Shown: positions 1 through 64,000 of the stretch, one piece after another | Layout of the letters: the number at the start of each line of letters is the position of its first letter | Numbering within the stretch: position 1 is the stretch's first letter | Origin: Planctomycetota bacterium | GTDB lineage: Bacteria; Planctomycetota; Planctomycetia; Pirellulales; PLA5 | Length of the DNA: 64,000 nucleotides | Reading direction: 5' to 3' | NCBI GenBank assembly: GCA_003576845.1 | Contig: QEVJ01000036.1 | Span: 1-64,000 of the forward strand | Notes under the pieces: generated by a model | Database searches by the model: none | What the model was told of the DNA's origin: nothing | Seen by the model: only the letters and a program-made list of their open reading frames with translations | Program-made: the position numbers and the translations under genes

Positions 1-96
1 GCAATCGGGTGAATTTCGGGCCTTGCGCGGCGAGCGTCAAACCGACCGGAGGGCGAGCCGCGTCGCGGTGGAGAGGCAAGCGGCCGGCGGTTCGGC

Positions 97-1784
97 GGGG
101 GGTGCACGTCGCGGTTTGTTTTTTAGCTGGCTTGGTGATAGCAGCTAGCGTGGATGAGTCGATCGAGGCGGCGGGACCAGAAGCGGGCGACGGCGTTGGT
201 TTGGCTGAGGCGGTCGGCGACGAGTTGGAGCATGGGGTCGCCGCCTTCGTCCCAGAACTTCTCCGTGCCTTTGATGCGGCGGTCGATTTGCTTGATCGTC
301 GACTCCATCGCGGCGGTCGTGATCGGCAGGCCTCGCTTGCGGTACTCGGCGTAGTTCATGCGCGTGCGGTTGTTTGCAAGGTAAGTGAGCACCGTCGCAA
401 CCACGGATCGCGGCGTGCCGGTTTCGTGTTTGTCGGGCGGTCCGAGTTCACAAGACCGCTGCTCGACGGCGGCCAGCAAGCGGTCGATCTCGCCGCTCCA
501 CAACCACTGGGCCCAGTCGCGATAACAGAACCAACCTTCTTCGACCGGTCGGCCCGTCATCGCGGCGGCATAGACGTACATCGGCGCATGGACGAAGTCG
601 AGGATGGGCGTGTAGTGCGAGAAGTGCTCGCGCCACACGCTCCAGTTGGTCGCCGAGCCGTCGCCGAGAAATGCCTTTCGCTCGGCGGCGTGGAAGCCGC
701 GCTCGTAGGCCGCGGCGACGAGTCGCCGGCCGAATGCTTCGACGTCGCCGCTCGTCGCCACGACGCTTTTGACGAGCACTTCCGGCCGCCCCCCGCGATC
801 TTCGGTCTCGGCGACGACTTGTTCCTTGGTTTCGAGCGACGCCTTCGCGTCGTGCGTAAAACCCTTGATTTCCCGAGCCATTTCTCGCATCTTGGCGCGG
901 ATCGGCGAACGCCGCCGGCAACTCGGGGCACGGATCTTCGGGATGCACTTCGCTGGCCATGCTCAGCGGCACGCCGGCTTTGTACTCGCGCCAATGGCCT
1001 TCGCCGTCGGTGGAATCGGCACGCGTCTCGGGCGATGCGTTCTCGCGCTCGTGGACTTGAAACCGCCCGCCGTCCATTTGCACGCACGCCGCGCACGGCA
1101 CTTGCTCGATGGGACTTGCACGCCGCGCCGGTAACGGCAGTTGTTCGTATGCCTGGGCTGCGGCCTGATACTCGGCGATGCGCTCCTCGCCGATGCGTTT
1201 CGCCGCCCGCCAGATGCGCTTCGGCAGCAGCGGCAACTCGGCCAGTTCTTTCATCCCGTCGGAGGCATCCTCGAAGCTCGCCGAATGCGCCGCCGCGAAC
1301 ACGATGCGGCGATACACCCGCGGCGTGTAGGCGTAGTGCGCCTTAATGCCCAATCGCGCCGTCTGAGGGAAAAAAATCCCGCCGACATTGGCGGCAGTGA
1401 TACTTCGCTTCGCTCACCGGAACCGTGCCCCGCCGCGTGATGATCTCGCGGCCGCGGTCCTCCACGCGGCAACCCGCGTGGCCGCAACGCGGACAGCGAT
1501 CGTCCTTCACCTTTTCCGTGTGCCGCGCAAGCTTCTGCACGCCCACTTCCCGCGCCACGAGGTCGCCAATCTCGACCATCGCGTCCTCGACGTCGTCGAT
1601 GGTCTCGTGCTCCCAGGCGTCGCCCTCTTCCTCGGCCTCCGCCGCCAGCACCGCCGCCACCAGTACCTTGAGCCGCTCTTCCCTCTCCTCGATTCGCAAT
1701 TCCCTCGACTTCTTGCTTGCCATCCTTGGCTCCTTTGCCCCAATTGAACCGCGCCCAACACAAGGACGCTCAAAACTGCCCCCC
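97..1784. mobile_element. Possible extent of the ISKra4-like insertion sequence
   Basis: A run of six G at 97-102 (plus strand) and a run of six C at 1779-1784 (G when read inward) flank the transposase remnant at plausible distances, 26 bp past its stop and 61 bp before its start. Beyond the G6 the two ends agree only patchily (TGCACGTCGCGG against CAGTTTTGAGCG), so this is a weak inverted-repeat call. No convincing target-site duplication was seen. Confidence 0.3.
123..1723 (-). pseudogene. ISKra4-like transposase, two frameshifts
   Basis: Three consecutive minus-strand reading frames make up one transposase. The first (start 1723, about 126 aa) has a Cys4 zinc-ribbon segment (CPRCGHAGC ... 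YHCRQC) typical of the ISKra4-family N-terminus. The second covers roughly 1345-890. The third (to 123) carries the C-terminal DDE region, with 'FLGDGSATNW' and a terminal 'AMESTIKQIDRRIKGTEKFW' stretch. The first break lies on a run of seven T (coding strand) near 1371-1377: removing one T gives the continuous reading ..RDFFPQTARLGIKAHY. The second break is near 890-905 and has no homopolymer. Two breaks make an active single protein unlikely. A slippage mechanism at T7 is conceivable for the first break only. Family assignment is from recalled motifs, not from a search. Confidence 0.8.
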
Positions 1785-1939
1785 TATTGTTAACACAACC
1801 CACGCGAGCGCGCAAAGTGCGACATGCACCCTCCCGTCGAACCGCGGCGAACTGCTCTTGCCCGGTCGCGCTTAAGTGCCGTATCTTCTGCGGATTCGCG
1901 GCAACGGCCTGCCCGACTTCCTGCGCTAAGGACGGCGCG

Positions 1940-3100
1940 ATGCGGTTTCGCTTTCAACGTCTGACGACCGTATACCCGGAGTTCGCCGAGCGGTTCGTCG
2001 CGCGCGTGCCGAACGTTCGGGACCTGAGTTACGACGCGCTTTACGCCCGGTTGACCGCCGCCCGCTTTGCCGAGTCGGACTATCACGCGCGGCACATGGG
2101 GGCGCTCGGACACGCGGCCCAGAATTGCTTTCTGTCGCTCGAACCGCTGCAGCGCCGCTGGGCGGCGGAGCACGGCGTCAATTTTCGCGACAAACATTGG
2201 CTCGCCGACATTGCCGTCGAGCAGGTCCGCGCGTTTCAGCCCGACGTGCTGTTCCTCGACGACCTTTACGTGCTGGATCGCTCGTTGCGGACCCGTCTGC
2301 GGCGGGCATGTGCGCATCGGCCGCTCGTGATCGGCTGGCGGGCGGCGCCGACCGACGAGTTCGAGGGCTTCGACGATCTCGATCTCGTGTTGACGTCGAT
2401 CCGCGGCATGGCCGACGCGTTTCGCCGCGCGGGGGCAAATGCGGCGGTGCTGCACCACGGCTTCGAAACGAGCGTGCTCGAAGAGTTCGTCCCGCCACCC
2501 GTTCGCGACATCGAGTTTTCCTTCGCCGGCGGGCTCGGCAACTTGCATCCCGAGCGGGCGACGATGGTTACGGAGATGCTCGCGCGCACGCCGCTTGAGA
2601 TCTGGGGCGCGAATCCGCAAGTCCGGTTCAAGGACCGTTTGCGCTGGCTTGCAGGCCGCGTCGGTGTGCCGCTCAAGACGAAGTACCGGATGCGGACGCT
2701 GCCGCTCGCGTATCCCGGTCGCATCCATCCCGCCGCCTTCGGCTTGGATTACTACGACGTGCTCGCCCGCTCGAAGATCGTGCTCAACCGCCACATCGGT
2801 TGCGCGGGCAACGACGCCTCGAACATGCGGATGTTCGAAGCGACCGGCATGGGGGCGTGCCTGCTCACCGACAACAAACGAAATCTCGCCGAACTGTTCG
2901 AGCCGGGCGTCGAAGTCGTCACTTACGACAGCGTCGACGACGCGATCGAGAAGGTTGATTGGCTCCTCGAGCACGACGTCGAACGCGAGGCCATCGCCGC
3001 CGCCGGACAGCGGCGGACGCTCGAAGACCATTCGTTCGCCGCACGCGTCAAGACGCTCGAAGGAATCATCGGCGACCAGCTTTGTCGCAAGGCGGCGTGA
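1940..3100 (+). CDS. CgeB/GT4-like glycosyltransferase, surface-glycan cassette
   Basis: Probable GT-B glycosyltransferase of 386 aa, cytoplasmic, adding a sugar during surface-polysaccharide synthesis. The ATG at 1940 is preceded by AAGGA (1928-1932); the frame is open further upstream, but that part reads like non-coding sequence at the IS border. The C-terminal half has the features of the spore-protein CgeB / DUF3880 type: 'FSFAGGLGNLHPERATM' at about residue 195, 'YYDVLARSKIVLNRH' and 'NMRMFEATGMGACLLTDNK', the nucleotide-sugar-binding E-x-x-G region, followed by a helical tail with 'HSFAARV'. It is the first gene of a tight four-gene series ending at 5522. The acceptor and donor sugar cannot be told from sequence. 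The position directly beside an IS remnant suggests the cassette may have moved as a unit. Confidence 0.8.
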   Translation: MRFRFQRLTTVYPEFAERFVARVPNVRDLSYDALYARLTAARFAESDYHARHMGALGHAAQNCFLSLEPLQRRWAAEHGVNFRDKHWLADIAVEQVRAFQPDVLFLDDLYVLDRSLRTRLRRACAHRPLVIGWRAAPTDEFEGFDDLDLVLTSIRGMADAFRRAGANAAVLHHGFETSVLEEFVPPPVRDIEFSFAGGLGNLHPERATMVTEMLARTPLEIWGANPQVRFKDRLRWLAGRVGVPLKTKYRMRTLPLAYPGRIHPAAFGLDYYDVLARSKIVLNRHIGCAGNDASNMRMFEATGMGACLLTDNKRNLAELFEPGVEVVTYDSVDDAIEKVDWLLEHDVEREAIAAAGQRRTLEDHSFAARVKTLEGIIGDQLCRKAA

Positions 3101-3101
3101 G

Positions 3102-3124
3102 AGCGGGGACTGGGGACTGGGGGA
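3102..3124 (+). repeat. GGGGACT-type simple repeat
   Basis: Two tandem copies of GGGGACT followed by a degenerate G-rich unit fill most of the 34-bp gap between the glycosyltransferase stop and the methyltransferase start. The same type recurs near 47396-47415. Confidence 0.7.
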
Positions 3125-3134
3125 AAGCGCAACG

Positions 3135-3974
3135 ATGCTCAAGCGGCTTGTCAAACGCTGGCGGCGCGATGCAGGCGGCGGTGCGCATTTCGAGTATGTG
3201 CCGGAGGGTTGGACCCGCGAGACGACCGATTCGCTGGTCAAGGGCTGGAACGTCGCGGCCGTGGTCGATGCCCAGCTCGCGCGGCTCGACGCCTGGCGAA
3301 AGTCGTTCGCGTCCTCGGCGCCGTTGGGGATGAGCGATGCGAGCCGGCCGGCGACGAGCGGCGAAATCGCGACGCACAACACGGCGGTGTCGTTCGCCTA
3401 TGTCGTCGCCCTCGCGGCTCGAAACAAAGACCGGCTGTCGCTGCTCGATTGGGGCGGCGGCGTCGGGCAGTATTGCTTCGCCGCCGAAGCGGCCGCACCG
3501 GGCGTCGCCATCGACTACCACTGCAAGGAAGTGCCGGTCCAATGCAACCACGGCCGCCGCATCCTGCCCCACGCAACGTTCTACACCGACGATGCCCAGT
3601 TCGCTCATCGCCGGTTCGATCTCGTGTTCGCCAGCGGGGCACTGCACTACGCGCAGGACTGGCAGGCCGTGCTCGGTCGCCTCGCCGACGCGACGGGCAG
3701 TCACCTTTATGTCACGCGCCTCCCGGTCGTGTTCGAGTCCGAATCGTTCGTCTACTTGCAACGCGCCTACGCCCACGGCTACGACACCGAATACCTCGGC
3801 TGGGCGCTCAACCGAAGTGCGTTCCTCGCCGCCGCCGAATCGTCGGGCCTCAAACTCGTGCGAGAATTCCTCCTCAACGAATCTGCTCATATCAACAACG
3901 CCCCCGAAGACCCCCAATCCCGCGGCTTCCTCTTCAAGCGCAAGTGTCCCCGTCCCCCGACCCCCGATCGCTGA
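3135..3974 (+). CDS. TIGR04325-like (LIC12133 family) methyltransferase
   Basis: Predicted SAM-dependent methyltransferase of 279 aa in a glycan-synthesis cassette. The start ATG (3135) gives MLKRLVKRWRR. The SAM motif I is very clear: 'LLDWGGGVGQYC' at about residue 98, followed by 'FDLVFASGALHYAQDW' (motif III region) and 'LYVTRLPVV'. This motif set matches the TIGR04325 family found with sugar transferases, as I recall it. The gene lies 34 bp after the glycosyltransferase and 10 bp before the cupin gene, so co-transcription is likely. The substrate is unknown; a nucleotide sugar or a glycan end group is the natural guess. The last residues (KCPRPPTPDR) are encoded by CCCCGACCCCCGATCGC-type sequence resembling the dispersed C-rich tracts, so the original stop may have been shifted. 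Confidence 0.75.
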   Translation: MLKRLVKRWRRDAGGGAHFEYVPEGWTRETTDSLVKGWNVAAVVDAQLARLDAWRKSFASSAPLGMSDASRPATSGEIATHNTAVSFAYVVALAARNKDRLSLLDWGGGVGQYCFAAEAAAPGVAIDYHCKEVPVQCNHGRRILPHATFYTDDAQFAHRRFDLVFASGALHYAQDWQAVLGRLADATGSHLYVTRLPVVFESESFVYLQRAYAHGYDTEYLGWALNRSAFLAAAESSGLKLVREFLLNESAHINNAPEDPQSRGFLFKRKCPRPPTPDR

Positions 3975-3984
3975 CCCCCGGCTC

Positions 3985-4395
3985 ATGCTCGAAACCATCG
4001 AACACAACGGCACGCGCTACGCCGAGATCATCTGGGCCGACACGCGCGTCGACGTCACGACGTTCTTCTCGCCGCCCGAGTCGTCGTTTCAGTTCGGCCT
4101 CTTGGCGCACAAGGCCGGCTTCGTCGAGCCGCCGCACTATCACCAGCCCTTCACGCGGCAGATCGACGATTTGCAGCAGATGTTCGTCGTGCAGCGCGGC
4201 GTCGTGGCGGTCGACTTGTTCGACGACGCAGGGCACAAGCTCCGCGAGATCGTCATGCGGGCCGGCGACGCCATCGTGCTCATCCACGGCGTCCACGCCA
4301 TCCGCGTGCTGGAAGACATGCAGTGCATCACCGTCAAGCAAGGTCCGTTCCTCGGAGCCGAGAAAGACAAAGTTTTCGTGGAGGTCGAGCGATGA
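3985..4395 (+). CDS. Small cupin-fold protein of the glycan cassette
   Basis: A 136-aa single-domain cupin. Residues around 50-95 have the cupin pattern: 'PHYHQP' (two metal-type histidines), 'DDLQQMFVVQRGVVAVDLFDD', then 'MRAGDAIVLIHGVHAIRVLED' with a further histidine in the second cupin motif. The length and context suit the WxcM/FdtA-like sugar-modifying or sugar-binding cupins, but the exact reaction (isomerase, epimerase or none) cannot be read from this. Its stop codon overlaps the start of the aminotransferase (ATGA, 4392-4395), indicating translational coupling. Confidence 0.75.
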   Translation: MLETIEHNGTRYAEIIWADTRVDVTTFFSPPESSFQFGLLAHKAGFVEPPHYHQPFTRQIDDLQQMFVVQRGVVAVDLFDDAGHKLREIVMRAGDAIVLIHGVHAIRVLEDMQCITVKQGPFLGAEKDKVFVEVER

Positions 4396-5522
4396 TTCCC
4401 GTGTTCGAACCGTGCCTGGGCCAGGAAGAAATCGACGCCGTCGTCATGGCGCTCGGCCGCGGCGAAATCTCCGGCTCGTTCGGCCAGGCGATCACCGACT
4501 TCGAAACGCAATTCGCCGCCTACTGCGGCGTCAAGCACGGCATTGCTTGCACGAGCGGCACCACGGCGCTGCATCTCGCCGTCGCGGCCGCCAACATCGG
4601 TCCCGGCGACGAAGTGCTCGTCAGTGCCAGCACGAACATCGCCACGGCGCTGGCGGTCCATCACCACGGCGCCACGGTCGTGCCCGTCGATTCCGAAAAC
4701 GTCACGTGGAACCTCGACCTCGACCTGCTCGAATCGCTGATCACGCCGCGGACCAAGGCCATCATCCCAGTCCACCTCTACGGGCATCCCGTCGACATGG
4801 ACCGGCTCAATGCCATCGCCCAGCGCCACGACCTGCTCGTCATCGAAGACGCGGCCGAAGCCCACGGCGCCACCTGCCGCGGCCACAAGACCGGCGGCTT
4901 GGGGCACATGGCCTGTTTCAGCTTTTATGCCAACAAGATCATCACGACGGGCGAAGGCGGAATGATTACGACGAGCGACGACGCATTCGCCGAGCGCCTG
5001 CGGCTGTTCCGCAATCTCGGCTTTACCACGCCGCGGTTCCGCCACCAAGTCGCCGGCTACAACTTCCGCATGACCGGTTACCAAGCAGCGATGGGCGTCG
5101 CGCAACTGGCCAAAATCGAACGCTTCATCGACGAGAAGCGGCGCATCGCGGCGACCTACAACCGGCAATTGCGCGACGTGTTCGGCCTGCAACTGCCCGT
5201 CGAGTTGCCCTGGGCGCGAAACGTGTATTGGATGTACGCCGTGGCGGTCCAGCCGGAGTATGGCCTCTCGCGCGACGAACTGGCGGCGCGCCTCCGCGAG
5301 CACGGAGTCGAAACGCGGACGTTCTTTTGTCCGATGAACCAGCAGCCGTGCCTCCAAAAACCCGGCCGCCGCATGCCGCCGTGCCCCGTCGCCGATCGGC
5401 TCTGGGAGCGCGGGCTGTATCTGCCGTCGAGCACCAACTTGAGCGACGAAACGATCGCTTCAATCGCGGGCAAGATCAAGGCCGCGTGGGCCGGCGCCGG
5501 ATTGGCACGCCGAGCCGCATGA
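4392..5522 (+). CDS. DegT/DnrJ/EryC1/StrS PLP-dependent sugar aminotransferase
   Basis: A 376-aa enzyme that transfers an amino group, normally from glutamate, to a keto-sugar nucleotide. Features in order: the N-terminal 'PVFEPCLGQEEIDAV' substrate loop, 'GVKHGIACTSGTTALHLA' at residues about 45-62 (PLP phosphate region), 'DAAEAHGATCRGHKTGGLG', and 'YANKIITTGEGGMI', whose lysine at codon 182 is the expected Schiff-base residue. The 'NKxITTGEGG' form is common in GDP-perosamine synthetase-like members, so perosamine or a similar 4-amino sugar is a reasonable guess, not proven. The length is normal. The start overlaps the cupin stop. It is the last gene of the cassette. Confidence 0.9.
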   Translation: MIPVFEPCLGQEEIDAVVMALGRGEISGSFGQAITDFETQFAAYCGVKHGIACTSGTTALHLAVAAANIGPGDEVLVSASTNIATALAVHHHGATVVPVDSENVTWNLDLDLLESLITPRTKAIIPVHLYGHPVDMDRLNAIAQRHDLLVIEDAAEAHGATCRGHKTGGLGHMACFSFYANKIITTGEGGMITTSDDAFAERLRLFRNLGFTTPRFRHQVAGYNFRMTGYQAAMGVAQLAKIERFIDEKRRIAATYNRQLRDVFGLQLPVELPWARNVYWMYAVAVQPEYGLSRDELAARLREHGVETRTFFCPMNQQPCLQKPGRRMPPCPVADRLWERGLYLPSSTNLSDETIASIAGKIKAAWAGAGLARRAA

Positions 5523-5665
5523 CCGTTTGTGATCCAAGCGACCATACATCGACGCGCGGCTAGTACTCGGAGCAGCTTTCAGCCGTGCCCAAAGTGTTGG
5601 TCGATTCCTAAACGCATTGGGATCGAGGACTAAATGACCTCTCAAAGTGCCGCGGGCAACACGAA

Positions 5666-5915
5666 CTAATTCCAGCGGGGCAGAGTGGATTCGAATCGGA
5701 CGCGGAGGTGGTCGACGGAAGTCGCGGCCGCGCGTTGGCCCGTCTTGTAGATGCCGAGGAGCTTGCGGGCGAACACGCGCCAGCCGGTTGTGGTTGTCGC
5801 GCGGCGCACGAAGTCGCGCACCATGTCGAGGCTCATAAGAAACATGCCTTGCAGCGCGCGGGTAATGTGTGGAAACAGCCGGTGCTCGATCAACAACGCG
5901 TTCCCGGCCCGCCAA
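5666..5915 (-). pseudogene. Transposase C-terminal fragment (minus strand)
   Basis: The minus-strand frame ending at 5666 encodes 'WRAGNALLIEHRLFPHITRA', then 'RALQGMFLMSLDMVRDFVRR', 'KLLGIYKTGQRAA' and ends at 'STLPRWN'. This looks like the last 80 residues of a DDE transposase; no start or catalytic part remains. Upstream of about 5915 the frame turns into non-coding shadow of the plus-strand fragment, so the junction of two mobile-element pieces is there. Family not determined. Confidence 0.5.
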
Positions 5916-6060
5916 TCGGATTGCGATTGGTGATCGCCGAAGTTCGCGACGCGGCCGGCCGCGTGTTGGCCGTGTGGTATTTGTTGTCGAACGTTCCGGT
6001 TGACGTCGACGCGGACACGATTGCGTTGTGGTACTATTGGCGCTGGTCGATCGAACTCGA
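5912..6060 (+). pseudogene. IS4-like transposase internal fragment
   Basis: The plus strand encodes 'LRLVIAEVRDAAGRVLAVWY', 'LLSNVPVDVDADTIALWYYW' and 'RWSIEL', the conserved segment before the catalytic glutamate of planctomycete DDE/IS4-type transposases (normally continuing ..RWxIExxFKLLK). The expected continuation is replaced after 'RWSIE' by integrase sequence in the same frame, so this is a fusion remnant of about 50 residues. Confidence 0.6.
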
Positions 6061-7172
6061 TCAGCGGATGGACGACAAGCTGGCGGCCGTCGGGTTGATT
6101 CCCAAGCGGGCCGTGGTGACGCCGGGCCAGTTCCGCGACGATTACATGGCGATGCGGGCGGACACGAAGGAAAGCACGGCGATCATCTTCGGGCATACCA
6201 AACGGTGCTTGCTCGAGTACTTCGGCGCGGACAAACCGCTGCGGGAAATCAACGGCGGCGACGCCGAGGCGTGGCGCATCTGGCTCGGGACCGATCAAAC
6301 GTTGGCCGACAACTCGATTCGGCGGCGATGCGGCTTGGCTCGGCAGTTCTTCCGCCATGCCGTGCGGCGCAAGCTGGTGGGCGAAAACCCATTTGGCGAG
6401 TTGCGGGACGTGGGCGTCCGCGGGAACAAGGCTCGCGAGTTTTTCGTGACCGAAGAAATGGCGCAGGCCGTGCTGGCGGCGTGTCCGGATACCGAGTGGA
6501 AGTTGCTGTTCGCGTTGGCTCGGTACGGCGGCTTGCGGACGCCGAGCGAATCGCTGGCGCGACATCGACCGCGAACGCGATATGATTCGCGTCACGTGCG
6601 TAAAGACGGCGCATCGCTCCGGGCACGGCCAGCGGTGGATTCCGCTTTTCGCCGAGTTGCGGCCGTACATTCCCGTCGCGTTCGACGAAGCGGCGGACGG
6701 AGCCGTGTACGTCATTACGCGGAGCCGCGACCCCAAGGTCAACTTGCGCAAGCGGCTTACCGATATCATCCGCAAGGCCGGCCTGACGCCGTGGCCGAAG
6801 TTGTGGCAGAACCTTCGGGCGACGCGCGAAACGGGATTGGCCGACCGGTTTCCGATTCAGGCCGTTTGCCAGTGGATCGGCAACTCGCAAGCCGTCGCCG
6901 GGTCGCATTATCTGCAAGTGACCGCCGAGCACGTTCGGCAAGCGATCGAAGGTCCGGGCGAAGCGCGGCAAAATGCGCAGCACAAAGCGCAGCAGAAGGC
7001 GTCTGCGAACGCTGCCACCGATTCGCAAGAGGGAACGCGAACCGCAAAACTCGCCGAAAAAAAAAAGCGGTTTTCCCGAGTTTTGGCGATGAGTGCACGG
7101 GGGTTCAAGTGGGCGCAGCAGGACTCGAACCTGCGACTTCGACCTTGTAAGGATCGCACTCTAACCGACTGA
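6061..7172 (+). pseudogene. Tyrosine recombinase/integrase, frameshifted
   Basis: Sequence from about 6061 encodes a phage-type integrase core: N-terminal 'LIPKRAVVTPGQFRDDYMA' and 'GHTKRCLLEYFGADKPLREI' (SAM-like DNA-binding part), then 'LLFALARYGGLRTPSE', which contains catalytic Arg I. The frame breaks near 6550-6560; the continuation in another frame is W-R-D-I-D-R-E-R-D-M-I-R-V, then 'ELRPYIPVAF', 'LWQNLRATRETGLA' (Arg II region), and 'WIGNSQAVAGSHYLQVT' with the catalytic Tyr. The native N-terminus is lost (fused to the transposase fragment) and the frame runs without stop into the tRNA gene (stop at 7170-7172). It lies beside the 3' end of tRNA-Val, the classical position for an integrase whose attachment site is the tRNA 3' end. 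Confidence 0.75.
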
Positions 7173-7183
7173 GTTATGCGCCC
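7110..7183 (-). tRNA. tRNA-Val (anticodon UAC)
   Basis: The minus strand from 7183 to 7110 folds as a full cloverleaf of 74 nt: acceptor GGGCGCA pairing with TGCGCCC plus discriminator A, D-arm AACTCAGTCGGTTAGAGT, anticodon stem CGATC/GGTCG around the loop CTTACAA (anticodon TAC, plus-strand 7147-7149), and T-arm GCAGG-TTCGAGT-CCTGC. CCA is not encoded. An integrase pseudogene abuts the 3' side. Confidence 0.95.
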
Positions 7184-7564
7184 GCGGTGATTGCCGGCAA
7201 TGAATCGTAGTCGGGGCCGGCGTGAGGTGTCAATTGTGGCGACGCTGGGGCATGCGAGGCGGGTGTCCGGCGGTCGTTCTTGCGGAACGGCATTCGAGAT
7301 GACGCATACACGCGCGTTTTTGCGAGCCAACCGGCGGCCGCAGGAGCGATTGCAGGCGAACTGGCTTCTCGAGGCAACGCGCATGGCTCTGATTGTCTAC
7401 TTGTCTACGACATTGTACTTTTCGAGTCGGTTCGGCACGTAAGGGTTCATGGAAAACTGGGCGCAGATTTGGTAGGTTAGGGGCGGCAGCGAGAACGGCT
7501 CGTGGAGGACGACGCGGCGAGCGTTGCGGTTTGCCAGCGCCATTCCTGAGCGATTGTCCACACT
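7184..7564. other. Intergenic, no recognisable gene
   Basis: About 380 bp between the tRNA and the oxidoreductase gene. Short open frames exist on both strands, but none has recognisable protein content or a convincing ribosome site. The tRNA promoter must lie in the first part (minus strand, just above 7183). Confidence 0.5.
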
Positions 7565-9739
7565 ATGAAACCACGGACCCACGGCGGAGGATGGCACGCG
7601 ATCGGGTATGCGTGGAAGAAAGCCCGCGACGCGGGATTTCTGCGGCTGTGGCGGGCGATGCGGTCGAAGAACGCCTGTAAGACCTGCGCGCTGGGGATGG
7701 GCGGACAGGCCGGCGGGATGGTGAACGAGGCGGGGCACTTTCCCGAGGTGTGCAAGAAATCGCTGCAAGCGATGGTCGCTGACTTGCAGGGTGCGATCAA
7801 GCCGGAGTTCTGGCAGACGTATTCCGTCGCGCAGCTTCAGGCGTTTTCGCCGCGCGAACTCGAATCGTGCGGACGGTTGACGCAGCCGGTCGTGCTGGAG
7901 CGCGGGTCGCAGTATTATCGGCCGATTGAATGGGACGAGGCGCTGGGCCGAATCGCGACGAAGCTTCGATCGGTCGCGCCGCGGGAGACATTCTGGTATT
8001 TCAGCGGCCGCAGCTCGAACGAAGCCGGATTTCTGCTCCAGTTGTTTGCCCGCATTTACGGGACGAACAACGTCAACAATTGCAGTTTTTATTGCCATCA
8101 GGCGAGCGGCGTCGGACTTTCGAGCGTGACGGGAAGCGGTACGGCGACGATCGAGCTTGAGGACTTGAACGCGACCGATTGCGTCTTTGTCATCGGCGGC
8201 AATCCGGCCAGCAATCATCCGCGGCTGATGACGATGCTGATGCAAGTGCGGCGGCGGGGCGGCGACGTCATCGTCATCAACCCGGTCGTGGAGACGGGCC
8301 TGGTCAACTTTCGCGTGCCGAGCGACGTGCGGAGCCTGCTGTTCGGCAGCAAGATCGCCTCCCTGTACGTACAGCCGGACATCGGCGGCGACTTGGCGCT
8401 GCTTTCCGGCGTGGCGAAGCGCGTGGTCGAAATCGGCGCGGCGGAAGAGCAGTTCTTGATGGACTATTGCCGCGGTTGGGAGGCATTGAGGGCGTGGCTT
8501 GCCAGTTTGTCGTGGGACGAGATCGAGCGGAAGAGCGGTGTGCGGCGGGGGCAGATTGAAGAGATCGCCGTTCGGTATGCGCGGGCAAAGAACGCCGTGT
8601 TTGCCTGGACGATGGGTATTACGCACCATGCGCACGGCGTGCAGAACGTGCAGGCGATCGGAAATCTCGCGCTGTTGCGCGGCATGGTCGGCAAGCCGGG
8701 GGCGGGATTGTTGCCGATTCGCGGGCACTCGAACGTACAGGGCATCGGCTCTGTGGGTGTGACGCCGCAGCTCAAGGACGCGGTGTTCGCGCGGTTGCAG
8801 CAGCACTTCCACGTTTCGCTGCCGACGGAAACGGGCATGGACACGCTCGCTTGCATCGAAGCGGCCGACGCGCGGCGAGCGCGGGTTGGTTTTTGCCTCG
8901 GCGGAAACCTGTACGGATCGAATCCCGACGCGGCATTCGCCCGCCGGGCGCTCGGCAATCTCGAACTGCTCGTGTATCTCAACACGACGCTGAATACGGG
9001 CCACGCGCACGGTCTGGCGGAGGAAACGATCATCCTACCGGTGCTTGCCCGCGACGAAGAGCCGCAGCCGACGACGCAGGAGTCGATGTTCAACTTCGTG
9101 CGGCTCAGCGATGGAGGTCCGCGGCGGCACGTGGGACCGAAGAGCGAGGTGGGAGTGATTGCGGCACTCGCGGCGGCGGTGCTCGGCGATGCCGGGCCGG
9201 TCGACTGGCGGTCGATGCAGGCGACGGGGAAGATTCGCGAGGCGATCGCCAAAGTCGTGCCGGGATTCGAGAAGCTCGCCGGCATCGACCGCACGAAACG
9301 GGAATTTCAGATCGGCGGGCGGACGTTTCACGAGCCGCGATTCGCCACGGACGATTCGCGGGCGCGCCTGCATACGTTCGTGTTGCCGGAACTTCCCGGC
9401 GGCGGCGCGATGCTGCGGCTGATGACGGTTCGCAGCGAAGGGCAATTCAACACGGTGGTCTACGAAGACGCGGACGTGTATCGCGTACAGGAGCGGAGGG
9501 ATGTGATTTTGCTGCATCCGGAGGACATCGCGCGGCTGGGGCTGAGGGCCGAGTCGCGCGTCGCGGTGTCGAGCGAAGCGGGGCGGATGCCGGGCGTCTT
9601 GCTGCGAGCATTCGATCGGATCAAGCCGGGAAATGCGCTGATGTACTATCCGGAAGCAAACGTGCTCGTGCCGCGGACGGTCGATCCACTGTCGCGAACG
9701 CCGGCATTCAAGAGCGTGCTGGTGCGGGTTGAGGCATGA
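7565..9739 (+). CDS. FdhF/YdeP-like molybdopterin oxidoreductase
   Basis: A 724-aa protein of the DMSO-reductase superfamily, closest in character to the FdhF/YdeP-type 'formate dehydrogenase-like' enzymes. Near residue 40 there is a short 'CKTCALGMGGQ' with another Cys around residue 65, in place of the full Fe4S4 N-terminus of true formate dehydrogenases. Then follow 'RPIEWDEALGRIA' (~121), 'SGRSSNEAGFL', 'NNCSFYCHQASGVGL' (region of the Mo ligand), 'DCVFVIGGNPASNHPRLM', and 'GAGLLPIRGHSNVQG'. The C-terminal molybdopterin-dinucleotide domain begins near residue 600 ('MLRLMTVRSEGQFNTVVY'). It has no signal peptide, so it is probably cytoplasmic. No electron-transfer subunit is encoded next to it. 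The true substrate is unknown, and formate dehydrogenase activity should not be assumed. Confidence 0.85.
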   Translation: MKPRTHGGGWHAIGYAWKKARDAGFLRLWRAMRSKNACKTCALGMGGQAGGMVNEAGHFPEVCKKSLQAMVADLQGAIKPEFWQTYSVAQLQAFSPRELESCGRLTQPVVLERGSQYYRPIEWDEALGRIATKLRSVAPRETFWYFSGRSSNEAGFLLQLFARIYGTNNVNNCSFYCHQASGVGLSSVTGSGTATIELEDLNATDCVFVIGGNPASNHPRLMTMLMQVRRRGGDVIVINPVVETGLVNFRVPSDVRSLLFGSKIASLYVQPDIGGDLALLSGVAKRVVEIGAAEEQFLMDYCRGWEALRAWLASLSWDEIERKSGVRRGQIEEIAVRYARAKNAVFAWTMGITHHAHGVQNVQAIGNLALLRGMVGKPGAGLLPIRGHSNVQGIGSVGVTPQLKDAVFARLQQHFHVSLPTETGMDTLACIEAADARRARVGFCLGGNLYGSNPDAAFARRALGNLELLVYLNTTLNTGHAHGLAEETIILPVLARDEEPQPTTQESMFNFVRLSDGGPRRHVGPKSEVGVIAALAAAVLGDAGPVDWRSMQATGKIREAIAKVVPGFEKLAGIDRTKREFQIGGRTFHEPRFATDDSRARLHTFVLPELPGGGAMLRLMTVRSEGQFNTVVYEDADVYRVQERRDVILLHPEDIARLGLRAESRVAVSSEAGRMPGVLLRAFDRIKPGNALMYYPEANVLVPRTVDPLSRTPAFKSVLVRVEA

Positions 9740-9790
9740 TCGGCCGCGAAACGCTGGAAAACCGCAGCGCGGCCCATAGCCAAGAGCAGG

Positions 9791-9915
9791 AGTGAGCGGG
9801 TACGTTTTTAACGCAGAGGTCGCGGAGGTCTCGCAGAGGTCGCAGGGAATTCAATGCTCGGGCTGGCGACGAGCTGCTCCAAAGATGTCACCGATGGCCG
9901 CAGATGAATTATCGC
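9791..9915 (+). repeat. Dispersed 'cgcagaggtcgcgg' repeat, copy 1
   Basis: About 125 bp beginning TGAGCGGGT-ACG and continuing TTTTTAACGCAGAGG, GCAGAGGTCGCAGGGAATTC and CACCGATGGCCGCAGATGA. The same order of blocks is present at 45583-45703. It carries no protein and lies between the oxidoreductase and the following hypothetical gene. Confidence 0.65.
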
Positions 9916-10027
9916 GTCCAAGCGCCAAAGTTTGCCGGACGCAATTCAATCCGTTTGCAACTTGCCCTGGGCCATTCGCGAGTCACACTTTCCGCATACG
10001 GTTTCAACTCTGCGACGGAATAAGGCT

Positions 10028-10639
10028 ATGAGTGTCGACGACATCCAACGAATCGACGACTGGTTCGCCGAACGTGACGGCGACGGGGAATTTGCTCGCC
10101 ATTCTCGTGGAGTCGCGTATTTGATTGTCGGGCCAATTACGGATGGTGGGCGAGCGATTCTCACCACGAAGCCCCGGATATTTGCAGCCGCATTGGGCGA
10201 GTTGGGAAGCTCGGAGCGCGAAGTTCGGGACGTTTCGATGGTTGGCCGGTACGGATTGCCTGCAGCCGACGACCTGAAATGGATTCGCGCGGTATTGGGC
10301 GACGCAAGGCCCTTGTTTCTTGGCGATATGGATCCGGTCGACCTCTTGATCTACGCGTGGCTGAAGGCACAAGCGGAGATGCAAGATATCGAGTACATGG
10401 GCGTTCACGACCGGTTGCTTTGCGCGCTCGGTATATCATTCGAGCGCTGCGTAACGTGTTCATGCTCGCCGAGCGAATGCGATTCGCTGGACTTGTTGGT
10501 CCACGTGTTGCCCGGCTTGCGCGAGTTCGTCGGCGCCGACTGTTACTCGGCGCTCGAGAACGGTCAGAAGATCGAACTCGAATCGCTCGTCAGTGCGACG
10601 GGGAATCCGGTAGCCGTCCTGCGAGCGGCCCTTGCTTGA
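10028..10639 (+). CDS. Hypothetical soluble protein
   Basis: A 203-aa protein starting MSVDDIQRIDDWF at ATG 10028, with only a weak ribosome site (TAAGG six bases upstream of the ATG). The composition is acidic, with no signal peptide or membrane segment. Cysteines cluster in 'FERCVTCSCSPSECDSLD' (about residues 139-155), which could bind metal but fits no zinc-finger pattern I know. It is followed 30 bp later by tgt on the same strand, so it may be co-transcribed with it. I do not recognise the family. Confidence 0.6.
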   Translation: MSVDDIQRIDDWFAERDGDGEFARHSRGVAYLIVGPITDGGRAILTTKPRIFAAALGELGSSEREVRDVSMVGRYGLPAADDLKWIRAVLGDARPLFLGDMDPVDLLIYAWLKAQAEMQDIEYMGVHDRLLCALGISFERCVTCSCSPSECDSLDLLVHVLPGLREFVGADCYSALENGQKIELESLVSATGNPVAVLRAALA

Positions 10640-10669
10640 ACCGCATTGGGCGATTCGCCTTGGTACAAA

Positions 10670-11848
10670 ATGTTCGAGTTCACGCTTCAACATATCGACG
10701 CGACGACCGGCGCGCGGGTGGGTTCGCTCGCAACGCCGCATGGTGTGGTCGAGACGCCGGCGTTCATGCCGGTGGGAACGCAGGGGACCGTCAAGGGCCT
10801 GACGATCGAGCAACTGCGGGCGACCGGGGCGCAGATGGTTTTGGGGAACACGTATCACCTCGCGCTGCGGCCGGGGGCGGACGTGGTCGAGGCGCTGGGT
10901 GGGCTGCATCGCTTTAGCGGCTGGGACGGGCCGATCCTTACCGATAGCGGCGGGTTTCAGATCTTCAGCCTGGCGGCGAACGCGAAGATCACCGAAGAGA
11001 AGGCCGTCTTTCGGTCGCACATTGACGGGCGGCTGTTCGAGCTGTCGCCGGAGCGGGCGATTCGCATTCAAGAACAACTCGGCAGCGACATCGCGATGGT
11101 GCTCGACCACGTCGTGGCGCTGCCGGCGGAGGCGGAGGCCGTGCGCGACGCGATGGAGCGAAGCGTGCGGTGGGCGGCGCGGTGCAAAGCGGCGGCGCGG
11201 CGCGGCAATCAGGCACAGTTTGCGATCGTGCAGGGCGGACTCGACGAAGGGCAGCGCGTGTGGTGTGCCGAGCAGCTTGCGGCGCTCGACTTTCCCGGCT
11301 ATGCGATCGGCGGACTGAGCGTGGGCGAAACGCCGGCCGAGATGTATCGCGTACTCGACTTCACGACTCCGGCGATGCCCAAGGAGAAGCCGCGGTATTT
11401 GATGGGCGTGGGGCGGCCGATCGATATCGTCGAAGCGATCGCCCGCGGCGTGGACATGTTCGATTGCGTAATGCCGACGCGGAACGGGCGGAACGCGCTG
11501 GCATTCACGAACGCGGGACCGGTGCGGCTTCGCAACGCGAAATATGAACGCGAGGAGCGGCCGCTCGAGGCGGATTGTCCCTGTCCCGCGTGTAAGCACT
11601 CGCTGGCGTTTCTACGGCACCTGTTCATGGCCGGCGAAATGACCGGGCCGATCTTGGTATCGATTCACAATTTGACGTTCTATCAGCGCGTGGTGCGGGC
11701 GGCGCGGGACGCGATTCGCCGGGGGCGGTACGCGGAATTCCTGGCGGACCGCCGCGCGATTTGGAGCGCGAATGGGGTTGAATCGGCGGAGAACGGCACC
11801 GAGGACGCGGCGGGCGGCGACATGCTCGACGAAACGACCGCTCAATAG
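10670..11848 (+). CDS. tgt: Queuine/preQ1 tRNA-guanine transglycosylase
   Basis: Exchanges guanine-34 of GUN-anticodon tRNAs for preQ1 in queuosine synthesis; cytoplasmic, homodimeric in known members. The 392-aa length is usual. Visible catalytic features: '[12 protein letters not shown]' with Asp92, 'GGLSVGE', 'RYLMGVGRP', and '[12 protein letters not shown]' with the nucleophile Asp265. Zinc is bound by Cys303, Cys305, Cys308 ('CPCPACK') and His333 ('IHNLTFYQR'), the same spacing as in E. coli Tgt. It starts at ATG 10670; no strong ribosome site is seen. Its 3' end overlaps the convergent HDOD gene by 7 bp. No queA or queC-F gene is in the window. Confidence 0.97.
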
Positions 11849-13512
11849 ATCTCGATACTCTTCACGCAATTCCCGCCGGAGGCTTGGGCGGCGTAGAGGC
11901 AGCGGCTGGCTTTTTCGACGAGTGCGCTCACCGGGAAGTTGCGTGGCGGGAGAGCGACGGTGGCGACGCCGACGCTGGCGGAGAGATTGGACCACGCTTC
12001 GTCGCCGCGGGATTGGGCAAGGCGCTGAACTGTGGCCGCAATTTGCGAGGCGAGGGCGACGGCCTGGTTGCGGTCGCAGTCGGCGAGCAGCACGGCCCAA
12101 ACGCCGTCGCCGGAGGGAAGGCATTCTACCGCGGGATGGTCGACTTTGCGGCAGACGGCAGCGACCAATTCGGCGGCCTTGGGTAGGTTCTTTGGGCCGA
12201 GGGCAAAGGCGATCTCGCCCAAGCGGTCGATGGCGACGAACAATGCCGAGAGCGGTTCGCGCGATGCGCGGCACGCGGCGACTGCGGCGGCGAGACGGCC
12301 TTCGAGCGCGGGACTCGCCGCAACGTGCGTATGCTGCGAAGGGCCGAGGGTCGGACGGACATTGCTGCGGGCGGCGTGGGCGCGGCGCGGTTGGACGGCA
12401 TTGGACGGCGACGACGGTTTTGCGCCGCCGCCTTCGGAGAGAAATGCTTGCATCGCGTCCGTGAGCGAGAGCGTTTGCTCGTACAGTTCGTCGAAGCCGT
12501 CGCTGGCATACCGCGAGGCGCCTTCGCGAGCGCGGTCGGCGCGGACGACATCGGGCACGACGGAGGCGGCCGTGCTCGCGAGTTGGCACTGCGCTTGCGA
12601 AAGGACTTCGATATACGATGCGCCGCCGGGTAGCGACAGCGAGAGGACGTCGGCAAGCTGCGAAACCTTCGCTTCGAGTTCGCTGACAAGACCGGTGACC
12701 TGGCCGGCGGACCAGCCGTGCTGGCGGCGAACGTAATCCATCAACTCGTCGAGGGCGGTAGCGCGGCGGTCGACGAGCACGCTGGTGAGCAAATCGGCGA
12801 GCCGCACGACGGCGGCCAAACGCTGCTCGCGCTCGGCAAGCGCGGCGATGGCGTCGGGGTTCTCGCTTGCGCCGATCGCGCCGACGATGGTTTCCGGCAG
12901 GTTCCAACCGCGGAGCAGGCCGGCGGAAAGCTGCACGTGGGTGAAGCCGAGCGAGCCGCGTTCGAGCTCGGCGAGCGAGCGGCGTTCGGCATAGACGCGA
13001 TCGAGAAAGCGAACATAGGGTTCGCCCAAATCCCGCACGAGCACGAGGACGCCGACGTCGAGAAGCAGGCCGGCGATGAAGGCTTCGTCGCCGTCGCGTC
13101 GCCAGAGGACGTCAGACAGCTCGCGAGCCGCCACGGCGCGGGTGAGGGCGCGTCGCCAGTAGCGGCCGAGGACGGCGGCTTCGACGCCGGAGAGCATATT
13201 CCCCGGAAGACTGAAACCGAGCACGAGCAGCTTGAGCGGCTTGATGCCCAAGAGGGCGAGGGCCTGATTCAAGTCGCAGATTTCGCGCGGCAGGCCGAAG
13301 AGCGAGCTGTTGACCACGCGGAGGATTCGCGAGGTAAGCGCCGGGTCGTTTTCAATGCACTCTTTGAGAGCGCGGACGTCGACTTTCGGGCTGCCGGTCA
13401 GTTCCAACACTTTCATTGCCACGGCGGGTAGCGAATAAAGATCGCCCGCGCGGACGACGAATTGCTTGAGCGCGGGCGGGGCTTCGGACGGTGTCGGGGC
13501 GGCGTCGCTCAT
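11842..13512 (-). CDS. HDOD domain protein with degenerate GGDEF domain
   Basis: A 556-aa signalling protein if started at [10 protein letters not shown] (13512). The frame is open to 13626 and Met codons at 13557 or 13626 are alternatives; none has a good ribosome site. Residues about 20-220 form an HDOD domain ('[14 protein letters not shown]', '[20 protein letters not shown]', '[19 protein letters not shown]'). A linker of about 150 residues follows, then a C-terminal domain shaped like a diguanylate cyclase ('[17 protein letters not shown]', '[16 protein letters not shown]', '[12 protein letters not shown]'). The GG[D/E]EF signature is replaced by S-G-D-G-V, so cyclase activity is unlikely; it may bind a nucleotide or act structurally. 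It is convergent with tgt, overlapping 7 bp at the stops. Confidence 0.85.
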
Positions 13513-14274
13513 TGCGGAAAAACCGTGCGTTGGCAAGCGGCGTCGGAGGAGGCCCATTAGATCGGACCGAACGCGCGGACGTTCGGACAGCGTAAGTCTA
13601 GCTCGCGAAACGACTTCGGGCCGCATTGCAGGCAGGCGGGACGAGACGCGTTTTTTTCAAAGGGCGTGTGGAACACGAAGACGGAAGTTATTTCAAGGTA
13701 GCAACTTACGGCGAGCGGCGCGGCGCGCATGGACGCCACTGTAGCGAAGGGGTTCGCCCGCAGAAATCTCGGCCGGCCGTAGTGCGGAATGGTTTGCGGC
13801 GTTTGGCGAGTATCAGCGTGGTGGATGATGCGCACTGAAATGCTGATAGTTCGCCATTGACAAGCGGGGGCGCGAAGGGCTAAAACAACCGCACAAGCAG
13901 GCCGTCGCATCGGCATTCATTTCTTTTGTGACGACCCACTTGCAGGCAATACCGCGGCAACGGCTGGACGAAACGCCTTGGCTCCGTGGAAGACCGTTCG
14001 CGTCGCGCGGCCGGTCGCCGATTTTCACCATTGATTTGCACGCCACGGGACGTTCTTGGCGATTCGTTGCGACCGACGCACCGTCGGTGTTGGCGACGGC
14101 GTGGGCGGCAGTTTCGCAGGCTTTTTGCGAGCCGGTAACGCGGGCTGAACGCAGCGCGGTTAGCATTGGGATTAGGGATTTCCCAATCGCAGCGGGAACA
14201 AGGATGTTCTTCCCTGGCGAGCTAGCAGGGCCGGTTGCTCAAATACCGGTCCGTACAGCACAAGGAGGAACACG
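13513..14274. other. Long intergenic region, no supported gene
   Basis: 760 bp between the divergent HDOD and BON-domain genes. Frames of 60-122 codons occur on both strands (for example 13928-14296 plus and 13813-14166 minus), but they show no family resemblance, hydrophobic pattern or ribosome site. Promoters for both flanking genes are expected here; I could not identify clear -35/-10 boxes. Confidence 0.5.
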
Positions 14275-14598
14275 ATGTCTGAATTGCATTTGTTGACGCC
14301 GCTTTCGGAGGCGGCAACGGCCACGGCGGAGCTTCCCGCGGAGTTGACTGGTTCGGGGCCGGGTTCGACTTCAGTCTGCGAGCCGCGGGTCAATCCGGGC
14401 GCGGTCACGCAAGCCGTCGAACGGGCGATTCGCCGCGAAACGCGCGGCGGTGTGCAGGACCTGAAGGTTATCGTTCGCGCCGACGGGGTGCATCTGGCCG
14501 GCTGCTGCCCGACGTACTATTGCAAGCAGCTTGCACAGCACGCGGCATCGACCGTCGTCAATGGAACGCGGTTGCACAACGAGATCGAAGTTTGGTAG
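14275..14598 (+). CDS. BON-domain protein
   Basis: A 107-aa small protein. A good ribosome site (AAGGAGG, 14261-14267) lies 7 bp before the ATG. The first 45 residues are low-complexity (Ala/Thr/Glu). Residues about 45-107 read as a BON module: 'VERAIRRETRGGVQDLKVIV', 'RADGVHLAGCCPTYYCKQLA', 'TVVNGTRLHNEIEV'. BON modules bind phospholipid or other surfaces, and in planctomycetes many short cytoplasmic ones are known without assigned function. The cysteines in 'GCCPTYYC' are typical of this planctomycete form. It is followed 114 bp later by a glycosyltransferase gene. Confidence 0.75.
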   Translation: MSELHLLTPLSEAATATAELPAELTGSGPGSTSVCEPRVNPGAVTQAVERAIRRETRGGVQDLKVIVRADGVHLAGCCPTYYCKQLAQHAASTVVNGTRLHNEIEVW

Positions 14599-14712
14599 AA
14601 GTCGTCCGTACGCGCGACGGCTATCCACGAGCGTGCAGGTTTGCGCTGTGTAGGCGGGCGATTTACTCGCACCGCGCCGTCGCCGCATGTTCTTGATTTG
14701 CGCGGGACAAGG

Positions 14713-16485
14713 ATGTCCAAGTTCATTCTGGTCGATCACTCGCTCAAGGGCGTCGGCGGGCATCACTACGAGTATGCCGCGCACGTGCTATCGGCCGCAG
14801 AACGGGCGGGATACGCACCGGTGCTCGCGACGCATCGTCGATTCCGGCCGGGTCGCGACTATTCGCGGTATTGGCCGACCTGGCCGATCTTTCGATACAC
14901 GACGTACTCGAAATTCACCGTGTATCGGAGCCAGCCGCATCGCGACGCTAGCGGCGCGGGGCGAATCGCCGGGCGGTGGAATCTTAGTGGCGTCGGCGAG
15001 CGCGTGAAGGACTTTCTGTATCGCCGCGGACGCGAGAAGCGCGTGGCGGCAATGGCCGCGGGACTTGCGCGGCTCTTTGCCAGGGAGTCAGTCGCGGCGG
15101 GCGATCAGGTATTCGTGCCGACGCTGTCGGAGCTCGATCTCGAAGGCGTGGTGCGGTTTCTAGAAGCGACGCCGAGCACGCAAGTCGCCGACTGGCACTT
15201 GCAGTTTCACTACAACATTTTCGACGGCCGCGAACCGGAGTTCGCCGCGCAGGCGGGCAAGCTCGACGTAATGCGCGAGGCGTTTGCGGCGGCGCTGGCG
15301 CGGACACCCAATCATCGGCTGCACTTCTACAACACGACCGAACAGCTTGCGGCGCAGTACGAGCGGATGGGATTGGCGGCGTTTCATGCGCTGCCGTATC
15401 CGGTCAACGAGGCGCTCGCGCGGCGCGACGAGGACGGGGCGGCGGATGCATCCGGCGAGATTGTGGCGACGCCGCGGCCGCTGCGGATCGCGTGCTTGGG
15501 CGCGATTCGGCCGGAGAAGGGCGCGGCGGAGTTGGCTGGCGTGGTCGAGGCCTTGTGGGACAGCCACTTCCTGCCGGGGCGATGCCAACTCGTCGTGCAG
15601 TCGAACAAGCGGCGGTTTCGGCTACCGCTGCCGGTGGACGACGCAGACGAACTGCCCGAGGGCGTCGAGCCGGTGGTTTATGCACCGCATCCGTTGCCGA
15701 TGGAGACGTATGTCGAATTGATCCGCGCCGCGGACATCGGCCTGTTGCTTTACGACAGTCGGCGGTATTACGCGCGGTGCAGCGGCGTGTTGGTGGAGCT
15801 GTTGAGCGTGGGGACGCCCGTGATTGCCACGGCTGGTTGTTGGATGGCCGAGCAACTTGCCGAGGCGAACTTCGCGCATCTCGACGGCGCTCTGCGCGAG
15901 TTGAAGCGGGTGCGGTGCATCGATATGGGCGGCGTGCAAGTTCCCGGAGGATCGCGGGACGTGGTGACCGATGTCGAAGTCCCGCGGACGGCGACGCACG
16001 CGATGTGTTCGTTCCGGTGGCGGTTTCCGAGCGAGGCGGGAACGTATGTGCGGGTGTCGCTCGAATCTCCGTGCGACGAGGAGCAGGAATCGACCGGGCC
16101 GTCGTTCATCCTCGGGAGACGAGCGGGAGACGGTCTCGTGCGCGCGATGTTTCCCGTCGATCCGAGCGCGAATCGGGTGCGCTTGCGGTGGGAGAACGCT
16201 TACGACAGTGGGCCGATTGCGCTCGCCGACGTGCAAATTGATCTATTATCGGCCCAACATCTGCCGGGAGCGACGTATCCATTCGGCGCGGTGGGGCTCG
16301 TCGCGGCGGACGATTCGCAAGTCGCCCCGCTCGTCGACGACATGGTCGCGCATTGGCTGCACTACCGGCGGACCGCGCTCGAGTTCGCGCAAGGCTGGTC
16401 GGCATTTCACAACGCGGATCGGATTGTGGCGGAGTTGGCACAACGCACGCGTACGTCCACGTCGCATGGCCTGAGCGCGGCGTAA
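14713..16485 (+). CDS. Large GT-B family glycosyltransferase
   Basis: A 590-aa protein with ATG 14713 after a GGACAAGG ribosome site. The N-terminal half begins 'FILVDHSLKGVGGHHYEYA', a glycine/histidine acceptor loop. Around residues 255-330 comes the GT-B hinge 'PLRIACLGAIRPEKGAAEL'. The donor-binding motif is 'LIRAADIGLLLYDSRRYYAR' plus 'CSGVLVELLSVGTPVIAT' (E-x7-E-type region). About 170 residues beyond the second Rossmann domain contain beta-rich sequence ('MCSFRWRFPSEAGTYVRVSL'), an uncommon insertion or lectin-like module within the glycosyltransferase. No signal peptide. Donor and acceptor unknown. It stands alone, not in the polysaccharide cassette at 1.9-5.5 kb. Confidence 0.8.
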   Translation: MSKFILVDHSLKGVGGHHYEYAAHVLSAAERAGYAPVLATHRRFRPGRDYSRYWPTWPIFRYTTYSKFTVYRSQPHRDASGAGRIAGRWNLSGVGERVKDFLYRRGREKRVAAMAAGLARLFARESVAAGDQVFVPTLSELDLEGVVRFLEATPSTQVADWHLQFHYNIFDGREPEFAAQAGKLDVMREAFAAALARTPNHRLHFYNTTEQLAAQYERMGLAAFHALPYPVNEALARRDEDGAADASGEIVATPRPLRIACLGAIRPEKGAAELAGVVEALWDSHFLPGRCQLVVQSNKRRFRLPLPVDDADELPEGVEPVVYAPHPLPMETYVELIRAADIGLLLYDSRRYYARCSGVLVELLSVGTPVIATAGCWMAEQLAEANFAHLDGALRELKRVRCIDMGGVQVPGGSRDVVTDVEVPRTATHAMCSFRWRFPSEAGTYVRVSLESPCDEEQESTGPSFILGRRAGDGLVRAMFPVDPSANRVRLRWENAYDSGPIALADVQIDLLSAQHLPGATYPFGAVGLVAADDSQVAPLVDDMVAHWLHYRRTALEFAQGWSAFHNADRIVAELAQRTRTSTSHGLSAA

Positions 16486-16494
16486 GCGCGATCG

Positions 16495-18906
16495 CTACGT
16501 CGCACCTGTACCGACCCCAACGTCGACCGTTTCGCGGCGTGGGCGACCGACGATGAGGTCGGTTTCGCGCGACACGGTCCAGCCGGTTTTCAGGCCGACG
16601 ACGAACCAGCCGAGGCCGACGATTCCCAGCGCAAAGATCGTGTCGCCGACGACGCGCAGCCAGCGGAGCACGTGCATCGTGTCGGTTTGGAGGAAGTCGG
16701 CGGAGCGGGCGTACCACAGGCCGTGCTCGACGCTTGCCCAGGTCTGCATGAGGCCGACGGGGAGCAGCGAAAGGAGAACCATCAGGGCCAGGCCGACGTT
16801 GATGGACCAGAAGCTGGCCGAGAGAACGCCGGTTTTCCATTTGTTGTGGGCCGCCAATCCCTTGAGGCAGAACAGCGTGAGTCCGATGCCGAGCATGCCG
16901 TAGACGCCGAACAGGGCGGTATGGCCGTGGACGGGCGTCGTGTTGAGGCCCTGCATGTAGTAGAGGGCAATCGGCGGGTTGATGAGGAAGCCGAACAAGC
17001 CGGCGCCGACGAGGTTCCAGAACGCGACCGCGACGAAGAAGTAGATCGGCCAGCGATAGGCGGCGACCCATTCGCGGGCCCGCGCCAGCGTAAGGTTCTC
17101 GTAGGCCTCGAAGCCGATGAGCACGAGCGGCACGACTTCGAGCGCGCTGAAGGTCGCGCCGAGGGCGAGCACGGGCGTGGGCGTGCCCGTGAAGTAAAGG
17201 TGATGAAACGTGCCGATGATGCCGCCGAATAGGAAAATCGTGCAGGAGAAGAGCACGGCGGACGTGGCGGTGGCGGTGCGGAGGAGGCCCATCCGCGTGA
17301 ACAGGAAGGCGATGACGACGGTGGCGAAGACTTCGAAAAAGCCCTCGACCCACAGGTGGACGACCCACCACCGCCAGTATTCGGCGATGGCGAGGTTGGT
17401 CTGGCGTTGCCACATGATGCCGGCGGCGTAGAAGACGGCGATGGCGGCGGAAGCGATGACGAAGAGAGCGAGGAGGTGTTTGTGCTCGCCGGGCTGCCGG
17501 AAGGCGGGCCACAGCGCCCGACACATCAAGCCGAGCCACAGGAAGAGGCCAACGAGCAGAAAGAGTTGCCAAAATCGGCCGAGATCGACGTATTCGTAGC
17601 CCTGGTGTCCGAACCAGAAGTTGGCTTCCAGGCCCATTGTTTGGCGGGTGGCGTACCAGGTTCCGAAGAGCGACCCGACGACGATGACGAGCAGACACAC
17701 GAAGAGGAAGTTGACGCCGGCGCTCTGCCAGCGCGGTTCGTAGCCGGAGACGGCGGGCGCGATGAATAGACCGGTGGCGAGCCAGGCGGTGGCAATCCAA
17801 AAGATCGCCAACTGCGTATGCCAGGTGCGGGTGACCGAATAGGGAAGCCACTCGGCGAGCGGGATGCCGTAGAATCCTCCGCCTTCGACGCCGTAATGTG
17901 CGGTCACGGCGCCGAGTCCGACTTGGGCGACGATTAGCGCGACGACGACCCAGAAATATTTGAGCGTGGCCTTCATCGAGGGCGTGGGCGCCAAAGCCAA
18001 GAGCGGGTCGCGTTCCGGAAGGTCGGGTTGCTCTTCGTCCTTGTGCTTGAGCACGGCATAGTACCAGGCCAATGCGCCGATGCCGGCGAGCAGCAAGACG
18101 AAGCTCACGACGGACCAGACGACGATCGACCCGCTCGGTTCGTTGCCGATGAGCCGTTCGGCGGGCCAGTTGTTCGTGTAGGTTACCGCGGCGGTTTGCG
18201 GCGGTTCGCGGCCTCCGGCGGCGGTTTGCTCGGACATCGCGGCGAAGTCTTGGGGGCGTTCGGTTGCGCAGGCCCAAGAGGCCCAGAAGAAGAATGCGTT
18301 GAGCCGGCGTTGGCGTTCGGGGTCGCGGATCGTGTTGGCCGGAATTGCATAGGCGGCTCTCAATTCGGCGGGCGACATTCCGCCGTCGGCAACGTGGCGG
18401 AGGTCATCGGGGAACTGTTCGGCGCTTCCAAAGATGGCCGCGTAGTACCTGGCGATGGCTTCGATCGCGCGGGCGCGGTCGGGCGAAACGGTAATGACGT
18501 TTCGCTTTGCGTCGAAGGTGTTGGTGCGCATCTCGGTTTTGAGCCGGGTCGTGAGCGTCGCCTGGTCGACTTCGCGGAGGGCATTGAAGGGCTTTCCGTG
18601 CGATTGTTTCGACCAGAAGTCCAGCAGCCAGACGCACTCGCGGTGGAGCCAGTCGGCGGACCAGTCGGGGGCGACGTACGCGCCGTGGCCCCAGATGCTG
18701 CCGAGTTGCTGTCCGCCCATGGACTGCCAGACGTTTTGGCCGTCCTTGATTTCCTGGCCGGTAAACAAGGTCCTGGCGTCCGAGGTGACGACCTGGTCGG
18801 GTACCGGGGGGGCCTGGCGGTATATTTCGGTGCCGTAATAGCCGAGCACCGCGAAAGAAGCGGCGGTAACAACGGCAAAACCGAGCCAAAGCTTGCGGTA
18901 CTGCAT
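16495..18906 (-). CDS. norB: Quinol-dependent nitric oxide reductase (qNOR)
   Basis: Integral-membrane haem-copper-oxidase relative that reduces 2 NO to N2O with electrons from quinol. At 803 aa it has the long form: one N-terminal TM helix, a periplasmic domain of about 220 residues ('GQEIKDGQNVWQSMGG', 'GHGAYVAPDWSADWLHRE'), then about 13 helices. Expected ligands are visible: 'HLWVEGFFE' with His517 and Glu521 (non-haem FeB site), 'HHLYFTGTP' with His568/His569, and 'HGHTALFGVYGMLG' for haem binding. No CxxCH haem-c motif and no norC neighbour, which supports the quinol type. Ribosome site GGAGG about 7 bp upstream of ATG 18906. It is divergent from an Rrf2 regulator that probably controls it. 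Confidence 0.95.
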   Translation of the reverse strand: MQYRKLWLGFAVVTAASFAVLGYYGTEIYRQAPPVPDQVVTSDARTLFTGQEIKDGQNVWQSMGGQQLGSIWGHGAYVAPDWSADWLHRECVWLLDFWSKQSHGKPFNALREVDQATLTTRLKTEMRTNTFDAKRNVITVSPDRARAIEAIARYYAAIFGSAEQFPDDLRHVADGGMSPAELRAAYAIPANTIRDPERQRRLNAFFFWASWACATERPQDFAAMSEQTAAGGREPPQTAAVTYTNNWPAERLIGNEPSGSIVVWSVVSFVLLLAGIGALAWYYAVLKHKDEEQPDLPERDPLLALAPTPSMKATLKYFWVVVALIVAQVGLGAVTAHYGVEGGGFYGIPLAEWLPYSVTRTWHTQLAIFWIATAWLATGLFIAPAVSGYEPRWQSAGVNFLFVCLLVIVVGSLFGTWYATRQTMGLEANFWFGHQGYEYVDLGRFWQLFLLVGLFLWLGLMCRALWPAFRQPGEHKHLLALFVIASAAIAVFYAAGIMWQRQTNLAIAEYWRWWVVHLWVEGFFEVFATVVIAFLFTRMGLLRTATATSAVLFSCTIFLFGGIIGTFHHLYFTGTPTPVLALGATFSALEVVPLVLIGFEAYENLTLARAREWVAAYRWPIYFFVAVAFWNLVGAGLFGFLINPPIALYYMQGLNTTPVHGHTALFGVYGMLGIGLTLFCLKGLAAHNKWKTGVLSASFWSINVGLALMVLLSLLPVGLMQTWASVEHGLWYARSADFLQTDTMHVLRWLRVVGDTIFALGIVGLGWFVVGLKTGWTVSRETDLIVGRPRRETVDVGVGTGAT

Positions 18907-18951
18907 GACGGTCCTCCAAAGCGAGCGAAAGGGGGAAATCTACATCTAAAT

Positions 18952-18982
18952 ATGCACGATTTTGCCTTCTTGCAATGTGCAT
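18952..18982. promoter_or_regulatory. Candidate Rrf2/NsrR operator dyad
   Basis: ATGCAC at 18952-18957 and GTGCAT at 18977-18982 form an inverted repeat with a 19-bp spacer in the gap between norB and the Rrf2-type regulator. The spacer also has GCAA/TTGC-like symmetry (TTTTGCC..TTGCAAT). NsrR sites elsewhere contain ATGCAT-like half sites, so this is a reasonable but untested operator. Confidence 0.5.
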
Positions 18983-19015
18983 GTCAAGGTGTAGAATTTG
19001 ATCGGAGGATTTTTT

Positions 19016-19447
19016 GTGCTGCCCAAGACTGCCGAATACGCCCTGCGAGCGACCGTATGGCTAGGGCGAACCTCAGACCGGCCGCAATCGGCGGACCAGC
19101 TTGCCAAGGCGATCCGAGTTCCGCGGCGCTATCTGCACAAGGTGTTGCAGGACTTGGCGAAGGCGGGGCTCGTTCGGTCGCAATCCGGACCGGGCGGCGG
19201 TTATTCGTTGGACCGTTCGGCTGGGGACATTACGATCCTCGACGTGGTCAACGCGGTCGGACCGATCGAGCGGATCGAGGCGTGCCCGTTGGGCCTCAAA
19301 TCGCACACGAGCCTTTGCCCCCTGCATCGAGAACTCGACCGGGCATACGCGTCGGTGCAACAGGCGTTCTCGCGGATTACGGTGGCCGACATCTTGAACG
19401 CGCCGGGCGACATCCCGGCGCTGGTTGACATCGCGGCGAAGCCGTGA
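19016..19447 (+). CDS. Rrf2-family transcriptional regulator (NsrR-like)
   Basis: A 143-aa winged-helix regulator, probably sensing NO or redox through a cluster. The start is GTG 19016, seven bases after a perfect GGAGG (19004-19008); an in-frame TTG at 18998 is less likely. Fold features: 'LPKTAEYALRATVWL', 'SADQLAKAIRVPRRYLHKVL' (recognition helix) and 'GPGGGYSLDR' (wing). Cysteine ligands are only two: Cys90 and Cys101 in 'EACPLGLKSHTSLCPLH'. NsrR normally has three (C-x4-C-x5-C), so the middle one is missing; the second ligand may be another residue, or the cluster may be absent. The divergent arrangement with norB makes norB the probable target. Confidence 0.9.
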   Translation: MLPKTAEYALRATVWLGRTSDRPQSADQLAKAIRVPRRYLHKVLQDLAKAGLVRSQSGPGGGYSLDRSAGDITILDVVNAVGPIERIEACPLGLKSHTSLCPLHRELDRAYASVQQAFSRITVADILNAPGDIPALVDIAAKP

Positions 19448-19483
19448 CGTGCGCCGATGCGGCTCGATGCGGCCGCTGGGCGA

Positions 19484-20308
19484 TCACTCGGGCGCCACCG
19501 TTACCAGTTCTGCCGAGACGGCCTCTACCTGGCTGGCTGTGATCGACGGTTGCTCTTCGGCATAGGCGATGAGCAGGGCGAGGTCGCAGAGGCGGTTAAT
19601 CTCGCGGGGGACGCCGTGGGTGAGGTGGAACACCGTCTCCATTGCGGCGGAGTCGAAGATCTGGCGTTTCGCTTCCGCGGCAGTGAGGCGGTGGCTGATA
19701 TAGCTGATCGTTTCTTCGAGGTTGAACGGACGCAGGAGGCACTTCACGCCGAGGCGCTGTTCGAGGCCGGGCATGCGGTCAAGGGTGGGAAGGATGCCCG
19801 TTTGACCGGCGATGAGGAGCGTGAGGCCGGGTTGGCCTTCCGTTTCGAAGTTGAGCAGCAGGCGGAGCGTTTCGAAGCCATCGCGGCCCGAGAGAAGGTG
19901 CGATTCGTCGACGACGACGACGGCATGGTGACCGGCGCGGGTGTTGTCGGCGAGGATTTGCTTGATCGTACGAACGCTTTGTTGAAGCGAGTCGGTCGCG
20001 GCGGTCGTGCCGGCGGCTGCCGCGAGTTCGCCAGCGATGTAGGCGAGCAATTGATCGGCCGGCATCTGCGGAAACACCAGATGCACGAAGGGTGCGATCG
20101 CGTCCGGGGCCTGGCGACGGAGCGATTCGACGAGCAGCGTTTTGCCCAGGCCGGCCGCGCCGCTTAAGAGCACGGCGCCGCGGCGGTTCTCAATGCCGTA
20201 GCGAAGTTTGAGCAGCGCGCCCTGATGCACCTCGCTCGGATAGTACGAGCGGGCGTCGAAGGCGTTCTCGAACGGCTTGCGGGTTAGTTGCCAGTAGGAT
20301 TCGTACAT
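19484..20308 (-). CDS. ExeA/GspA-like AAA ATPase
   Basis: A 274-aa ATPase starting MYESYWQLTRKPFENAFD. That opening is typical of the ExeA/GspA and exosortase-linked XrtA-type ATPases. Walker A is 'GAAGLGKTLL' (about residue 51), Walker B 'VVVVDESHLL', sensor region 'LLLNFETEG' and 'LIAGQ'. The C-terminal 'GVPREINRLCDLALLIAYAE' is the helical lid. In other bacteria these proteins help polysaccharide or secretin assembly. It is the last gene of a three-gene minus-strand operon, 121 bp after the CpsD/MinD-like ATPase. That gap contains a 60-bp dispersed hairpin repeat, so the two genes may be differently expressed. Confidence 0.85.
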   Translation of the reverse strand: MYESYWQLTRKPFENAFDARSYYPSEVHQGALLKLRYGIENRRGAVLLSGAAGLGKTLLVESLRRQAPDAIAPFVHLVFPQMPADQLLAYIAGELAAAAGTTAATDSLQQSVRTIKQILADNTRAGHHAVVVVDESHLLSGRDGFETLRLLLNFETEGQPGLTLLIAGQTGILPTLDRMPGLEQRLGVKCLLRPFNLEETISYISHRLTAAEAKRQIFDSAAMETVFHLTHGVPREINRLCDLALLIAYAEEQPSITASQVEAVSAELVTVAPE

Positions 20309-20369
20309 GGGGCGAATGTGTTTCGTGGGCGGTGGTGCGGCGGTGTCGTGGGCAGCGGGCAGTGAGGCG

Positions 20370-20430
20370 GTCAGGTCGGCGCGAATTGGCGTTGTTCGCG
20401 ATGTTGCGTCGTTTGCCGCTTGGCCTGACC
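20370..20430. repeat. 60-bp GTCAGG..CCTGAC hairpin repeat, copy 1
   Basis: Left end GTCAGGTCGGCGCG, right end GCCGCTTGGCCTGACC, about 61 bp in all. The outer 8 bases pair (one mismatch in this copy). It begins exactly at the stop codon of the CpsD/MinD-like gene (TAG, plus-strand 20430-20432) and lies in the gap before the ExeA-like gene. Copies 2 and 3 are at 28379 and 55455. Confidence 0.75.
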
Positions 20431-21851
20431 TACGGTTTTGCTGGTTTGGTTTGCGATTCGGCGACGAAGTTTTCGACGATGCCGATGGCGGGTAGCGTGG
20501 CAGCGGTTCGCACGTGCGGGCGATTTGCAGGCCGAGCCGCGTCGATCCGCGCGTCGCGCACGACGATGCCGCAGTCGACCGCGTCTTCCGGCGCGTGGGC
20601 GAGCCACGGTTCGGCGACTTCGGCGAGCGGGCCACCGTCGACGATCACGAGCGCGAAGTGTTGGCGGAGGATTGCTAGATCGGCCGCGATCCGCGCGGCT
20701 CGCGGCGTGCTGATGCCGAACGCCGCATGACGCAGCGGCAGCAGCGCTACGCCATCGGCGAGTGAACTAATCATCGCCGCGTTCGGTTCGGTTTGCGCTT
20801 CGAGCGTGTCGTCCCAGCCATATTCGACGGCGACGCCCAGCGACCTGGCGAGCGCCGGCTTGGCAAAGTCGGCGTCGACGAGCGCGACGGACAGGCCGAG
20901 TTGGGCCAGACGACGCGCGGCATAGGCGGCCAGCGTGGTCGTTCCCGCGCCGCGGCGTTCGCCGGCAAACATCACGACGCCGCGTCCGATGCTGCTCGAA
21001 TCGACGAGTTCGTCGATCAGCGTCGTCAGGGCGGTGGTTGCACGCGCGCCGAGACCGCCGACGACTTCGGGCCAGCGGAAGGCGTCGACTTCATAACCGG
21101 TGCGGAGCGGCGGCGATGCAGGAGCGGACATGCGGCGATAGGCGACGCCGTCGATCCGCGGGGCGGAAGCGGTGTTCGGTCCGGCAAAACTCTGCGTCGG
21201 CGCGCTGGGCGTTGTGGCCGGCGCGAACGACGCGAGAGCCGGTTCGCTTGGGACTTCAAATTCGGCGAGGTCGTCGGCGTGGTCCTCGCTCGCCTCGATC
21301 AACGCGTCGGCCACGGTCGAGAATTGGACGGTACACGCGCGATGGCACAGGTCGCCGGCGGTCAACCGCGGCGGTTGCCTACGGGTTTCGACCGGCTTGG
21401 CGGGTGCAGTCGGCTTGCTGATCGGCGGTTTCATTTCGGCGGACGCGGTGTCGACGGAAAAGGAATCGGCCTGAAACGCGGGAAGCGGCGTTATGGCCGG
21501 TTGATTCGAGCCGGCGGCGGTCGCGGCGCGTTTTACCGGCGCTCGGCGCGGTTTTCGCGGCGCGGCCGCTTCCGTCGGCGAGGATGCGTCGATATGCGGT
21601 CGCGGCGCGGCCGACGTGTTTGCAGCCGGCGCGGTCTCGGCGCGGTGCTTCGGGGCGTTATGCATACTCGGCGCGGTGCACGTGTCGAACGCAAACGAAC
21701 CGGCGTCGACCACGATGGGCGCGGCGGAAATCAACGGCAATCCGCTCGCCGCGGCCGGTTCTGGACTCGCGGGCGCGGCGTTCGGCGCGGCGCTGGGGCG
21801 AATGCCGACGTGGCCGTAAGCTTTGATGAACGATTGATCGAGTTTGGCCAT
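20430..21851 (-). CDS. CpsD/MinD-like ATPase with abnormal P-loop
   Basis: A 473-aa protein. The first 250 residues are Ala/Pro/Thr-rich and probably unstructured; the ATPase-like domain is about residues 270-470. The Walker-A position reads 'GERRGAGTTTLAAYAARRLA', with threonine where the essential lysine of a P-loop stands; the Walker-A' strand 'VALVDADFAKPALARSLG' and the Walker-B-like 'LVIVDGGPL' are normal. As I recall, this form is seen in planctomycete paralogues with 'GEGRTT', so it may bind ATP weakly or be regulatory. There is no tyrosine-rich tail as in BY-kinases. It follows the upstream gene by 17 bp. Role in capsule or surface-polymer export is inferred from its ExeA-like neighbour. 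Confidence 0.75.
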   Translation of the reverse strand: MAKLDQSFIKAYGHVGIRPSAAPNAAPASPEPAAASGLPLISAAPIVVDAGSFAFDTCTAPSMHNAPKHRAETAPAANTSAAPRPHIDASSPTEAAAPRKPRRAPVKRAATAAGSNQPAITPLPAFQADSFSVDTASAEMKPPISKPTAPAKPVETRRQPPRLTAGDLCHRACTVQFSTVADALIEASEDHADDLAEFEVPSEPALASFAPATTPSAPTQSFAGPNTASAPRIDGVAYRRMSAPASPPLRTGYEVDAFRWPEVVGGLGARATTALTTLIDELVDSSSIGRGVVMFAGERRGAGTTTLAAYAARRLAQLGLSVALVDADFAKPALARSLGVAVEYGWDDTLEAQTEPNAAMISSLADGVALLPLRHAAFGISTPRAARIAADLAILRQHFALVIVDGGPLAEVAEPWLAHAPEDAVDCGIVVRDARIDAARPANRPHVRTAATLPAIGIVENFVAESQTKPAKP

Positions 21852-21868
21852 GAGTAGCTCTCGCGATG

Positions 21869-23053
21869 CTATCGGCGGTAGGATTCGGGAAGGGGTTGCC
21901 GCTCGGCTTGTGCTCGGTCGCGGCTGAATTCGTAGGCCCGGCGGCGATTGTTCTCGTAAGCGCGGCGTTCGGCTTCGAGTTGCTCGCTCGTCGGTTGCGG
22001 CGCGATGCGGCCGTCGGCGATGCGCGGATCGGCGGAGCGGCCGTCGCTATAAGCGCGGTCGTCGATCGGGCGATTATCGGCCGTGCGCGTCGGCGTTGGG
22101 GCGACGAGGGTGTCGGCGTAGTGCGGGTTGGTCTGGACCGGTGGATAGGCGGCCGACTCGGTCGGTTGCGGGCGCTCGGCCCAGCGACGGGGCATGTCGG
22201 ACGGAGGTTGCGGGGCTCCGTCGCTCGGCGAGGCATCAATCGGCATGGAGTCGAATGCCGGGTCGCGCGGTTGGCGGCCGTCGGCGTAGTTCCCGCGTTG
22301 CGAATTGTCGTAGGGCGGCGCGGCGTCGTAGGGTTCCTTGTGGGGCGCGATCGGGCGAACCGTGGCGCTCGCGACCGTGCCGTCGCGTTGGGCTACGCGC
22401 GGCCAACCGTCGTCGAAGCTCGAACGCGCGCTCTGGCCGCGGGCGGCGTCTTGGATCTCGCGAATCGTGGGGCTATCGCCGCGGGCCGCGTCGCGAGCGA
22501 GGCGTACCGCTTCGTCGGCGGTTGCGTCGACGCTGTTCGGCTCAGTACGCCACGTTGGTTCTGAGTTTGCTGGTTTCTTTGTTTCGGCGGCAGGGTCTGC
22601 GGCCGCTTGCAAGCGGGGCGATGCGTCTTCTTGATGCCAGGCGGAATTCGGCGCCGGCTCGACGTCCTTATCGTTGCTGCCCGTGCCGAACATCCAGATC
22701 GACATGACAATCGAGGCCACGATCGTGCCGAGCTTGACGATCGGCGGGAGCGTGACGATCCAGGTCCAACACGTGGCGAAGTCGAGACCAGCGAGCGTCG
22801 CGGCAATTTTTAGATAGGCCACGCGGAACTTCGGCCGCGGCAGCGTCCAGGCCGGTTTCCACGAAGCCTTGGGCGTGGGACTCGGAGCTTCCGCCAATGC
22901 GGCTTCCGGTCGCAGGTCGGGCACTTTCGCCACGATCAACAGCGGCTCGCGGTGAGCGGGAGGCAATGTGGCATCAGGCGGCGCGTCTGGATTGACCACT
23001 GCCCGCGGCGTAACCAGGGCCAAGGCCGACGACATGCGTGTTCCACGGTTCAT
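21869..23053 (-). CDS. One-TM Pro/Asp-rich protein, export operon
   Basis: A 394-aa protein if started at MNRGTRMSSALAL (23053); Met at 23035 is an alternative. One hydrophobic helix is near residues 105-128 ('TLPPIVKLGTIVASIVMSIW'). After it the chain is low-complexity: many Pro, Asp and Arg, with short motifs 'ADGRQPRDPAFD', 'DDRAYSDGRSADPR', 'EAERRAYENNRRRAYEFSRD' (charged helix at the C-terminus). It is the first gene of the operon with the CpsD/MinD-like and ExeA-like ATPases. The topology (short cytoplasmic N-terminus, long extracytoplasmic or cytoplasmic tail) would suit a chain-length or scaffolding partner; this is a guess from context. No known family recognised. Confidence 0.65.
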   Translation of the reverse strand: MNRGTRMSSALALVTPRAVVNPDAPPDATLPPAHREPLLIVAKVPDLRPEAALAEAPSPTPKASWKPAWTLPRPKFRVAYLKIAATLAGLDFATCWTWIVTLPPIVKLGTIVASIVMSIWMFGTGSNDKDVEPAPNSAWHQEDASPRLQAAADPAAETKKPANSEPTWRTEPNSVDATADEAVRLARDAARGDSPTIREIQDAARGQSARSSFDDGWPRVAQRDGTVASATVRPIAPHKEPYDAAPPYDNSQRGNYADGRQPRDPAFDSMPIDASPSDGAPQPPSDMPRRWAERPQPTESAAYPPVQTNPHYADTLVAPTPTRTADNRPIDDRAYSDGRSADPRIADGRIAPQPTSEQLEAERRAYENNRRRAYEFSRDRAQAERQPLPESYRR

Positions 23054-23230
23054 GGTCGTATCCCCAAAAGTCGGTCGGATGGCCCAAAGCGGCCTGGGGC
23101 CGCAATTACAGTTCGGGTTTAGTGGGCAGTGGCGGCGCGGCAATTCTCCGGCGTCTTTATCGGTAGCGGTCGTGACGATCTTGAGGCGCAAATGGATTCC
23201 GCGGACGAGGGAAACGGCGCAAGCCGATGC

Positions 23231-23250
23231 GCGGCACGGCACCGTGCCGC
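23231..23250. promoter_or_regulatory. Perfect palindrome upstream of metH
   Basis: GCGGCACGG-CA-CCGTGCCGC, a 9-bp perfect inverted repeat with a 2-bp centre, 100 bp before metH and outside any supported gene. It has no T-run, so it is not a standard terminator. It could be an operator or part of an RNA structure; function unknown. Confidence 0.4.
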
Positions 23251-23349
23251 GAACCTTGGCGCGTAAGCCTTTGTCATCAAACGAGATACGTCCCGAACGG
23301 GACGACGTTCGCCCTTGCTCCGTCGCGCTCGGCGTGCGATACTCCCAAC

Positions 23350-27063
<3,714 letters not shown>

Positions 27064-27213
27064 CCGCACATTCGCGGTGCGACTCGCGGGGTTGACCTTC
27101 CGCGCAGGGCAGCGGATAAATGAAGTTTCCCGCCGGTGGCGGCTTGCCGGCGGTTCTTTGTAGCGCCGGCCCCTCGTCGGATTGCCGTCGAATCCCGTTG
27201 GTAAGGAACGCGC

Positions 27214-28344
27214 ATGAAAGCGGTCGCCGTAACGCCTCGCAAGCCGGATTCCGTGCATCTGGCCGAGTTGCCGCCGCCGTCGCTGGACGACGTGGTGCGG
27301 CTGCGCGGCGGGCGCGAGGGGCACGGCGTTTTGATGAAGGTGCTCAAGGTCGGCGTCGATGCGACGGACCGCGAGATCAACGAAGGGCTGTACGGCAACG
27401 CGCCGCCGGGATTCGACTTTCTCGTCCTCGGGCACGAGTTTTTCGGCCGCGTCGAAGCGGTCGGGCCGAAGGTGACGCACGTCGTGCCGGGCGACTTCGT
27501 CACGTGCACCGTGCGGCGGCCGGGCGAGTCGATCTACGATCAGATCGGCACGAACGACATGACGAGCGAGGAGGTCTACTACGAGCGGGGCATCAACCTG
27601 CTGCACGGCTATCTCACCGAGCGGGTCGTCGACGACGCCGAGTTCGTCGTGAAGATGCCGAAGTCGCTGCGGCATCTGCACGTGCTGGCCGAACCGATGA
27701 GCTGCGCGGCGAAGGCTGTGCAGCAAGCGTTCGAGGCGCAGCGGCGGCTGAAGGTGTGGCATCCGCAACGGGCGTTCGTGCAAGGGGCGGGGCAAATCGG
27801 GCTCTTGACCACCTTGATTCTGCGGCTCCGAGGCATCGAGGTGTATACGCTGGCGTGGAGCAAAGTCCGCAATCCGCCGTCGCTCAAGCAGCAGATCGTC
27901 GAAGGGTTCGGTGCCCACTACGTCAGCTTGCAGGAGACGAAGATCGACGAGTTCGCCCAGAAAGTCGGCAAGCCGGACTTGATCGTCGATGCGACGGGGA
28001 ACAGCGAAGCGGCGTTTCGGGCGATGCGGGCGCTCGCGCACAACGGCGTGCTGGTGTGGACGAGCATCACGGGCGGCAACGAGGAGACGACGATCCCGTC
28101 GGACAAGATCAACATCGAATGGGTGTTGGGCAACAAGCTGCTCGTCGGCTCGGTGAACGGGAACCGGCACCACTTCGCGGCGGGGATTGCCGATTTGACG
28201 CTCGGCGAGGAGATGTACCCGGGCGTGATAAAGCGGATTCTCACGCATCCGGTCGACGGCTTGGACAATTACCGCGAGATGATGCGATTGCTGGTCGAGG
28301 ACAAGACGGCGCTGAAGGTGTTCGTGAACGTGGCGGAGGAGTGA
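27214..28344 (+). CDS. Glucose-dehydrogenase-like MDR oxidoreductase
   Basis: A 376-aa medium-chain dehydrogenase/reductase that resembles the archaeal-type glucose 1-dehydrogenases. Visible features: '[13 protein letters not shown]', in which Asp replaces the usual zinc Cys (also seen in haloarchaeal glucose dehydrogenase), '[12 protein letters not shown]' with the His-Glu pair of the catalytic zinc site, '[12 protein letters not shown]' and the Rossmann motif '[17 protein letters not shown]' (G-x-G-x-x-G). The structural four-Cys zinc lobe is absent. Substrate probably a hexose or another polyol; NAD or NADP preference is not clear. It follows metH by 150 bp on the same strand, but the intervening sequence looks like a new start region. 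Confidence 0.85.
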
Positions 28345-28378
28345 GCGGGGCACGCCATTTTTTCCGCGTGTGGGCTAT

Positions 28379-28440
28379 GTCAGGCCGGCGCGGGTTGGGG
28401 GTTGTGAGAATGATTGGGTCCGACGCCGCTTGGCCTGACC
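28379..28440. repeat. 60-bp GTCAGG..CCTGAC hairpin repeat, copy 2
   Basis: Left end GTCAGGCCGGCGCGG, right end GCCGCTTGGCCTGACC, 61 bp between the outer bases. GTCAGGCC and GGCCTGAC pair perfectly; the inner GCGG/CCGC also pair across a bulge. It lies between the dehydrogenase stop (28344) and the next start (28466). Confidence 0.8.
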
Positions 28441-28465
28441 CACTTCGGTGCCGTGGATCATCCCA

Positions 28466-29218
28466 ATGTTCGACTGGCTCTTTCGACCTTCGTGCCCGTG
28501 CGACAAAGCGGCCAAGGCGTGGGTCGAGGACCGGCTGGAGTGGCTGGCCGAGGAGTTTACGGAGAGTGCGTTTTCCGGGCGGCCCGTCGTGCTGCCGACG
28601 CCGGAGTTCTTTCCCGACGCTTACGACGGGTCGAAGAAGGCGGTGCGGCGGCTGCTGGACCGCGTATGCGCGTACATGGACGTCGTACCGGACTTGGTGA
28701 GCCTGCGATTCGTGGCCGACGCGGGAAAGTTGTGGCTGGTCAACGACGCGGGGCAGTATTTGCCGCACGCGGCGGGGACGTATGAAGAGGGCGAAGACAA
28801 ATTCATCGTGCGAATCGACAAATCGGGATTGCACGAACCGATGAGCCTCGTTGGTACGATTGCACACGAGTTGGCTCACGTGCGGCTATTGGGCGAGAGC
28901 CGGATCGGGCACGACGCCTTCGACAACGAATTGCTGACCGATTTGACGGTGGTGCATTTCGGCTTGGGCATTTTTCTGGCCAACACGCCACGGAACTGGG
29001 ATAGCCAGTATACGAAGTGGCCAGAGAGCAACCTCGTTAAGCCCGAGTATATGACGCCGCCGATGTTCGGCTGGGCGCTCGCACATTTGGCGATATTCTG
29101 CGGCGAAGACCGGCCCGCATGGGCGCGGTATCTGAACTCCGGGGCGCGGGCGAATCTCAAGCAGGGTATTCGCTACCTGCGGGCGTCGGGCGATACGTGG
29201 TACAAGCCGCGATCGTGA
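28466..29218 (+). CDS. HExxH-containing metalloprotein, function unknown
   Basis: A 250-aa protein starting MFDWLFRPSCPCDK (ATG 28466; a GTG 18 bp upstream is possible). There is no signal peptide. Motif 'LVGTIAHELAHVRLLGE' places a zincin-type HELAH at residues 134-138; a Glu or His further along ('GHDAFDNELLTDL') could be the third ligand. The family appears in other planctomycetes as a hypothetical protein, to my recollection, without known substrate. It lies just downstream of a dispersed hairpin repeat and convergent to a LysM-CHAP protein gene (27 bp apart). Confidence 0.7.
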   Translation: MFDWLFRPSCPCDKAAKAWVEDRLEWLAEEFTESAFSGRPVVLPTPEFFPDAYDGSKKAVRRLLDRVCAYMDVVPDLVSLRFVADAGKLWLVNDAGQYLPHAAGTYEEGEDKFIVRIDKSGLHEPMSLVGTIAHELAHVRLLGESRIGHDAFDNELLTDLTVVHFGLGIFLANTPRNWDSQYTKWPESNLVKPEYMTPPMFGWALAHLAIFCGEDRPAWARYLNSGARANLKQGIRYLRASGDTWYKPRS

Positions 29219-29244
29219 TGCTTGGGCGCGGGCTCTCCGGCGGC

Positions 29245-30432
29245 TCACGTCAGCCACTTGGGCCAGATGAAGAGGAAGCCGTGGGGCGACGTTTGCCAGG
29301 AGCGTGTGACGGCGGAATAGCCCCAGCCCATGTCGTAGCCGTTGGGATGGCCTTGGTTGCCGCCGAGCATCTCGACGGAGATGTTGTAGTAGGCGCGGAT
29401 GTATTGGTTGGAGTATTGGTCGAACTCGGTGACTTCCTCGATGGCGTCGCCGCCGGACCAATCGAGGCAGAAGCCGACGTGCTTCCAGTCGCACCAGGAA
29501 TCGGACCAGCCGGCCTTGACGCAGATCGCGCCGCGGCGGGGAGCGATTTGCTTGCCGCCGCTCCAGGCGGCCCAACTGCCGGCAAGGGCATGGCGCGTGC
29601 CGCCGACGAAACCTTTGCCCGAGGGTTTGGCGAGCGAATGCTGGAGGACCCAGTTGACGAAACAGGAGCACCATTCGTCGACGGAGCTGAGGCCGCCGGC
29701 GGCGCCGTATTGGAGAATCTTCTGCCGCATCCAGGCGTTTCGGGCGGCAACGTTGTGTTCCCTGAGCCAGGGTTGCCAGCGGAGATATTCGCCAAAGGCG
29801 AGCGTGAGCCAGGGCGGAGTGGTGGCGGTCTTGGTTTTCTTGATCGCGGCTTTTTTGGCCGCGGCATGTTTGGCAGCGTCGTGTTTGGCGACGGCGTGCT
29901 TTTGGGCGGCGTTGGGATGGGCGATGGAATGCGCTGCGGCGGCGCTTCCGGATCCGCTACCGGTTTGACCGGCGGCGATACCAGGGGCTTGTGGTCCCAC
30001 GAAGGGAGCCGGTTTTCCCGCGCCCGATCCGTGTCCACTGCCGAATTGGCCGGGCGCGATGCCGGCGAGCGCCGAAGCGGGTTTATGGATGTGGGTCTTT
30101 GCCGCGTCACCAGCGGGAGAGTGCCCCGTGCCGGAGCCGTGCCCGCTGGCGAGACTGCTTTGGGCGGCGGCCGCGGTCGTCTTTTGGGGGCCGTTGTGCT
30201 TGGCGGCCAAGGCGCTGGCAACGCCGGCCTTGAGCTGGTGGAGCGGTTCCAGCAGCTTGGCGAGGTCGGCGGCCGTGGGCCCGCGATTGGGGACGACGAC
30301 GGGGTCGCCGGGATGTATCAGGTCGGGGTTCTTGATTTGCGGATTGGCGGCGAGCAGTTCTTTGAGCGTGAGGTGATGGTCGTTGGCAATTTCCCAGAGG
30401 CTGTCGCCGGGCTGAACGATGTAGGTCGCCAT
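29245..30432 (-). CDS. LysM-CHAP protein without signal peptide
   Basis: A 395-aa protein starting directly with a LysM module: 'YIVQPGDSLWEIANDHHLTL' and 'KELLAANPQIKNPDLIHPGD'. A linker of about 150 residues is rich in Ala, Gly, Ser, His and Lys ('AAKHAAAKKAAIKK'). The C-terminal domain of about 190 residues resembles CHAP/TIGR02594 cysteine amidases: 'DEWCSCFVNWVLQ' (putative catalytic Cys), 'HVGFCLDW' (His). The whole is a peptidoglycan-binding and -cleaving arrangement, but there is no Sec or Tat signal and no holin nearby, so the protein must be released by lysis, by an injection apparatus, or act on something else. Convergent to the HELAH gene. Confidence 0.75.
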   Translation of the reverse strand: MATYIVQPGDSLWEIANDHHLTLKELLAANPQIKNPDLIHPGDPVVVPNRGPTAADLAKLLEPLHQLKAGVASALAAKHNGPQKTTAAAAQSSLASGHGSGTGHSPAGDAAKTHIHKPASALAGIAPGQFGSGHGSGAGKPAPFVGPQAPGIAAGQTGSGSGSAAAAHSIAHPNAAQKHAVAKHDAAKHAAAKKAAIKKTKTATTPPWLTLAFGEYLRWQPWLREHNVAARNAWMRQKILQYGAAGGLSSVDEWCSCFVNWVLQHSLAKPSGKGFVGGTRHALAGSWAAWSGGKQIAPRRGAICVKAGWSDSWCDWKHVGFCLDWSGGDAIEEVTEFDQYSNQYIRAYYNISVEMLGGNQGHPNGYDMGWGYSAVTRSWQTSPHGFLFIWPKWLT

Positions 30433-30630
30433 AGGTGCTCTTTCGATGGTGCCCCTTCAGAATTACCTCATTATGCTTGGAGCGATTCGTTTGTTACGCA
30501 AGTGGGGTGAGAATCTCGAAAAAAAACGCGGCCGGAACGGGCGGCACAATCGTTTCGGCCGGCGCCGGGCGCGAGACCCGACGGGGAAGTTCACGACATC
30601 GCGCTCGGGCCGTTTGTGGGCGAGTGTGCG

Positions 30631-30948
30631 TCAGAGCGCGATCCGCACCTGGATTTCGTCGCCGACGACGCGGACCTCGTGGCTGGCCACGCCGAGTTTG
30701 GGATTGGGGTTATCGCACCACGCGCCGTCGCAGACTCGGAATCGCCAGGCGTGCCAGGGGCAGTAGACGACGCCGTTGTCGACGTAGCCCGCGCCGAGCG
30801 ATGCGCCCATGTGGGGGCAGATGTCGTCGATGGCGTGGTAGACGCCGTCGACCAGAAAGACGGCGACGAGCCGGTCGCCGACGGTGAAGGTTCCGCCTTG
30901 ATTGGGTGGAATCGAGCCGACTTTGGCGACGGTGACGAAGTCGGACAT
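30631..30948 (-). CDS. Rieske [2Fe-2S] ferredoxin-like protein
   Basis: A 105-aa single Rieske domain, similar to the NirD/BphF type. Cluster motifs: 'DDICPHMGASLG' (C-P-H) and 'GVVYCPWHAWRFRVCDG' (C-P-W-H), about 17 residues apart, the normal C-x-H-x(16-17)-C-x2-H spacing. No signal peptide or transmembrane segment, so a soluble electron carrier for an oxygenase or reductase partner, which is not in this window. Start ATG 30948; it is divergent from the Gfo/Idh/MocA gene. Confidence 0.9.
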   Translation of the reverse strand: MSDFVTVAKVGSIPPNQGGTFTVGDRLVAVFLVDGVYHAIDDICPHMGASLGAGYVDNGVVYCPWHAWRFRVCDGAWCDNPNPKLGVASHEVRVVGDEIQVRIAL

Positions 30949-31184
30949 GGCGGGAAGCAGGCCAGAGGCTGTAGCCCGGGGACCGGAGGGCGGGGACGGA
31001 TGCGGGGCCGCCGATTATCGAATCGTAGCAATTGGCTGGGGCTTGGACCAGTCGCACGCATTGGCGGCCGGGTGGTGCGTGACTGGGTTCGCGCTGCAGA
31101 CTATGCTGGCGGCGTGTGGTATCGAGCGCGGATCGCACGCGTGCCGCGGCGCGACGTGCGACAAACAAAGGAAGGGAGTTTTCC

Positions 31185-32567
31185 ATGGGCAAGCCAGCTA
31201 GTACGGAGGCCAAACCCTTTCCATATGCACAACGCAGGACGCGGCGCGAGTTTCTGCGGACTTCGGCGGTGGCGGCCGCGGCGACGCTGGCCGCTCCGGC
31301 GGTGCTGCGGGGACGGGGAGCGGAGTCGAAGAAGCTGCGCGTGGCGGTGATCGGTTGCGGCGGGCGCGGCGGAGCGAATTTGCAAGGCGTCGAGTCCGAA
31401 GAGGTCGTCGCGCTGTGCGACGTGAACGCGGCGGCTTTGCGGGCGGCGGGGCAACGGCATCCCAACGCCCGGCAGTTCCGCGACTTTCGCAAACTGTTCG
31501 AGCGGCCGGAGGACTTCGACGCGGTGGTGGTCAGCACGTGCGAGCATACGCATGCCTTCGCGACGCTGCCCGCGCTGCAATTGGGCAAACACGTCTATTG
31601 CGAAAAGCCGCTGACGTACAACATTCACGAAGCCCGCGTCATCCGCGAAGCGGCGACGAACGCGAAGGTCGCAACGCAGATGGGGACGCAGGTTCACGCG
31701 GAGGAGAACTATCGCCGAGTCGTGGAGTTGATTCGGGCCGGGGCGATCGGCACGGTGCGCGAAGTTCACTTGTGGGTTTCGCGGGCGTGGGGCTGGCATG
31801 GCAGCGAAGAGTTGGCCCGGAAGAACGGCGACATCGTATTCGAGCAGCGTCGGCCCAAAGGCGTCGATCCCGTGCCGCCGGATTTGGATTGGGACTTGTG
31901 GCTGGGTCCTGCGCCGGAGCGGCCGTTCAACAACGTCTACGTGCCGGGGCCGAAGTGGTACCGGTGGTGGGACTTTGCCAACGGCACGATGTCGGACTTG
32001 GGAAGCCATCGCGTCGATTTGCCGTTCTGGGCGCTGGACTTGAAGTGTCCGAAGACCATCGAGGCGCATGGTCCGCCGCCTCACGCGGAACTAGCGCCGG
32101 CGTCGATGCGCGTCGATTACGAGTTTGCCGCCGAGGGCCGGCAGAAAGCGGTGAAGCTGTCGTGGTATCAAGGCGTTGAGAAGCCGGCGCTGTTCGTCGA
32201 CAAGAAAATTCCGCAGTGGGAACACGGTATTCTGTTCGTCGGAGACGACGGGATGTTGCTGGCGGAGTATTTCAAGCACGTGCTGCTGCCGGAGGAGAAG
32301 TTCGCGAAGTTCACGCGGCCGCCGGCTTCGATTCCGAAGTCGCGCGGGCATCACGCCGAATGGCTGCACGCGGCGAAGACGGGCGAGCCGACGACGTGCA
32401 ATTTCGAGTATGCCGGGTGGCTGACCGAGGCGGTGCATCTGGGGAACGTGGCGTTTCGCACCGGTAAGAAGCTGGAATGGGATCCGCAGGCGATGACAGC
32501 GACGAACGCGCCCGAGGCGGAGAGATTCGTTCGGCGGTCGTATCGGGATGGGTGGAAGCTGGGGTAA
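31185..32567 (+). CDS. Tat-exported Gfo/Idh/MocA oxidoreductase
   Basis: A 460-aa protein beginning with a twin-arginine signal ('[20 protein letters not shown]' about residues 16-35). After cleavage comes a Rossmann domain: '[17 protein letters not shown]', then '[15 protein letters not shown]' and '[20 protein letters not shown]', the family's EKP motif with the catalytic Lys. The second domain has '[12 protein letters not shown]' and a large planctomycete-type C-terminal part. Members act on sugars or inositols with NAD(P); this exported subfamily is multiplied in planctomycetes and its substrates are mostly unknown. Ribosome site AAGGAAGGGAG before ATG 31185. The sulfatase gene follows after 58 bp, suggesting one sulfated-glycan unit. 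Confidence 0.92.
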
Positions 32568-32625
32568 TGCGGACATTGTGCGTAGGTCGAGAGGCTGGCC
32601 ACAACCTGCGTTGAGGAGCATCCTT

Positions 32626-34515
32626 GTGTCGACACGAATCGGGTGGCTTGCATTGACGTGTCTTGCGGCGGTCGCGCTGGGTGAGGCGGCGGGTGTTGCG
32701 GCGGATCGCGCTGCCGGTGACGCGAAACCGAACATCGTGCTGATCCTGGCGGACGATCTGGGCGTCTACGATTTGGGTTGTTACGGCCGGAAGGATCATC
32801 GGACGCCGCATCTCGATCGGCTGGCGACGCAGGGGATGCGGTTCACGTGCGCCTACTCGGCGCAATCGATTTGCTCGCCGTCGCGGGCGGCGCTGATGAC
32901 GGGCAAATGTCCGGCGCGGCTCAATTTGACGAACTTCTTGCCGGGTCGGGCCGATGCGCCTTCGCAGCGCTTGCTGCAGCCGCGGATCGAAGGGCAGTTG
33001 CCGCTGGAAGAGACGACGATTGCCGAGCTGCTCAAAAACGCGGGCTATGCGACGGGGTTGTTCGGAAAGTGGCATCTGGGCGGCGAAGGGTTTTCGCCGC
33101 GGGAGCAGGGATTCGACACCGTCGCAATGCCGCCGGCGAACACAAAGCCGTCGAGCACGGAAGGGGGCAAGGGCGAAATGGCGATCGCCGCGGCGGCGGA
33201 GAAGTTCATGGAGGAAAACCGCGATCGGCCGTTCTTTTGTTACGTGCCGCACAACAATCCGCACATTCCGCTGGGGGCGTCGGAGGAGTTGATTGCGAGA
33301 AATAGCGAGGCGTTTCATCCGATGTACGCCGCGATGATCGAGACGCTGGACGCTTCCGTCGGACGGTTGATGGCGAAGGTCGATGCGCTGGGACTTGGCG
33401 AGAAGACCATTTTCATCTTCACGAGCGACAATGGCGGGCTGCACGTGCTCGAATCGCCGGGAACTCCGGCGACGCACAACGGGCCGTTTCGGGCGGGCAA
33501 GGGCTATCTGTACGAAGGCGGATTGCGCGAACCGCTCATCGTTCGCTGGCCGGGCGTGGTCGCGAAGGGAAGCACGTGCGACGCGCCGATGGTGCTGACC
33601 GATCTCGTGCCGACGCTGCTCAAGGCCGCTGGAGTCGATCCGGAAAAGGCGGTTGGCCCGCTCGATGGCGTCGATATCACGCCGCTGTTTCGCGGCGAAG
33701 TGCTGGATGAGCGGACGTTCTATTGGCACTTTCCGAATTACACGAACCAGGGCGGTCGGCCGGCGGGCGCGATTCGGCAGGGGAAATGGAAGGTCGTCGA
33801 GCAATTCGAGGACGAGAGCGCCGAGTTGTTCGATTTGGCCGAGGACGTTGGGGAAACGAAGAATCTCGCAAAGGAAGAGCCGGAGCGAGCGGAGAGATTG
33901 CGCGGGGAGTTACGGGCATGGCGGAAGCGCGTCGGGGCGCGGATGCCGACGCGGAATCCGGATTTCGACGAAGCCATGCACCGGCGTTTGTATATCGATC
34001 AAGATTCGTCGCGGCTCGTGCCGGGGGCCACGGCGGCGGAGACGGCGCCAGCGTGGCGGGAATGGCGGAATGCGATGAACGCGGCCGTCAAAGGCCAGTC
34101 GCCGCGCGTGACGCCCGCCAAGGGAGACATTCACTTGCACGCCAAGGACGCGAAGGTACACGGCAAGCGGCTGCGCTACGAGCCGGAGCCGCACAAGAAC
34201 GTGCTGGGCTATTGGACGGAAGTCGGCGATTGGGCCGAGTGGGAGTTCGACGTGCCGGCGCCGGGCAATTATGAAATCGAGATTCAGCAGGGCTGCGGGA
34301 GCGGCAGCGGCGGCGCGGAGGTTGCCGTGGAAGTTGGCGGAAGGTCGCTCACGTTCCGCGTCGAAGAGACGGGGCATTTCCAGCAGATGATTCTCCGCGT
34401 CGCGGGGGAAGTCGAGCTCGCTGCGGGAAAGCAAACGCTCGCCGTTCGCCCGAAATCGAAGCCGGGTCCCGCGGTAATGGATTTGCGGCGTATCGTCTTG
34501 CGCCCAGCGGGGTGA
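32626..34515 (+). CDS. Secreted sulfatase with C-terminal carbohydrate-binding-like domain
   Basis: A 629-aa type I (formylglycine) sulfatase that would remove sulfate from polysaccharide sulfate esters. The start is GTG 32626, with TTGAGGAG about 9 bp upstream. An N-terminal Sec signal covers about residues 1-25. The modification motif is C-S-P-S-R with Cys83 ('QSICSPSRAALMTGK'). Other conserved parts: 'NIVLILADDLGVYDLGCYG' (metal Asp pair), 'GLFGKWHLGG', 'FTSDNGG' (metal Asp/Asn). After residue 470 there is a beta-sandwich of about 130 residues ('GDWAEWEFDVPAPGNYEIEI', 'GGAEVAVEV') of the galactose-binding/CBM6-like type. The anaerobic maturase was not found in the window; it may be encoded elsewhere. 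Confidence 0.93.
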   Translation: MSTRIGWLALTCLAAVALGEAAGVAADRAAGDAKPNIVLILADDLGVYDLGCYGRKDHRTPHLDRLATQGMRFTCAYSAQSICSPSRAALMTGKCPARLNLTNFLPGRADAPSQRLLQPRIEGQLPLEETTIAELLKNAGYATGLFGKWHLGGEGFSPREQGFDTVAMPPANTKPSSTEGGKGEMAIAAAAEKFMEENRDRPFFCYVPHNNPHIPLGASEELIARNSEAFHPMYAAMIETLDASVGRLMAKVDALGLGEKTIFIFTSDNGGLHVLESPGTPATHNGPFRAGKGYLYEGGLREPLIVRWPGVVAKGSTCDAPMVLTDLVPTLLKAAGVDPEKAVGPLDGVDITPLFRGEVLDERTFYWHFPNYTNQGGRPAGAIRQGKWKVVEQFEDESAELFDLAEDVGETKNLAKEEPERAERLRGELRAWRKRVGARMPTRNPDFDEAMHRRLYIDQDSSRLVPGATAAETAPAWREWRNAMNAAVKGQSPRVTPAKGDIHLHAKDAKVHGKRLRYEPEPHKNVLGYWTEVGDWAEWEFDVPAPGNYEIEIQQGCGSGSGGAEVAVEVGGRSLTFRVEETGHFQQMILRVAGEVELAAGKQTLAVRPKSKPGPAVMDLRRIVLRPAG

Positions 34516-34759
34516 GCGGCCGATTTTTGCGGTAAATATCATGTCCGAGCCGTCGCTCAATCCCCATCAACAGTTGGGATAGGGAGAGGTGTGCGAGCCT
34601 TGCAGCGGGCAAGGTTCGGCGGCCGATCGACGATGCACAACCGAAACAGTCGTCCGGCATCCCTCTCGGACGCCGGTCCGTTCTCGGTGACGGTCTCCCG
34701 GTTCATCTGCGTTCTCGACTGGACGTCCATATTGCGCTTTCCCGGTAAGGAGCGAAGCG

Positions 34760-35620
34760 ATGGGAGCGATTTGGGACGGTGGGTATCAGGTGGAGTTGGA
34801 GCGTAAAGACATTCACAAGTCGTGCAAATGGGGGCACGGCGATCATAGCGCCAATAAGATCGCCGTCGTCAACATGGCGTTCCGGCTGTTCTATCAGGGC
34901 CGCCGAGTGATCTTGAAAACGAAGAGCAAAAAAATCAAGAAGCGGTTGGCCGAGATGCTCGAAGACGCGGCGACGTCGGGCTACAACGATATGCAGGACG
35001 CCTGCGACCATCTCGACGAGCGCATGAACGACGATCCGTGGTGGACGGACACGGCGACGAAATACGCGTCGATTCCGGGCTGGGTGACGCACGACGGGCG
35101 GTTCCAAGTTCCGGGCGTGCACGCATCGCTTCCGGACGGCCCTGTGAACTTTCTCAAGGCGGTCGAAGAGCAAGTCGCCGACCTCAAGAAATCGTCCGTC
35201 GAGAAGTATTTGCCGCCGGTCGACGAGCTGATCAAAGCCTGGGAGAAAGGGGCCTACGAGGGAGCCGTGGAATCGATCAAGAAGGTCAAATCGGTCGCGG
35301 ACACGATCGAACCGTGGATGTGGATCGCGCCCGACAAGGTAAACGCCGCCTTGGAGGAAGGCAAGAAATGGCTTTCGTATGCGTCGCTCGTCACGGATTT
35401 CGTCGACTGCATCGACGAAGTCGACAAGTACCGCAGCGCGGGCTTCAACGATAAGACGTCCGTGGCGTTCGTGGCGTTGAAAAAAGCCGTGGGATTCGTG
35501 CCGGTCTTCGGTCAGTTCTACGAGGAGGCCCTGGAGAGTTGTCCGAGCTTTCTGGGCGACTTCAAAGAAGCCGTCGAAACCCGGCAGGAGCGGATATTGA
35601 ACATCTCGCGAAGCAATTAG
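34760..35620 (+). CDS. Orphan hypothetical protein
   Basis: A 286-aa protein of unknown family: ATG 34760 after AAGGAG. No signal peptide. The start is 'MGAIWDGGYQVELERKDIHK', followed by 'SCKWGHGDHSANKIAVVNMA'; a Lys-rich helix 'KTKSKKIKKRLAEMLEDAAT'; later amphipathic helices ('SVEKYLPPVDELIKAWEKGA', 'DKVNAALEEGKKWLSYASLV') and a short hydrophobic end ('KAVGFVPVFGQFYEEALESC'). It lies alone between the sulfatase and the chromate transporter with 240 bp and 144 bp gaps. The helical-bundle composition with a late weakly hydrophobic segment would suit a secreted toxin or pore-like effector; this is speculation and no motif supports it. Confidence 0.55.
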   Translation: MGAIWDGGYQVELERKDIHKSCKWGHGDHSANKIAVVNMAFRLFYQGRRVILKTKSKKIKKRLAEMLEDAATSGYNDMQDACDHLDERMNDDPWWTDTATKYASIPGWVTHDGRFQVPGVHASLPDGPVNFLKAVEEQVADLKKSSVEKYLPPVDELIKAWEKGAYEGAVESIKKVKSVADTIEPWMWIAPDKVNAALEEGKKWLSYASLVTDFVDCIDEVDKYRSAGFNDKTSVAFVALKKAVGFVPVFGQFYEEALESCPSFLGDFKEAVETRQERILNISRSN

Positions 35621-35764
35621 CGGCCGAGCGGGCCGGCACGCGCCGGTGCGATCGTTGATCGCGCGAATGGGCCTCGGCAAGCAAGTCATCCTGCGGTACA
35701 ACCAGCGGGCTGTGCTGCGGCTGTTTGGCCTGCTGCGGCAAGCATCTTGCACGCGACGGCCCGA

Positions 35765-37159
35765 ATGAACGCGAGCGAAAAAGGCGTAATCCAGGATTGC
35801 CCTCGGGCGATTACCCTGCGCGAAGCATTCCCCATTTGGTGTCGCGTCGCTGCGCTGAGTTTCGGGGGACCGGCGGGGCAAATCGCCGTCATGCACCGGA
35901 TTCTCGTCGACGAGAAGCGGTGGATTTCCGAGGAGCGGTTTCTGCACGCCCTCAACTATTGCATGTTGCTGCCCGGGCCGGAGGCGCAGCAGTTGGCAAC
36001 GTATATCGGCTGGCTGATGTACCGCGCCGTAGGCGGACTGATGGCGGGTGTGTTATTCGTGTTGCCGGGATGTTTGGCAATACTGGGATTGAGCATTCTG
36101 TATGCGCAGTACCGCGACGTGGCGATCGTGGCGGCGGTGTTTTTCGGGCTCAAGCCGGCCGTGATGGCGATCGTGTTCGAGGCGGTGCAGCGGATCGGCA
36201 AACGGGTGCTCAAGAACGGGGCGACGCTGACGATCGCGGCGGCGGCGTTCGTAGCGATTTTCTTCTTCGACGTTCCTTTTCCCGCGGTGATTGCGACGGC
36301 GGCGGCAATCGGGTTCGTCGGCGGCCGCGCGGCGCCGCAATACTTCGCGGTTGGTCAGGGACACGGCAAGGCGGGCGGCGATTCGCCGAGCACCAGGCCG
36401 ACTGTCGCGATTCTTCACGACGACGTGCAGCCATCGCTGTACCGGGCGGTGGTGGTGAGCGCCATCTGTCTGATATTGTGGTTTGGCCCGCTCGTGGCGA
36501 TTGCGGTCCTTTTCGGCCGCGAGTCGACATATTGGCACGAGGGCATATTTTTCAGCAAGGCGGCGGTCGTGACCTTTGGCGGCGCGTACTCGGTGCTGGC
36601 CTACGTCGCGCAGCAGGCGGTCGAGCGGTACGGCTGGCTAATGCCCGGCGAGATGCTCGACGGACTGGGAATGGCGGAAACGACGCCGGGGCCGCTGATT
36701 ATGGTCGTGCAGTTCGTCGGTTTTTTGGGCGCGTACCGGAATCCAGGGCCGCTCGATCCGCTGGCGGCCGGCGTGCTCGGGTCGCTCGTGACGACGTGGG
36801 TGACGTTCGTGCCATGCTTCTATTGGATCTTTCTCGGCGCGCCGTATATCGAACGGCTGCGGGGAAACCGGCTGCTCGGCTCGGCGCTGTCGGCGATCAC
36901 CGCGGCGGTCGTGGGCGTAATCTTGAACCTTGCGGTCTGGTTCGCGTTGCACGTGCTGTTCGCAAGCGTTGTCGAGCGGCGATTCGCCGGCGTGCGGGTG
37001 CTCGTTCCCGAATGGACGACGCTCAACATCGCCGCGGCGGCGATCGCGATTCTGGCTTGCGGATTGACGTTCTGCTGGAAGCGCGGGATGGCCGTTACGC
37101 TGGCGACCTGTGCGGCGGTCGGCGCAATGATTTACCTGGCGTGGCCGGGCGCACGCTGA
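35765..37159 (+). CDS. chrA: Chromate transporter family protein (ChrA-like)
   Basis: A 464-aa membrane protein made of two homologous CHR halves, each with about 5-6 helices. Half 1 has 'AALSFGGPAGQIAVMHR' and 'NYCMLLPGPEAQQLATYIGW'; half 2 has 'KAAVVTFGGAYSVLAYVAQQ' and 'LGMAETTPGPLIMVVQFVGF'. These GGP and PGP loops are the hallmarks of the long-form chromate transporter family, which exports chromate by sulfate antiport in the studied examples. The start is ATG 35765 (an upstream TTG is possible). No chrB regulator or other resistance gene is near, so the cation or anion actually moved is uncertain. Confidence 0.88.
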   Translation: MNASEKGVIQDCPRAITLREAFPIWCRVAALSFGGPAGQIAVMHRILVDEKRWISEERFLHALNYCMLLPGPEAQQLATYIGWLMYRAVGGLMAGVLFVLPGCLAILGLSILYAQYRDVAIVAAVFFGLKPAVMAIVFEAVQRIGKRVLKNGATLTIAAAAFVAIFFFDVPFPAVIATAAAIGFVGGRAAPQYFAVGQGHGKAGGDSPSTRPTVAILHDDVQPSLYRAVVVSAICLILWFGPLVAIAVLFGRESTYWHEGIFFSKAAVVTFGGAYSVLAYVAQQAVERYGWLMPGEMLDGLGMAETTPGPLIMVVQFVGFLGAYRNPGPLDPLAAGVLGSLVTTWVTFVPCFYWIFLGAPYIERLRGNRLLGSALSAITAAVVGVILNLAVWFALHVLFASVVERRFAGVRVLVPEWTTLNIAAAAIAILACGLTFCWKRGMAVTLATCAAVGAMIYLAWPGAR

Positions 37160-37289
37160 CCCGTTGCGGATGCCGGCCTATCAGTGGCTGCGAAACTGCG
37201 GCTCGACAACGCGGTCCCGCGCGCGGCGCGGGAATCCACCCGTGCCGTCGCGCGAGCACCGCGATTCGATCCGATACGACAGCCGGTCG

Positions 37290-38285
37290 TTACCGCGAAC
37301 AAAGCTTGCGGCGCAAAACCGGCAACAGCGCGAGGCCGCCGAAGGCGACGAGGGCGATCGACGAAGGTTCGGGGACGGCCGTGTGGATGCTGAAGTCGTC
37401 GAAGTAGTTCTTGCCGCCGGTGCCGCTGGCGACGCCGTCTTCGAGTTGCCAGCGGAGGGTGGTGATGTTCTGCAGCGGCAAGCCGAGCGGCGTGCCGGCC
37501 GGGACCATCGTCGACCAGGTGTTCGTGCCGACGTCGTAATAGTCGAGTCCGAACGTGTCGGCGGTCAGGTCGACCTTGATGTCGATGCCGTCCCAATTCG
37601 TGGCGTCGGCATATACGCCGGTGAAGTTCCAGGGGCTCGACGGCGAATCGCGCCAGGTGACTTCGTTATCGCGGGCGTATCCCCACTGCATGCCGATATT
37701 TCCCAGGCTGTCTTTGAGGCTGAGCGTGAACTTGTGGCTGGCCTGGCCGGAGGGATCGGGAACGTCGACGGGGTTCGGGCAGAAGTAGAAACCGATCGAC
37801 GACACGCCGCTCGTGACGCTCGCCGGCACGGGGCCGCCCGTGTCGAACGTGTCGATCGTGTATTCGTAGATCGCGGGGCCGGTACCGAAGGGCGTGTCGT
37901 TGCGGAAGGCGAGGTTCGCGCCATCGCCGCCGCGGCCGGGGAAGTGACCGCCGAGCAGGTAGGCCGGCTCGTTGTTCGGATCGGTGGGCGGATAGGGCAA
38001 CCCGGGAGCGAGGTACGCGTTGCGATCGGCGGTGTTGTCGAACACGCCGCCGACGGGGCTCTTGAGCTTCCACAAGCCGGAATCGGCGATGATTTGCATC
38101 GTCGGTCCGCCGCCGGCGTTGACGCCGGATTGGCCGGCGTTGTAGTAGGTGACGTCGCCGAGCATCGTGCCGTACTGCGGATAGTATCCGTCGTTGGCGT
38201 GAAAACTTCCCAAGTAAGCCAGGGCTTGCGCCGGCAGCGAGAGCGCCGCGGCGAGCGCGGCCAGGAGGACGAAATGCGCTTTCAT
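37290..38285 (-). CDS. PEP-CTERM secreted protein
   Basis: A 331-aa extracellular protein. An N-terminal Sec signal (MKAHFVLLAALAAALSLPAQ, cleaved near Ala-Leu-Ala) is followed by a beta-rich body with Tyr, Asp and Gly repeats ('GSFHANDGYYPQYGTMLGD', 'FDTGGPVPASVTSG'). The C-terminus is a standard PEP-CTERM sorting signal: 'VPEPSSIALVAFGGLALLPV' then Leu-Arg-Arg-Lys. An exosortase (not present here) would anchor it or process it. It is a single gene transcribed toward chrA. In planctomycetes this architecture is commonly an extracellular surface protein without enzymatic assignment. Confidence 0.85.
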   Translation of the reverse strand: MKAHFVLLAALAAALSLPAQALAYLGSFHANDGYYPQYGTMLGDVTYYNAGQSGVNAGGGPTMQIIADSGLWKLKSPVGGVFDNTADRNAYLAPGLPYPPTDPNNEPAYLLGGHFPGRGGDGANLAFRNDTPFGTGPAIYEYTIDTFDTGGPVPASVTSGVSSIGFYFCPNPVDVPDPSGQASHKFTLSLKDSLGNIGMQWGYARDNEVTWRDSPSSPWNFTGVYADATNWDGIDIKVDLTADTFGLDYYDVGTNTWSTMVPAGTPLGLPLQNITTLRWQLEDGVASGTGGKNYFDDFSIHTAVPEPSSIALVAFGGLALLPVLRRKLCSR

Positions 38286-38876
38286 GAGACCACTCCACAG
38301 AAAAGAAACACGGGGCAGAAAAAGCGCCCGCGCCCGAACGAGCGCGGCGCATGGAACGCGAACTAACGGGTTAACGGAACGGCAAGACGGCCGACGGAAC
38401 GCGCACGTTCGGCGCGGGCGGAGGGGAGCAATGCGCGCAGCATGGCGCAGCCGCAGACGGGAACCGAATTCGGCCCATAGGAGAACGCCGACCGCTCGAA
38501 TTGCCTGCTTCCGGACTCGGGGGAAGCATCCGCCCGGCGGCCGATGCCCGAAGCGTGCCACGAGCCGCACGACAGAACCTGGCGGCGCGGGGACGTATGC
38601 GAGGACTTGCGGGAAACTGGGCCGACGCTGCCGGTTTGCGGCGTGGGGCGCGCAGTTCCGGCAGAGCATCCAGCATGGTTACACGCCTGAACAGTGTCAA
38701 GAAAACATTGTGGGTTTAAGACCTTGGCATTGGAGGGGATAACCGCAGCGAACTCGGCAAACGGGGCTAAGGTGGACACGCGGACCGCGGTGAACGACAC
38801 TGCAAACTCGGATTCGCGACTTGGCGCCGCCCAATCCGGGCATCGAAAACGTTCGACCGATCGAGGAGAGAAAGCG
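38286..38876. other. Long intergenic region between divergent secreted-protein genes
   Basis: 590 bp between the divergent PEP-CTERM gene and the enolase-superfamily gene. It is GC-rich and contains short frames on both strands, none recognisable. Promoters of both genes are expected; no clear box could be assigned. No tandem repeats or terminator seen. Confidence 0.5.
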
Positions 38877-40097
38877 ATGTTGGACCGCCGCACGTTTCTT
38901 GGCCGGTCGGCCCTGGCGATGGGGTCGAGCGTTGCCTTCGCGGGCCTGGGTCGCTTCGCGTGGGCGGACGATCTGCCGAACGATGTGAAAATCACCCGCG
39001 TCGTCGCGTTCGACCTGCCGCTCAAACGGGCGAAAATTGCCGGCAAGAATTCGCGGCTCGACGTGCACGGCGACACGTCGAGCGACGCAATGGTCCGGCT
39101 GTTCACGAACGCCGGCGTCGAGGGACTCGGTGCGTGTCGCATCGACGAAAAGACGGCTCGCGGATTGCCCGGCAAAAGCCCGCTCGATTTCTTCCGGCGC
39201 GAGGCACGGCGGATGGGCGGGCCGCTCGGCAACGGAACGATGCCGCTGTGGGACCTGGCCGGGAAGTTGCTCAAGACACCGGCATACAAGCTGCTCGGCG
39301 GCGCGGGGGCCGAGCGTGTGCCGGTATACGATGGTTCGATCTACTTTGCCGACTTGCTGCCGCAGTACGCCGATCGGTGGCAGGATCGGTTTCGCGAGGA
39401 GATCGACCAAGGCCGCGAGCGCGGGCATGTCGCGTTCAAGATCAAGATCGGCCGCGGGGCGAAGTGGATGCCGCGCAGCGACGGCGACGCGCGCGACGTG
39501 GCGGTCGTCGAGACAATTCGCAAGCATGCCGGCCGCGAGGCGATTCTCGGCGTGGATGCGAACAACGGCTACGACCTGGCCGGCGCGAAACGGTTCGTCG
39601 ACAAGACGGCTGACGCGAACCTCGCGTTTGCGGAAGAGATGTTCGAAGAGCGCGTCGAGCCGTGCTTGGAGTTCAAGCGGCACATTTCCGAGAAGAAACT
39701 CAAGACGCTGCTGGCCGACGGCGAGACGCAGAGCAAGCTCGACCCGTTCAAGCCGCTCGTCGAAGCCAAAGCGGTCGACGTGCTGCAAGGAGACATGAAG
39801 CACTTCGGCTTTGAGGGGATTTTGGACGAAGCCGACATGGCCGCGCCGCAGGGCATCCTCGTCGCACCGCACAACTGGGGTTCGCTCGTCGGGTACTACA
39901 TGCAGCTTCACGTGGGCCGGGCGATCGAGAATTTCTATCGCGCGGAGCACGATCCGCTGTCGACCGACGTGCTGGTTGCCGAGGGTTATGCGATCAAGAA
40001 TGGAGAGGCGACCGTGCCCGACGCGGCGGGGTTTGGGCTGGCGATCGATGAGAAGAAGTTCGCGGGGCTCAAGGTGAAGGTCGATGTAAAGGCGTAA
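38877..40097 (+). CDS. Tat-exported enolase-superfamily enzyme
   Basis: A 406-aa member of the mandelate-racemase/muconate-lactonizing group, exported by a Tat signal ('MLDRRTFLGRSALAMGSSV' about residues 1-30). Barrel motifs in order: 'VAFKIKIGRGAKW' (the K-x-K general base pair), 'ILGVDANNGYD' (metal Asp), 'FAEEMFEER' (metal Glu), 'LLADGETQSK' (metal Glu), 'VAPHNWGS' (late His). GAGGAGAG ribosome site before ATG 38877. The substrate is likely a sugar acid; which one cannot be determined. No operon partner adjacent. Confidence 0.88.
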   Translation: MLDRRTFLGRSALAMGSSVAFAGLGRFAWADDLPNDVKITRVVAFDLPLKRAKIAGKNSRLDVHGDTSSDAMVRLFTNAGVEGLGACRIDEKTARGLPGKSPLDFFRREARRMGGPLGNGTMPLWDLAGKLLKTPAYKLLGGAGAERVPVYDGSIYFADLLPQYADRWQDRFREEIDQGRERGHVAFKIKIGRGAKWMPRSDGDARDVAVVETIRKHAGREAILGVDANNGYDLAGAKRFVDKTADANLAFAEEMFEERVEPCLEFKRHISEKKLKTLLADGETQSKLDPFKPLVEAKAVDVLQGDMKHFGFEGILDEADMAAPQGILVAPHNWGSLVGYYMQLHVGRAIENFYRAEHDPLSTDVLVAEGYAIKNGEATVPDAAGFGLAIDEKKFAGLKVKVDVKA

Positions 40098-40191
40098 ATG
40101 CCATGCGCCTCTTGACATCGCCAGCCCAATATAGAAGCCAAGTCAGGTCGGTCGGTTTGAGTATTAAAGAATTTGCGACGAACGCAGGCGG

Positions 40192-40650
40192 ATGGCGATG
40201 GGTAAGCGTCGCAAACGGAAGGCCTCGCTCGTCGGTCAGAGGCTCGAGGACTCGACCGCGGCGAACGGTCTGACCGCGGTCTCGTGGTTTCGCAAGAACA
40301 CCGGGGCGTTGGGCGGATTGCTCGTGGTCGGTATCATGGCGGGCATGGCCTGCGTGCGGATCGCGTCCGACGTATGCATCCGCTACACCCCGTTGACCCG
40401 CGGAAGCAAGGAGTGGGCTACCGGCGTGCTGCAAACGTACCCGGTCGGCGCGGTCACTCGCGTGTACTACGATCCTGGGAATCCCGGCGAAAGCGTGCTC
40501 AATCGTAGTTACACGGCGAAAGATTGGTTGCTGCTCGCCTTCTTGATGCCTTTTGTTGCCGTAGGCGCTGCCTTGATCGTCCTGACCGTGCGAGCCGCAA
40601 GAGATTGCCGCATGGGTTCGACGAACGTTTCTCCGCGCATTGCCGACTAA
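40192..40650 (+). CDS. DUF3592-like membrane protein
   Basis: A 152-aa protein with two hydrophobic helices (about residues 38-60 'GALGGLLVVGIMAGMACVRI' and 112-132 'KDWLLLAFLMPFVAVGAALI'). The loop between them carries 'YPVGAVTRVYYDPGNPGESV', a recognisable DUF3592 feature. Met codons at 40192 and 40198 are both possible. N-terminal 'KRRKRKASLV' is strongly basic. Function unknown. Convergent to the zinc-ribbon protein with a gap of 7 bp. Confidence 0.75.
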   Translation: MAMGKRRKRKASLVGQRLEDSTAANGLTAVSWFRKNTGALGGLLVVGIMAGMACVRIASDVCIRYTPLTRGSKEWATGVLQTYPVGAVTRVYYDPGNPGESVLNRSYTAKDWLLLAFLMPFVAVGAALIVLTVRAARDCRMGSTNVSPRIAD

Positions 40651-40657
40651 TGTGTGG

Positions 40658-41128
40658 CTAGTTGTTCATCGCGATGACAATCATCCCGATCACGCCGAGG
40701 ACGACGATCACGCCCAGGGCGATCGCCCAATTCATCCAGTTTTTGGCCTGCTTGTGGTGCATCCGTTCGATTTCTGCCTGGCGTTTGCGGCGGAATTCGA
40801 TGCTGTCCTTTTCGCGGAGCTTGAACTGGGCGTTGCAGTGCGGGCAGAGGACTTCCTGGCCAAGCATGTCCTCGGGCGTTTCTAGTTCGTGGCCATTGGG
40901 GCAGGGAATGTGCAAGAGCCGGGGTTCGGCCGGTTCGTCCGCCGCGCCGCCGAAGCCGGGAAAGGCGGCTTCGGACTCCTCGGGCACGACGGCTTCGTAA
41001 ACGGCGGCGGGGGCCGGCATGGGAATGATGAACACCATGCCGCACTGCGGACAGCGGCATTGCTGTCCGCCCTGCGACTCGTCGCCTTCGAGCAGATGCC
41101 CGCGGGGGCACATGAATTGAAACGCCAT
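40658..41128 (-). CDS. Zinc-ribbon membrane protein
   Basis: A 156-aa protein with two zinc ribbons: 'MCPRGHLLEGDESQGG' plus 'QCRCPQCGMVFIIP' (residues about 6-37), and 'HIPCPNGHELETPEDMLGQE' plus 'VLCPHCNAQFKL' (about 73-105). A charged helix ('EFRRKRQAEIERMHHKQ') and a C-terminal transmembrane helix ('AIALGVIVVLGVIGMIVIAM') follow. This tail-anchored arrangement is abundant among planctomycete hypotheticals. No operon partner. Confidence 0.8.
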   Translation of the reverse strand: MAFQFMCPRGHLLEGDESQGGQQCRCPQCGMVFIIPMPAPAAVYEAVVPEESEAAFPGFGGAADEPAEPRLLHIPCPNGHELETPEDMLGQEVLCPHCNAQFKLREKDSIEFRRKRQAEIERMHHKQAKNWMNWAIALGVIVVLGVIGMIVIAMNN

Positions 41129-41445
41129 TGCGAATTTCCCTCTCGTTCCGGTGCGTTCGGCGAACGTTCGCCGCCGCCCCGGTGTCCTTGCGGGGCGACC
41201 ATTCTGTTGTGTTCTATTGTGTACCGCGGGGCCGAAATCGTCCAACGGGCATATTCCGCAGGGTGGTTGCTCCTTGGAGGAATCGGGTGCGGGTTCTACG
41301 ATATGGCGGCATCGGCGTCGGGCGCTGCGTGAGGTGCGGCCGTGATTCGCGATGTCGCGCCGATTGCCCCCGGTGTTTTCACCGGGGGCTAAATGACTCC
41401 CGAACCCTGGCCAGCGACCCCTGAACCCTGACCCCCGCTCCTGCC
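41129..41445. other. Intergenic with hairpin and C-rich tract
   Basis: About 315 bp without a supported gene. It contains the GCCCCCGGTG hairpin (41366-41389) and, just before the aminotransferase, a CCCTGAACCCTGACCCCCG tract related to the dispersed heptamer tracts. Confidence 0.5.
41366..41389. repeat. GCCCCCGGTG hairpin, copy 1
   Basis: A perfect 10-bp stem (GCCCCCGGTG-TTTT-CACCGGGGGC) followed by TAAATGA. Near-identical hairpins are at 44551 (same orientation) and 51476 (opposite orientation). Confidence 0.85.
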
Positions 41446-41494
41446 GTGTTCGAATCCATCCCGCTTCCCCAATCCCGAGAAGATCAACCTCGGC

Positions 41495-42592
41495 GTGGGC
41501 GTGTTTCAGGACGCGAGCGGCAAGACGCCGATTCTCGCCAGCGTCAAAGAAGCCGAGCGGCGGTTGTTGGAAGGCGAATCGTCGAAGGGGTATCTGGCGA
41601 TCACCGGCTCGCCGCAGTACGCCGCGGCCGTTGGCAAGCTCGTGTTTGGCGCCGAGCATCCGGCTTCGAAAGAGGGCCGCGTTGCGACGGCACAAACTCC
41701 CGGGGGAACCGGCGGGCTGCGCGTCGCCGCCGACTTCATCAAGCAATGTTTTCCTGCGGCCAACGTGTGGATGAGCGAGCCGACCTGGCCCAACCATCCC
41801 AGCGTGTATCGCGCGGCGGGGTTGGAGGTCGCGACGTATCCGTACTTCGACGCGACGACGAACGGCCTGGCGTTCGACAAGCTGCTCGCGGCGCTCCGCG
41901 GAATCCCCAAGGGCGACGTCGTGCTGTTGCACGGCTGTTGCCACAACCCGACGGGCGTCGATCCCACCGTCGAGCAATGGGCGGCGATTGCCGATGTGAT
42001 CGAAGAGCGTGGGCTGTTGCCGCTGGTCGACTTCGCATATCAAGGTTTCGGCACAGGCCTCGCCGAGGACGCGGCCGGACTGCGGACGTTGTTGCGGCCG
42101 GGCATCGAGATGCTCGTCGTCAGCTCGTTTTCCAAGAATTTCGGTCTGTACAACGAGCGCGTCGGGGCCATGTCGCTCGTCGCGCGCACGCCGGAAGCGG
42201 CGCAGGCGGCGTTTAGCCAGGTGAAGGTCTGCATCCGCGCGAATTACTCGAATCCGCCGTGCCACGGGGCGGCGATCGTGAGCACGATTCTGTCCGATCC
42301 AGCGCTGGCCGCGCAGTGGGAGGGTGAACTGGCCGCGATGCGCGATCGGATCAACGCGATGCGCAAGCTGTTTGTGAAGACGCTCGCCGCGAAGGGGATC
42401 GACCGCGATTTTTCGTTCATCGAGCGGCAACGGGGGATGTTTTCGTTCTCGGGCCTGACGCGGGAGCAAGTCGAACGGCTCAAGACCGAGTTTTCGATCT
42501 ACGCCGTCGGCTCGGGGCGGATCAACGTCGCGGGGATGACCCAAGCGAACATGGACCGGCTGTGTACGGCGATTGCGGCGGTGTTGCGGTAG
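41495..42592 (+). CDS. Class I aspartate/aromatic aminotransferase, N-terminus lost
   Basis: A class I PLP aminotransferase (aspartate or aromatic amino acids). The intact frame from GTG 41495 gives 365 aa, but family members begin about 30 residues earlier. A separate frame from GTG 41446 encodes the normal first residues MFESIPLP and then, in another frame, [11 protein letters not shown] continues the family sequence. The usual piece between them (about 20 residues) is deleted and the frame is shifted, so the native N-terminal arm cannot be made. The core is intact: '[15 protein letters not shown]', '[14 protein letters not shown]', '[15 protein letters not shown]' with the Schiff-base Lys, '[12 protein letters not shown]', '[10 protein letters not shown]'. 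Either a recent pseudogene or an assembly error. Confidence 0.7.
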
Positions 42593-42597
42593 AGCGC

Positions 42598-42689
42598 GGT
42601 GGGGTGGGACGAACGAAGTGAAGCCCACTAGAAACGCACGATATCAAACGCTTGTCCGGTGGGCCTCGCTTCGCTCGACCCACGCTACG
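42598..42689. repeat. GTGGG..GCCCAC inverted-repeat element, copy 1
   Basis: Left arm GTGGGACGAACGAAGTGAAG-CCCAC, right arm GTGGGCCTCGCTTCGCTCG-ACCCAC; the arms are inverted copies of each other and would form a stem of about 25 bp (mismatches included) with a loop of about 30 bp. It ends in GCTACG. It lies between the aminotransferase and the convergent methyltransferase. Related copies are at 46296 and 46620. Confidence 0.7.
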
Positions 42690-42706
42690 TTTTGCTACGA
42701 TTTGCG

Positions 42707-43507
42707 TTACGCGCTCGCGACGTGTTCTTCGGCGGGATCCGCGGCCGCATGTGCTTCGAGGTTGTTGTTCTGCGTTGACTTTCGGGATGGGCCGGTTCGC
42801 TGTAGGATCGCGAGCACCGACGTTCCGAACGGAATGCGGAGCGGGCCGAATAGGCGGTTCTCGGCGCGACAGAGCGTATGCAGGGCCCAGTTAACGGGTC
42901 GCGGCGGAATCGCGTGTTGTCGCAATCGCCCGCCGCTGGCGCCGTTGATGAGCCGGAACGCTGCCTTCGCGAAGAACAGGCCGTGGAACAAGTAGCGGAG
43001 CTCGCGGAGCTTGCCGTGCGGGGCCAGGAGCTTGCCGAGCGGCTTGCGGCGGTAGCGGCGATAGTGGCAGTTGCGTTCGTCGTGCGCGTCCCAGAGGAGC
43101 ATGAAGGCCGGCACGGTAAGGACGAGGTATCCGCCGGGCCGCAGCATGGCGACGAGGTTTTCGATCGCTGCGGCGTCGTTTTCGATGTGCTCGATCACGT
43201 CGAGGGCCGTGATCAGGTCGAATTGCCAGCCGGCATACTCCGCGTCGCCGAGCGGAGCGTGGTGGATCGCGTCACGATAGGGGTTATCGGGCCGGATGAG
43301 CGACCTGTCGATCTCGACGCCGCGGACGGCGCCGAATTGCGACAAGGCGGGAAAGAACACCGCGTCGCCGCAGCCGACGTCGAGGATGTCGGCCCCGCGC
43401 GGCAAGTCGATGCGGCGGATGCGATCGAGCAAGATCGCCTCGCGGGCCCGCCACCACCAGTGCCGGGCGTAGAGTTCGGCGTATTCGCTGCCGTAGTCTT
43501 GGTTCAT
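42707..43507 (-). CDS. Class I SAM-dependent methyltransferase
   Basis: A 266-aa enzyme with motif I 'ADILDVGCGDAVFFP' (about residue 42), motif II/III 'FDLITALDVIEHIENDAAAI' and 'LRPGGYLVLTVPAFMLLWDA'. Early 'YAELYARHWWWRAREAILL' is the feature of the methyltransferases seen with O-antigen and lipid genes. Residues 200 onward include a helical, partly hydrophobic segment. Start ATG 43507. Substrate unknown; the methyl acceptor could be a lipid or a sugar. Confidence 0.85.
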   Translation of the reverse strand: MNQDYGSEYAELYARHWWWRAREAILLDRIRRIDLPRGADILDVGCGDAVFFPALSQFGAVRGVEIDRSLIRPDNPYRDAIHHAPLGDAEYAGWQFDLITALDVIEHIENDAAAIENLVAMLRPGGYLVLTVPAFMLLWDAHDERNCHYRRYRRKPLGKLLAPHGKLRELRYLFHGLFFAKAAFRLINGASGGRLRQHAIPPRPVNWALHTLCRAENRLFGPLRIPFGTSVLAILQRTGPSRKSTQNNNLEAHAAADPAEEHVASA

Positions 43508-43676
43508 TGCGGGTTCGTCGGTTAGGTAGTGGAGGGTGGGCAGGGAACAGTGGGCAGGGCGTGTGTTCGCGCTTGGACGTTGGGTTTGCAAATCTACGCC
43601 ATCTGCCTGGACGGCGAGTTATAGTGGAAGGTGTCGTGCCGGTTCTGCCGATTGTGCGTGTCGTGTGTGGTTGCTA

Positions 43677-44528
43677 ATGGGGCGAAGTTTGTTGCGATTG
43701 TCGTTTGCGGTTGCGCTGGCGGTCGTTGCCGCGCGGTGCGAGGCGGGGTTCACTTACCTCGGCAGTCCGCCGACGAAGTGGGACCTCGGGCCGAACGCGG
43801 CGAGCGAACATGGGTTTACCGCGCCGGACGGCCCGCGATCGCCGGGGAGCGCGACGTTTAGCATCGTGCCGGCGGGACGCACGTTCGATCACGATGCCGA
43901 CGCGGCGCACGGTATCCACACGACCGCCGCGATCACGGCGCTCGGCGTGCCGGGATTCGAAACGGAAGAGGATTACGGGGCGTTGTTCGGCTGGGCGCTC
44001 GATAGGTGGGCGAGCGAGTCGGGCTTTCGCAATCTGGGGCAGGTGCCCGATCATGGCGCGAACGTCGGGGCGAGCGAGGCGGACGGCGGGCACGTGGGCG
44101 ATATTCGGATTGCGGCGTGGGAACTGAGTTCGTCGTCGCTCGTGGCCCATGCGTTTCAGCCCGGGACGGAGACGGTCTATGGACTCGGCGGAACGCTGGC
44201 GGGCGACTTTCACCTCGACGTCAATCGCAATTGGGTCGACGATCCGCTCGCCGGGCCTTCGAGCACCCGGTTCGACATCTACACGATCGTGCTCCACGAG
44301 ATGGGGCACGCGTTGGGGCTGGGGCATTCGACGGTCCGCGGGTCGGTGATGGAGAACGCCTATCGCGGAGCGAAGCGCGAGTTGACGCCGGACGACGTGG
44401 CGGCGATTCAGGCGCTGTATGGCGTGCCTGAGCCGGGGGCGGCGGTGTCGCTTGTGCTCGCGATCGCGCTTCTTGCCCTTCACGGAAGTTGCGCTTGTCG
44501 GCGGAGAGAGCGAGAACGACAATCGTGA
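43677..44528 (+). CDS. Secreted matrixin-type metalloprotease (M10)
   Basis: A 283-aa secreted protease. An N-terminal signal ('LLRLSFAVALAVVAARC') is followed by the catalytic domain with the zinc motif HEMGHALGLGH: His207, Glu208, His211, His217. Downstream 'GSVMENAY' has the Met-turn. The C-terminus 'VPEPGAAVSLVLAIALLALH' then basic residues is a PEP-CTERM-like sorting tail, which would keep the protease at the surface. The prodomain cysteine switch is absent, so the mature enzyme might not be held latent. Start ATG 43677; ribosome site poor. Confidence 0.85.
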   Translation: MGRSLLRLSFAVALAVVAARCEAGFTYLGSPPTKWDLGPNAASEHGFTAPDGPRSPGSATFSIVPAGRTFDHDADAAHGIHTTAAITALGVPGFETEEDYGALFGWALDRWASESGFRNLGQVPDHGANVGASEADGGHVGDIRIAAWELSSSSLVAHAFQPGTETVYGLGGTLAGDFHLDVNRNWVDDPLAGPSSTRFDIYTIVLHEMGHALGLGHSTVRGSVMENAYRGAKRELTPDDVAAIQALYGVPEPGAAVSLVLAIALLALHGSCACRRRERERQS

Positions 44529-44550
44529 CGCACGGGTTGGGACGTCCATT

Positions 44551-44574
44551 GCCCCCGGTGTATTCACCGGGGGC
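44551..44574. repeat. GCCCCCGGTG hairpin, copy 2
   Basis: GCCCCCGGTG-TATT-CACCGGGGGC, followed by TAAATG, as in the copy at 41366. It lies in the 104 bp between the matrixin stop and the prenyltransferase-like start. Confidence 0.85.
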
Positions 44575-44632
44575 TAAATGTTGGGAATGACCAATTCCCG
44601 AGCCGCAATTCGCAAACTCCGGCGATCGCTCG

Positions 44633-45562
44633 ATGGCCAGTTATCTTGAAGAGTTGACGATTCGCTTGGCCGTTGGCGTATCGCGGTTGCCGGAGGAGGT
44701 TCGGGCGCGGCATGCGCGTTTTTTCTTGGCGGGGCAGCGCGAGGACGGCGGATTTGCCGGGCGCGAGGGCGGGAGCGATTTGTATTACACGAATTTCGCG
44801 CTGCGGTCCCTGGCGCTCTTGGGCGAATTGCACGGCGACGTGGCCGAGCGGGCGAGGCGGTTTCTGGCCGCGCGACTCGCGGGGCAGGCGACGATCGTCG
44901 ATTTTCTGTCGCTCGTCTATAGCGCGTCGCTCTTAACCTTGTCGGCGGGACTGGACGTGTTTGCAGACGCCGCGCCGGATTGGCGCGAGGCAGTGGCGGC
45001 GGCGCTCGAAAAGTTGCGACGCGACGACGGCGGATATGCCAAAGGGCCGGAGGGAACGGCGAGCAGCACGTATCACACGTTTCTGGTCGCGTTGTGCCGG
45101 CAGTTGATCGACGCGCCGCTCGTCGAGCCGGAGCGGATGGTCGCGTTCGTGCTTTCGCAGCGGCGGGAAGACGGCGGGTTCGTCGAGATCAAGCCGATGA
45201 AGCGGAGCGGCACGAATCCGACGGCGGCCGCGGTGGGGTTATTGAAGATCGTGGGCCGGCTGGATGATGAAGTGCGCGAGGGCGTGGTCGATTTTCTGGC
45301 GGAGATGCAAACGGACGAGGGGGGCATAAGGGCGAATACGCGGATTCCGATCGCGGATCTCTTGAGCACGTTTACGGGGCTGTTGACGCTCGTGGACTTG
45401 GGGGCGGCGGATTGCGTCGACGCGCGGGCGGCGGCGCGGTATGCGGAGTCGCTCGAACAGGAGAGCGGCGGTTTTTTGGGGGCGGTTTGGGACCAGGGCG
45501 TGGATGTCGAGTATTCGTTTTATGGGTTGGCAACGCTGGGGTTGTTGGCGGCGGAATCGTAG
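44633..45562 (+). CDS. Prenyltransferase/squalene-oxidase repeat protein
   Basis: A 309-aa alpha/alpha-toroid protein resembling the beta subunit of geranylgeranyltransferase type II. Repeated motifs (about every 48 residues): 'QREDGGFAGREGGSDLYYTN', 'RRDDGGYAKGPEGTASSTYH', 'RREDGGFVEIKPMKRSGTNP', 'QTDEGGIRANTRIPIADLLS', 'EQESGGFLGAVWDQGVDVEY'. The Q-x-x-x-G-G-F type with Tyr/Asp patterns fits. No signal peptide. In planctomycetes this family is common; whether it acts on prenyl substrates or polysaccharide ends is unknown. Confidence 0.85.
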   Translation: MASYLEELTIRLAVGVSRLPEEVRARHARFFLAGQREDGGFAGREGGSDLYYTNFALRSLALLGELHGDVAERARRFLAARLAGQATIVDFLSLVYSASLLTLSAGLDVFADAAPDWREAVAAALEKLRRDDGGYAKGPEGTASSTYHTFLVALCRQLIDAPLVEPERMVAFVLSQRREDGGFVEIKPMKRSGTNPTAAAVGLLKIVGRLDDEVREGVVDFLAEMQTDEGGIRANTRIPIADLLSTFTGLLTLVDLGAADCVDARAAARYAESLEQESGGFLGAVWDQGVDVEYSFYGLATLGLLAAES

Positions 45563-45582
45563 GTTCGATGACTGCAATGAAG

Positions 45583-45703
45583 AATGAGCGGGTTCGTGTT
45601 TTTTAACGCAGAGGCGCGGAGGTATCGCCGAGGTCGCAGAGAATTCATTCACGTTGGCCTTTGATCCGCAGAATTCGCCGAGTGCCGCCGATGGAATCAT
45701 CGT
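45583..45703 (+). repeat. Dispersed 'cgcagaggcgcgg' repeat, copy 2
   Basis: ATGAGCGGGTTCGTG, TTTTTTAACGCAGAGGCGCG, CGAGGTCGCAGAGAATTCA and CGCCGATGGAATCATCG, in the same order as at 9791-9915. No protein is encoded. Confidence 0.65.
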
Positions 45704-45891
45704 CGGCATTTTTCGGCGGATTTTTTGGCTGGCGAGTGTGCCACTTGTCTGGTATGAGTGTGGGGGCGGGGTTGATTTTTGGGCGATGAAGGCGTCCGAC
45801 GGAATTCATCGACCGGCGGAACGCGCGCGGAGGCACCGCGAACCGCGTCGCCGAATTGGGCCGCCATGCGAGGGAGTTTTTAAACGTTAAC

Positions 45892-45907
45892 CCTGGGGCC
45901 CCCCAGG
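45892..45907. terminator. Possible intrinsic terminator / hairpin
   Basis: CCTGGGG-CC-CCCCAGG, a perfect 7-bp stem, followed by ATTTTGTT. Short T-run and a distance of 330 bp from the prenyltransferase-like stop make it a weak call. Confidence 0.35.
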
Positions 45908-46044
45908 ATTTTGTTCAATAACCTCGGTAGCTTGCGAGGCCGGCTGGGCGGCTGGGGATCGCGGTTTGCGCCGGTTGTGTGTTGTCGTTTCGGCGATTCT
46001 TGGCTCGGCCAAATCTGCTCTGGTCCGAGACGGAGAGGCTTTCA

Positions 46045-46287
46045 ATGTATCGCTTTGCTGTTTGGACGGCGGCTGGAATGGGAATCGGGTTTGGGGTCGG
46101 TTTATTCATTTCCGATCCGGGATATAAAGACACTGTCGCGACAACAATTTCAATGGCGATCGCGTATGCTGCGAGTACGCTGGCAGGAGCGACTGGCGGC
46201 GCGACGCATGTGATCATAGCGTTCCTGCGAGACCGCGATGCCGACCGCGTCATGCTCAAGCACGCGCAACGCCGCGGCGAATCGTGA
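46045..46287 (+). CDS. Small two-helix membrane protein (copy A)
   Basis: An 80-aa protein from ATG 46045 ('MYRFAVWTAAGMGIGFGVGL'). Helix 1 covers about residues 1-22, helix 2 about 33-62 ('ISMAIAYAASTLAGATGGAT', then HVIIAFLRD); the C-terminus is charged (RDRDADRVMLKHAQRR). It resembles the following small gene in layout (helix, short polar loop, Gly/Ala helix, charged tail), so they are likely distant paralogues. No known family. Start site chosen by coding content; ribosome site GGAGAGG 7 bp upstream. Confidence 0.6.
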   Translation: MYRFAVWTAAGMGIGFGVGLFISDPGYKDTVATTISMAIAYAASTLAGATGGATHVIIAFLRDRDADRVMLKHAQRRGES

Positions 46288-46295
46288 AATCCGCG

Positions 46296-46328
46296 GTGGG
46301 TTTCACTGTCGTTCGACCGACCCTACAA
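46296..46328. repeat. GTGGG element half-copy
   Basis: GTGGGTTTCACTGTCGTTCG-ACCGACCCTAC resembles the right arm of the 42598 element (GTGGGCCTCGCTTCGCTCG). The left arm is absent. It lies between the two small membrane-protein genes. Confidence 0.6.
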
Positions 46329-46354
46329 GTTTGGTTGGATGCCGGTTGGCGACC

Positions 46355-46618
46355 ATGAGTACGTTACACTTGATCGGCCGGTTCATTGCGTGGACGTTTG
46401 CGTGGGCGGGCGTCGGGGCGATCGCGGCGGTCGTGATGCGAAACCTCATCGGCGGCGGCGACACGACGTTCATAATGACGAACATGGTTGCGGCCGGTTC
46501 GATCGTCGGGGCGATCGGCGGGGCAATGCACGCGGCGCTGGCCGCGGCTTGCGAGCGAGAAGCGGACACGTCGCGGCTCGCGAATCGTGAGGCCAGAAGC
46601 GGCGAGAAAGAGACGTAA
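46355..46618 (+). CDS. Small two-helix membrane protein (copy B)
   Basis: An 87-aa protein from ATG 46355 ('MSTLHLIGRFIAWTFAWAGV'). Two hydrophobic helices (about 8-28 and 40-66, 'TNMVAAGSIVGAIGGAMHAA') surround a Gly/Asp/Thr loop, and the end is acidic/basic ('CEREADTSRLANREARSGEK'). The arrangement mirrors the preceding protein, including the glycine-rich G-x-x-G-A-x-G-G segment of helix 2. Both are followed by a repeat-family arm. Function unknown; a membrane-stress or transporter accessory role would be compatible but is not shown. Confidence 0.6.
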   Translation: MSTLHLIGRFIAWTFAWAGVGAIAAVVMRNLIGGGDTTFIMTNMVAAGSIVGAIGGAMHAALAAACEREADTSRLANREARSGEKET

Positions 46619-46619
46619 C

Positions 46620-46704
46620 GGATCAAACGGAGTGAAGTCCGGGGCGAAGTTGCGTCGAGCGGCGGCCGGTAGTGGGCCTCACTATCGTTCGACCCACCCT
46701 ACGA
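46620..46704. repeat. GTGGG..GCCCAC inverted-repeat element, copy 2
   Basis: Left arm GGATCAAACGGAGTGAAGTCC, right arm GTGGGCCTCACTATCGTTCG-ACCCACCCTACG. Same family as 42598 but more decayed. It fills the gap before the ABC ATPase gene. Confidence 0.6.
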
Positions 46705-46718
46705 GAATCTGCGACACG

Positions 46719-47396
46719 ATGTCTGAGCTTGCGGTTACGAACGTCACGAAGGAATACCCGACGCGGGCAGAGCCGCTGGTGGTGTTGCGCGGCGTTTCGC
46801 TGGCGGTGGCGGCGGGCGAGAACGTGGCGATTTTGGGGCCGAGCGGGTCGGGGAAGAGCACGCTCTTGTACATCTTGGGGACGCTGGAACGGCCGACCAG
46901 CGGAACCGTGACGATCGACGGGAGCGATCCGTTTGCGCTCGACGAGCCGGCGCTGGCGAAGTTTCGCAACACGGCGATCGGGTTCGTGTTTCAGGATCAT
47001 CATCTGCTGCCGCAGTGCTCGGTGCTGGAGAATGTGCTCGTGCCGACGATTGCGATTGGCGCGGCGGGGAAGGATGCGGTCGCGCGGGCGCGGGCGCTCT
47101 TGGACCGCGTGGGACTTGCGCATCGGCTGGAGTATCGGCCCGCGGAGTTGTCCGGCGGCGAGCGGCAGCGGGTGGCGATTGCGCGGGCGATGATCAACCG
47201 GCCGCGATTGCTCTTGGCCGACGAGCCGACGGGAAATCTCGACCGGACGACGGCGGCGGCGGTGGCGCGGTTGCTGCTAGAGCTTCCGCGCGAGGAGCAG
47301 ACGATGCTCGTCGTGGTGACGCATAGCTTGGAGTTGGCGGGGATGATGGGGCGGAGGTATGAGTTGGACGATGGGCGATTGGGGGCTGGGGGCTAG
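46719..47396 (+). CDS. LolD/MacB-type ABC transporter ATPase
   Basis: A 225-aa ATPase of the LolD/MacB/FtsE type, partner of the permease that starts 84 bp downstream. Walker A 'GPSGSGKSTLLYILG', Q-loop 'FVFQDHHLLPQCSVLENVL', signature 'LSGGERQRVAIARAM', Walker B 'RLLLADEPTGNLD', H-loop 'VVVTHSLE'. The 'FRNTAIGFVFQ' loop and 'DEPTGNLD' are characteristic of the lipoprotein-export or macrolide-export subgroup. Function inferred: release of lipoproteins or extrusion of a substrate across the inner membrane. The last four codons (GAGG) run into the G-rich tract. Confidence 0.93.
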   Translation: MSELAVTNVTKEYPTRAEPLVVLRGVSLAVAAGENVAILGPSGSGKSTLLYILGTLERPTSGTVTIDGSDPFALDEPALAKFRNTAIGFVFQDHHLLPQCSVLENVLVPTIAIGAAGKDAVARARALLDRVGLAHRLEYRPAELSGGERQRVAIARAMINRPRLLLADEPTGNLDRTTAAAVARLLLELPREEQTMLVVVTHSLELAGMMGRRYELDDGRLGAGG

Positions 47397-47475
47397 GGAC
47401 TGGGGACTGGGGAGGATTCGGGATTCGGGGGCAATGCGCGTTTCCCGCGCCCCTCGCCCCGCGCCCCTCTTGAAT
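47386..47475. repeat. G-rich / GGGATTC-type simple repeat tract
   Basis: GGGGGCTGGGGGCTAGGGAC, GGGGACTGGGGAGGATTCGG, GATTCGGGGGCAATGCGCG and GCCCCGCGCCCC blocks follow the ATPase 3' end. It belongs to the same class of tracts as 3102, 58690 and 63216. Confidence 0.7.
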
Positions 47476-47480
47476 TTGCC

Positions 47481-50400
47481 ATGACGTTCGCACAGCTCAT
47501 ACTTGCCGGGCTTTGGCAGCATCGACGGTTGAATGTCGCGGTTGCGCTGGGCGTGGCGGCGGCTGCGGCGGTGCTCTGTGGGGCGCTGGTCGTCGGCGAT
47601 TCGATGCGCGGGAGCTTGCGCGACATCGTGCTCGAACGCTTGGGGCGGATCGACCGCGTACTGGTCGTCGATCGGTTCTTTCGCGCGGAACTGGCCGACG
47701 ATTTGGCGCGCGAGGCGATGCTGGCGGAGCAAGAGGCTTCGGCGCTGGCGGTGCTGCTGCTCTCGGGGAGCGTCGAACATGCCGAAACGCATCGTCGGGC
47801 GAGCGGCGTGAACGTGCTCGGGTGCGACGAGCGGTTCTGGCAGTTGGGCGATCGCGCTGGCGAGACGAGGCTGCGGCCAACACGGATGCCGGGCGACGGC
47901 GAAGTCGTGATCAATGCGACGCTGGCCGCCGAGTTGGGAATTGGCGAGGAGCTGGACGGCGGGGCGAGCGCGATCGCGCCGCCGCGGCCGGAGGTGTTGC
48001 TCAGGTTGCCGCGGCAGCAGAACGTGCCGGCGGATAGTCCCTTGGGGCGGAAGACGGAAACGGTCGACACCGTGCGGCTCAAAGTGATCGAGGTTATCCC
48101 GACGGAGGGCTTGGGGCGGTTCTCGTTGCAGGCGAGTCAGCAAGACCCGCGGACGGCGTTCGTTTCGCCGGGGACGTTGCAGGCGGCGCTCGGCAAGCCG
48201 GGGATGGCGAACGCGATTCTGGTGGCGGCGAAGAATGAGACGGCGCACGTGGATGTGGCGGACGAGGCCCTCAAGCGGTCGCTCAAGCTGGATGCCGACT
48301 TGGGGCTGACGCTCAAGCGCGTCGAGCACCAGTACGATGGCGAAACGGTTCACGAGTATTTCGATTTGACGAGCGACCGGATGATGTTGCCGCCGGAGGT
48401 GGAGCAAGCGGCGATGGCGGCGTGGAGAGAGTACAAGCCGCAGCCGGCGCTGGCGTATCTGGCGAATTGGATTTCGGCGGACGGGGCGCGGGGTGCGGGG
48501 CGCGGGGCGCGGGAGACAGCGAGGATTCCTTATTCGGTGGTTGCGGCGGTGGATTCGGCGGCGGCGATTGGGCCGCTGGACGGGGATGTCGATGGGAAGG
48601 TGCTTGAGCCACTCGCGCACGATGAGATTGTGCTCAATAGCTGGGCGTTCGAGGATTTCAAGAAGCAGGGAGTCGACGTCCGGCCGGGCGATACGATTAC
48701 GCTCGAATACTTCGAGCCGGAGAGCACGCATGGCGAGGTGCGCGAACGAGACGTAAAGTTCAAACTCCGAGCAATCGCGCCGCTGGCGAAACGCGGCGAG
48801 CGGCCGCTGCGGACGAACGATCCCGACTTGACGCCGGAAGTGCCGGGCGTGACGGACAAGGAGTCGATCCGGAATTGGGACGCGCCGTTTCCTTACGACA
48901 GCGATCGCGTGCGGTCGCAGGACGATCGCTACTGGCGGGATTTTCGGACAACGCCCAAGGCGTTCGTGTCGCTCGCGGCGGGGCGCAAGCTTTGGTCGAG
49001 CCGGTTCGGCAACGCCACGTCGATTCGCGTGGCGACGCGCGACGCGGGCGGCAAGGAGATCGCGCTCGAAGCGCTGCGCGACGGCTTGCTTCGCGAACTC
49101 GATCCGGCGGCGCTCGGGTTCGCGTTTCGCCCGGTGAAGGAGCAGGGGCTCGCCGCGGCGCAGGGTACGACTTCGTTCGCGGGCTTGTTCCTCGGTTTCA
49201 GCATGTTTCTGATCGCGGCGGCGATGATGCTCGTCGTGATTCTGTTTCGGCTGGGCGTCGAGCAGCGGGCGAGCGAAGTGGGCGTGCTCTTGGCGGTCGG
49301 TTGGTCGGCGGGGCGCGTGCGGCGATTGTTGCTGGCGGAAGGTTTGGTTGTGGCGGCGGTGGGCGCGGTGTTGGGAACGGCATTGGGCGTGGGCTTTGCC
49401 GCGCTGATGCTGTGGGCACTAACGACCGTGTGGGTCGAGGCGATCGCCGCGCCGTTCTTGAAGCTGCATTACACGCCGACGAGCCTCATCGTTGGCTACG
49501 CGAGCGGCGTGGTGCTCGCGGCGCTGGGGATTGCGCTGTCGCTGCGAACGCTCGGCAAGCTGCCGGTGCGCGGGTTGCTGGCGGGGCGGGTGGCGCTCGA
49601 GCGGCCGCGCGCCCGGCGAAGACGGTGGGCGCAAATCGCTGCGGCGGGAATGATCGTCGCGGCGGCGGCATTGGGCGCGGCCGCGATCGGGCTATCGGGC
49701 GAGGCGCAGGCCGGGGCGTTTTTCGGCTCCGGGGCGCTGGTGCTCGCGGCCGGGCTGGTGTTCGTGTGGCAGCGGCTCAACGCGGACGCAGGCGGGTCGC
49801 TCATTGCGGCGGGCGCGGCGGCCGTGCCCAAGTTGGCGGTGCGGAACACCGCGCGGTCGCCCGGCCGGAGCACGCTGACGATCGGCCTCGTCGCGGCGGC
49901 GAGTTTTTTGATCGTGGCGATCAGCGCATTTCGGCTCGATCCGTCGCTCGACGGCGCGGGCGGGTTTCGACTGTATGCCGAAAGCGATCAGCCGCTTTAC
50001 TACACGCCGGCGACGCCCCAGGGACGCGACGAACTTGCGTTCTCGCCGGAGCAAAGCGACTTGCTGGCGAAGACGACGGGGATTGCGCTCCGCGTGCAGC
50101 GAGGCGACGACGCGAGCTGCTTGAACTTGTATCAGGCGGAGCGGCCGCGGGTCGTGGGCGTTCCGCCGGCGCTCGTCCGTCGCGGCGGTTTCCTGTGGGG
50201 CGGCTCTCTGGCGACAACGGACGCACACCTTGAGAACCCTTGGTTGCTGCTCGATGAGGCGTCGGCGGGAGAGTCGGATGCCGTGCCTGTGGTGCTCGAC
50301 GCGAACACGGCGACGTATAGTCTCAAGATCGGTTTGGGCGATACGCTCGCGCTCGACGACGGCCGCGGCGGCACGATCGACTGCCGCGTCGTGGCGCTCT

Positions 50401-50996
50401 TGAAGAACAGCATTTTTCAGGGGGACGTGCTGATGGCCGAGCGGCGGTTCTTGGAAAGCTTTCCCGAGACGAGCGGATATCGGCTGTTGCTCGTGGATGC
50501 GCCGGCGGAGATTGCCGACGACGTGAGCACGGCGCTGGAAAGCGTGCTGGGCGATTATGGAGTCGACGTCGAGCCGTGCGAGGAACGGCTGCGCGGGTTC
50601 ATGGCCGTGCAGAACACGTATCTGTCGACGTTTCAGAGCTTGGGCGGGCTGGGGCTGCTGCTCGGGACGTTCGGGCTGGCGGCCGTGCAGATGCGGAACG
50701 TGTTGGAGCGGCGCTCGGAGCTCGCGCTGCTGCAGGCGGTCGGATTTCGGCGGCGGACGCTGGCACAGATGGTGCTCGTCGAAAACGCCGCGCTGCTCGT
50801 GGCCGGTTTGGGAACGGGCGTCGTCGCGGCGGTTGTGGCCGTGTTGCCGCATTTCTTTGCGGGCGGGGCGGGCGTGCCGTGGGGAACGCTCTCGGCGATG
50901 CTGGGGGCGATTTTCGTCGTCGGATTGCTCGCGGGGATGTCGGCGGTGCGGGCAACGCTGCGGACGCCGGTTTTGGCGGCGCTGCGGGGAGAGTGA
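47481..50996 (+). CDS. Giant FtsX-type ABC permease
   Basis: A 1171-aa permease of the FtsX/MacB/LolCE class, about twice the usual length. Helix 1 is near residue 20 ('LNVAVALGVAAAAAVLCG'). A first periplasmic domain occupies residues about 45-560. FtsX helices follow at about 570-600 ('FAGLFLGFSMFLIAAAMMLV'), 620-660, and further helices near 690 and 730-770. A second extracytoplasmic domain lies around 820-1040, and the last FtsX unit is near 1055-1165 ('LGGLGLLLGTFGLAAVQMRN', 'LALLQAVGFRRRTLAQMVLV'). A stretch 'GARGAGRGARETARIP' near residue 335 is encoded by a GGGGCGC tract inserted in frame, and its loss would not harm the fold. Partner of the upstream ATPase. Confidence 0.88.
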   Translation: MTFAQLILAGLWQHRRLNVAVALGVAAAAAVLCGALVVGDSMRGSLRDIVLERLGRIDRVLVVDRFFRAELADDLAREAMLAEQEASALAVLLLSGSVEHAETHRRASGVNVLGCDERFWQLGDRAGETRLRPTRMPGDGEVVINATLAAELGIGEELDGGASAIAPPRPEVLLRLPRQQNVPADSPLGRKTETVDTVRLKVIEVIPTEGLGRFSLQASQQDPRTAFVSPGTLQAALGKPGMANAILVAAKNETAHVDVADEALKRSLKLDADLGLTLKRVEHQYDGETVHEYFDLTSDRMMLPPEVEQAAMAAWREYKPQPALAYLANWISADGARGAGRGARETARIPYSVVAAVDSAAAIGPLDGDVDGKVLEPLAHDEIVLNSWAFEDFKKQGVDVRPGDTITLEYFEPESTHGEVRERDVKFKLRAIAPLAKRGERPLRTNDPDLTPEVPGVTDKESIRNWDAPFPYDSDRVRSQDDRYWRDFRTTPKAFVSLAAGRKLWSSRFGNATSIRVATRDAGGKEIALEALRDGLLRELDPAALGFAFRPVKEQGLAAAQGTTSFAGLFLGFSMFLIAAAMMLVVILFRLGVEQRASEVGVLLAVGWSAGRVRRLLLAEGLVVAAVGAVLGTALGVGFAALMLWALTTVWVEAIAAPFLKLHYTPTSLIVGYASGVVLAALGIALSLRTLGKLPVRGLLAGRVALERPRARRRRWAQIAAAGMIVAAAALGAAAIGLSGEAQAGAFFGSGALVLAAGLVFVWQRLNADAGGSLIAAGAAAVPKLAVRNTARSPGRSTLTIGLVAAASFLIVAISAFRLDPSLDGAGGFRLYAESDQPLYYTPATPQGRDELAFSPEQSDLLAKTTGIALRVQRGDDASCLNLYQAERPRVVGVPPALVRRGGFLWGGSLATTDAHLENPWLLLDEASAGESDAVPVVLDANTATYSLKIGLGDTLALDDGRGGTIDCRVVALLKNSIFQGDVLMAERRFLESFPETSGYRLLLVDAPAEIADDVSTALESVLGDYGVDVEPCEERLRGFMAVQNTYLSTFQSLGGLGLLLGTFGLAAVQMRNVLERRSELALLQAVGFRRRTLAQMVLVENAALLVAGLGTGVVAAVVAVLPHFFAGGAGVPWGTLSAMLGAIFVVGLLAGMSAVRATLRTPVLAALRGE

Positions 50997-51019
50997 GGGG
51001 CGCGGGGCGCGGGGAAGAG

Positions 51020-51472
51020 TCAATGGCGAATCGTCGGCAGCATTAGGATTACCGCGATTCCTACGGCGGCGCAGAGGGCGATGAGTGTGGCGGCGAGCGG
51101 GGAGAGGCCGCCGAAGTAGATCGACGCGGCGACGAGGGCGGCGACGAGGACGATCGCCCGGACTTTGATGTGCGGGCGGACGCCGCGGTGTTCTTTCCAA
51201 TCGGCGAGCAGGCCGCCGACGAACCGCGAGCGCAACATGCGTTCGTGCATGGCGGGCCAGGATCGCAGCAGCAGGGCGCTCGTGACGAGGAGGAACGGCG
51301 TGGTCGGCAAGCCGGGCAGCACCACGCCGAGCATACCCAAAGCAAAACACACCGCGGCGAGAAACAGGTAGATCGCGCGGCGGAGCGGCGAAATCGGCGC
51401 GAGACGAAACTCGTCCACCGGGTCGAGCGGCGGACGGGTGCTGCGGCGTTGTCGTTCGACCGTTCTCATCAT
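51020..51472 (-). CDS. YbaN/DUF454-like membrane protein
   Basis: A 150-aa inner-membrane protein with four hydrophobic helices. 'LGMLGVVLPGLPTTPFLLV' and 'SRFVGGLLADWKEHRGV' match the DUF454 signature (G-x-x-L-P-G-L-P-T-T-P-F). Start MMRTVE at 51472 or 51469. Function unknown in the family. It is convergent with the giant permease (23 bp). Confidence 0.9.
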   Translation of the reverse strand: MMRTVERQRRSTRPPLDPVDEFRLAPISPLRRAIYLFLAAVCFALGMLGVVLPGLPTTPFLLVTSALLLRSWPAMHERMLRSRFVGGLLADWKEHRGVRPHIKVRAIVLVAALVAASIYFGGLSPLAATLIALCAAVGIAVILMLPTIRH

Positions 51473-51475
51473 TTA

Positions 51476-51499
51476 GCCCCCGGTAAATACACCGGGGGC
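51476..51499. repeat. GCCCCCGGTG hairpin, copy 3
   Basis: GCCCCCGGT-AAATAC-ACCGGGGGC, preceded by CATTTA, the reverse-complement orientation of the copies at 41366 and 44551. It directly precedes the DUF454 gene start (4 bp away), so it would lie in that transcript's leader. Confidence 0.8.
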
Positions 51500-51610
51500 A
51501 ATCCGCTCGATATTGAACAGAGGCCCAAGTCCATCGAGAAATCATAGCGAACGCGGCAAGCCCCGCCGCGAGAAACGATGGTTGGCCCGCCGCTATTTCG
51601 CATACAACCG

Positions 51611-52390
51611 CTACGACAGCAGCCCCTTGAAGTCGTCGAACTCGCGGCGGAGCGTGCGGGTTTCGTCGCGGAGCTCTTCGAGTTCGCGGCGGAGGGCTTT
51701 GATCTCTTCGCGAAGGGCGGCGGTTTCGGCGGCGGGAGGCGACGCAGAGAAAGGGGCGTGGGGCGCGGGACGCGGGGCGCTCGGCGCGGCCGCAGATTCG
51801 TCCGCGATACTCGCCCCGGCGTCGAAATTGCGAAACTCGGACTTGAGCCTCTCCATTTCGCTGTGCGTGTAGAGCGCGTGGGTCACGACTTGCCCGCGGC
51901 CTTCGGACGTGAGCGAAACGACGAGGCCCTTGGACGCGAGCGTCGCGAGGATCGGCTTGAGGGCGGCGACGTCGGCGATCGGCTCCATGCGGGCGGCGCG
52001 GCCGCGGAGCTCGCCGATCGTCTGCGCGCCGCGGAGGAGTAGCTCGGCCATCACGGCGAGTTCCGTTTTGTCGACGCCCATCCACTTGTACAAGTAGTGG
52101 CGATACTTGGCGACGCGGCCGTCGCCTTGCACTTCGCCGACCGCGCCCAGCTCGCGGAGCCGATCGAGCGAGTCCTGAACCTGCTCCGGCGAGAGGCTCA
52201 TCTCGGGATCGCGGTTGTTCTTCTGGTTCGAGCCGGTGCAGACGGCGTTGACCGTCATCGGGTAGGCGGTCGGAACCGTCTTGGCTTTTTCGACCAGCAC
52301 CCCGACGACGCGGCGGTCGATGGCCGAGAGCGGACGCCAGGCGGGAGTTTCGGTGGAGGCGGGCGCGGGATGGGTGGAGGTGCTGTCCAT
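51611..52390 (-). CDS. YceH-like (DUF480) protein
   Basis: A 259-aa protein of the YceH/UPF0502 family, two winged-helix units. 'LSAIDRRVVGVLVEKAKTVP' with 'YPMTVNAVCTGSNQKNNRDP' is the typical start, then 'LGAVGEVQGDGRVAKYRHYL' and 'MAELLLRGAQTIGELRGRA'. The C-terminal 80 residues contain a variable Ala/Pro stretch encoded by a GGGGCGC-type tract, then a coiled coil ('ALREEIKALRRELEELRDET', RTLRREFDDFKGLL). Function unknown, though the fold suggests DNA binding or regulation. Start ATG 52390 (MDSTSTHPAP). Confidence 0.92.
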   Translation of the reverse strand: MDSTSTHPAPASTETPAWRPLSAIDRRVVGVLVEKAKTVPTAYPMTVNAVCTGSNQKNNRDPEMSLSPEQVQDSLDRLRELGAVGEVQGDGRVAKYRHYLYKWMGVDKTELAVMAELLLRGAQTIGELRGRAARMEPIADVAALKPILATLASKGLVVSLTSEGRGQVVTHALYTHSEMERLKSEFRNFDAGASIADESAAAPSAPRPAPHAPFSASPPAAETAALREEIKALRRELEELRDETRTLRREFDDFKGLLS

Positions 52391-52547
52391 GCGGGATTGA
52401 GGATCGAGGATCGAGGGTTGAGGATTGAGGGGAGGATGCTGGCTCGCGCACGTGGTAACGGCCTGGTGCGGGGGAAACCTGCGGTCGGGCGGATGGCACG
52501 GTCGGGAGATCGTGCCATAACAGCGCGGAGTTGCCGACGAGACCCGA

Positions 52548-53898
52548 TTATCGCCGAATTGCGGGGCGGGCCAAGCCTGGAGTTCGGTACCGGCCGAGAA
52601 GGGTGATTGCCAGCGCCGCCGTGAAGAGTGTGGCGAGGGATGCCGGTTCGGGGACGGGTGCGGCGGTGGTTGGCGAGGCGGTGGAGAGTTCGCGCCGGAG
52701 CGTCATCAGGTCGAGGAGTCCGATTTGGCCGTCGCCGTCGAGGTCGCCTTGGGCGAAGCCGCCGGTCGCGTGCCAGTTGGCGACGAGCGTGGCGAGATCG
52801 GCGCGGGTGACCGTGCCGTCGAAGTTGACGTCGCCTTGGCGAAGCACGGTGAGCGTGACGTCGTTGGCCACGGCGCCGGCATCGAGATTCGCCTGGTAGT
52901 CGATCCGGACCGGCAGGTGCGCGGCGCCCCAATCGGCGATAAAGACGGTTCCTTGCGGCTTGCCGACGAACGTCGAGGCGTGCGGCGCGTTGCCGCTGAC
53001 TTCGAGCAGCGCGACCGACTGGCCGATCGTCGGGACGAAGTCGCCGGCAAAGCCCACGGACAGTTCGCCGGCGAGATTGGCCGATACCGCTTGAATTGCC
53101 GGGAGAGGATTTGCGGCGAACTGGCGGTGGAGGCTGCCGCTGGCGGTGACGCTGAACGTGCCTTCGACGTCGGCGATGGAGTTGCGTGGACCGAACGTCA
53201 TCGTTCCTTCGCCCGCGACGCCGCCGACGGTCAGATTGCCCGCGACGAACAGCCGTCCGCCGTCGACGGTGAGCGTGCCTGTGCCGAACGGTCCGCCGAC
53301 GGTGAGGTTGCGGCCGACGTGGGTTTCGCCGCCGGTCAGCGACGCGATGCCTTGGCCGCCGTCGCCGACGATCAAGTCGCGGCCGATGTTGAGCGTGCTG
53401 CGGCTGCGGAGTTCGCCGATGCCGCTGACGGCGAGACTCAGATCGCTGACCGGCGAGAGGATTTGGAGGCTCCCGCCGAGGATGTCGCCGGCCGATGGAG
53501 ACGAGTCCGCCGTCGACGCGGAGCGTGCCCTGGCCGTTGAGTCCGATGGCGTCGGAGCTAAGCGTGGTCGTGGTGACGAGCGAGCCGAACGTGCGGACTT
53601 CGAGCGTGCCGACGCCGCCTTCGCCGAGATTGAACGTCGAGATGGGCGGGACGAAGGAGTCGATGATGACCGTGCCGCCGCTATGGGCGGCGGTGCCGAT
53701 TTGAACGCGGTCGCCGGGATCGTTGACGCCGGGGACGCCGTTGGGGGTCCACTTCGAAGCGTCGGTCCAGTTGCCGGTGGCCGACGAGTTCCATTCGAAC
53801 TGGAGCGGCTCAGCGCGAGCCCAAGGCGCGGGCGCGAGACATCCCGCGGCGAGCAAAAAAGCGCGAGACCAAACGGACAAGCGGCGCAATGCCCCCAT
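52548..53898 (-). pseudogene. PEP-CTERM/dockerin repeat protein, one frameshift
   Basis: Start MGALRRLSVWSRAFLL (53898) gives a Sec signal, then 'FEWNSSATGNWTDASKWTPN', 'GGTVIIDSFV' and a stem of beta-helix repeats. At about 53490 the frame breaks; reading ATC-GGC-GGC-GAC (one C removed) restores the continuous sequence I-G-G-D-I-L-G-G, then 'LNIGRDLIVGDGGQGIASLT', 'HVGRNLTVGGPFGTGTLTVD', a dockerin ('GDVNFDGTVTRADLATLVAN', 'GDLDGDGQIGLLDLMTLRRE') and a PEP-CTERM tail ('VPEPASLATLFTAALAITLL'). Joined length about 450 aa. A single-base indel in an otherwise normal protein: recent mutation, phase variation or sequencing error. Confidence 0.8.
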
Positions 53899-54032
53899 TG
53901 CGGTGCTCCCTTGCGTCGGTGCGAAACGGTGCTGCGAAACTCAAAGACGACAGGCCAGTTCGCAGCATAGTCCCGCGGCAAGCGGATCGCAAGGAAATCT
54001 TCGGAATTCGCAGACGGACGGTTCCCCGCCGG

Positions 54033-54728
54033 TCACTTTGGCGATGAATCGCGATTTCCTTCGAGAAGCCGCTCGCTGACGATCCAGTCGTGCGGCTTGG
54101 CGGCGGAACGTTCGACCAATACGCGCACGACGGCGCGCGCGGATTCGCGCGTATCGCCGCCGACGTAGACGTGAACGGCGAAGCCGTCGAGATCGCGCAG
54201 CGCTTCGTGCCACGCGACGTGGACGCGGGCGACCTCGGTTCCGTGCAACGCTCGCAGGCGTTCGACGACAGGATCGCGCGCGAACTCGGCGAGGCGGTCG
54301 CGGGCTGTGGCGTCGTCGCGATAGCCGTCGGCTAGCGGGCGATCGGGCGCGAACCGCTGGTTTGGCGGGAGCGTCATTTGATGGGCGGCGCGGATGTCTC
54401 CCGAGAGCAGGCGTTCGACGAACGACGCGGCGAAGCGTTCGGCGGTGCGGCGCAATTGCCAGTACCGCGCGAGCGCGTAGGACGGCCCGGCCGCGAGCGA
54501 AAACAGCGCGAAGAGCAATCCGGCGCGAGCGAGGGCGAATCCCGCGAGCGACGGATCGCGGCGGATGCGGAGCATCGCGGCGGCGCAGACCGCGACGGCG
54601 ACCGCCGGGATCGCGACGGCAACCGGTGGAGCGACGAACACGATGAGCGACGCCACACCGAGGGCCAGGCCCGTCACGGCGAGGCGGCTGACCGGGCGGT
54701 ATTCGGGCGTGGAATCGGTGTCGTTCAA
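54033..54728 (-). CDS. Hypothetical two-helix membrane protein
   Basis: A 231-aa protein with two hydrophobic helices at about residues 18-55 ('LALGVASLIVFVAPPVAVAI', then AVAVAVCAAAML) and 65-85 ('ALARAGLLFALFSLAAGPSY'), similar to the DUF4190 arrangement but not certainly that family. After them an extracytoplasmic or cytoplasmic domain of 140 residues ('RRTAERFAASFVERLLSGDI', 'DGFAVHVYVGGDTRESARAV'). Resembles hypothetical planctomycete proteins with a DUF4878-like C-terminal fold. No known function. Confidence 0.65.
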   Translation of the reverse strand: MNDTDSTPEYRPVSRLAVTGLALGVASLIVFVAPPVAVAIPAVAVAVCAAAMLRIRRDPSLAGFALARAGLLFALFSLAAGPSYALARYWQLRRTAERFAASFVERLLSGDIRAAHQMTLPPNQRFAPDRPLADGYRDDATARDRLAEFARDPVVERLRALHGTEVARVHVAWHEALRDLDGFAVHVYVGGDTRESARAVVRVLVERSAAKPHDWIVSERLLEGNRDSSPK

Positions 54729-54926
54729 TGCCGCCGTCGCGCTTTGCGAATCGCCTCGACAGGAAAACCGAGCGCCGCGCCGTTACGAAACACCGCGGGA
54801 GGCGATCGCTTGCCGCGTTTGCCCCGCGATGGACAAGCGCGGGCCGAGAGATTCGCCACCGGCGATTTTATGCGAGCAGAGTCGACAACGCGAACGGCGA
54901 TACCGTTTGCTATGTCACAGAAGCGT

Positions 54927-55367
54927 TTAGTATTGCACCGAGGTCCAGCCGGGATGGAAGACGACGGCGGGGCCGCCGACGCCCGACCATTCGTAGGGAT
55001 ACGACGAATTGCCGGTCCACATCGGCGAGTAGGTGTCGTACCACGGGTTCGGCGAGGCGATGGGCCGCGAGTTCGAGTAGCCGAACCAGTTGCGCGATTC
55101 GATGCGCCGCTGGCGCTGGATGGCGCGGTATTCGGCGTTGCGGCGGACCGCTTCCTTCGGGTCGAGATAGCGCTTGCGTTCTTGCTCGTAGAGCCACGTC
55201 TGGACCGACGGGGCAGGCGTGCCGAGCGACGGCTCGATATCGCGGCGGAGTGTGTTGCGGACCGGCGGAGTCGGTTCCGGTGGGGTCGTGCCCTCGTCTT
55301 GAGCGTGGGCAACCGCGGCGGTCGCCAGCAAGGAAGCGAACGTGAACAGCAGCGTGTAGCGGGTCAT
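54927..55367 (-). CDS. Small secreted hypothetical protein
   Basis: A 146-aa exported protein: signal MTRYTLLFTFASLLATAAVA (cleavage near A-H-A). The mature part is rich in Arg, Tyr, Trp and Pro ('YLDPKEAVRRNAEYRAIQRQ', 'NSRPIASPNPWYDTYSPMWT', 'YEWSGVGGPAVVFHPGW'). No repeat or enzyme motif. The basic, aromatic content is typical of small planctomycete envelope proteins. Start ATG 55367; ribosome site GGGAGCC upstream. Confidence 0.7.
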   Translation of the reverse strand: MTRYTLLFTFASLLATAAVAHAQDEGTTPPEPTPPVRNTLRRDIEPSLGTPAPSVQTWLYEQERKRYLDPKEAVRRNAEYRAIQRQRRIESRNWFGYSNSRPIASPNPWYDTYSPMWTGNSSYPYEWSGVGGPAVVFHPGWTSVQY

Positions 55368-55454
55368 GGACTCGGCTCCCTGGCGGGCGTGGAGGTGATG
55401 GAACGGAGTGCTCGGTGTCGCGACGCGGCGTGCGATCGGATCAAACTCGCGGAT

Positions 55455-55514
55455 GTCAGGCCGGCGCGGAATCACTTTATTGTCGTGGTGCGTCCTGCGC
55501 CGCTTGGCCTGACC
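55455..55514. repeat. 60-bp GTCAGG..CCTGAC hairpin repeat, copy 3
   Basis: GTCAGGCCGGCGCGG ... CTGCGCCGCTTGGCCTGACC, about 59 bp. Ends are identical to the copy at 28379, with a different middle of about 30 bp. It lies in the gap between the small secreted protein and the giant cytochrome gene. Confidence 0.8.
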
Positions 55515-55802
55515 TACTCGGATTCGATTCGGGGCAATGCCAGCACTGCCGGCGGCGCGGCGACGGGCGCGCATCCGCTAACATCGGAATCGGTTGTCAA
55601 AGCGGTCGGAGTTTAACGGCAGTGGACGCCGGCATCGCGACGTTCCGTCCACCGCAAAGCCGCGAAGAAGCAAACGGGGAAGCGAGAGAAGGTGGGAAAG
55701 GCGACGTCGACGGTTTTCGGCCGAACGCTGCGTTGGCGGCGGCTGCGCTATTCCACGCGTCGGCGGCCGTGCGCGGCGTTGCATCCACGCGCGTGATTCG
55801 CG

Positions 55803-58800
55803 CTACTTTGCCTGGAGCGTGACGTTGTCGATGCCGACGGTTTCGCGGGCGCTGGCGAACGCTTCGACGGTTAGGACGATGCTCGTGACGTTCGAGAGAA
55901 CGGCTTGGAACGTAGCGGGGTCGGTTTCGAACGCTTCGTGCGTGAGGCGGCCGGAGAAGCGGAGCCAGTCTTGGGTTGGGACTTTTTCCGTGGGATGGAA
56001 GAGGTCTTGCTTGAGCGTCGTCTTGCCGTCGCTGATGCTGAGCGTGCCGAAGACGGGATGAGGCTGGCCGCCGGATTTGTCGCTGGGATTCACGTCGATG
56101 GTTTTGGCGTCGAACCAGGCCATACCTTGGTCGAAGTGAGACAGGTCGCCGTGGAAGTTGAGCGGGGCGACGAGCTGCATGTCGCTGCCGGCGGCGTCGC
56201 GGAGAACGAGACAGCCGCCGCCGTTTCCGCCTGTTGGTTGATGCTCGGGGCGCGTGTTCGTGCCGTTGCCGGCGACGGTCCATTCTTCGACTCCCGCGTC
56301 GAACGTGCTCGCGAGCGTGCGGCGATTGTCCGAGCGCGGGACGCCGGCTTCGAGATACGCGAACAGGTCGCGGATTTCGGCTTCGCTGAGCGGGTCGAGG
56401 ACTTTTTCGGGCATGAGCGACTGGTCGGCGGCCTTGAGTTCGTCGATTTCGTCGGCGGCGATGCGGTGCTGAACATTCTTAGCGTCGACGAGCGTGAGGC
56501 CGGCGTCGGTGCGTTCGATGACGACGCCGGTGAGCAACTGCCCGTCGACGGTACGGATGGTACTGGCGGCATATTCCTGGCGGAGGCCGAGATTCGGGTC
56601 GACGACGTTGGCGAGCATGAACGCGCGGTTGCCGCGATCGGCGGTGGTGAGGTCGGGACCGATCTTGTTGCCTTCGCCGTGGAGCGTGTGACAGATGCCG
56701 CAGTGCTTGGTATAGACCGCTTTGCCGTGAGTCGCGTCGCCTGTTTTGCCCGCAAGAAGTCTAGCGACGCGGTTGATTTGCTCCCGCTTTTCCGCGGAAG
56801 TTTGGGCGGAGAACCTGCCGACGTGCTTTTCGAGCGCGGCGGCGAGGGCCGGGTCGTTGTGCTGCTGGATGGCGTGGGCGAGATCGGTGGTGATTTCGGC
56901 GGCAGCGATCTTTTTGGCGGCGACGGCGTCGAGCAACATGGCGGCGGACGATTTGCGCGCGACGAGCATGGAGAGGACGCGGGACTTAAGGGCGGGCTTC
57001 AACGAGCCGGCCCCGGCTAGCAGTCGTGAAGCGATGTCGTCGTCAGCAATCCGCGACAGCGCGCCGAGCGCGGCCAATTGCACGGCGTCGGCGTTGCTAT
57101 TGGCGACGATTCTTCGTAGTGCGTCGGCATCGTTCTTTTGCAGGATCGAGGCGACCGCATCGAGCATTGCGACTCGCTCGCTCGCCGGACGTTGGTCGTC
57201 GGCAGCGATGCGGAGCGCTTCGGCTGCGGCGCGCGTGTTACCGAGCTTCAAGGAGACGCGCACCAGCAAGGGACTCGGCGGGCCGGCGTCCCAAAGCGCT
57301 TCGAGCTGATCCTTGAACTCGTTTGGGACTTTCTTGTTACTGACGATGCCTTGTTCGAAGCCGCGGAGCACCAATTCGCGGTCTTCTTGCGTGGGCGCGA
57401 AGGCGAGCAATCCGCCCGCGAGATTGAAGTCGTCCTCCATCGTCGCAAAACGGCGGGCGACGCGCTCTGTCAAATGCTTGCGGACCAAGGGATGCGCCCA
57501 GAAGTCAGCGTCGGCTGGAATCCACAAGGGACACGAGCACTTGAGATTCCCGATGCCGAATGTGGCGAGTTCCCGTGATTCGACAGCCCACCAGAGCAAC
57601 ATCGGAATGTGCGGGTCGTCAGCGTCTTCGACTCGTTCCGCCAGATTCATCAATAGGACGAGCGACGCCGTCGCGCTGGGCAACCGGCGAAGCGTCGAGG
57701 CCAATTGGCTGCGAACTCGCGGACTCATTTCTCCCTTTGCAAGGTCGCTTAACGCGGAACGAACGCCCGACAATGGTTCCGACCACTCGTCGCAATCGTC
57801 GCCGATCCGCCGCACCGTCCACGCGCGTACTTCGGGATTCTCGTGTTTGAGCAGGCGTAAGACGTCTTCATTCTTCGTGCGTTCGATGCGGTTTCGCGCC
57901 CACAGCGCTTCGAGAGCGCGAGGATGTTCGGGCCTTCGTGCAAGCTTCTCGTCGAGAACGGGCAAGGCGTCCTTGTCCGCACGTTCGCCCAACAGTCGCA
58001 CGGCTTCGCGGCGGTACCAGGCGTTGGGATGTTCGAGCAGCTTGACCAGTTCGGCCGACGATTTCTTGGCGAGGTCGAACCTTTCCGCCCGCGGTGTGCC
58101 TTTTTTGGCGAGGCGATAGATGCGGCCGTTTGTTTTGTTCCAGGTGTCTTCCGGGATGACGTGGTTCGCTCGCACGTCGGTCCAGTCGGCGATGTAGACG
58201 CTGCCATCGGGGGCGAGGGCCAGATCGACCGGGCGGAATTCCGGATCGTCCGTGGTGACGAGCGCGCCGCCGAAGTCGCTCTTGTACGTGCTGCGATCCG
58301 GGATCAGCTTGTGCCAGTAAATCGCGCGGTGCAGCAGGGCACACGTGATGTACTGGTTCTCGATCTCCGGGCCGAACGCGCCGCCTTGATAGACGATGCC
58401 GCCGCACATGACGTGCTCGCCTTGGCTGATCTTCGCGGGGCTGGCATACGGCATGTGCTCGAAGTAACCGTAGGCGTGCGGGTTCGAGAGCGGGCCGTGT
58501 TTGGCGAAGCCTTTGACGTAGTACCCGCCTTGGACCATGTGTAGCCCGCAGGCGCCGCCGAAATTGGTACCGGCGATGATCTCGCCGTGGCGGTCGAAGT
58601 CGACGCCCCAGGTGTTGCCGCCGCCCTCGGCAAAAACTTCGAAGCGCCCGGTGGGCGGATGATAGCGCCAGATGCATTGGTTGAATTCGAGGAAACGGGG
58701 CGCGGGGCGCGGGGTGCGGGGCGCGGGAGAATTCGGGATTCGGGATTCGGGATTCGGGGCAGACTTGCTGTCGCGGTCGGGTTGCAATGCGGCGCTTGGT

Positions 58801-59525
58801 TTGGTTCCCTTCGTGCTGTCCCCCTCCCCGAATCCCGAATCCTGAATCCCGAATCCTGAGTATGTCTGGCCATGCTCATCGACACGCACTTCCACTTTCG
58901 CCCAGACGTTGCTCCCCTGCGCTCCGTAGAGCCAACCGTCGGGGCCGATTTGAAGCGAGTTGGGATAGGCGTGCGAATCTTCCATCCCGAAGCCGGCCAC
59001 GAGAACTTGCGGGTCGCCGTCGGGCACGTCATCGCGATTGCGGTCGGGATAGAAGAGGAGATACGGCGACTGGGCGACGAACACGCCACCGTAGCCGATC
59101 GCCACGCCGGTTGCCATGTTCAGCCCGGCGACGAAATCCTTGAACTTGTCCGCGCGGCCGTCGCCGTCGGTGTCTTCGCAGATCGTAATCCGGTCCGCGC
59201 CCTTCGGCCCGCGCGGCGGCGGCTCCGGCACGCGGTCGAAGCGCGTCCGCATGTACTGATCGACCTTGACCTTCTTGAGCCCGGCCGGGTCGGGATATTG
59301 CAGATACTGAACGACCCACAGCCGACCGCGCTCGTCAAAGTTCATCGCGACGGGCTGCCGAATGTCAGGCTCGCTGGCGACGAGGGAGATTTCGAAGCCC
59401 TCGGCGACCTTAAACGTTTTGAGCGCTTCGTTCGGCGGGGCGGCGTACAATGACGCCGGCAGGGCGAATGCAGCGATGCACAACGGAAGAAACGCAGCCA
59501 GCATAAGCGAATCGAGTCGCTTCAC
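55803..59525 (-). CDS. PVC-type cytochrome c / membrane-bound dehydrogenase-like protein
   Basis: A 1240-aa exported protein. The start is GTG 59525, seven bases after GGAGG; this gives MKRLDSLMLAAFLPLCIAAF as signal peptide. Modules: an NHL/beta-propeller dehydrogenase-like domain ('ISLVASEPDIRQPVAMNFDE', 'ITICEDTDGDGRADKFKDFV', 'YPNSLQIGPDGWLYGAQGSN'; residues about 25-400), an armadillo/HEAT-like stretch ('VKLLEHPNAWYRREAVRLLG', residues about 480-900), then a c-type cytochrome with CGICH (Cys942, Cys945, His946) and 'GNKIGPDLTT', and a C-terminal beta domain. An insertion of about 57 residues near residue 220 is encoded by GGGATTC and GGGGCGC tracts. Family members transport electrons or degrade sugars at the planctomycete surface; the reaction is unknown. 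Confidence 0.9.
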   Translation of the reverse strand: MKRLDSLMLAAFLPLCIAAFALPASLYAAPPNEALKTFKVAEGFEISLVASEPDIRQPVAMNFDERGRLWVVQYLQYPDPAGLKKVKVDQYMRTRFDRVPEPPPRGPKGADRITICEDTDGDGRADKFKDFVAGLNMATGVAIGYGGVFVAQSPYLLFYPDRNRDDVPDGDPQVLVAGFGMEDSHAYPNSLQIGPDGWLYGAQGSNVWAKVEVRVDEHGQTYSGFGIQDSGFGEGDSTKGTKPSAALQPDRDSKSAPNPESRIPNSPAPRTPRPAPRFLEFNQCIWRYHPPTGRFEVFAEGGGNTWGVDFDRHGEIIAGTNFGGACGLHMVQGGYYVKGFAKHGPLSNPHAYGYFEHMPYASPAKISQGEHVMCGGIVYQGGAFGPEIENQYITCALLHRAIYWHKLIPDRSTYKSDFGGALVTTDDPEFRPVDLALAPDGSVYIADWTDVRANHVIPEDTWNKTNGRIYRLAKKGTPRAERFDLAKKSSAELVKLLEHPNAWYRREAVRLLGERADKDALPVLDEKLARRPEHPRALEALWARNRIERTKNEDVLRLLKHENPEVRAWTVRRIGDDCDEWSEPLSGVRSALSDLAKGEMSPRVRSQLASTLRRLPSATASLVLLMNLAERVEDADDPHIPMLLWWAVESRELATFGIGNLKCSCPLWIPADADFWAHPLVRKHLTERVARRFATMEDDFNLAGGLLAFAPTQEDRELVLRGFEQGIVSNKKVPNEFKDQLEALWDAGPPSPLLVRVSLKLGNTRAAAEALRIAADDQRPASERVAMLDAVASILQKNDADALRRIVANSNADAVQLAALGALSRIADDDIASRLLAGAGSLKPALKSRVLSMLVARKSSAAMLLDAVAAKKIAAAEITTDLAHAIQQHNDPALAAALEKHVGRFSAQTSAEKREQINRVARLLAGKTGDATHGKAVYTKHCGICHTLHGEGNKIGPDLTTADRGNRAFMLANVVDPNLGLRQEYAASTIRTVDGQLLTGVVIERTDAGLTLVDAKNVQHRIAADEIDELKAADQSLMPEKVLDPLSEAEIRDLFAYLEAGVPRSDNRRTLASTFDAGVEEWTVAGNGTNTRPEHQPTGGNGGGCLVLRDAAGSDMQLVAPLNFHGDLSHFDQGMAWFDAKTIDVNPSDKSGGQPHPVFGTLSISDGKTTLKQDLFHPTEKVPTQDWLRFSGRLTHEAFETDPATFQAVLSNVTSIVLTVEAFASARETVGIDNVTLQAK
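58690..58862. repeat. GGGATTC / GGGGCGC tract inside the cytochrome gene
   Basis: GGGGCGCGGGGTGCGGGGCGC, then GGGATTC repeated three times (58737-58757), and on the far side CCCGAATCC-type repeats (58818-58858). It is in frame and adds about 57 low-complexity residues (F-G-I-Q-D-S-G-F-G, N-P-E-S-R-I-P-N-S) to the propeller domain. Confidence 0.8.
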
Positions 59526-59647
59526 GAGAGACCTCCGACGGCAAGTGTTCGCCGCGCGTCGCGCGGCCAGAGTCAGGCCACATTTTAGTCCAAGGCCGGG
59601 GGGCGATGTACTATGGCCTGACGCGTGGGCGATGCGTGGTCGATCTC

Positions 59648-59983
59648 TCATCCGCTCGCATATTCCCGCTCGACCTTGGCGACGCGGAGGTTGAAGCGCT
59701 GGTACCAGACTTCGCGGCCGAGTTTCTGGGCCGCGAGATGCTCGGCATCGGCTTTCCAACGGGCGATCGATTCTTCGTCCCGCCAATAAGAAACGGTGAT
59801 CCCAAAGCCGTCCACCCCGCGCGCCGACTCGACGCCGAGAAACCCGTCCTGCTCTGCGGCCAGTTCCAACATTCGCGCGGCCATCGCGGCGTAACCATCG
59901 TCGCGATCGCCCGGCGCTGCGCGCTGCGAGGAGAAGATGACGGCGTAATAAGATTTTGCGCGTTCGGCCGCCATCTTTCTCAC
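59648..59983 (-). CDS. ABM-family monooxygenase-like protein
   Basis: A 111-aa small ferredoxin-like fold protein (antibiotic biosynthesis monooxygenase type). 'YYAVIFSSQRAAPGDRDDGY', 'MLELAAEQDGFLGVESARGV', 'GFGITVSYWRDEESIARWKA', 'HLAAQKLGREVWYQRFNLRV' match the family in order and length. Start MRKMAAE (59983) or M at 59974. Cytoplasmic; may act on quinone or heme-like substrates, but none is known here. It stands between the cytochrome and the ELW-repeat gene, all on the minus strand, with gaps of 122 and 251 bp. Confidence 0.88.
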   Translation of the reverse strand: MRKMAAERAKSYYAVIFSSQRAAPGDRDDGYAAMAARMLELAAEQDGFLGVESARGVDGFGITVSYWRDEESIARWKADAEHLAAQKLGREVWYQRFNLRVAKVEREYASG

Positions 59984-60234
59984 TCAACGGCGCGAAACGA
60001 ATCCCGCGCCAATGACCGGCGTTACTTGCCTCGAATTACTTCTTCCGCAGATTACAGAAACATAGATTGTCCTGCAAGCGAATACAGAGCTTGCCACAGG
60101 GCACAACGTTGTGCGAGCAAATGGCGCGGTCCTTCCGTTCGGAAGTCGTGAGGCTTGCTGGTTTCCTTGTATTCGTCCCACTCTTTCGCCTGAATGCACA
60201 TCCTGGCGGCCCTGTTATGCTTGCTACCTTTGTC

Positions 60235-62040
60235 CTAATTGCGGCGTACTTGGCGCGATTGTCGCGCGCTATGCCGCATCGAATCCGACAAGACTTCGAG
60301 CACTTCGGCATTCGGGCGGTTGACTTTGGTCTCCGCCTCGAAGTGTTTACGGCGCGACGTTGCAGTCAACGTCAGGCTTTCTCGCCGTTGATCGACGACA
60401 GTATCAACCGCCGCCGCAATTTGCGCGCTCGCGACATGCGGCGCGACGCGTGGACGCTGCACCGCAGTACCTGCCATGTCGCCGGTCAGTCCGTCGGTGG
60501 TCAAGTCGAACGAATCTCGGACGAAAAGAATGTCGCGGATTGTCACTTCACCATCGCGGTCCGCGTCCCTGCGGTCTGGCGCTCCTTGAAGAAAACGCGG
60601 AGCCCGAATCATCGCCGCGACGTCGCCTAAGTCAACCGATCCGTCCTCATTTACGTCGGCGTCGGCGAACTGAGTCTCGGGTTCGATCTTCCACAACTCT
60701 CGTGGGCCGTATCCGTAGGGATCGCCGGCGAAAAAGTAGAGTCGGTTGCCCGCCGGAATCAATTCGAATTGAGCCGTAAAGTAATCCAAATCATCGGGGA
60801 AGAAGTCGAGAACCTTCTGAGTTCCATCCGTCGTCCCGTCGCTCGTCCACAACACCCAGCCTTCGATGCCGTGATGCGCGGTGAAGAACAGTCGGTCCCC
60901 GACTGTTACGAATTGCGGGTCGCCGACATAGTCGCCATCGCTTATGGTTGTCACGCGCTTGACGAGTCGCGTACCCTTTTGCGTGCCGTCCGTGACCCAA
61001 AGCTCTTCGCCGAAGTCCCGGAAATAAATCTCATCGCGAATCTTCGCGAGCATTGCCGCTTGGACTTTGTTCTGGCTTTCTTGGCCGTACGCATCGGCAA
61101 TGATCTCAAGCTCTTGGCCGTCGTAGCGATACAGATAGGGGTCGAGAACGAAAAGCACTGAGTCGCCGAGGCCGGTGAAGAATGGATCGCTCTCTTGCGC
61201 TGGATATGTATCGGGAATGACTACCGTTCCCTCCGCCGTTCCATCGCTCGTCCAATAGCTGCCGCGACGTCCGTAGATCGGGTCGTGAACGACATATTGA
61301 AAGTAGAGCGTGCCCGATACGCTCACCAGGCGCTCTGGTCGCTCGGAACCGGCAGAAGGACCTGTAGCATTCCCGATGGCACGAACCAATCGAGACCCGG
61401 CCGCCGTTCCATCAGTCACCCACAACTCGCTTCCATCTGCAACCGTCCTATCGACGTAGAACAGCTTGTCGCCCGCAGCCGTTAGTTGACTGGGTTCCAG
61501 CCCCGGCCAATCGGTGTCGGAGACGATCGGCGAAGTTCCCGCTTCCGTGCCGTCGCTTTGAAAGATGCGCGGACCGAGTGTCGGGTGCGTGGCGACAAAA
61601 TGGAGAGCACCATTAAACATCTCGAACGAACGCGGAGACGACGCATCCGGACCGGGAGAGATATCGGCGACGAGATATGTGCCCTGCGGCGTGCCGTCGG
61701 AGCGCCAAAGCTCCGTGCCCGAGTCACCGTCGTACGCACTAAAGTATAAAATGTCGCTTGGGCGATAAGCCGGTGTGGGCGGATATTGGTTCGTCAAAGA
61801 TTGAAAGCCGGACCGCAATAATTGCGTGCCGCCGGGGCTCCCATCGGTCGACCACAATTCAACTTCTGGTGCGGCGCCGATCCTAAAAAGCAACTTGTCG
61901 CCGGCCGTGCCGATCACGGAACAACAGCTTCCCGACTCAACGGGAAAAACCCCGACCAAAGTCGCCGTAAGCGAAAGCAGCGAACGATCTTCCAGGGTCT
62001 CGACGGCAAGGCGGCGTTTATGGCGACTCGTGCGACTCAA
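60235..62040 (-). CDS. ELWxTDGTxxGT-repeat protein with dockerin
   Basis: A 601-aa surface protein. The N-terminus has the planctomycete export motif 'RRLAVETLEDRSLLSLTA'. Then seven or so repeats of the form E-L-W-x-T/S-D-G-T-x-x-G-T ('ELWSTDGSPGGTQLLR', 'ELWRSDGTPQGTYLVAD', 'ELWVTDGTAAGSRLV', 'ELWVTDGTQKGTRLV', 'VLWTSDGTTDGTQKVL'), a beta-propeller-like fold, end near residue 450. A dockerin follows ('DADVNEDGSVDLGDVAAMIR', 'DADRDGEVTIRDILFVRDSF'). The last 90 residues are basic and low in motif. Enzymatic activity is not indicated; a substrate- or cell-binding role is likely. Confidence 0.88.
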   Translation of the reverse strand: MSRTSRHKRRLAVETLEDRSLLSLTATLVGVFPVESGSCCSVIGTAGDKLLFRIGAAPEVELWSTDGSPGGTQLLRSGFQSLTNQYPPTPAYRPSDILYFSAYDGDSGTELWRSDGTPQGTYLVADISPGPDASSPRSFEMFNGALHFVATHPTLGPRIFQSDGTEAGTSPIVSDTDWPGLEPSQLTAAGDKLFYVDRTVADGSELWVTDGTAAGSRLVRAIGNATGPSAGSERPERLVSVSGTLYFQYVVHDPIYGRRGSYWTSDGTAEGTVVIPDTYPAQESDPFFTGLGDSVLFVLDPYLYRYDGQELEIIADAYGQESQNKVQAAMLAKIRDEIYFRDFGEELWVTDGTQKGTRLVKRVTTISDGDYVGDPQFVTVGDRLFFTAHHGIEGWVLWTSDGTTDGTQKVLDFFPDDLDYFTAQFELIPAGNRLYFFAGDPYGYGPRELWKIEPETQFADADVNEDGSVDLGDVAAMIRAPRFLQGAPDRRDADRDGEVTIRDILFVRDSFDLTTDGLTGDMAGTAVQRPRVAPHVASAQIAAAVDTVVDQRRESLTLTATSRRKHFEAETKVNRPNAEVLEVLSDSMRHSARQSRQVRRN

Positions 62041-62395
62041 GGCGAAGCTCCTGTGATCTGAATTCCCCTATTGTAACCTCGGTGCGCCGAGGTCGAAGGC
62101 GTCGGCGTCACGTCCTGGCTCCGCGCCTAAGAGCACAGTTACCGTCGGGCCTGGGTGGACTTCGGGTCACCTCTACTCACATTTCAAAAAATCTTCCCCG
62201 CTCCCCAAGATTCTCCCAAGCCCGGCGAATGGCCTATTGTCGGCGCGTCTGTTCGGGCGTGGCCGCGGCTTTCGTTTGGGTTCGTTTGGTTGGGTGTCGC
62301 TTCTTTGGCCGTCGACGGCCGCACGTCGGGCATTCGCACGCCTGCCGGCTTGAGGGTTCGCCGACCTCGTTCGCTCTTTGTGGGGAGAATTCGTC
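62041..62395. other. Intergenic, no supported gene
   Basis: 355 bp between divergent genes. Short frames are present, but none is convincing. It probably holds promoters of the ELW-repeat gene (minus) and the coiled-coil gene (plus). Only a weak purine-rich stretch (GGGGAGAA at 62382-62389) precedes the coiled-coil start. Confidence 0.5.
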
Positions 62396-63211
62396 ATGTT
62401 GTGCAAGAAATTCATCGTGACCGCCGCAGGGCTGCTGCTGGTCGGGGGAATCGTGATGGGCACGGAGGCTTACAGCTATCTGACGACCGGGTGGAATCGG
62501 GCGTCGAGGGCCGTCAAGGACCAGGTGCCCGTCTCGTTCGAGCTGGATCGCGCCCGCAACATGCTGCCGGGCTTGGACCGCGAGATCGAACGCTGCATGC
62601 ACACGGTCGCCAAGGAAGAGGCGGCCATCGAGCAACTCGAACGGGACGTCGACAAGCGGCAGGCCGCTCTCTCGAAGGCCGAGCAGTCGATGCTCAAGCT
62701 CCGCGGCGATCTGGCCAGCGGCAAGAACGAGTTCGAATACGGCGGGCGGAAGTTTTCGGTCGTTCAAGTGAAGACCGATCTCGCCTCGCGGCTGTCGGCG
62801 TGCAAAACGCGCAAGGGCACGATCGACAACATGCAGCAGATTCTGAACGCCCGCCGCAGCGGCCTCGACGCGGCCCGGCAGAAGCTCGCCGAGATGCAAT
62901 CGGCCCGTACGCAATTGGTCGTTGACATCGAGAATCTCGAAGCGCGGCTGAAGATGGTGGAAGTGGCCCAAACGGCGGCGGGCTTCAAGTTCGACGACAG
63001 CAATCTTTCGCGGACTCGCGAGTTGGTCGCCGACGTGAGCGCCCGGCTCGATGTGATGTCGAAGCTGTCGCAGCTCGAAACGACGGGCGGCGAAATTCCG
63101 GTCGATGCCCCGACGGCGGTCGACGTGACCGACCAGGTGGCCGAGTATTTCGGCGAAACGACCGGCGATGCGGCCAAGGTTGCGAACGTCGCGACGAGCG
63201 AGGCGAAGTAA
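62396..63211 (+). CDS. Membrane-anchored coiled-coil protein
   Basis: A 271-aa protein. Helix 1 (residues about 5-24, 'KFIVTAAGLLLVGGIVMGTE') is a membrane anchor or uncleaved signal. Residues 55-180 form heptad-rich coiled coil ('REIERCMHTVAKEEAAIEQL', 'ALSKAEQSMLKLRGDLASGK', 'RKGTIDNMQQILNARRSGLD', 'SARTQLVVDIENLEARLKMV'). A C-terminal acidic tail ends 'DAAKVANVATSEAK'. The arrangement resembles PspA-like or lipid-binding envelope proteins often seen in planctomycetes. No enzyme motif. ATG 62396, ribosome site GGGGAGA. Confidence 0.75.
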   Translation: MLCKKFIVTAAGLLLVGGIVMGTEAYSYLTTGWNRASRAVKDQVPVSFELDRARNMLPGLDREIERCMHTVAKEEAAIEQLERDVDKRQAALSKAEQSMLKLRGDLASGKNEFEYGGRKFSVVQVKTDLASRLSACKTRKGTIDNMQQILNARRSGLDAARQKLAEMQSARTQLVVDIENLEARLKMVEVAQTAAGFKFDDSNLSRTRELVADVSARLDVMSKLSQLETTGGEIPVDAPTAVDVTDQVAEYFGETTGDAAKVANVATSEAK

Positions 63212-63215
63212 CGGC

Positions 63216-63378
63216 ACGAGGGTCGCGGGGTTCGGGGCGCGGGGCTCGGGAAATGCAGCACGTGGACTTGCCTTCCCCGAATCCCGACCCCCGAAACCCG
63301 AATCCTCGCCCTCAACCGCAGCCCCCAATCCCCAGCCCCCAATCCCCAGCCCCGCGCCCCGAGCCCCGCGCCCCTCTC
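63216..63378. repeat. Long GGGATTC / CCCCAATCC repeat tract
   Basis: About 160 bp of tandem-like blocks: GGTTCGGGGCGCGGGGCTCG, CCCCGAATCCCGACCCCCGA, AATCCCCAGCCCCCAATCCC and GAGCCCCGCGCCCC. It fills almost the whole gap between two genes. Confidence 0.75.
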
Positions 63379-63380
63379 CG

Positions 63381-64000
63381 ATGTTCCAGCCTTGGCGAAT
63401 GCAACTGCGGCAGGCGGAAGCTGCCTGGAAGGCCGGGCAGTTGGACGAGGCGACTCGCCTGCTCGCCAAGGACGAGTTGAGTTCGTACCTACCGGCCAAA
63501 GACGTGACGCTCGCGGTTGCGTCGGCTCTCGTCGAGCGCGGCCAGAAGCACGCCCAACTCGGCGACACGCTCGCCGGGTGGCGCGACCTGGAAACGGCCC
63601 TGACGCTCTCGGGCGAAACTGCCGCACTTACCGAGTTGCGCCGACAACTCATCGAACAGGCCCATGCGGAGGCGGAGCGTTATCTCGTGGCGGAAGACGC
63701 GACGGCCGCGCTGGCGTGTCTCGAACGGTTGCGGCGGCGCGATTGCGACACCCCCGCCACGCGGCTCTTGGAACAAGTCGCCAAGCGAATGCTCGCCGCG
63801 GGGCGGCTGATGCGGCTGGGTGATTTTGCGGCTGCCGAAGCGGAGCTGGCCGCCGCGTGCAAGCTGCGGCCGGACCTCCGGTCGTTGGAAAACCGCCTGA
63901 ATCAGTGTAGGGTACAGTTAGGCGAGAGTCGGGCGTTGTGGACCCGGCTCAACCAGGCTGTTGCCGGCGGCGATTGGTCGGCAGCGAACTTGGCGTGCGA
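63381..64000 (+). CDS. TPR-like repeat protein (3' end beyond window)
   Basis: The first 206 residues of a helical repeat protein that stays open to the window end. ATG 63381, directly after a C-rich repeat tract. Repeated pattern of about 34 residues: 'RQAEAAWKAGQLDEATRLLA', 'VASALVERGQKHAQLGDTLA', 'GWRDLETALTLSGETAALTE', 'AAEAELAAACKLRPDLRSLE', resembling tetratricopeptide repeats. No signal peptide. Adjacent to the coiled-coil protein on the same strand, so possibly its partner. The missing C-terminus may hold a kinase, FHA or other domain. Confidence 0.7.
   Translation, partial: MFQPWRMQLRQAEAAWKAGQLDEATRLLAKDELSSYLPAKDVTLAVASALVERGQKHAQLGDTLAGWRDLETALTLSGETAALTELRRQLIEQAHAEAERYLVAEDATAALACLERLRRRDCDTPATRLLEQVAKRMLAAGRLMRLGDFAAAEAELAAACKLRPDLRSLENRLNQCRVQLGESRALWTRLNQAVAGGDWSAANLAC

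Follow-up and report, generated by a model that had tools for sequence, protein, structure and literature searches.

The transposase fragments and broken integrase that crowd against tRNA-Val(UAC) near the left end of this contig raise the question of whether the tRNA gene is the attachment site of a genomic island and, if so, where the other end of that island lies. The window is the whole 64,000-nucleotide stretch analysed here, taken from the very start of contig C245 (96,745 b) in a 7.05-Mb assembly of 289 contigs. The features that bear on the question are the following.

1–1842, minus strand: ISKra4-family element with broken frames, its end cut by the contig start (NCBIfam transpos_ISKra4)
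1787–5522, plus strand: intact glycan-type cassette, possible island cargo (Pfam; 81% DNA identity to G001, a genome of the same genus)
5614–5891, minus strand: ISAZ013-family transposase element, relic of its end (PF07592, E=1e-13; DNA homology limits)
5892–~6060, plus strand: probable IS4-like transposase relic in place of the integrase N-terminus (NCBIfam IS4 models, E=0.001–0.002; motif; single copy)
6061–7100, plus strand: tyrosine integrase pseudogene running into the tRNA 3' end (tblastn with intact integrase P0002; PF13102; frame analysis)
6968–6982, plus strand: putative P arm of attP, GCAAAATGCGCAGCA, within the integrase coding region (repeated at C136:13392-13406)
7109–7183, minus strand: tRNA-Val(UAC), attachment site (attB) (ARAGORN)
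7110–7131, no strand assigned: att core TGGGCGCAGCAGGACTCGAACC, the 3' end of tRNA-Val (second copy at C136:13312-13333; whole-genome pattern search)

Three relics are arranged nose to tail at 5614–7100 and abut the 3' end of tRNA-Val(UAC). The minus-strand piece corresponds to the last 74 positions of Pfam PF07592, DDE_Tnp_ISAZ013 (profile 230–303 of 308, E=1e-13), and its DNA homology to other copies in the genome stops at 5614 and at 5891. The breakpoint with the following piece is therefore placed at 5891/5892. Two otherwise diverged ISAZ013 copies, at G000:C165:213-265 and G000:C57:1-37, carry 53 bp and 37 bp that are 100% identical to window 5839–5891, which suggests recent exchange or shared junction pieces. 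The plus-strand piece contains the motif YYWRWSIE and matches NCBIfam transpos_IS4_3 (E=0.001) and transpos_IS4_1 (E=0.0019), which are weak matches of a 50-aa piece, far under the cut-off. A Pfam search gave no match for this piece, and no second copy was found in the genome or in 57 relatives; its identification at 5892–~6060 as an IS4 transposase segment is for these reasons probable only.

The integrase that follows matches residues ~63–398 of an intact integrase from the same genome with 47–51% identity (tblastn, combined E=1e-84). The homology falls into two blocks in different frames with a break near 6550, and a second shift, at the A10 run at 7057–7066, is needed to reach the frame of the tail described below. 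The first ~62 residues are replaced by the ~150-base IS4-like piece, and the N-terminal arm-binding domain, predicted in relatives as three strands and a helix at residues 1–53, is absent. The R, K, N-x-x-R and Y motifs are retained (GGLR, KTAH, NLRATRE and HYLQV respectively), and intact copies of the integrase carry PF00589. The junction between the IS4-like piece and the integrase is open in frame for approximately 200 codons. These features support the view that the window integrase is an IS-battered relic, not an intact enzyme, in an island that has decayed. The sequence-only reading had already described two transposase pieces and an N-terminally truncated integrase beside tRNA-Val, along with a chimeric frame of ~200 residues ahead of an integrase frameshift, and the profile, homology and tRNA searches and the frame analysis agree with it. 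The breakpoints that it regarded as shared do abut, although at a junction about 20 bases to the left of the proposed 5912–5915, and its IS4-like label is a weak one, backed by the motif and the low-scoring NCBIfam matches and by no Pfam match.

A whole-genome pattern search with the 22-mer at the 3' end of tRNA-Val, TGGGCGCAGCAGGACTCGAACC, identifies only one further copy, located at C136:13312-13333, where no tRNA is predicted by ARAGORN. The core on C136 is followed in frame by a protein tail, GAAGLEP-DSVT...DADLAAVVAAWPGLSADDRAAVLRVV, the frame that stays open past the core on the island side being ...DSVTCCSVKDSQESDNPGAAKCAAVGAPSGHFDPALVDADLAAVVAAWPGLSADDRAAVLRVVTRAVGGP, with the tail at C136:13334-13547. 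That the native 3' end of the integrase lies at the far end of the island had escaped the sequence-only reading. The island side of this contig comprises positions 13,334–14,963, where the contig ends. A DUF433 and DUF5615 (PIN-like) gene pair is found just inside the distal end, at C136:13620-14400, and resembles a passenger of the toxin–antitoxin type. The window integrase is presently out of frame with the C136 tail, a disagreement caused by the integrase frameshifts. A full tRNA gene and a displaced 3' fragment in the same orientation, one of the features by which Islander defines a tRNA-integrated island, are present in the window and C136. The proposal that tRNA-Val serves as an island attachment site is supported by this 22-bp copy outside any tRNA; the direct repeat of the tRNA 3' end that was expected to the left was found, though on C136 and not leftward on the window contig. 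No contig sequence precedes window base 1, which is why the second copy could not have been leftward on the same contig. In this assembly the two island ends sit on different contigs, and in 24 elements from relatives both are on one contig. Because C136 and the window are separate contigs, the physical island between them is inferred. A join of C136 to the start of C263 through a 31-bp near-match was considered and left unused, the match being short with one mismatch.

A second repeat ties C136 to the window integrase independently of the tRNA core. The longest string common to the flanks of the two cores is the 15-bp GCAAAATGCGCAGCA, and among 21 flanks compared, the window's own distal flank ranks first with 15 bases shared versus at most 10. 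The core copy, the integrase tail and this element-specific arm repeat together are the reason for regarding tRNA-Val as the attachment site and the window as one end of an island, with the tail frame and the arm repeat connecting that site to the window integrase itself.

The tail on C136 has counterparts elsewhere. A tail search in relatives finds further copies, nearly all located directly behind a piece of an antisense tRNA 3' end. Across Planctomycetota, a total of 24 pairs of tRNA and distal end are on the same contig, 14 from the genome set and 10 from named genomes, with cores of 14–60 bp. The integrase frame, taken as the longest open frame reaching the tRNA, is the same as the tail frame in 23 of these 24 pairs; the chance of at least 23 agreements at one in three each is about 2e-10. 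The exception, L252, lacks any integrase ORF beside its tRNA, and the frames open next to the tRNA in a few other pairs are short (35, 61 and 129 codons). Shared strings of 14–60 bp are present in 14 of the 18 same-strand tRNAs tested; about 700 control comparisons with other sequence gave no more than 12 bp. The first set comprised 30 tails, 16 of which were without a tRNA partner in the stretch covered, several because the contig ended. Three more pairs are on split contigs, namely window/C136, C288/C10 and, in G001, C67/C399 with a 23 bp core. Within the source genome, the tRNA-Glu on C21 has a 21 bp core and a second core 10.4 kb away, in frame, and the tRNA-SeC pair C288/C10 shares a 35 bp core, also in frame. 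This latter core extends about 10 bases past the tRNA, and the attachment site is here a selenocysteine tRNA. Among the targets are tRNA-Val, Glu, Met, SeC, Lys, Ser, Phe and Gly; one tail copy, at G000:C265:18475 (L300), sits behind an antisense fragment that is tRNA-Leu-like and longer. Of 297 genomes in one order, 140 contain the tail signature, and all 80 named tail matches belong to Planctomycetota, including Adhaeretor mobilis and Blastopirellula marina. The closed genome of Adhaeretor mobilis HG15A2 (NZ_CP036263.1, G107) has five tail matches, three of them with in-frame partners, at tRNA-Val, tRNA-Met and tRNA-Glu.

Natural unsplit genes also occur. On C21, which holds a tandem array, the second integrase is encoded by a single ORF that passes the second core and continues into the tail, and a full-length integrase gene is restored. 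The array (G000:C21:50801-62700, L103) is located at tRNA-Glu(UUC); its first element carries a DUF3987 (primase-like) protein, and it is the tail of this first element that makes the integrase of the second full-length. The other unsplit gene, L295, encodes an integrase of 496 aa and lies on a viral contig that has no tRNA. One ORF thus crosses attP in the second C21 integrase and in L295, with the window element known from two halves only. Tail alignment identified one full-length case in the viral collection, a search of the same collection with the C21 protein gave no match, and phage integrases gave weak general matches only. Plasmids were searched for a free element by tblastn of the full-length C21 integrase, and no match was obtained. 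In the integrases of the window, C21 and L295, the core lies roughly 55–75 residues past the catalytic Tyr, and the integrated form ends within roughly 10–20 codons of antisense tRNA (longer in G012).

Both flanks of the core carry a direct repeat, typically GCGGCGCAGAATSCGGCGCA, that ends ~110 bp to the left and starts ~42 bp to the right. The repeat varies among elements and agrees within an element (none of 100,000 permutations as good, p=1e-5). It is recognisable in most elements, with only chance-length repeats in G015, G012 and G107c, and in the unsplit L295 gene both repeats and the core are contained within one ORF. These repeats resemble P and P' arm sites as known from heterobivalent integrases, and are considered putative arms. 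The arm DNA is read in two frames, as AAQN in the integrase and as SGAESGA in the tail. Protein conservation was ruled out as the explanation of the arm motif because GC3 of the arm block is low, differences are few at all codon positions and the repeats follow the element. An attP with two arms inside the integrase gene is deduced from the 23 in-frame pairs among 24 and the two unsplit full-length integrases, and sequence support for this arrangement is good. Beyond the arm, the tail shows codon-position differences of 0.33/0.24/0.52 and a GC3 of 0.81, a coding signature that marks it as protein-coding. AlphaFold predicts the tail to be a compact helical hairpin of two helices at residues 463–494, with block pLDDT mostly 83–95, preceded by a disordered linker in which the arms and core are located. 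The predicted fold matches lambda Int, including its N-terminal region (1z1b), and Tn1549 Int (6en2).

The window is accordingly read, with a probability of roughly 0.88, as the tRNA-proximal end of a decayed integrative element belonging to a planctomycete family of tRNA-targeting tyrosine integrases with attP inside the integrase gene, in its 3' part. The integrase of the free circle would read through the first arm, the core (the antisense tRNA 3' end) and the second arm into the conserved tail. Recombination at the core with a tRNA gene would split the integrase gene, leaving the catalytic part beside the tRNA with a short antisense-tRNA end and the native tail, still in frame, at the far end, here C136:13334-13547. 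Since these elements appear to hold the attachment site inside the integrase gene, the tail of the enzyme would be swapped at each tRNA insertion, ~60 native residues being exchanged for the short antisense-tRNA tail. The window integrase would have been broken later by transposon remnants and frameshifts. The split arrangement, the frame agreement, the arms and the natural unsplit genes are established at the level of sequence comparison. By analogy with the phage Mx8, long- and short-tailed proteins may both be made and differ in activity, the swap acting as a switch between integration and excision. The long form would then be the integrating enzyme of the free circle and the short form an altered enzyme made after integration; the direction may be set by protein–protein or protein–DNA contacts of the tail. 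Even odds are given to the broadest version of this model, according to which tRNA-integrating elements throughout the phylum Planctomycetota switch their own integrase: the free circle would encode the long form with its conserved helical-hairpin tail, the integrated element would encode the short form with its antisense-tRNA end, tandem insertion or excision would restore the long form, and a two-armed attP in coding sequence would serve as binding site in DNA and as peptide in protein.

Three other explanations were weighed against this reading. Most tRNA islands have attP beside and not inside the integrase gene, and by this usual design the locus would be an ordinary tRNA island with the distant tail ORF as an unrelated small gene near att. 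The conserved SGAESGA part of the tail would fit such a design, as it is explained by DNA arm sites rather than by protein; however, the frame agreement in 23 of 24 pairs and the coding signature of the tail past the arm oppose it, and the unsplit genes with integrase, core and tail as one ORF already contradict it, which makes this explanation improbable. Slightly less remote, and still unlikely, is the origin of the C136 att copy from another element formerly integrated at that tRNA. Tandem arrays are present in this genome, as on C21, and C136 and the window are unjoined, but C136 contains the window's arm variant, GCAAAATGCGCAGCA, and its flank matches best among the 21 (15 bp versus no more than 10).

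The remaining explanation concerns the chimeric frame of the IS4-like piece and the integrase, which could be a new functional fusion gene made by transposition, given that the junction is in frame and open for ~200 codons. Open frames are common in DNA of ~64% GC, though, and this one is followed by frameshifts near 6550 and at the A10 run and has lost the N-terminal domain. The IS4 piece is in none of the relatives searched, and the same tRNA in the sister genome G001 has an independently broken integrase that is cut by an IS66-like piece. The fusion gene is the least credible of the three explanations and can practically be dismissed, leaving a decayed element with attP inside its integrase gene as the preferred reading of the window.

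The left part of the window contains the ISKra4-family element and the glycan-type cassette. The transpos_ISKra4 model of NCBIfam matches 123–890 (E=1.5e-33) and 1343–1723 (E=1.3e-4). The cassette consists of a glycosyltransferase, a methyltransferase, a 136-aa protein and a DegT aminotransferase (Pfam PF13524, PF13489 and PF01041), with no family match obtained in a search with the 136-aa protein. The only same-genus genome compared was G001, in which the cassette (window 1850–5527) is found at 81% DNA identity at G001:C618:8-3687, on a 3.8-kb contig with unplaced ends. ISKra4-related copies in this genome stop at the same place as the window copy, and the cassette's left edge falls, in either genome, on a break at or close to an ISKra4 end. 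ISKra4-type copies at G001:C683, C732 and C589 end at what is the left edge of the cassette in the source genome, and this point is also where the G001 cassette contig begins; the IS–cassette junction may be common to both species.

The tRNA-Val of G001 is 97% identical to that of the window and is adjoined by an integrase remnant, with no cassette beside it. The remnant consists of the C-terminal part only, with an IS66-like piece fused in frame; it is located at L033:9622-10293 (G001:C518, minus strand), includes an IS66-type zinc finger and has Asp at the position of the catalytic Tyr (RHDLQV). The two tRNA-Val loci are, as far as sequences can tell, a case of parallel decay of the same locus. 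The remnant is followed by SDR, cytochrome-assembly-like and glutamyl-tRNA-reductase-like genes (by reading ORFs), and the genes neighbouring the G001 tRNA-Val are located elsewhere in the source genome. G001 was rejected as an empty-site comparison, having its own integrase remnant at tRNA-Val and different neighbours on both sides. Because the cassette is absent beside its tRNA-Val, the cassette is regarded as common to the genus but not fixed to this tRNA. The sequence-only reading took the whole 1–7.2 kb for a possible decayed island; the G001 data fit a moving cassette and do not demonstrate its arrival with this integrase, and its inclusion in the tRNA-Val island is slightly favoured. 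The same cassette at tRNA-Val without an integrase was not seen in this one same-genus genome.

Several known systems resemble the planctomycete family in part. Lambda Int and Tn1549 Int, both heterobivalent, are similar in predicted fold and in the layout of core and arms. The attP of lambda adjoins int and is not inside it, whereas the planctomycete arms and core are coding. The SSV-type 'suicidal' archaeal integrases are similar in that tRNA-directed integration splits the gene at an internal att site. The SSV split severs the catalytic domain from the N-terminal part, leaving two inactive pieces; the planctomycete split lies behind the catalytic domain, and therefore the integrated copy retains all catalytic residues. 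Closest in design are the phages Mx8 and Mx9, for which published accounts place attP inside the tyrosine integrase gene, integration of Mx8 replacing a native C-terminus of 112 residues by a short new one of 13 residues and lowering or altering the activity (PMC4701971, PMC6070905, PMC4383910). The planctomycete family likewise has attP within int and an integrated form with a different C-terminus. It differs in having another, conserved tail and matched arm repeats in the coding region, and in spanning a phylum, many tRNA types and non-phage islands. A single comparison of the planctomycete and Mx8 integrases gives 22% identity over 209 aa (E=0.003), which reflects the general fold only. Streptococcal ICEs in rumA also carry the att site in an integrase gene and have a different integrase C-terminus when excised (PMC4701971), but use a serine recombinase and a protein-gene target in place of a tyrosine recombinase and a tRNA. 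Islander allows att fragments that overlap integrases, since the Mx8 and SSV integrases extend across attP (PMC4383910). The streptococcal ICE study states that attP lies within the integrase in very few elements (PMC4701971), and a review of archaeal recombinases describes self-disrupting integrases as exclusively archaeal (PMC8371274). A literature search returned no report of a phylum-wide tRNA-targeting family, or of planctomycete tRNA islands, of this design.

The window locus itself is genuine but, as the end of a decayed tRNA island, ordinary. Self-altering integrases have so far been treated as rare curiosities, represented by Mx8 in bacteria and the SSV types in archaea, and in planctomycetes they would be the built-in design of a common element family. 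Integrase ends resembling GLEPATSxL would be explained as integrated forms with the native end kilobases away. A search for orphan tails, with the tRNA read from the preceding bases, offers an easy way of locating islands and their limits in a phylum with little-studied mobile elements. As cultured carriers exist (Adhaeretor mobilis HG15A2 and Blastopirellula marina DSM 3645), the proposed switch is directly testable.

Follow-up and report, generated by a model that had tools for sequence, protein, structure and literature searches.

A planctomycete protein family with the BY-kinase fold and without the P-loop lysine, encoded in a three-gene membrane operon: a candidate pseudokinase scaffold

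The window, a stretch of 64,000 nucleotides from a Planctomycetota bacterium, contains an operon with the gene order X, F1, F0, encoding a protein with one predicted transmembrane (TM) helix (X), a protein that has the fold of bacterial tyrosine kinases (BY kinases) but no P-loop Lys (F1), and an AAA+ ATPase (F0). Divergent from X lies a gene that, going by its sequence, we take to be metH-like. The features are as follows:

23350..27063 (+): metH-like gene, divergent from X; the ORF runs from 23227, the probable start being chosen by eye
21869..23053 (-): X, 394 aa if the start is MNRG, a start picked by agreement with locus L034
20430..21851 (-): F1, 473 aa, ATG start, with the BY-kinase fold and no P-loop Lys
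21816..21851 (-): F1 N-terminal motif MAKLDQSFIKAY (family form MSxLDQAFIKAY), followed by a long low-confidence linker
20934..20963 (-): F1 P-loop GERRGAGTTT, residues 297-306; the Thr304 codon is 20940-20942
20865..20879 (-): F1 Walker A-prime VDADF, residues 325-329
20631..20648 (-): F1 Walker B VIVDGG, residues 402-407, containing Asp405
19484..20308 (-): F0, 274 aa, AAA+ ATPase of the ExeA/XrtA-associated type; its P-loop, GAAGLGKT, is intact

F0 starts 121 nt past the F1 stop on the same strand, so that the ExeA-like ATPase placed two genes along by the first-pass annotation is in fact the next gene downstream. It matches TIGR03015 at E 1.7e-49 (168.7 bits, below the 324.5-bit cut-off). 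Across the family, F0 is the same-strand neighbour of F1 at 101 of 131 loci under strict spacing and at 104 under looser spacing, and GxxxxGK[TS] is present in 99 of the 101 F0 proteins of the strict-spacing set. F0 is missed under the strict rule at 30 of the 131 loci, where X-F1 mostly persists. Neither partner is obligatory for F1, since no F0 was found beside it at 27 of 131 loci under looser spacing, and no X candidate with a predicted TM helix at 14 of 131. Such candidates occur at the other 117 loci, with a single TM helix in 110 of them and a long, periplasmic-type tail (117/131). X of the window matches no Pfam family; a single TM helix is predicted near 22703-22759, and outside this helix the composition is biased. 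A Pfam scan of nine X proteins left eight without a match and gave the ninth a weak and unrelated one, and in these nine, each the protein adjacent to F1, neither Wzz nor GNVR was matched at E<=0.1; a PCP partner encoded farther away may still exist. Two patterns recur in X, namely a VLxRLPDL-like pattern on the cytoplasmic side (24 of 117, versus 0.18 expected from shuffles) and an ARLxGTI-like pattern in the C-terminal tail (45 of 117, versus 6.7 in shuffles), both derived from the very data in which they were counted; neither is present in clear form in X of the window. The X stop often overlaps the F1 start, with an offset of 29 nt at 12 loci, of 1 nt at 10 and of 4 nt at another 10. With the 29-nt overlap (12 of 117 X candidates), the F1 N-terminal motif shares its DNA with the X C-terminus (..NRSSIY, ..TGSGLY). 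The metH gene lies divergently upstream at 62 of 131 loci; 58 others have at least 3 kb of upstream sequence without metH, and 11 have too little sequence. It recurs as a neighbour, but we make no claim that it belongs to the system. At loci L172, L173 and L176, F1 lies 105-191 nt from metH, has the P-loop GEGTT or GQGTT, and apparently stands alone, no X candidate and no F0 having been found there.

In F1 of the window, Thr304 occupies the P-loop Lys position, and the Lys replacement originally read from GERRGAGTTT is confirmed in the translation. A same-genus genome (G001, locus L034) likewise has Thr at this position; a sequencing slip or chance as the source of Thr304 is ruled out by this agreement and by the family-wide absence of Lys. 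The family was collected in two steps. By a tblastn-type search, 54 of 57 relatives matched at E<=0.01, BY-kinase paralogues included. At the level of the class, 397 genomes were searched with a 30-row alignment, and 374 of them matched at 1e-12, again with paralogues included. The 131 best family loci, including the window, were aligned to the profile, and a second batch of 27 members (24 from the class-level search and three from the search of relatives) brought the family to at least 158 members, the best among the matches listed, with weaker matches left out. The Lys column of these 158 members reads R102 C23 A13 T9 V6 S2 G1 with two Lys; thus, 156 of 158 are devoid of Lys, in a set that was drawn with a Lys-less profile and may be slightly biased against Lys-bearing members. 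The loss is therefore not a quirk of the window, and homologues mostly with Lys, the outcome named beforehand as refuting it, did not appear. Thr itself is not fixed (9 of 158, Arg being commonest); the conserved trait is the absence of Lys. The first 131 members contribute R76 C23 A13 T8 V6 S2 K2 G1 and the second batch R26 T1. In contrast to the Lys column, all 158 members keep the P-loop Gly just before it, the Thr/Ser just after it and the Asp of Walker B (131 of 131 for each of the three in the first set, and without exception in the second batch too). Walker A-prime, initially called normal, is so in the window (VDADF) but less uniformly across the family, where the first Asp is D127 E4 in the 131 members, with Glu in two more of the second batch, and the second is Asp in 94 of 131. 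The two Lys-bearing members, L168 and L179, both have X beside F1, together with metH at L168 and F0 at L179, and look like true family members in which Lys was kept or regained. With BY kinases added to the tree, the position switches between Lys and non-Lys three times.

F1 is placed on the BY-kinase fold by profile, fold and tree. A profile search of solved structures retrieved VpsO (6u1q, 1e-29), CapB (4jlv, 1.1e-24), BceF, Etk and Wzc, and then MinD, and Foldseek on the F1 model likewise ranked BY kinases first (4jlv, 2.4e-9). A VIA fold comparison of F1 with Wzc K540M gave Z 19.6 over 209 residues at 3.1 A; BY-kinase structures in general scored Z 18-20 over about 200 residues, compared with Z 14.6 for MinD (1g3q) and about 14 for MinD, Soj and FleN structures. 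A plain MinD/ParA protein was accordingly rejected, its profile and fold scores being weaker than those of BY kinases. In a tree built by a quick method with a midpoint root, 131 F1 proteins and 24 BY kinases fall on the two sides of one branch (SH-aLRT 100), a rooting that leaves the derived side undefined. The Wzc-like BY kinases of the same genomes, found by a TIGR01007 search, carry GK[ST] at 30 of 32 loci, the remaining two being unparsed. EX2RX2R, the BY-kinase ring interface motif, is present in just 10 of 131 F1 proteins versus 20 of 25 local BY kinases, and a Wzc-like octamer is for this reason unsupported for F1. With both Lys and EX2RX2R lost, F1 as an active BY kinase was rejected. 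Tyr is absent from the last 40 residues in 106 of 131 F1 proteins versus 8 of 25 local BY kinases.

The AF2 model of F1 has a mean pLDDT of 69.9, with block means of 87-98 for residues 251-410 and 33-59 for the linker (residues 11-240), in agreement with the long disordered N-terminus described at first. Ahead of this linker, the N-terminal block of the window F1 (pLDDT 77) is modelled as a helix over residues 3-12. The motif MSxLDQAFIKAY occurs in 97 of 131 F1 proteins, and the linker that follows it has a median length of 167 residues (range 22-400). Position 10 of the motif is K/R in 55 of 61 aligned F1 proteins. When a 40-residue motif consensus was used as a query against the genome of the window, F1 was the sole match (E 0.4). 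F0 accompanies 88 of the 97 F1 proteins with the motif versus 16 of the 34 without it (Fisher 4.5e-7 before allowing for relatedness), an association that is not significant after relatedness is taken into account, with two independent pairs on supported branches. A tie between the motif and F0 is thus suggestive at most, and the motif itself may be regarded as docking-like.

Across the phylum, 8 of 292 genomes match F1 at E<=1e-37, seven in the order of the window and one in its class, a threshold below which more divergent F1 members would fall. The proposal that the system is particular to planctomycetes fits this distribution, all eight being in the class of the window, whereas other phyla were covered solely by a related-locus search that reached close relatives only and returned one locus, the sister. 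The surroundings of the operon are not evidently those of a polysaccharide locus. Among the gene families common to at least 3 of 21 regions, as judged by eye, none recurring beside it is a secretin or export gene, and the export system first proposed is not borne out on this count. Wza is found in 56 of 57 relatives and an exosortase in 52 of 57, so that co-occurrence with either is uninformative, both being near universal. Dependence of F1 on an active BY kinase or an exosortase was rejected, as genome G015 contains X, F1 and F0 (L053) without a match to TIGR01007 at 1e-15 or to an exosortase at 1e-6. The genome of the window has two Lys-bearing BY kinases, which are found a few kb or less from exosortases and not near F1. 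Among the surrounding ORFs, a glycosyltransferase-like one (by eye; 14641-16485, +) lies beyond F0 and also in the sister genome (L034 2942-4927); it was not used as evidence for a polysaccharide role because it does not recur in at least 3 of 21 regions. A large ORF resembling quinol-type nitric oxide reductases (16495-18906, -) is divergent from an Rrf2/NsrR-like regulator ORF (18998-19447, +), and by eye the two look like an ordinary NO-detoxification pair beside the operon. Farther away, the N-terminus of the ORF at 60235-62040 (-) reads LAVETLEDRSLLS, a motif known from extracellular planctomycete proteins.

The explanation we favour, with modest confidence, is that F1 is a non-phosphorylating, nucleotide-binding BY pseudokinase that acts as a scaffold linking X and F0 in planctomycetes. 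According to this proposal, the loss of the catalytic P-loop Lys is permanent, whereas the Gly of this loop, the Thr/Ser that coordinates Mg and the Asp residues of the Walker motifs remain, and F1 would bind Mg-nucleotide without phosphorylating, the bound state serving as a structural signal. Its ATPase-fold domain would meet the cytoplasmic part of X, as stand-alone BY kinases and pseudokinases do with their membrane partner, and the helix MSxLDQAFIKAY at its N-terminus, tethered by a flexible linker that can be as long as 400 residues, would hold the active AAA+ ATPase F0, which may thereby act at the X complex in the envelope. By analogy, a Mg site kept together with a lost Lys would most simply mean binding without phosphotransfer, given the Lys-to-Met BY kinases with ADP-Mg and the ATP-bound entry for BcsQ, whose P-loop is RGGVGTT. 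A non-hydrolysing scaffold, as suggested at the outset, is the best reading. The analysis establishes the fold, the Lys loss, the conservation of the Mg-site residues, the operon, the motif and an intact F0 P-loop; from these we infer nucleotide binding, the lack of phosphotransfer, the F1-X and F1-F0 contacts, and any role in export or envelope-polymer assembly.

Rather unlikely is a catalytically competent F1, in which Arg304, or another basic residue close by such as Arg300, would take over from Lys and support slow ATPase or kinase activity. Arg (102/158) would be a conservative swap, with some activity possible, all three Mg-site residues are retained, and the NCBIfam "KGGVGR-motif variant AAA ATPase" family matches F1 weakly (1.9e-4, below cut-off). 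Arg300 also accompanies Arg304, being present in 55 of 76 members with Arg304 and 20 of 55 without (Fisher 7e-5, relatedness uncorrected). However, 54 of 158 members, the window among them, have neither Lys nor Arg at residue 304, a position for which the tree of 131 F1 proteins requires at least 29 changes, unlike a fixed catalytic replacement. Tyr is missing from the last 25 residues in 109 of 131 F1 proteins, yet likewise in 15 of 25 local BY kinases, so that the C-terminal Tyr is no clean discriminator. Judged from conserved columns, a Lys from elsewhere that fills the gap at 304 retains a small probability, K/R10 of the N-terminal motif (K28 R27 of 61 aligned) being the only basic column near 90%. 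Clearly improbable is an F1-F0-X machine for assembling a secretin or other outer-membrane channel, in the manner of ExeA-ExeB, which assembles the type II secretin: F0 resembles ExeA and XrtA-associated ATPases, and the single-pass X, with its long tail and ARLxGTI-like C-terminal pattern taken from the same data, would suit such a role, but F0 of the window is just 274 aa, a Pfam scan matched it to no peptidoglycan-binding family, and eight of the nine X proteins scanned are without any Pfam match. A MinD/ParA-like positioning protein, marking sites of envelope growth or division instead of partnering a membrane machine, is about as improbable: the MinD, Soj and FleN matches, the location outside an evident polysaccharide locus and the constitution of G015 agree with it, but BY kinases score clearly higher by fold and far better by profile, the MinD/ParA signature-Lys position holds no conserved basic residue (R34, H24, Q18, G14 of 131), and MinD/ParA dimer chemistry needs the P-loop Lys that F1 has lost.

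The pseudokinase scaffold has several partial counterparts. EcpK of Myxococcus xanthus and HfsB of Caulobacter are stand-alone BY pseudokinases, and EcpK acts as a scaffold for its membrane partner, according to PMC12004946. As in these proteins, F1 combines the BY-kinase fold with a separate cytoplasmic location, loss of catalytic residues, possibly the lack of a Tyr-rich tail, and a proposed scaffolding role for a membrane partner. EcpK, however, is without all Walker motifs in the same account (PMC12004946), whereas in F1 little more than the Lys is gone and the Mg-site residues remain; the EcpK partner described there is a Wzz-type PCP-2 protein encoded in an exopolysaccharide cluster, whereas X has no Wzz match and the F1 locus lies elsewhere; and neither an AAA+ partner nor an N-terminal docking motif is described there for EcpK, while F1 has both the F0 neighbour and the motif. 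BcsQ of Escherichia coli cellulose secretion has the natural P-loop RGGVGTT (PMC9178275) and is represented by entry 6ybb, ATP-bound according to its title. It shares with the window F1 the SIMIBI fold and the identical natural Lys-to-Thr change, but is ParA/MinD-like with the partners BcsR and BcsE, whereas F1 is closer to BY kinases and neighbours X and F0, and scores below the BcsQ-related cut-offs (17.6 of 21.3 bits for PF06564 and 19.7 of 157.85 bits for TIGR03371). The XrtA/PEP-CTERM EPS pair of a TIGR03018 tyrosine autokinase and a TIGR03015 ATPase is the same kind of pair as F1 and F0 and supplies their best NCBIfam matches, but both proteins fall below the cut-offs (for F1, E 6.4e-5 and 22.4 bits, under 230.65), and the exosortase-near kinases in the genome of the window are the Lys-bearing ones, not F1. 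The Lys-to-Met mutant CapA1B2(K55M) still carries ADP-Mg (PMC3795738), and MgADP structure entries exist for Wzc(K540M), going by their titles. These mutants have lost the same residue as F1 and bind ADP-Mg without phosphorylation; they form octamers via EX2RX2R, a motif that F1 mostly does not have.

As an unlikely extension, F1, X and F0 might form a trans-envelope machine of new composition, in which a nucleotide-locked pseudokinase hands the active motor F0, caught by the N-terminal MSxLDQAFIKAY peptide, to the single-pass X, whose periplasmic tail would end in a docking motif; K/R10, the near-invariant basic residue of the peptide, might then reach like a finger into the active site of F0 or, standing in for the lost Lys, into that of F1.

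On the favoured reading, F1 would work like EcpK and BcsQ, and it differs from both in defining ways. The family, with at least 158 sequences, represents a natural set in which one catalytic P-loop residue has been lost and the Mg site kept, so that the binding of nucleotide and the catalytic step can be told apart within the BY-kinase fold, and its Lys-bearing members L168 and L179 offer a natural comparison for catalysis that was kept or regained. These features suggest that phosphorylation-independent control by pseudokinases reaches beyond Wzz partners. Going by open PMC papers, the three-gene membrane operon X-F1-F0 is undescribed, and the bacteria that have it are a group in which little is understood of the biology of the envelope.
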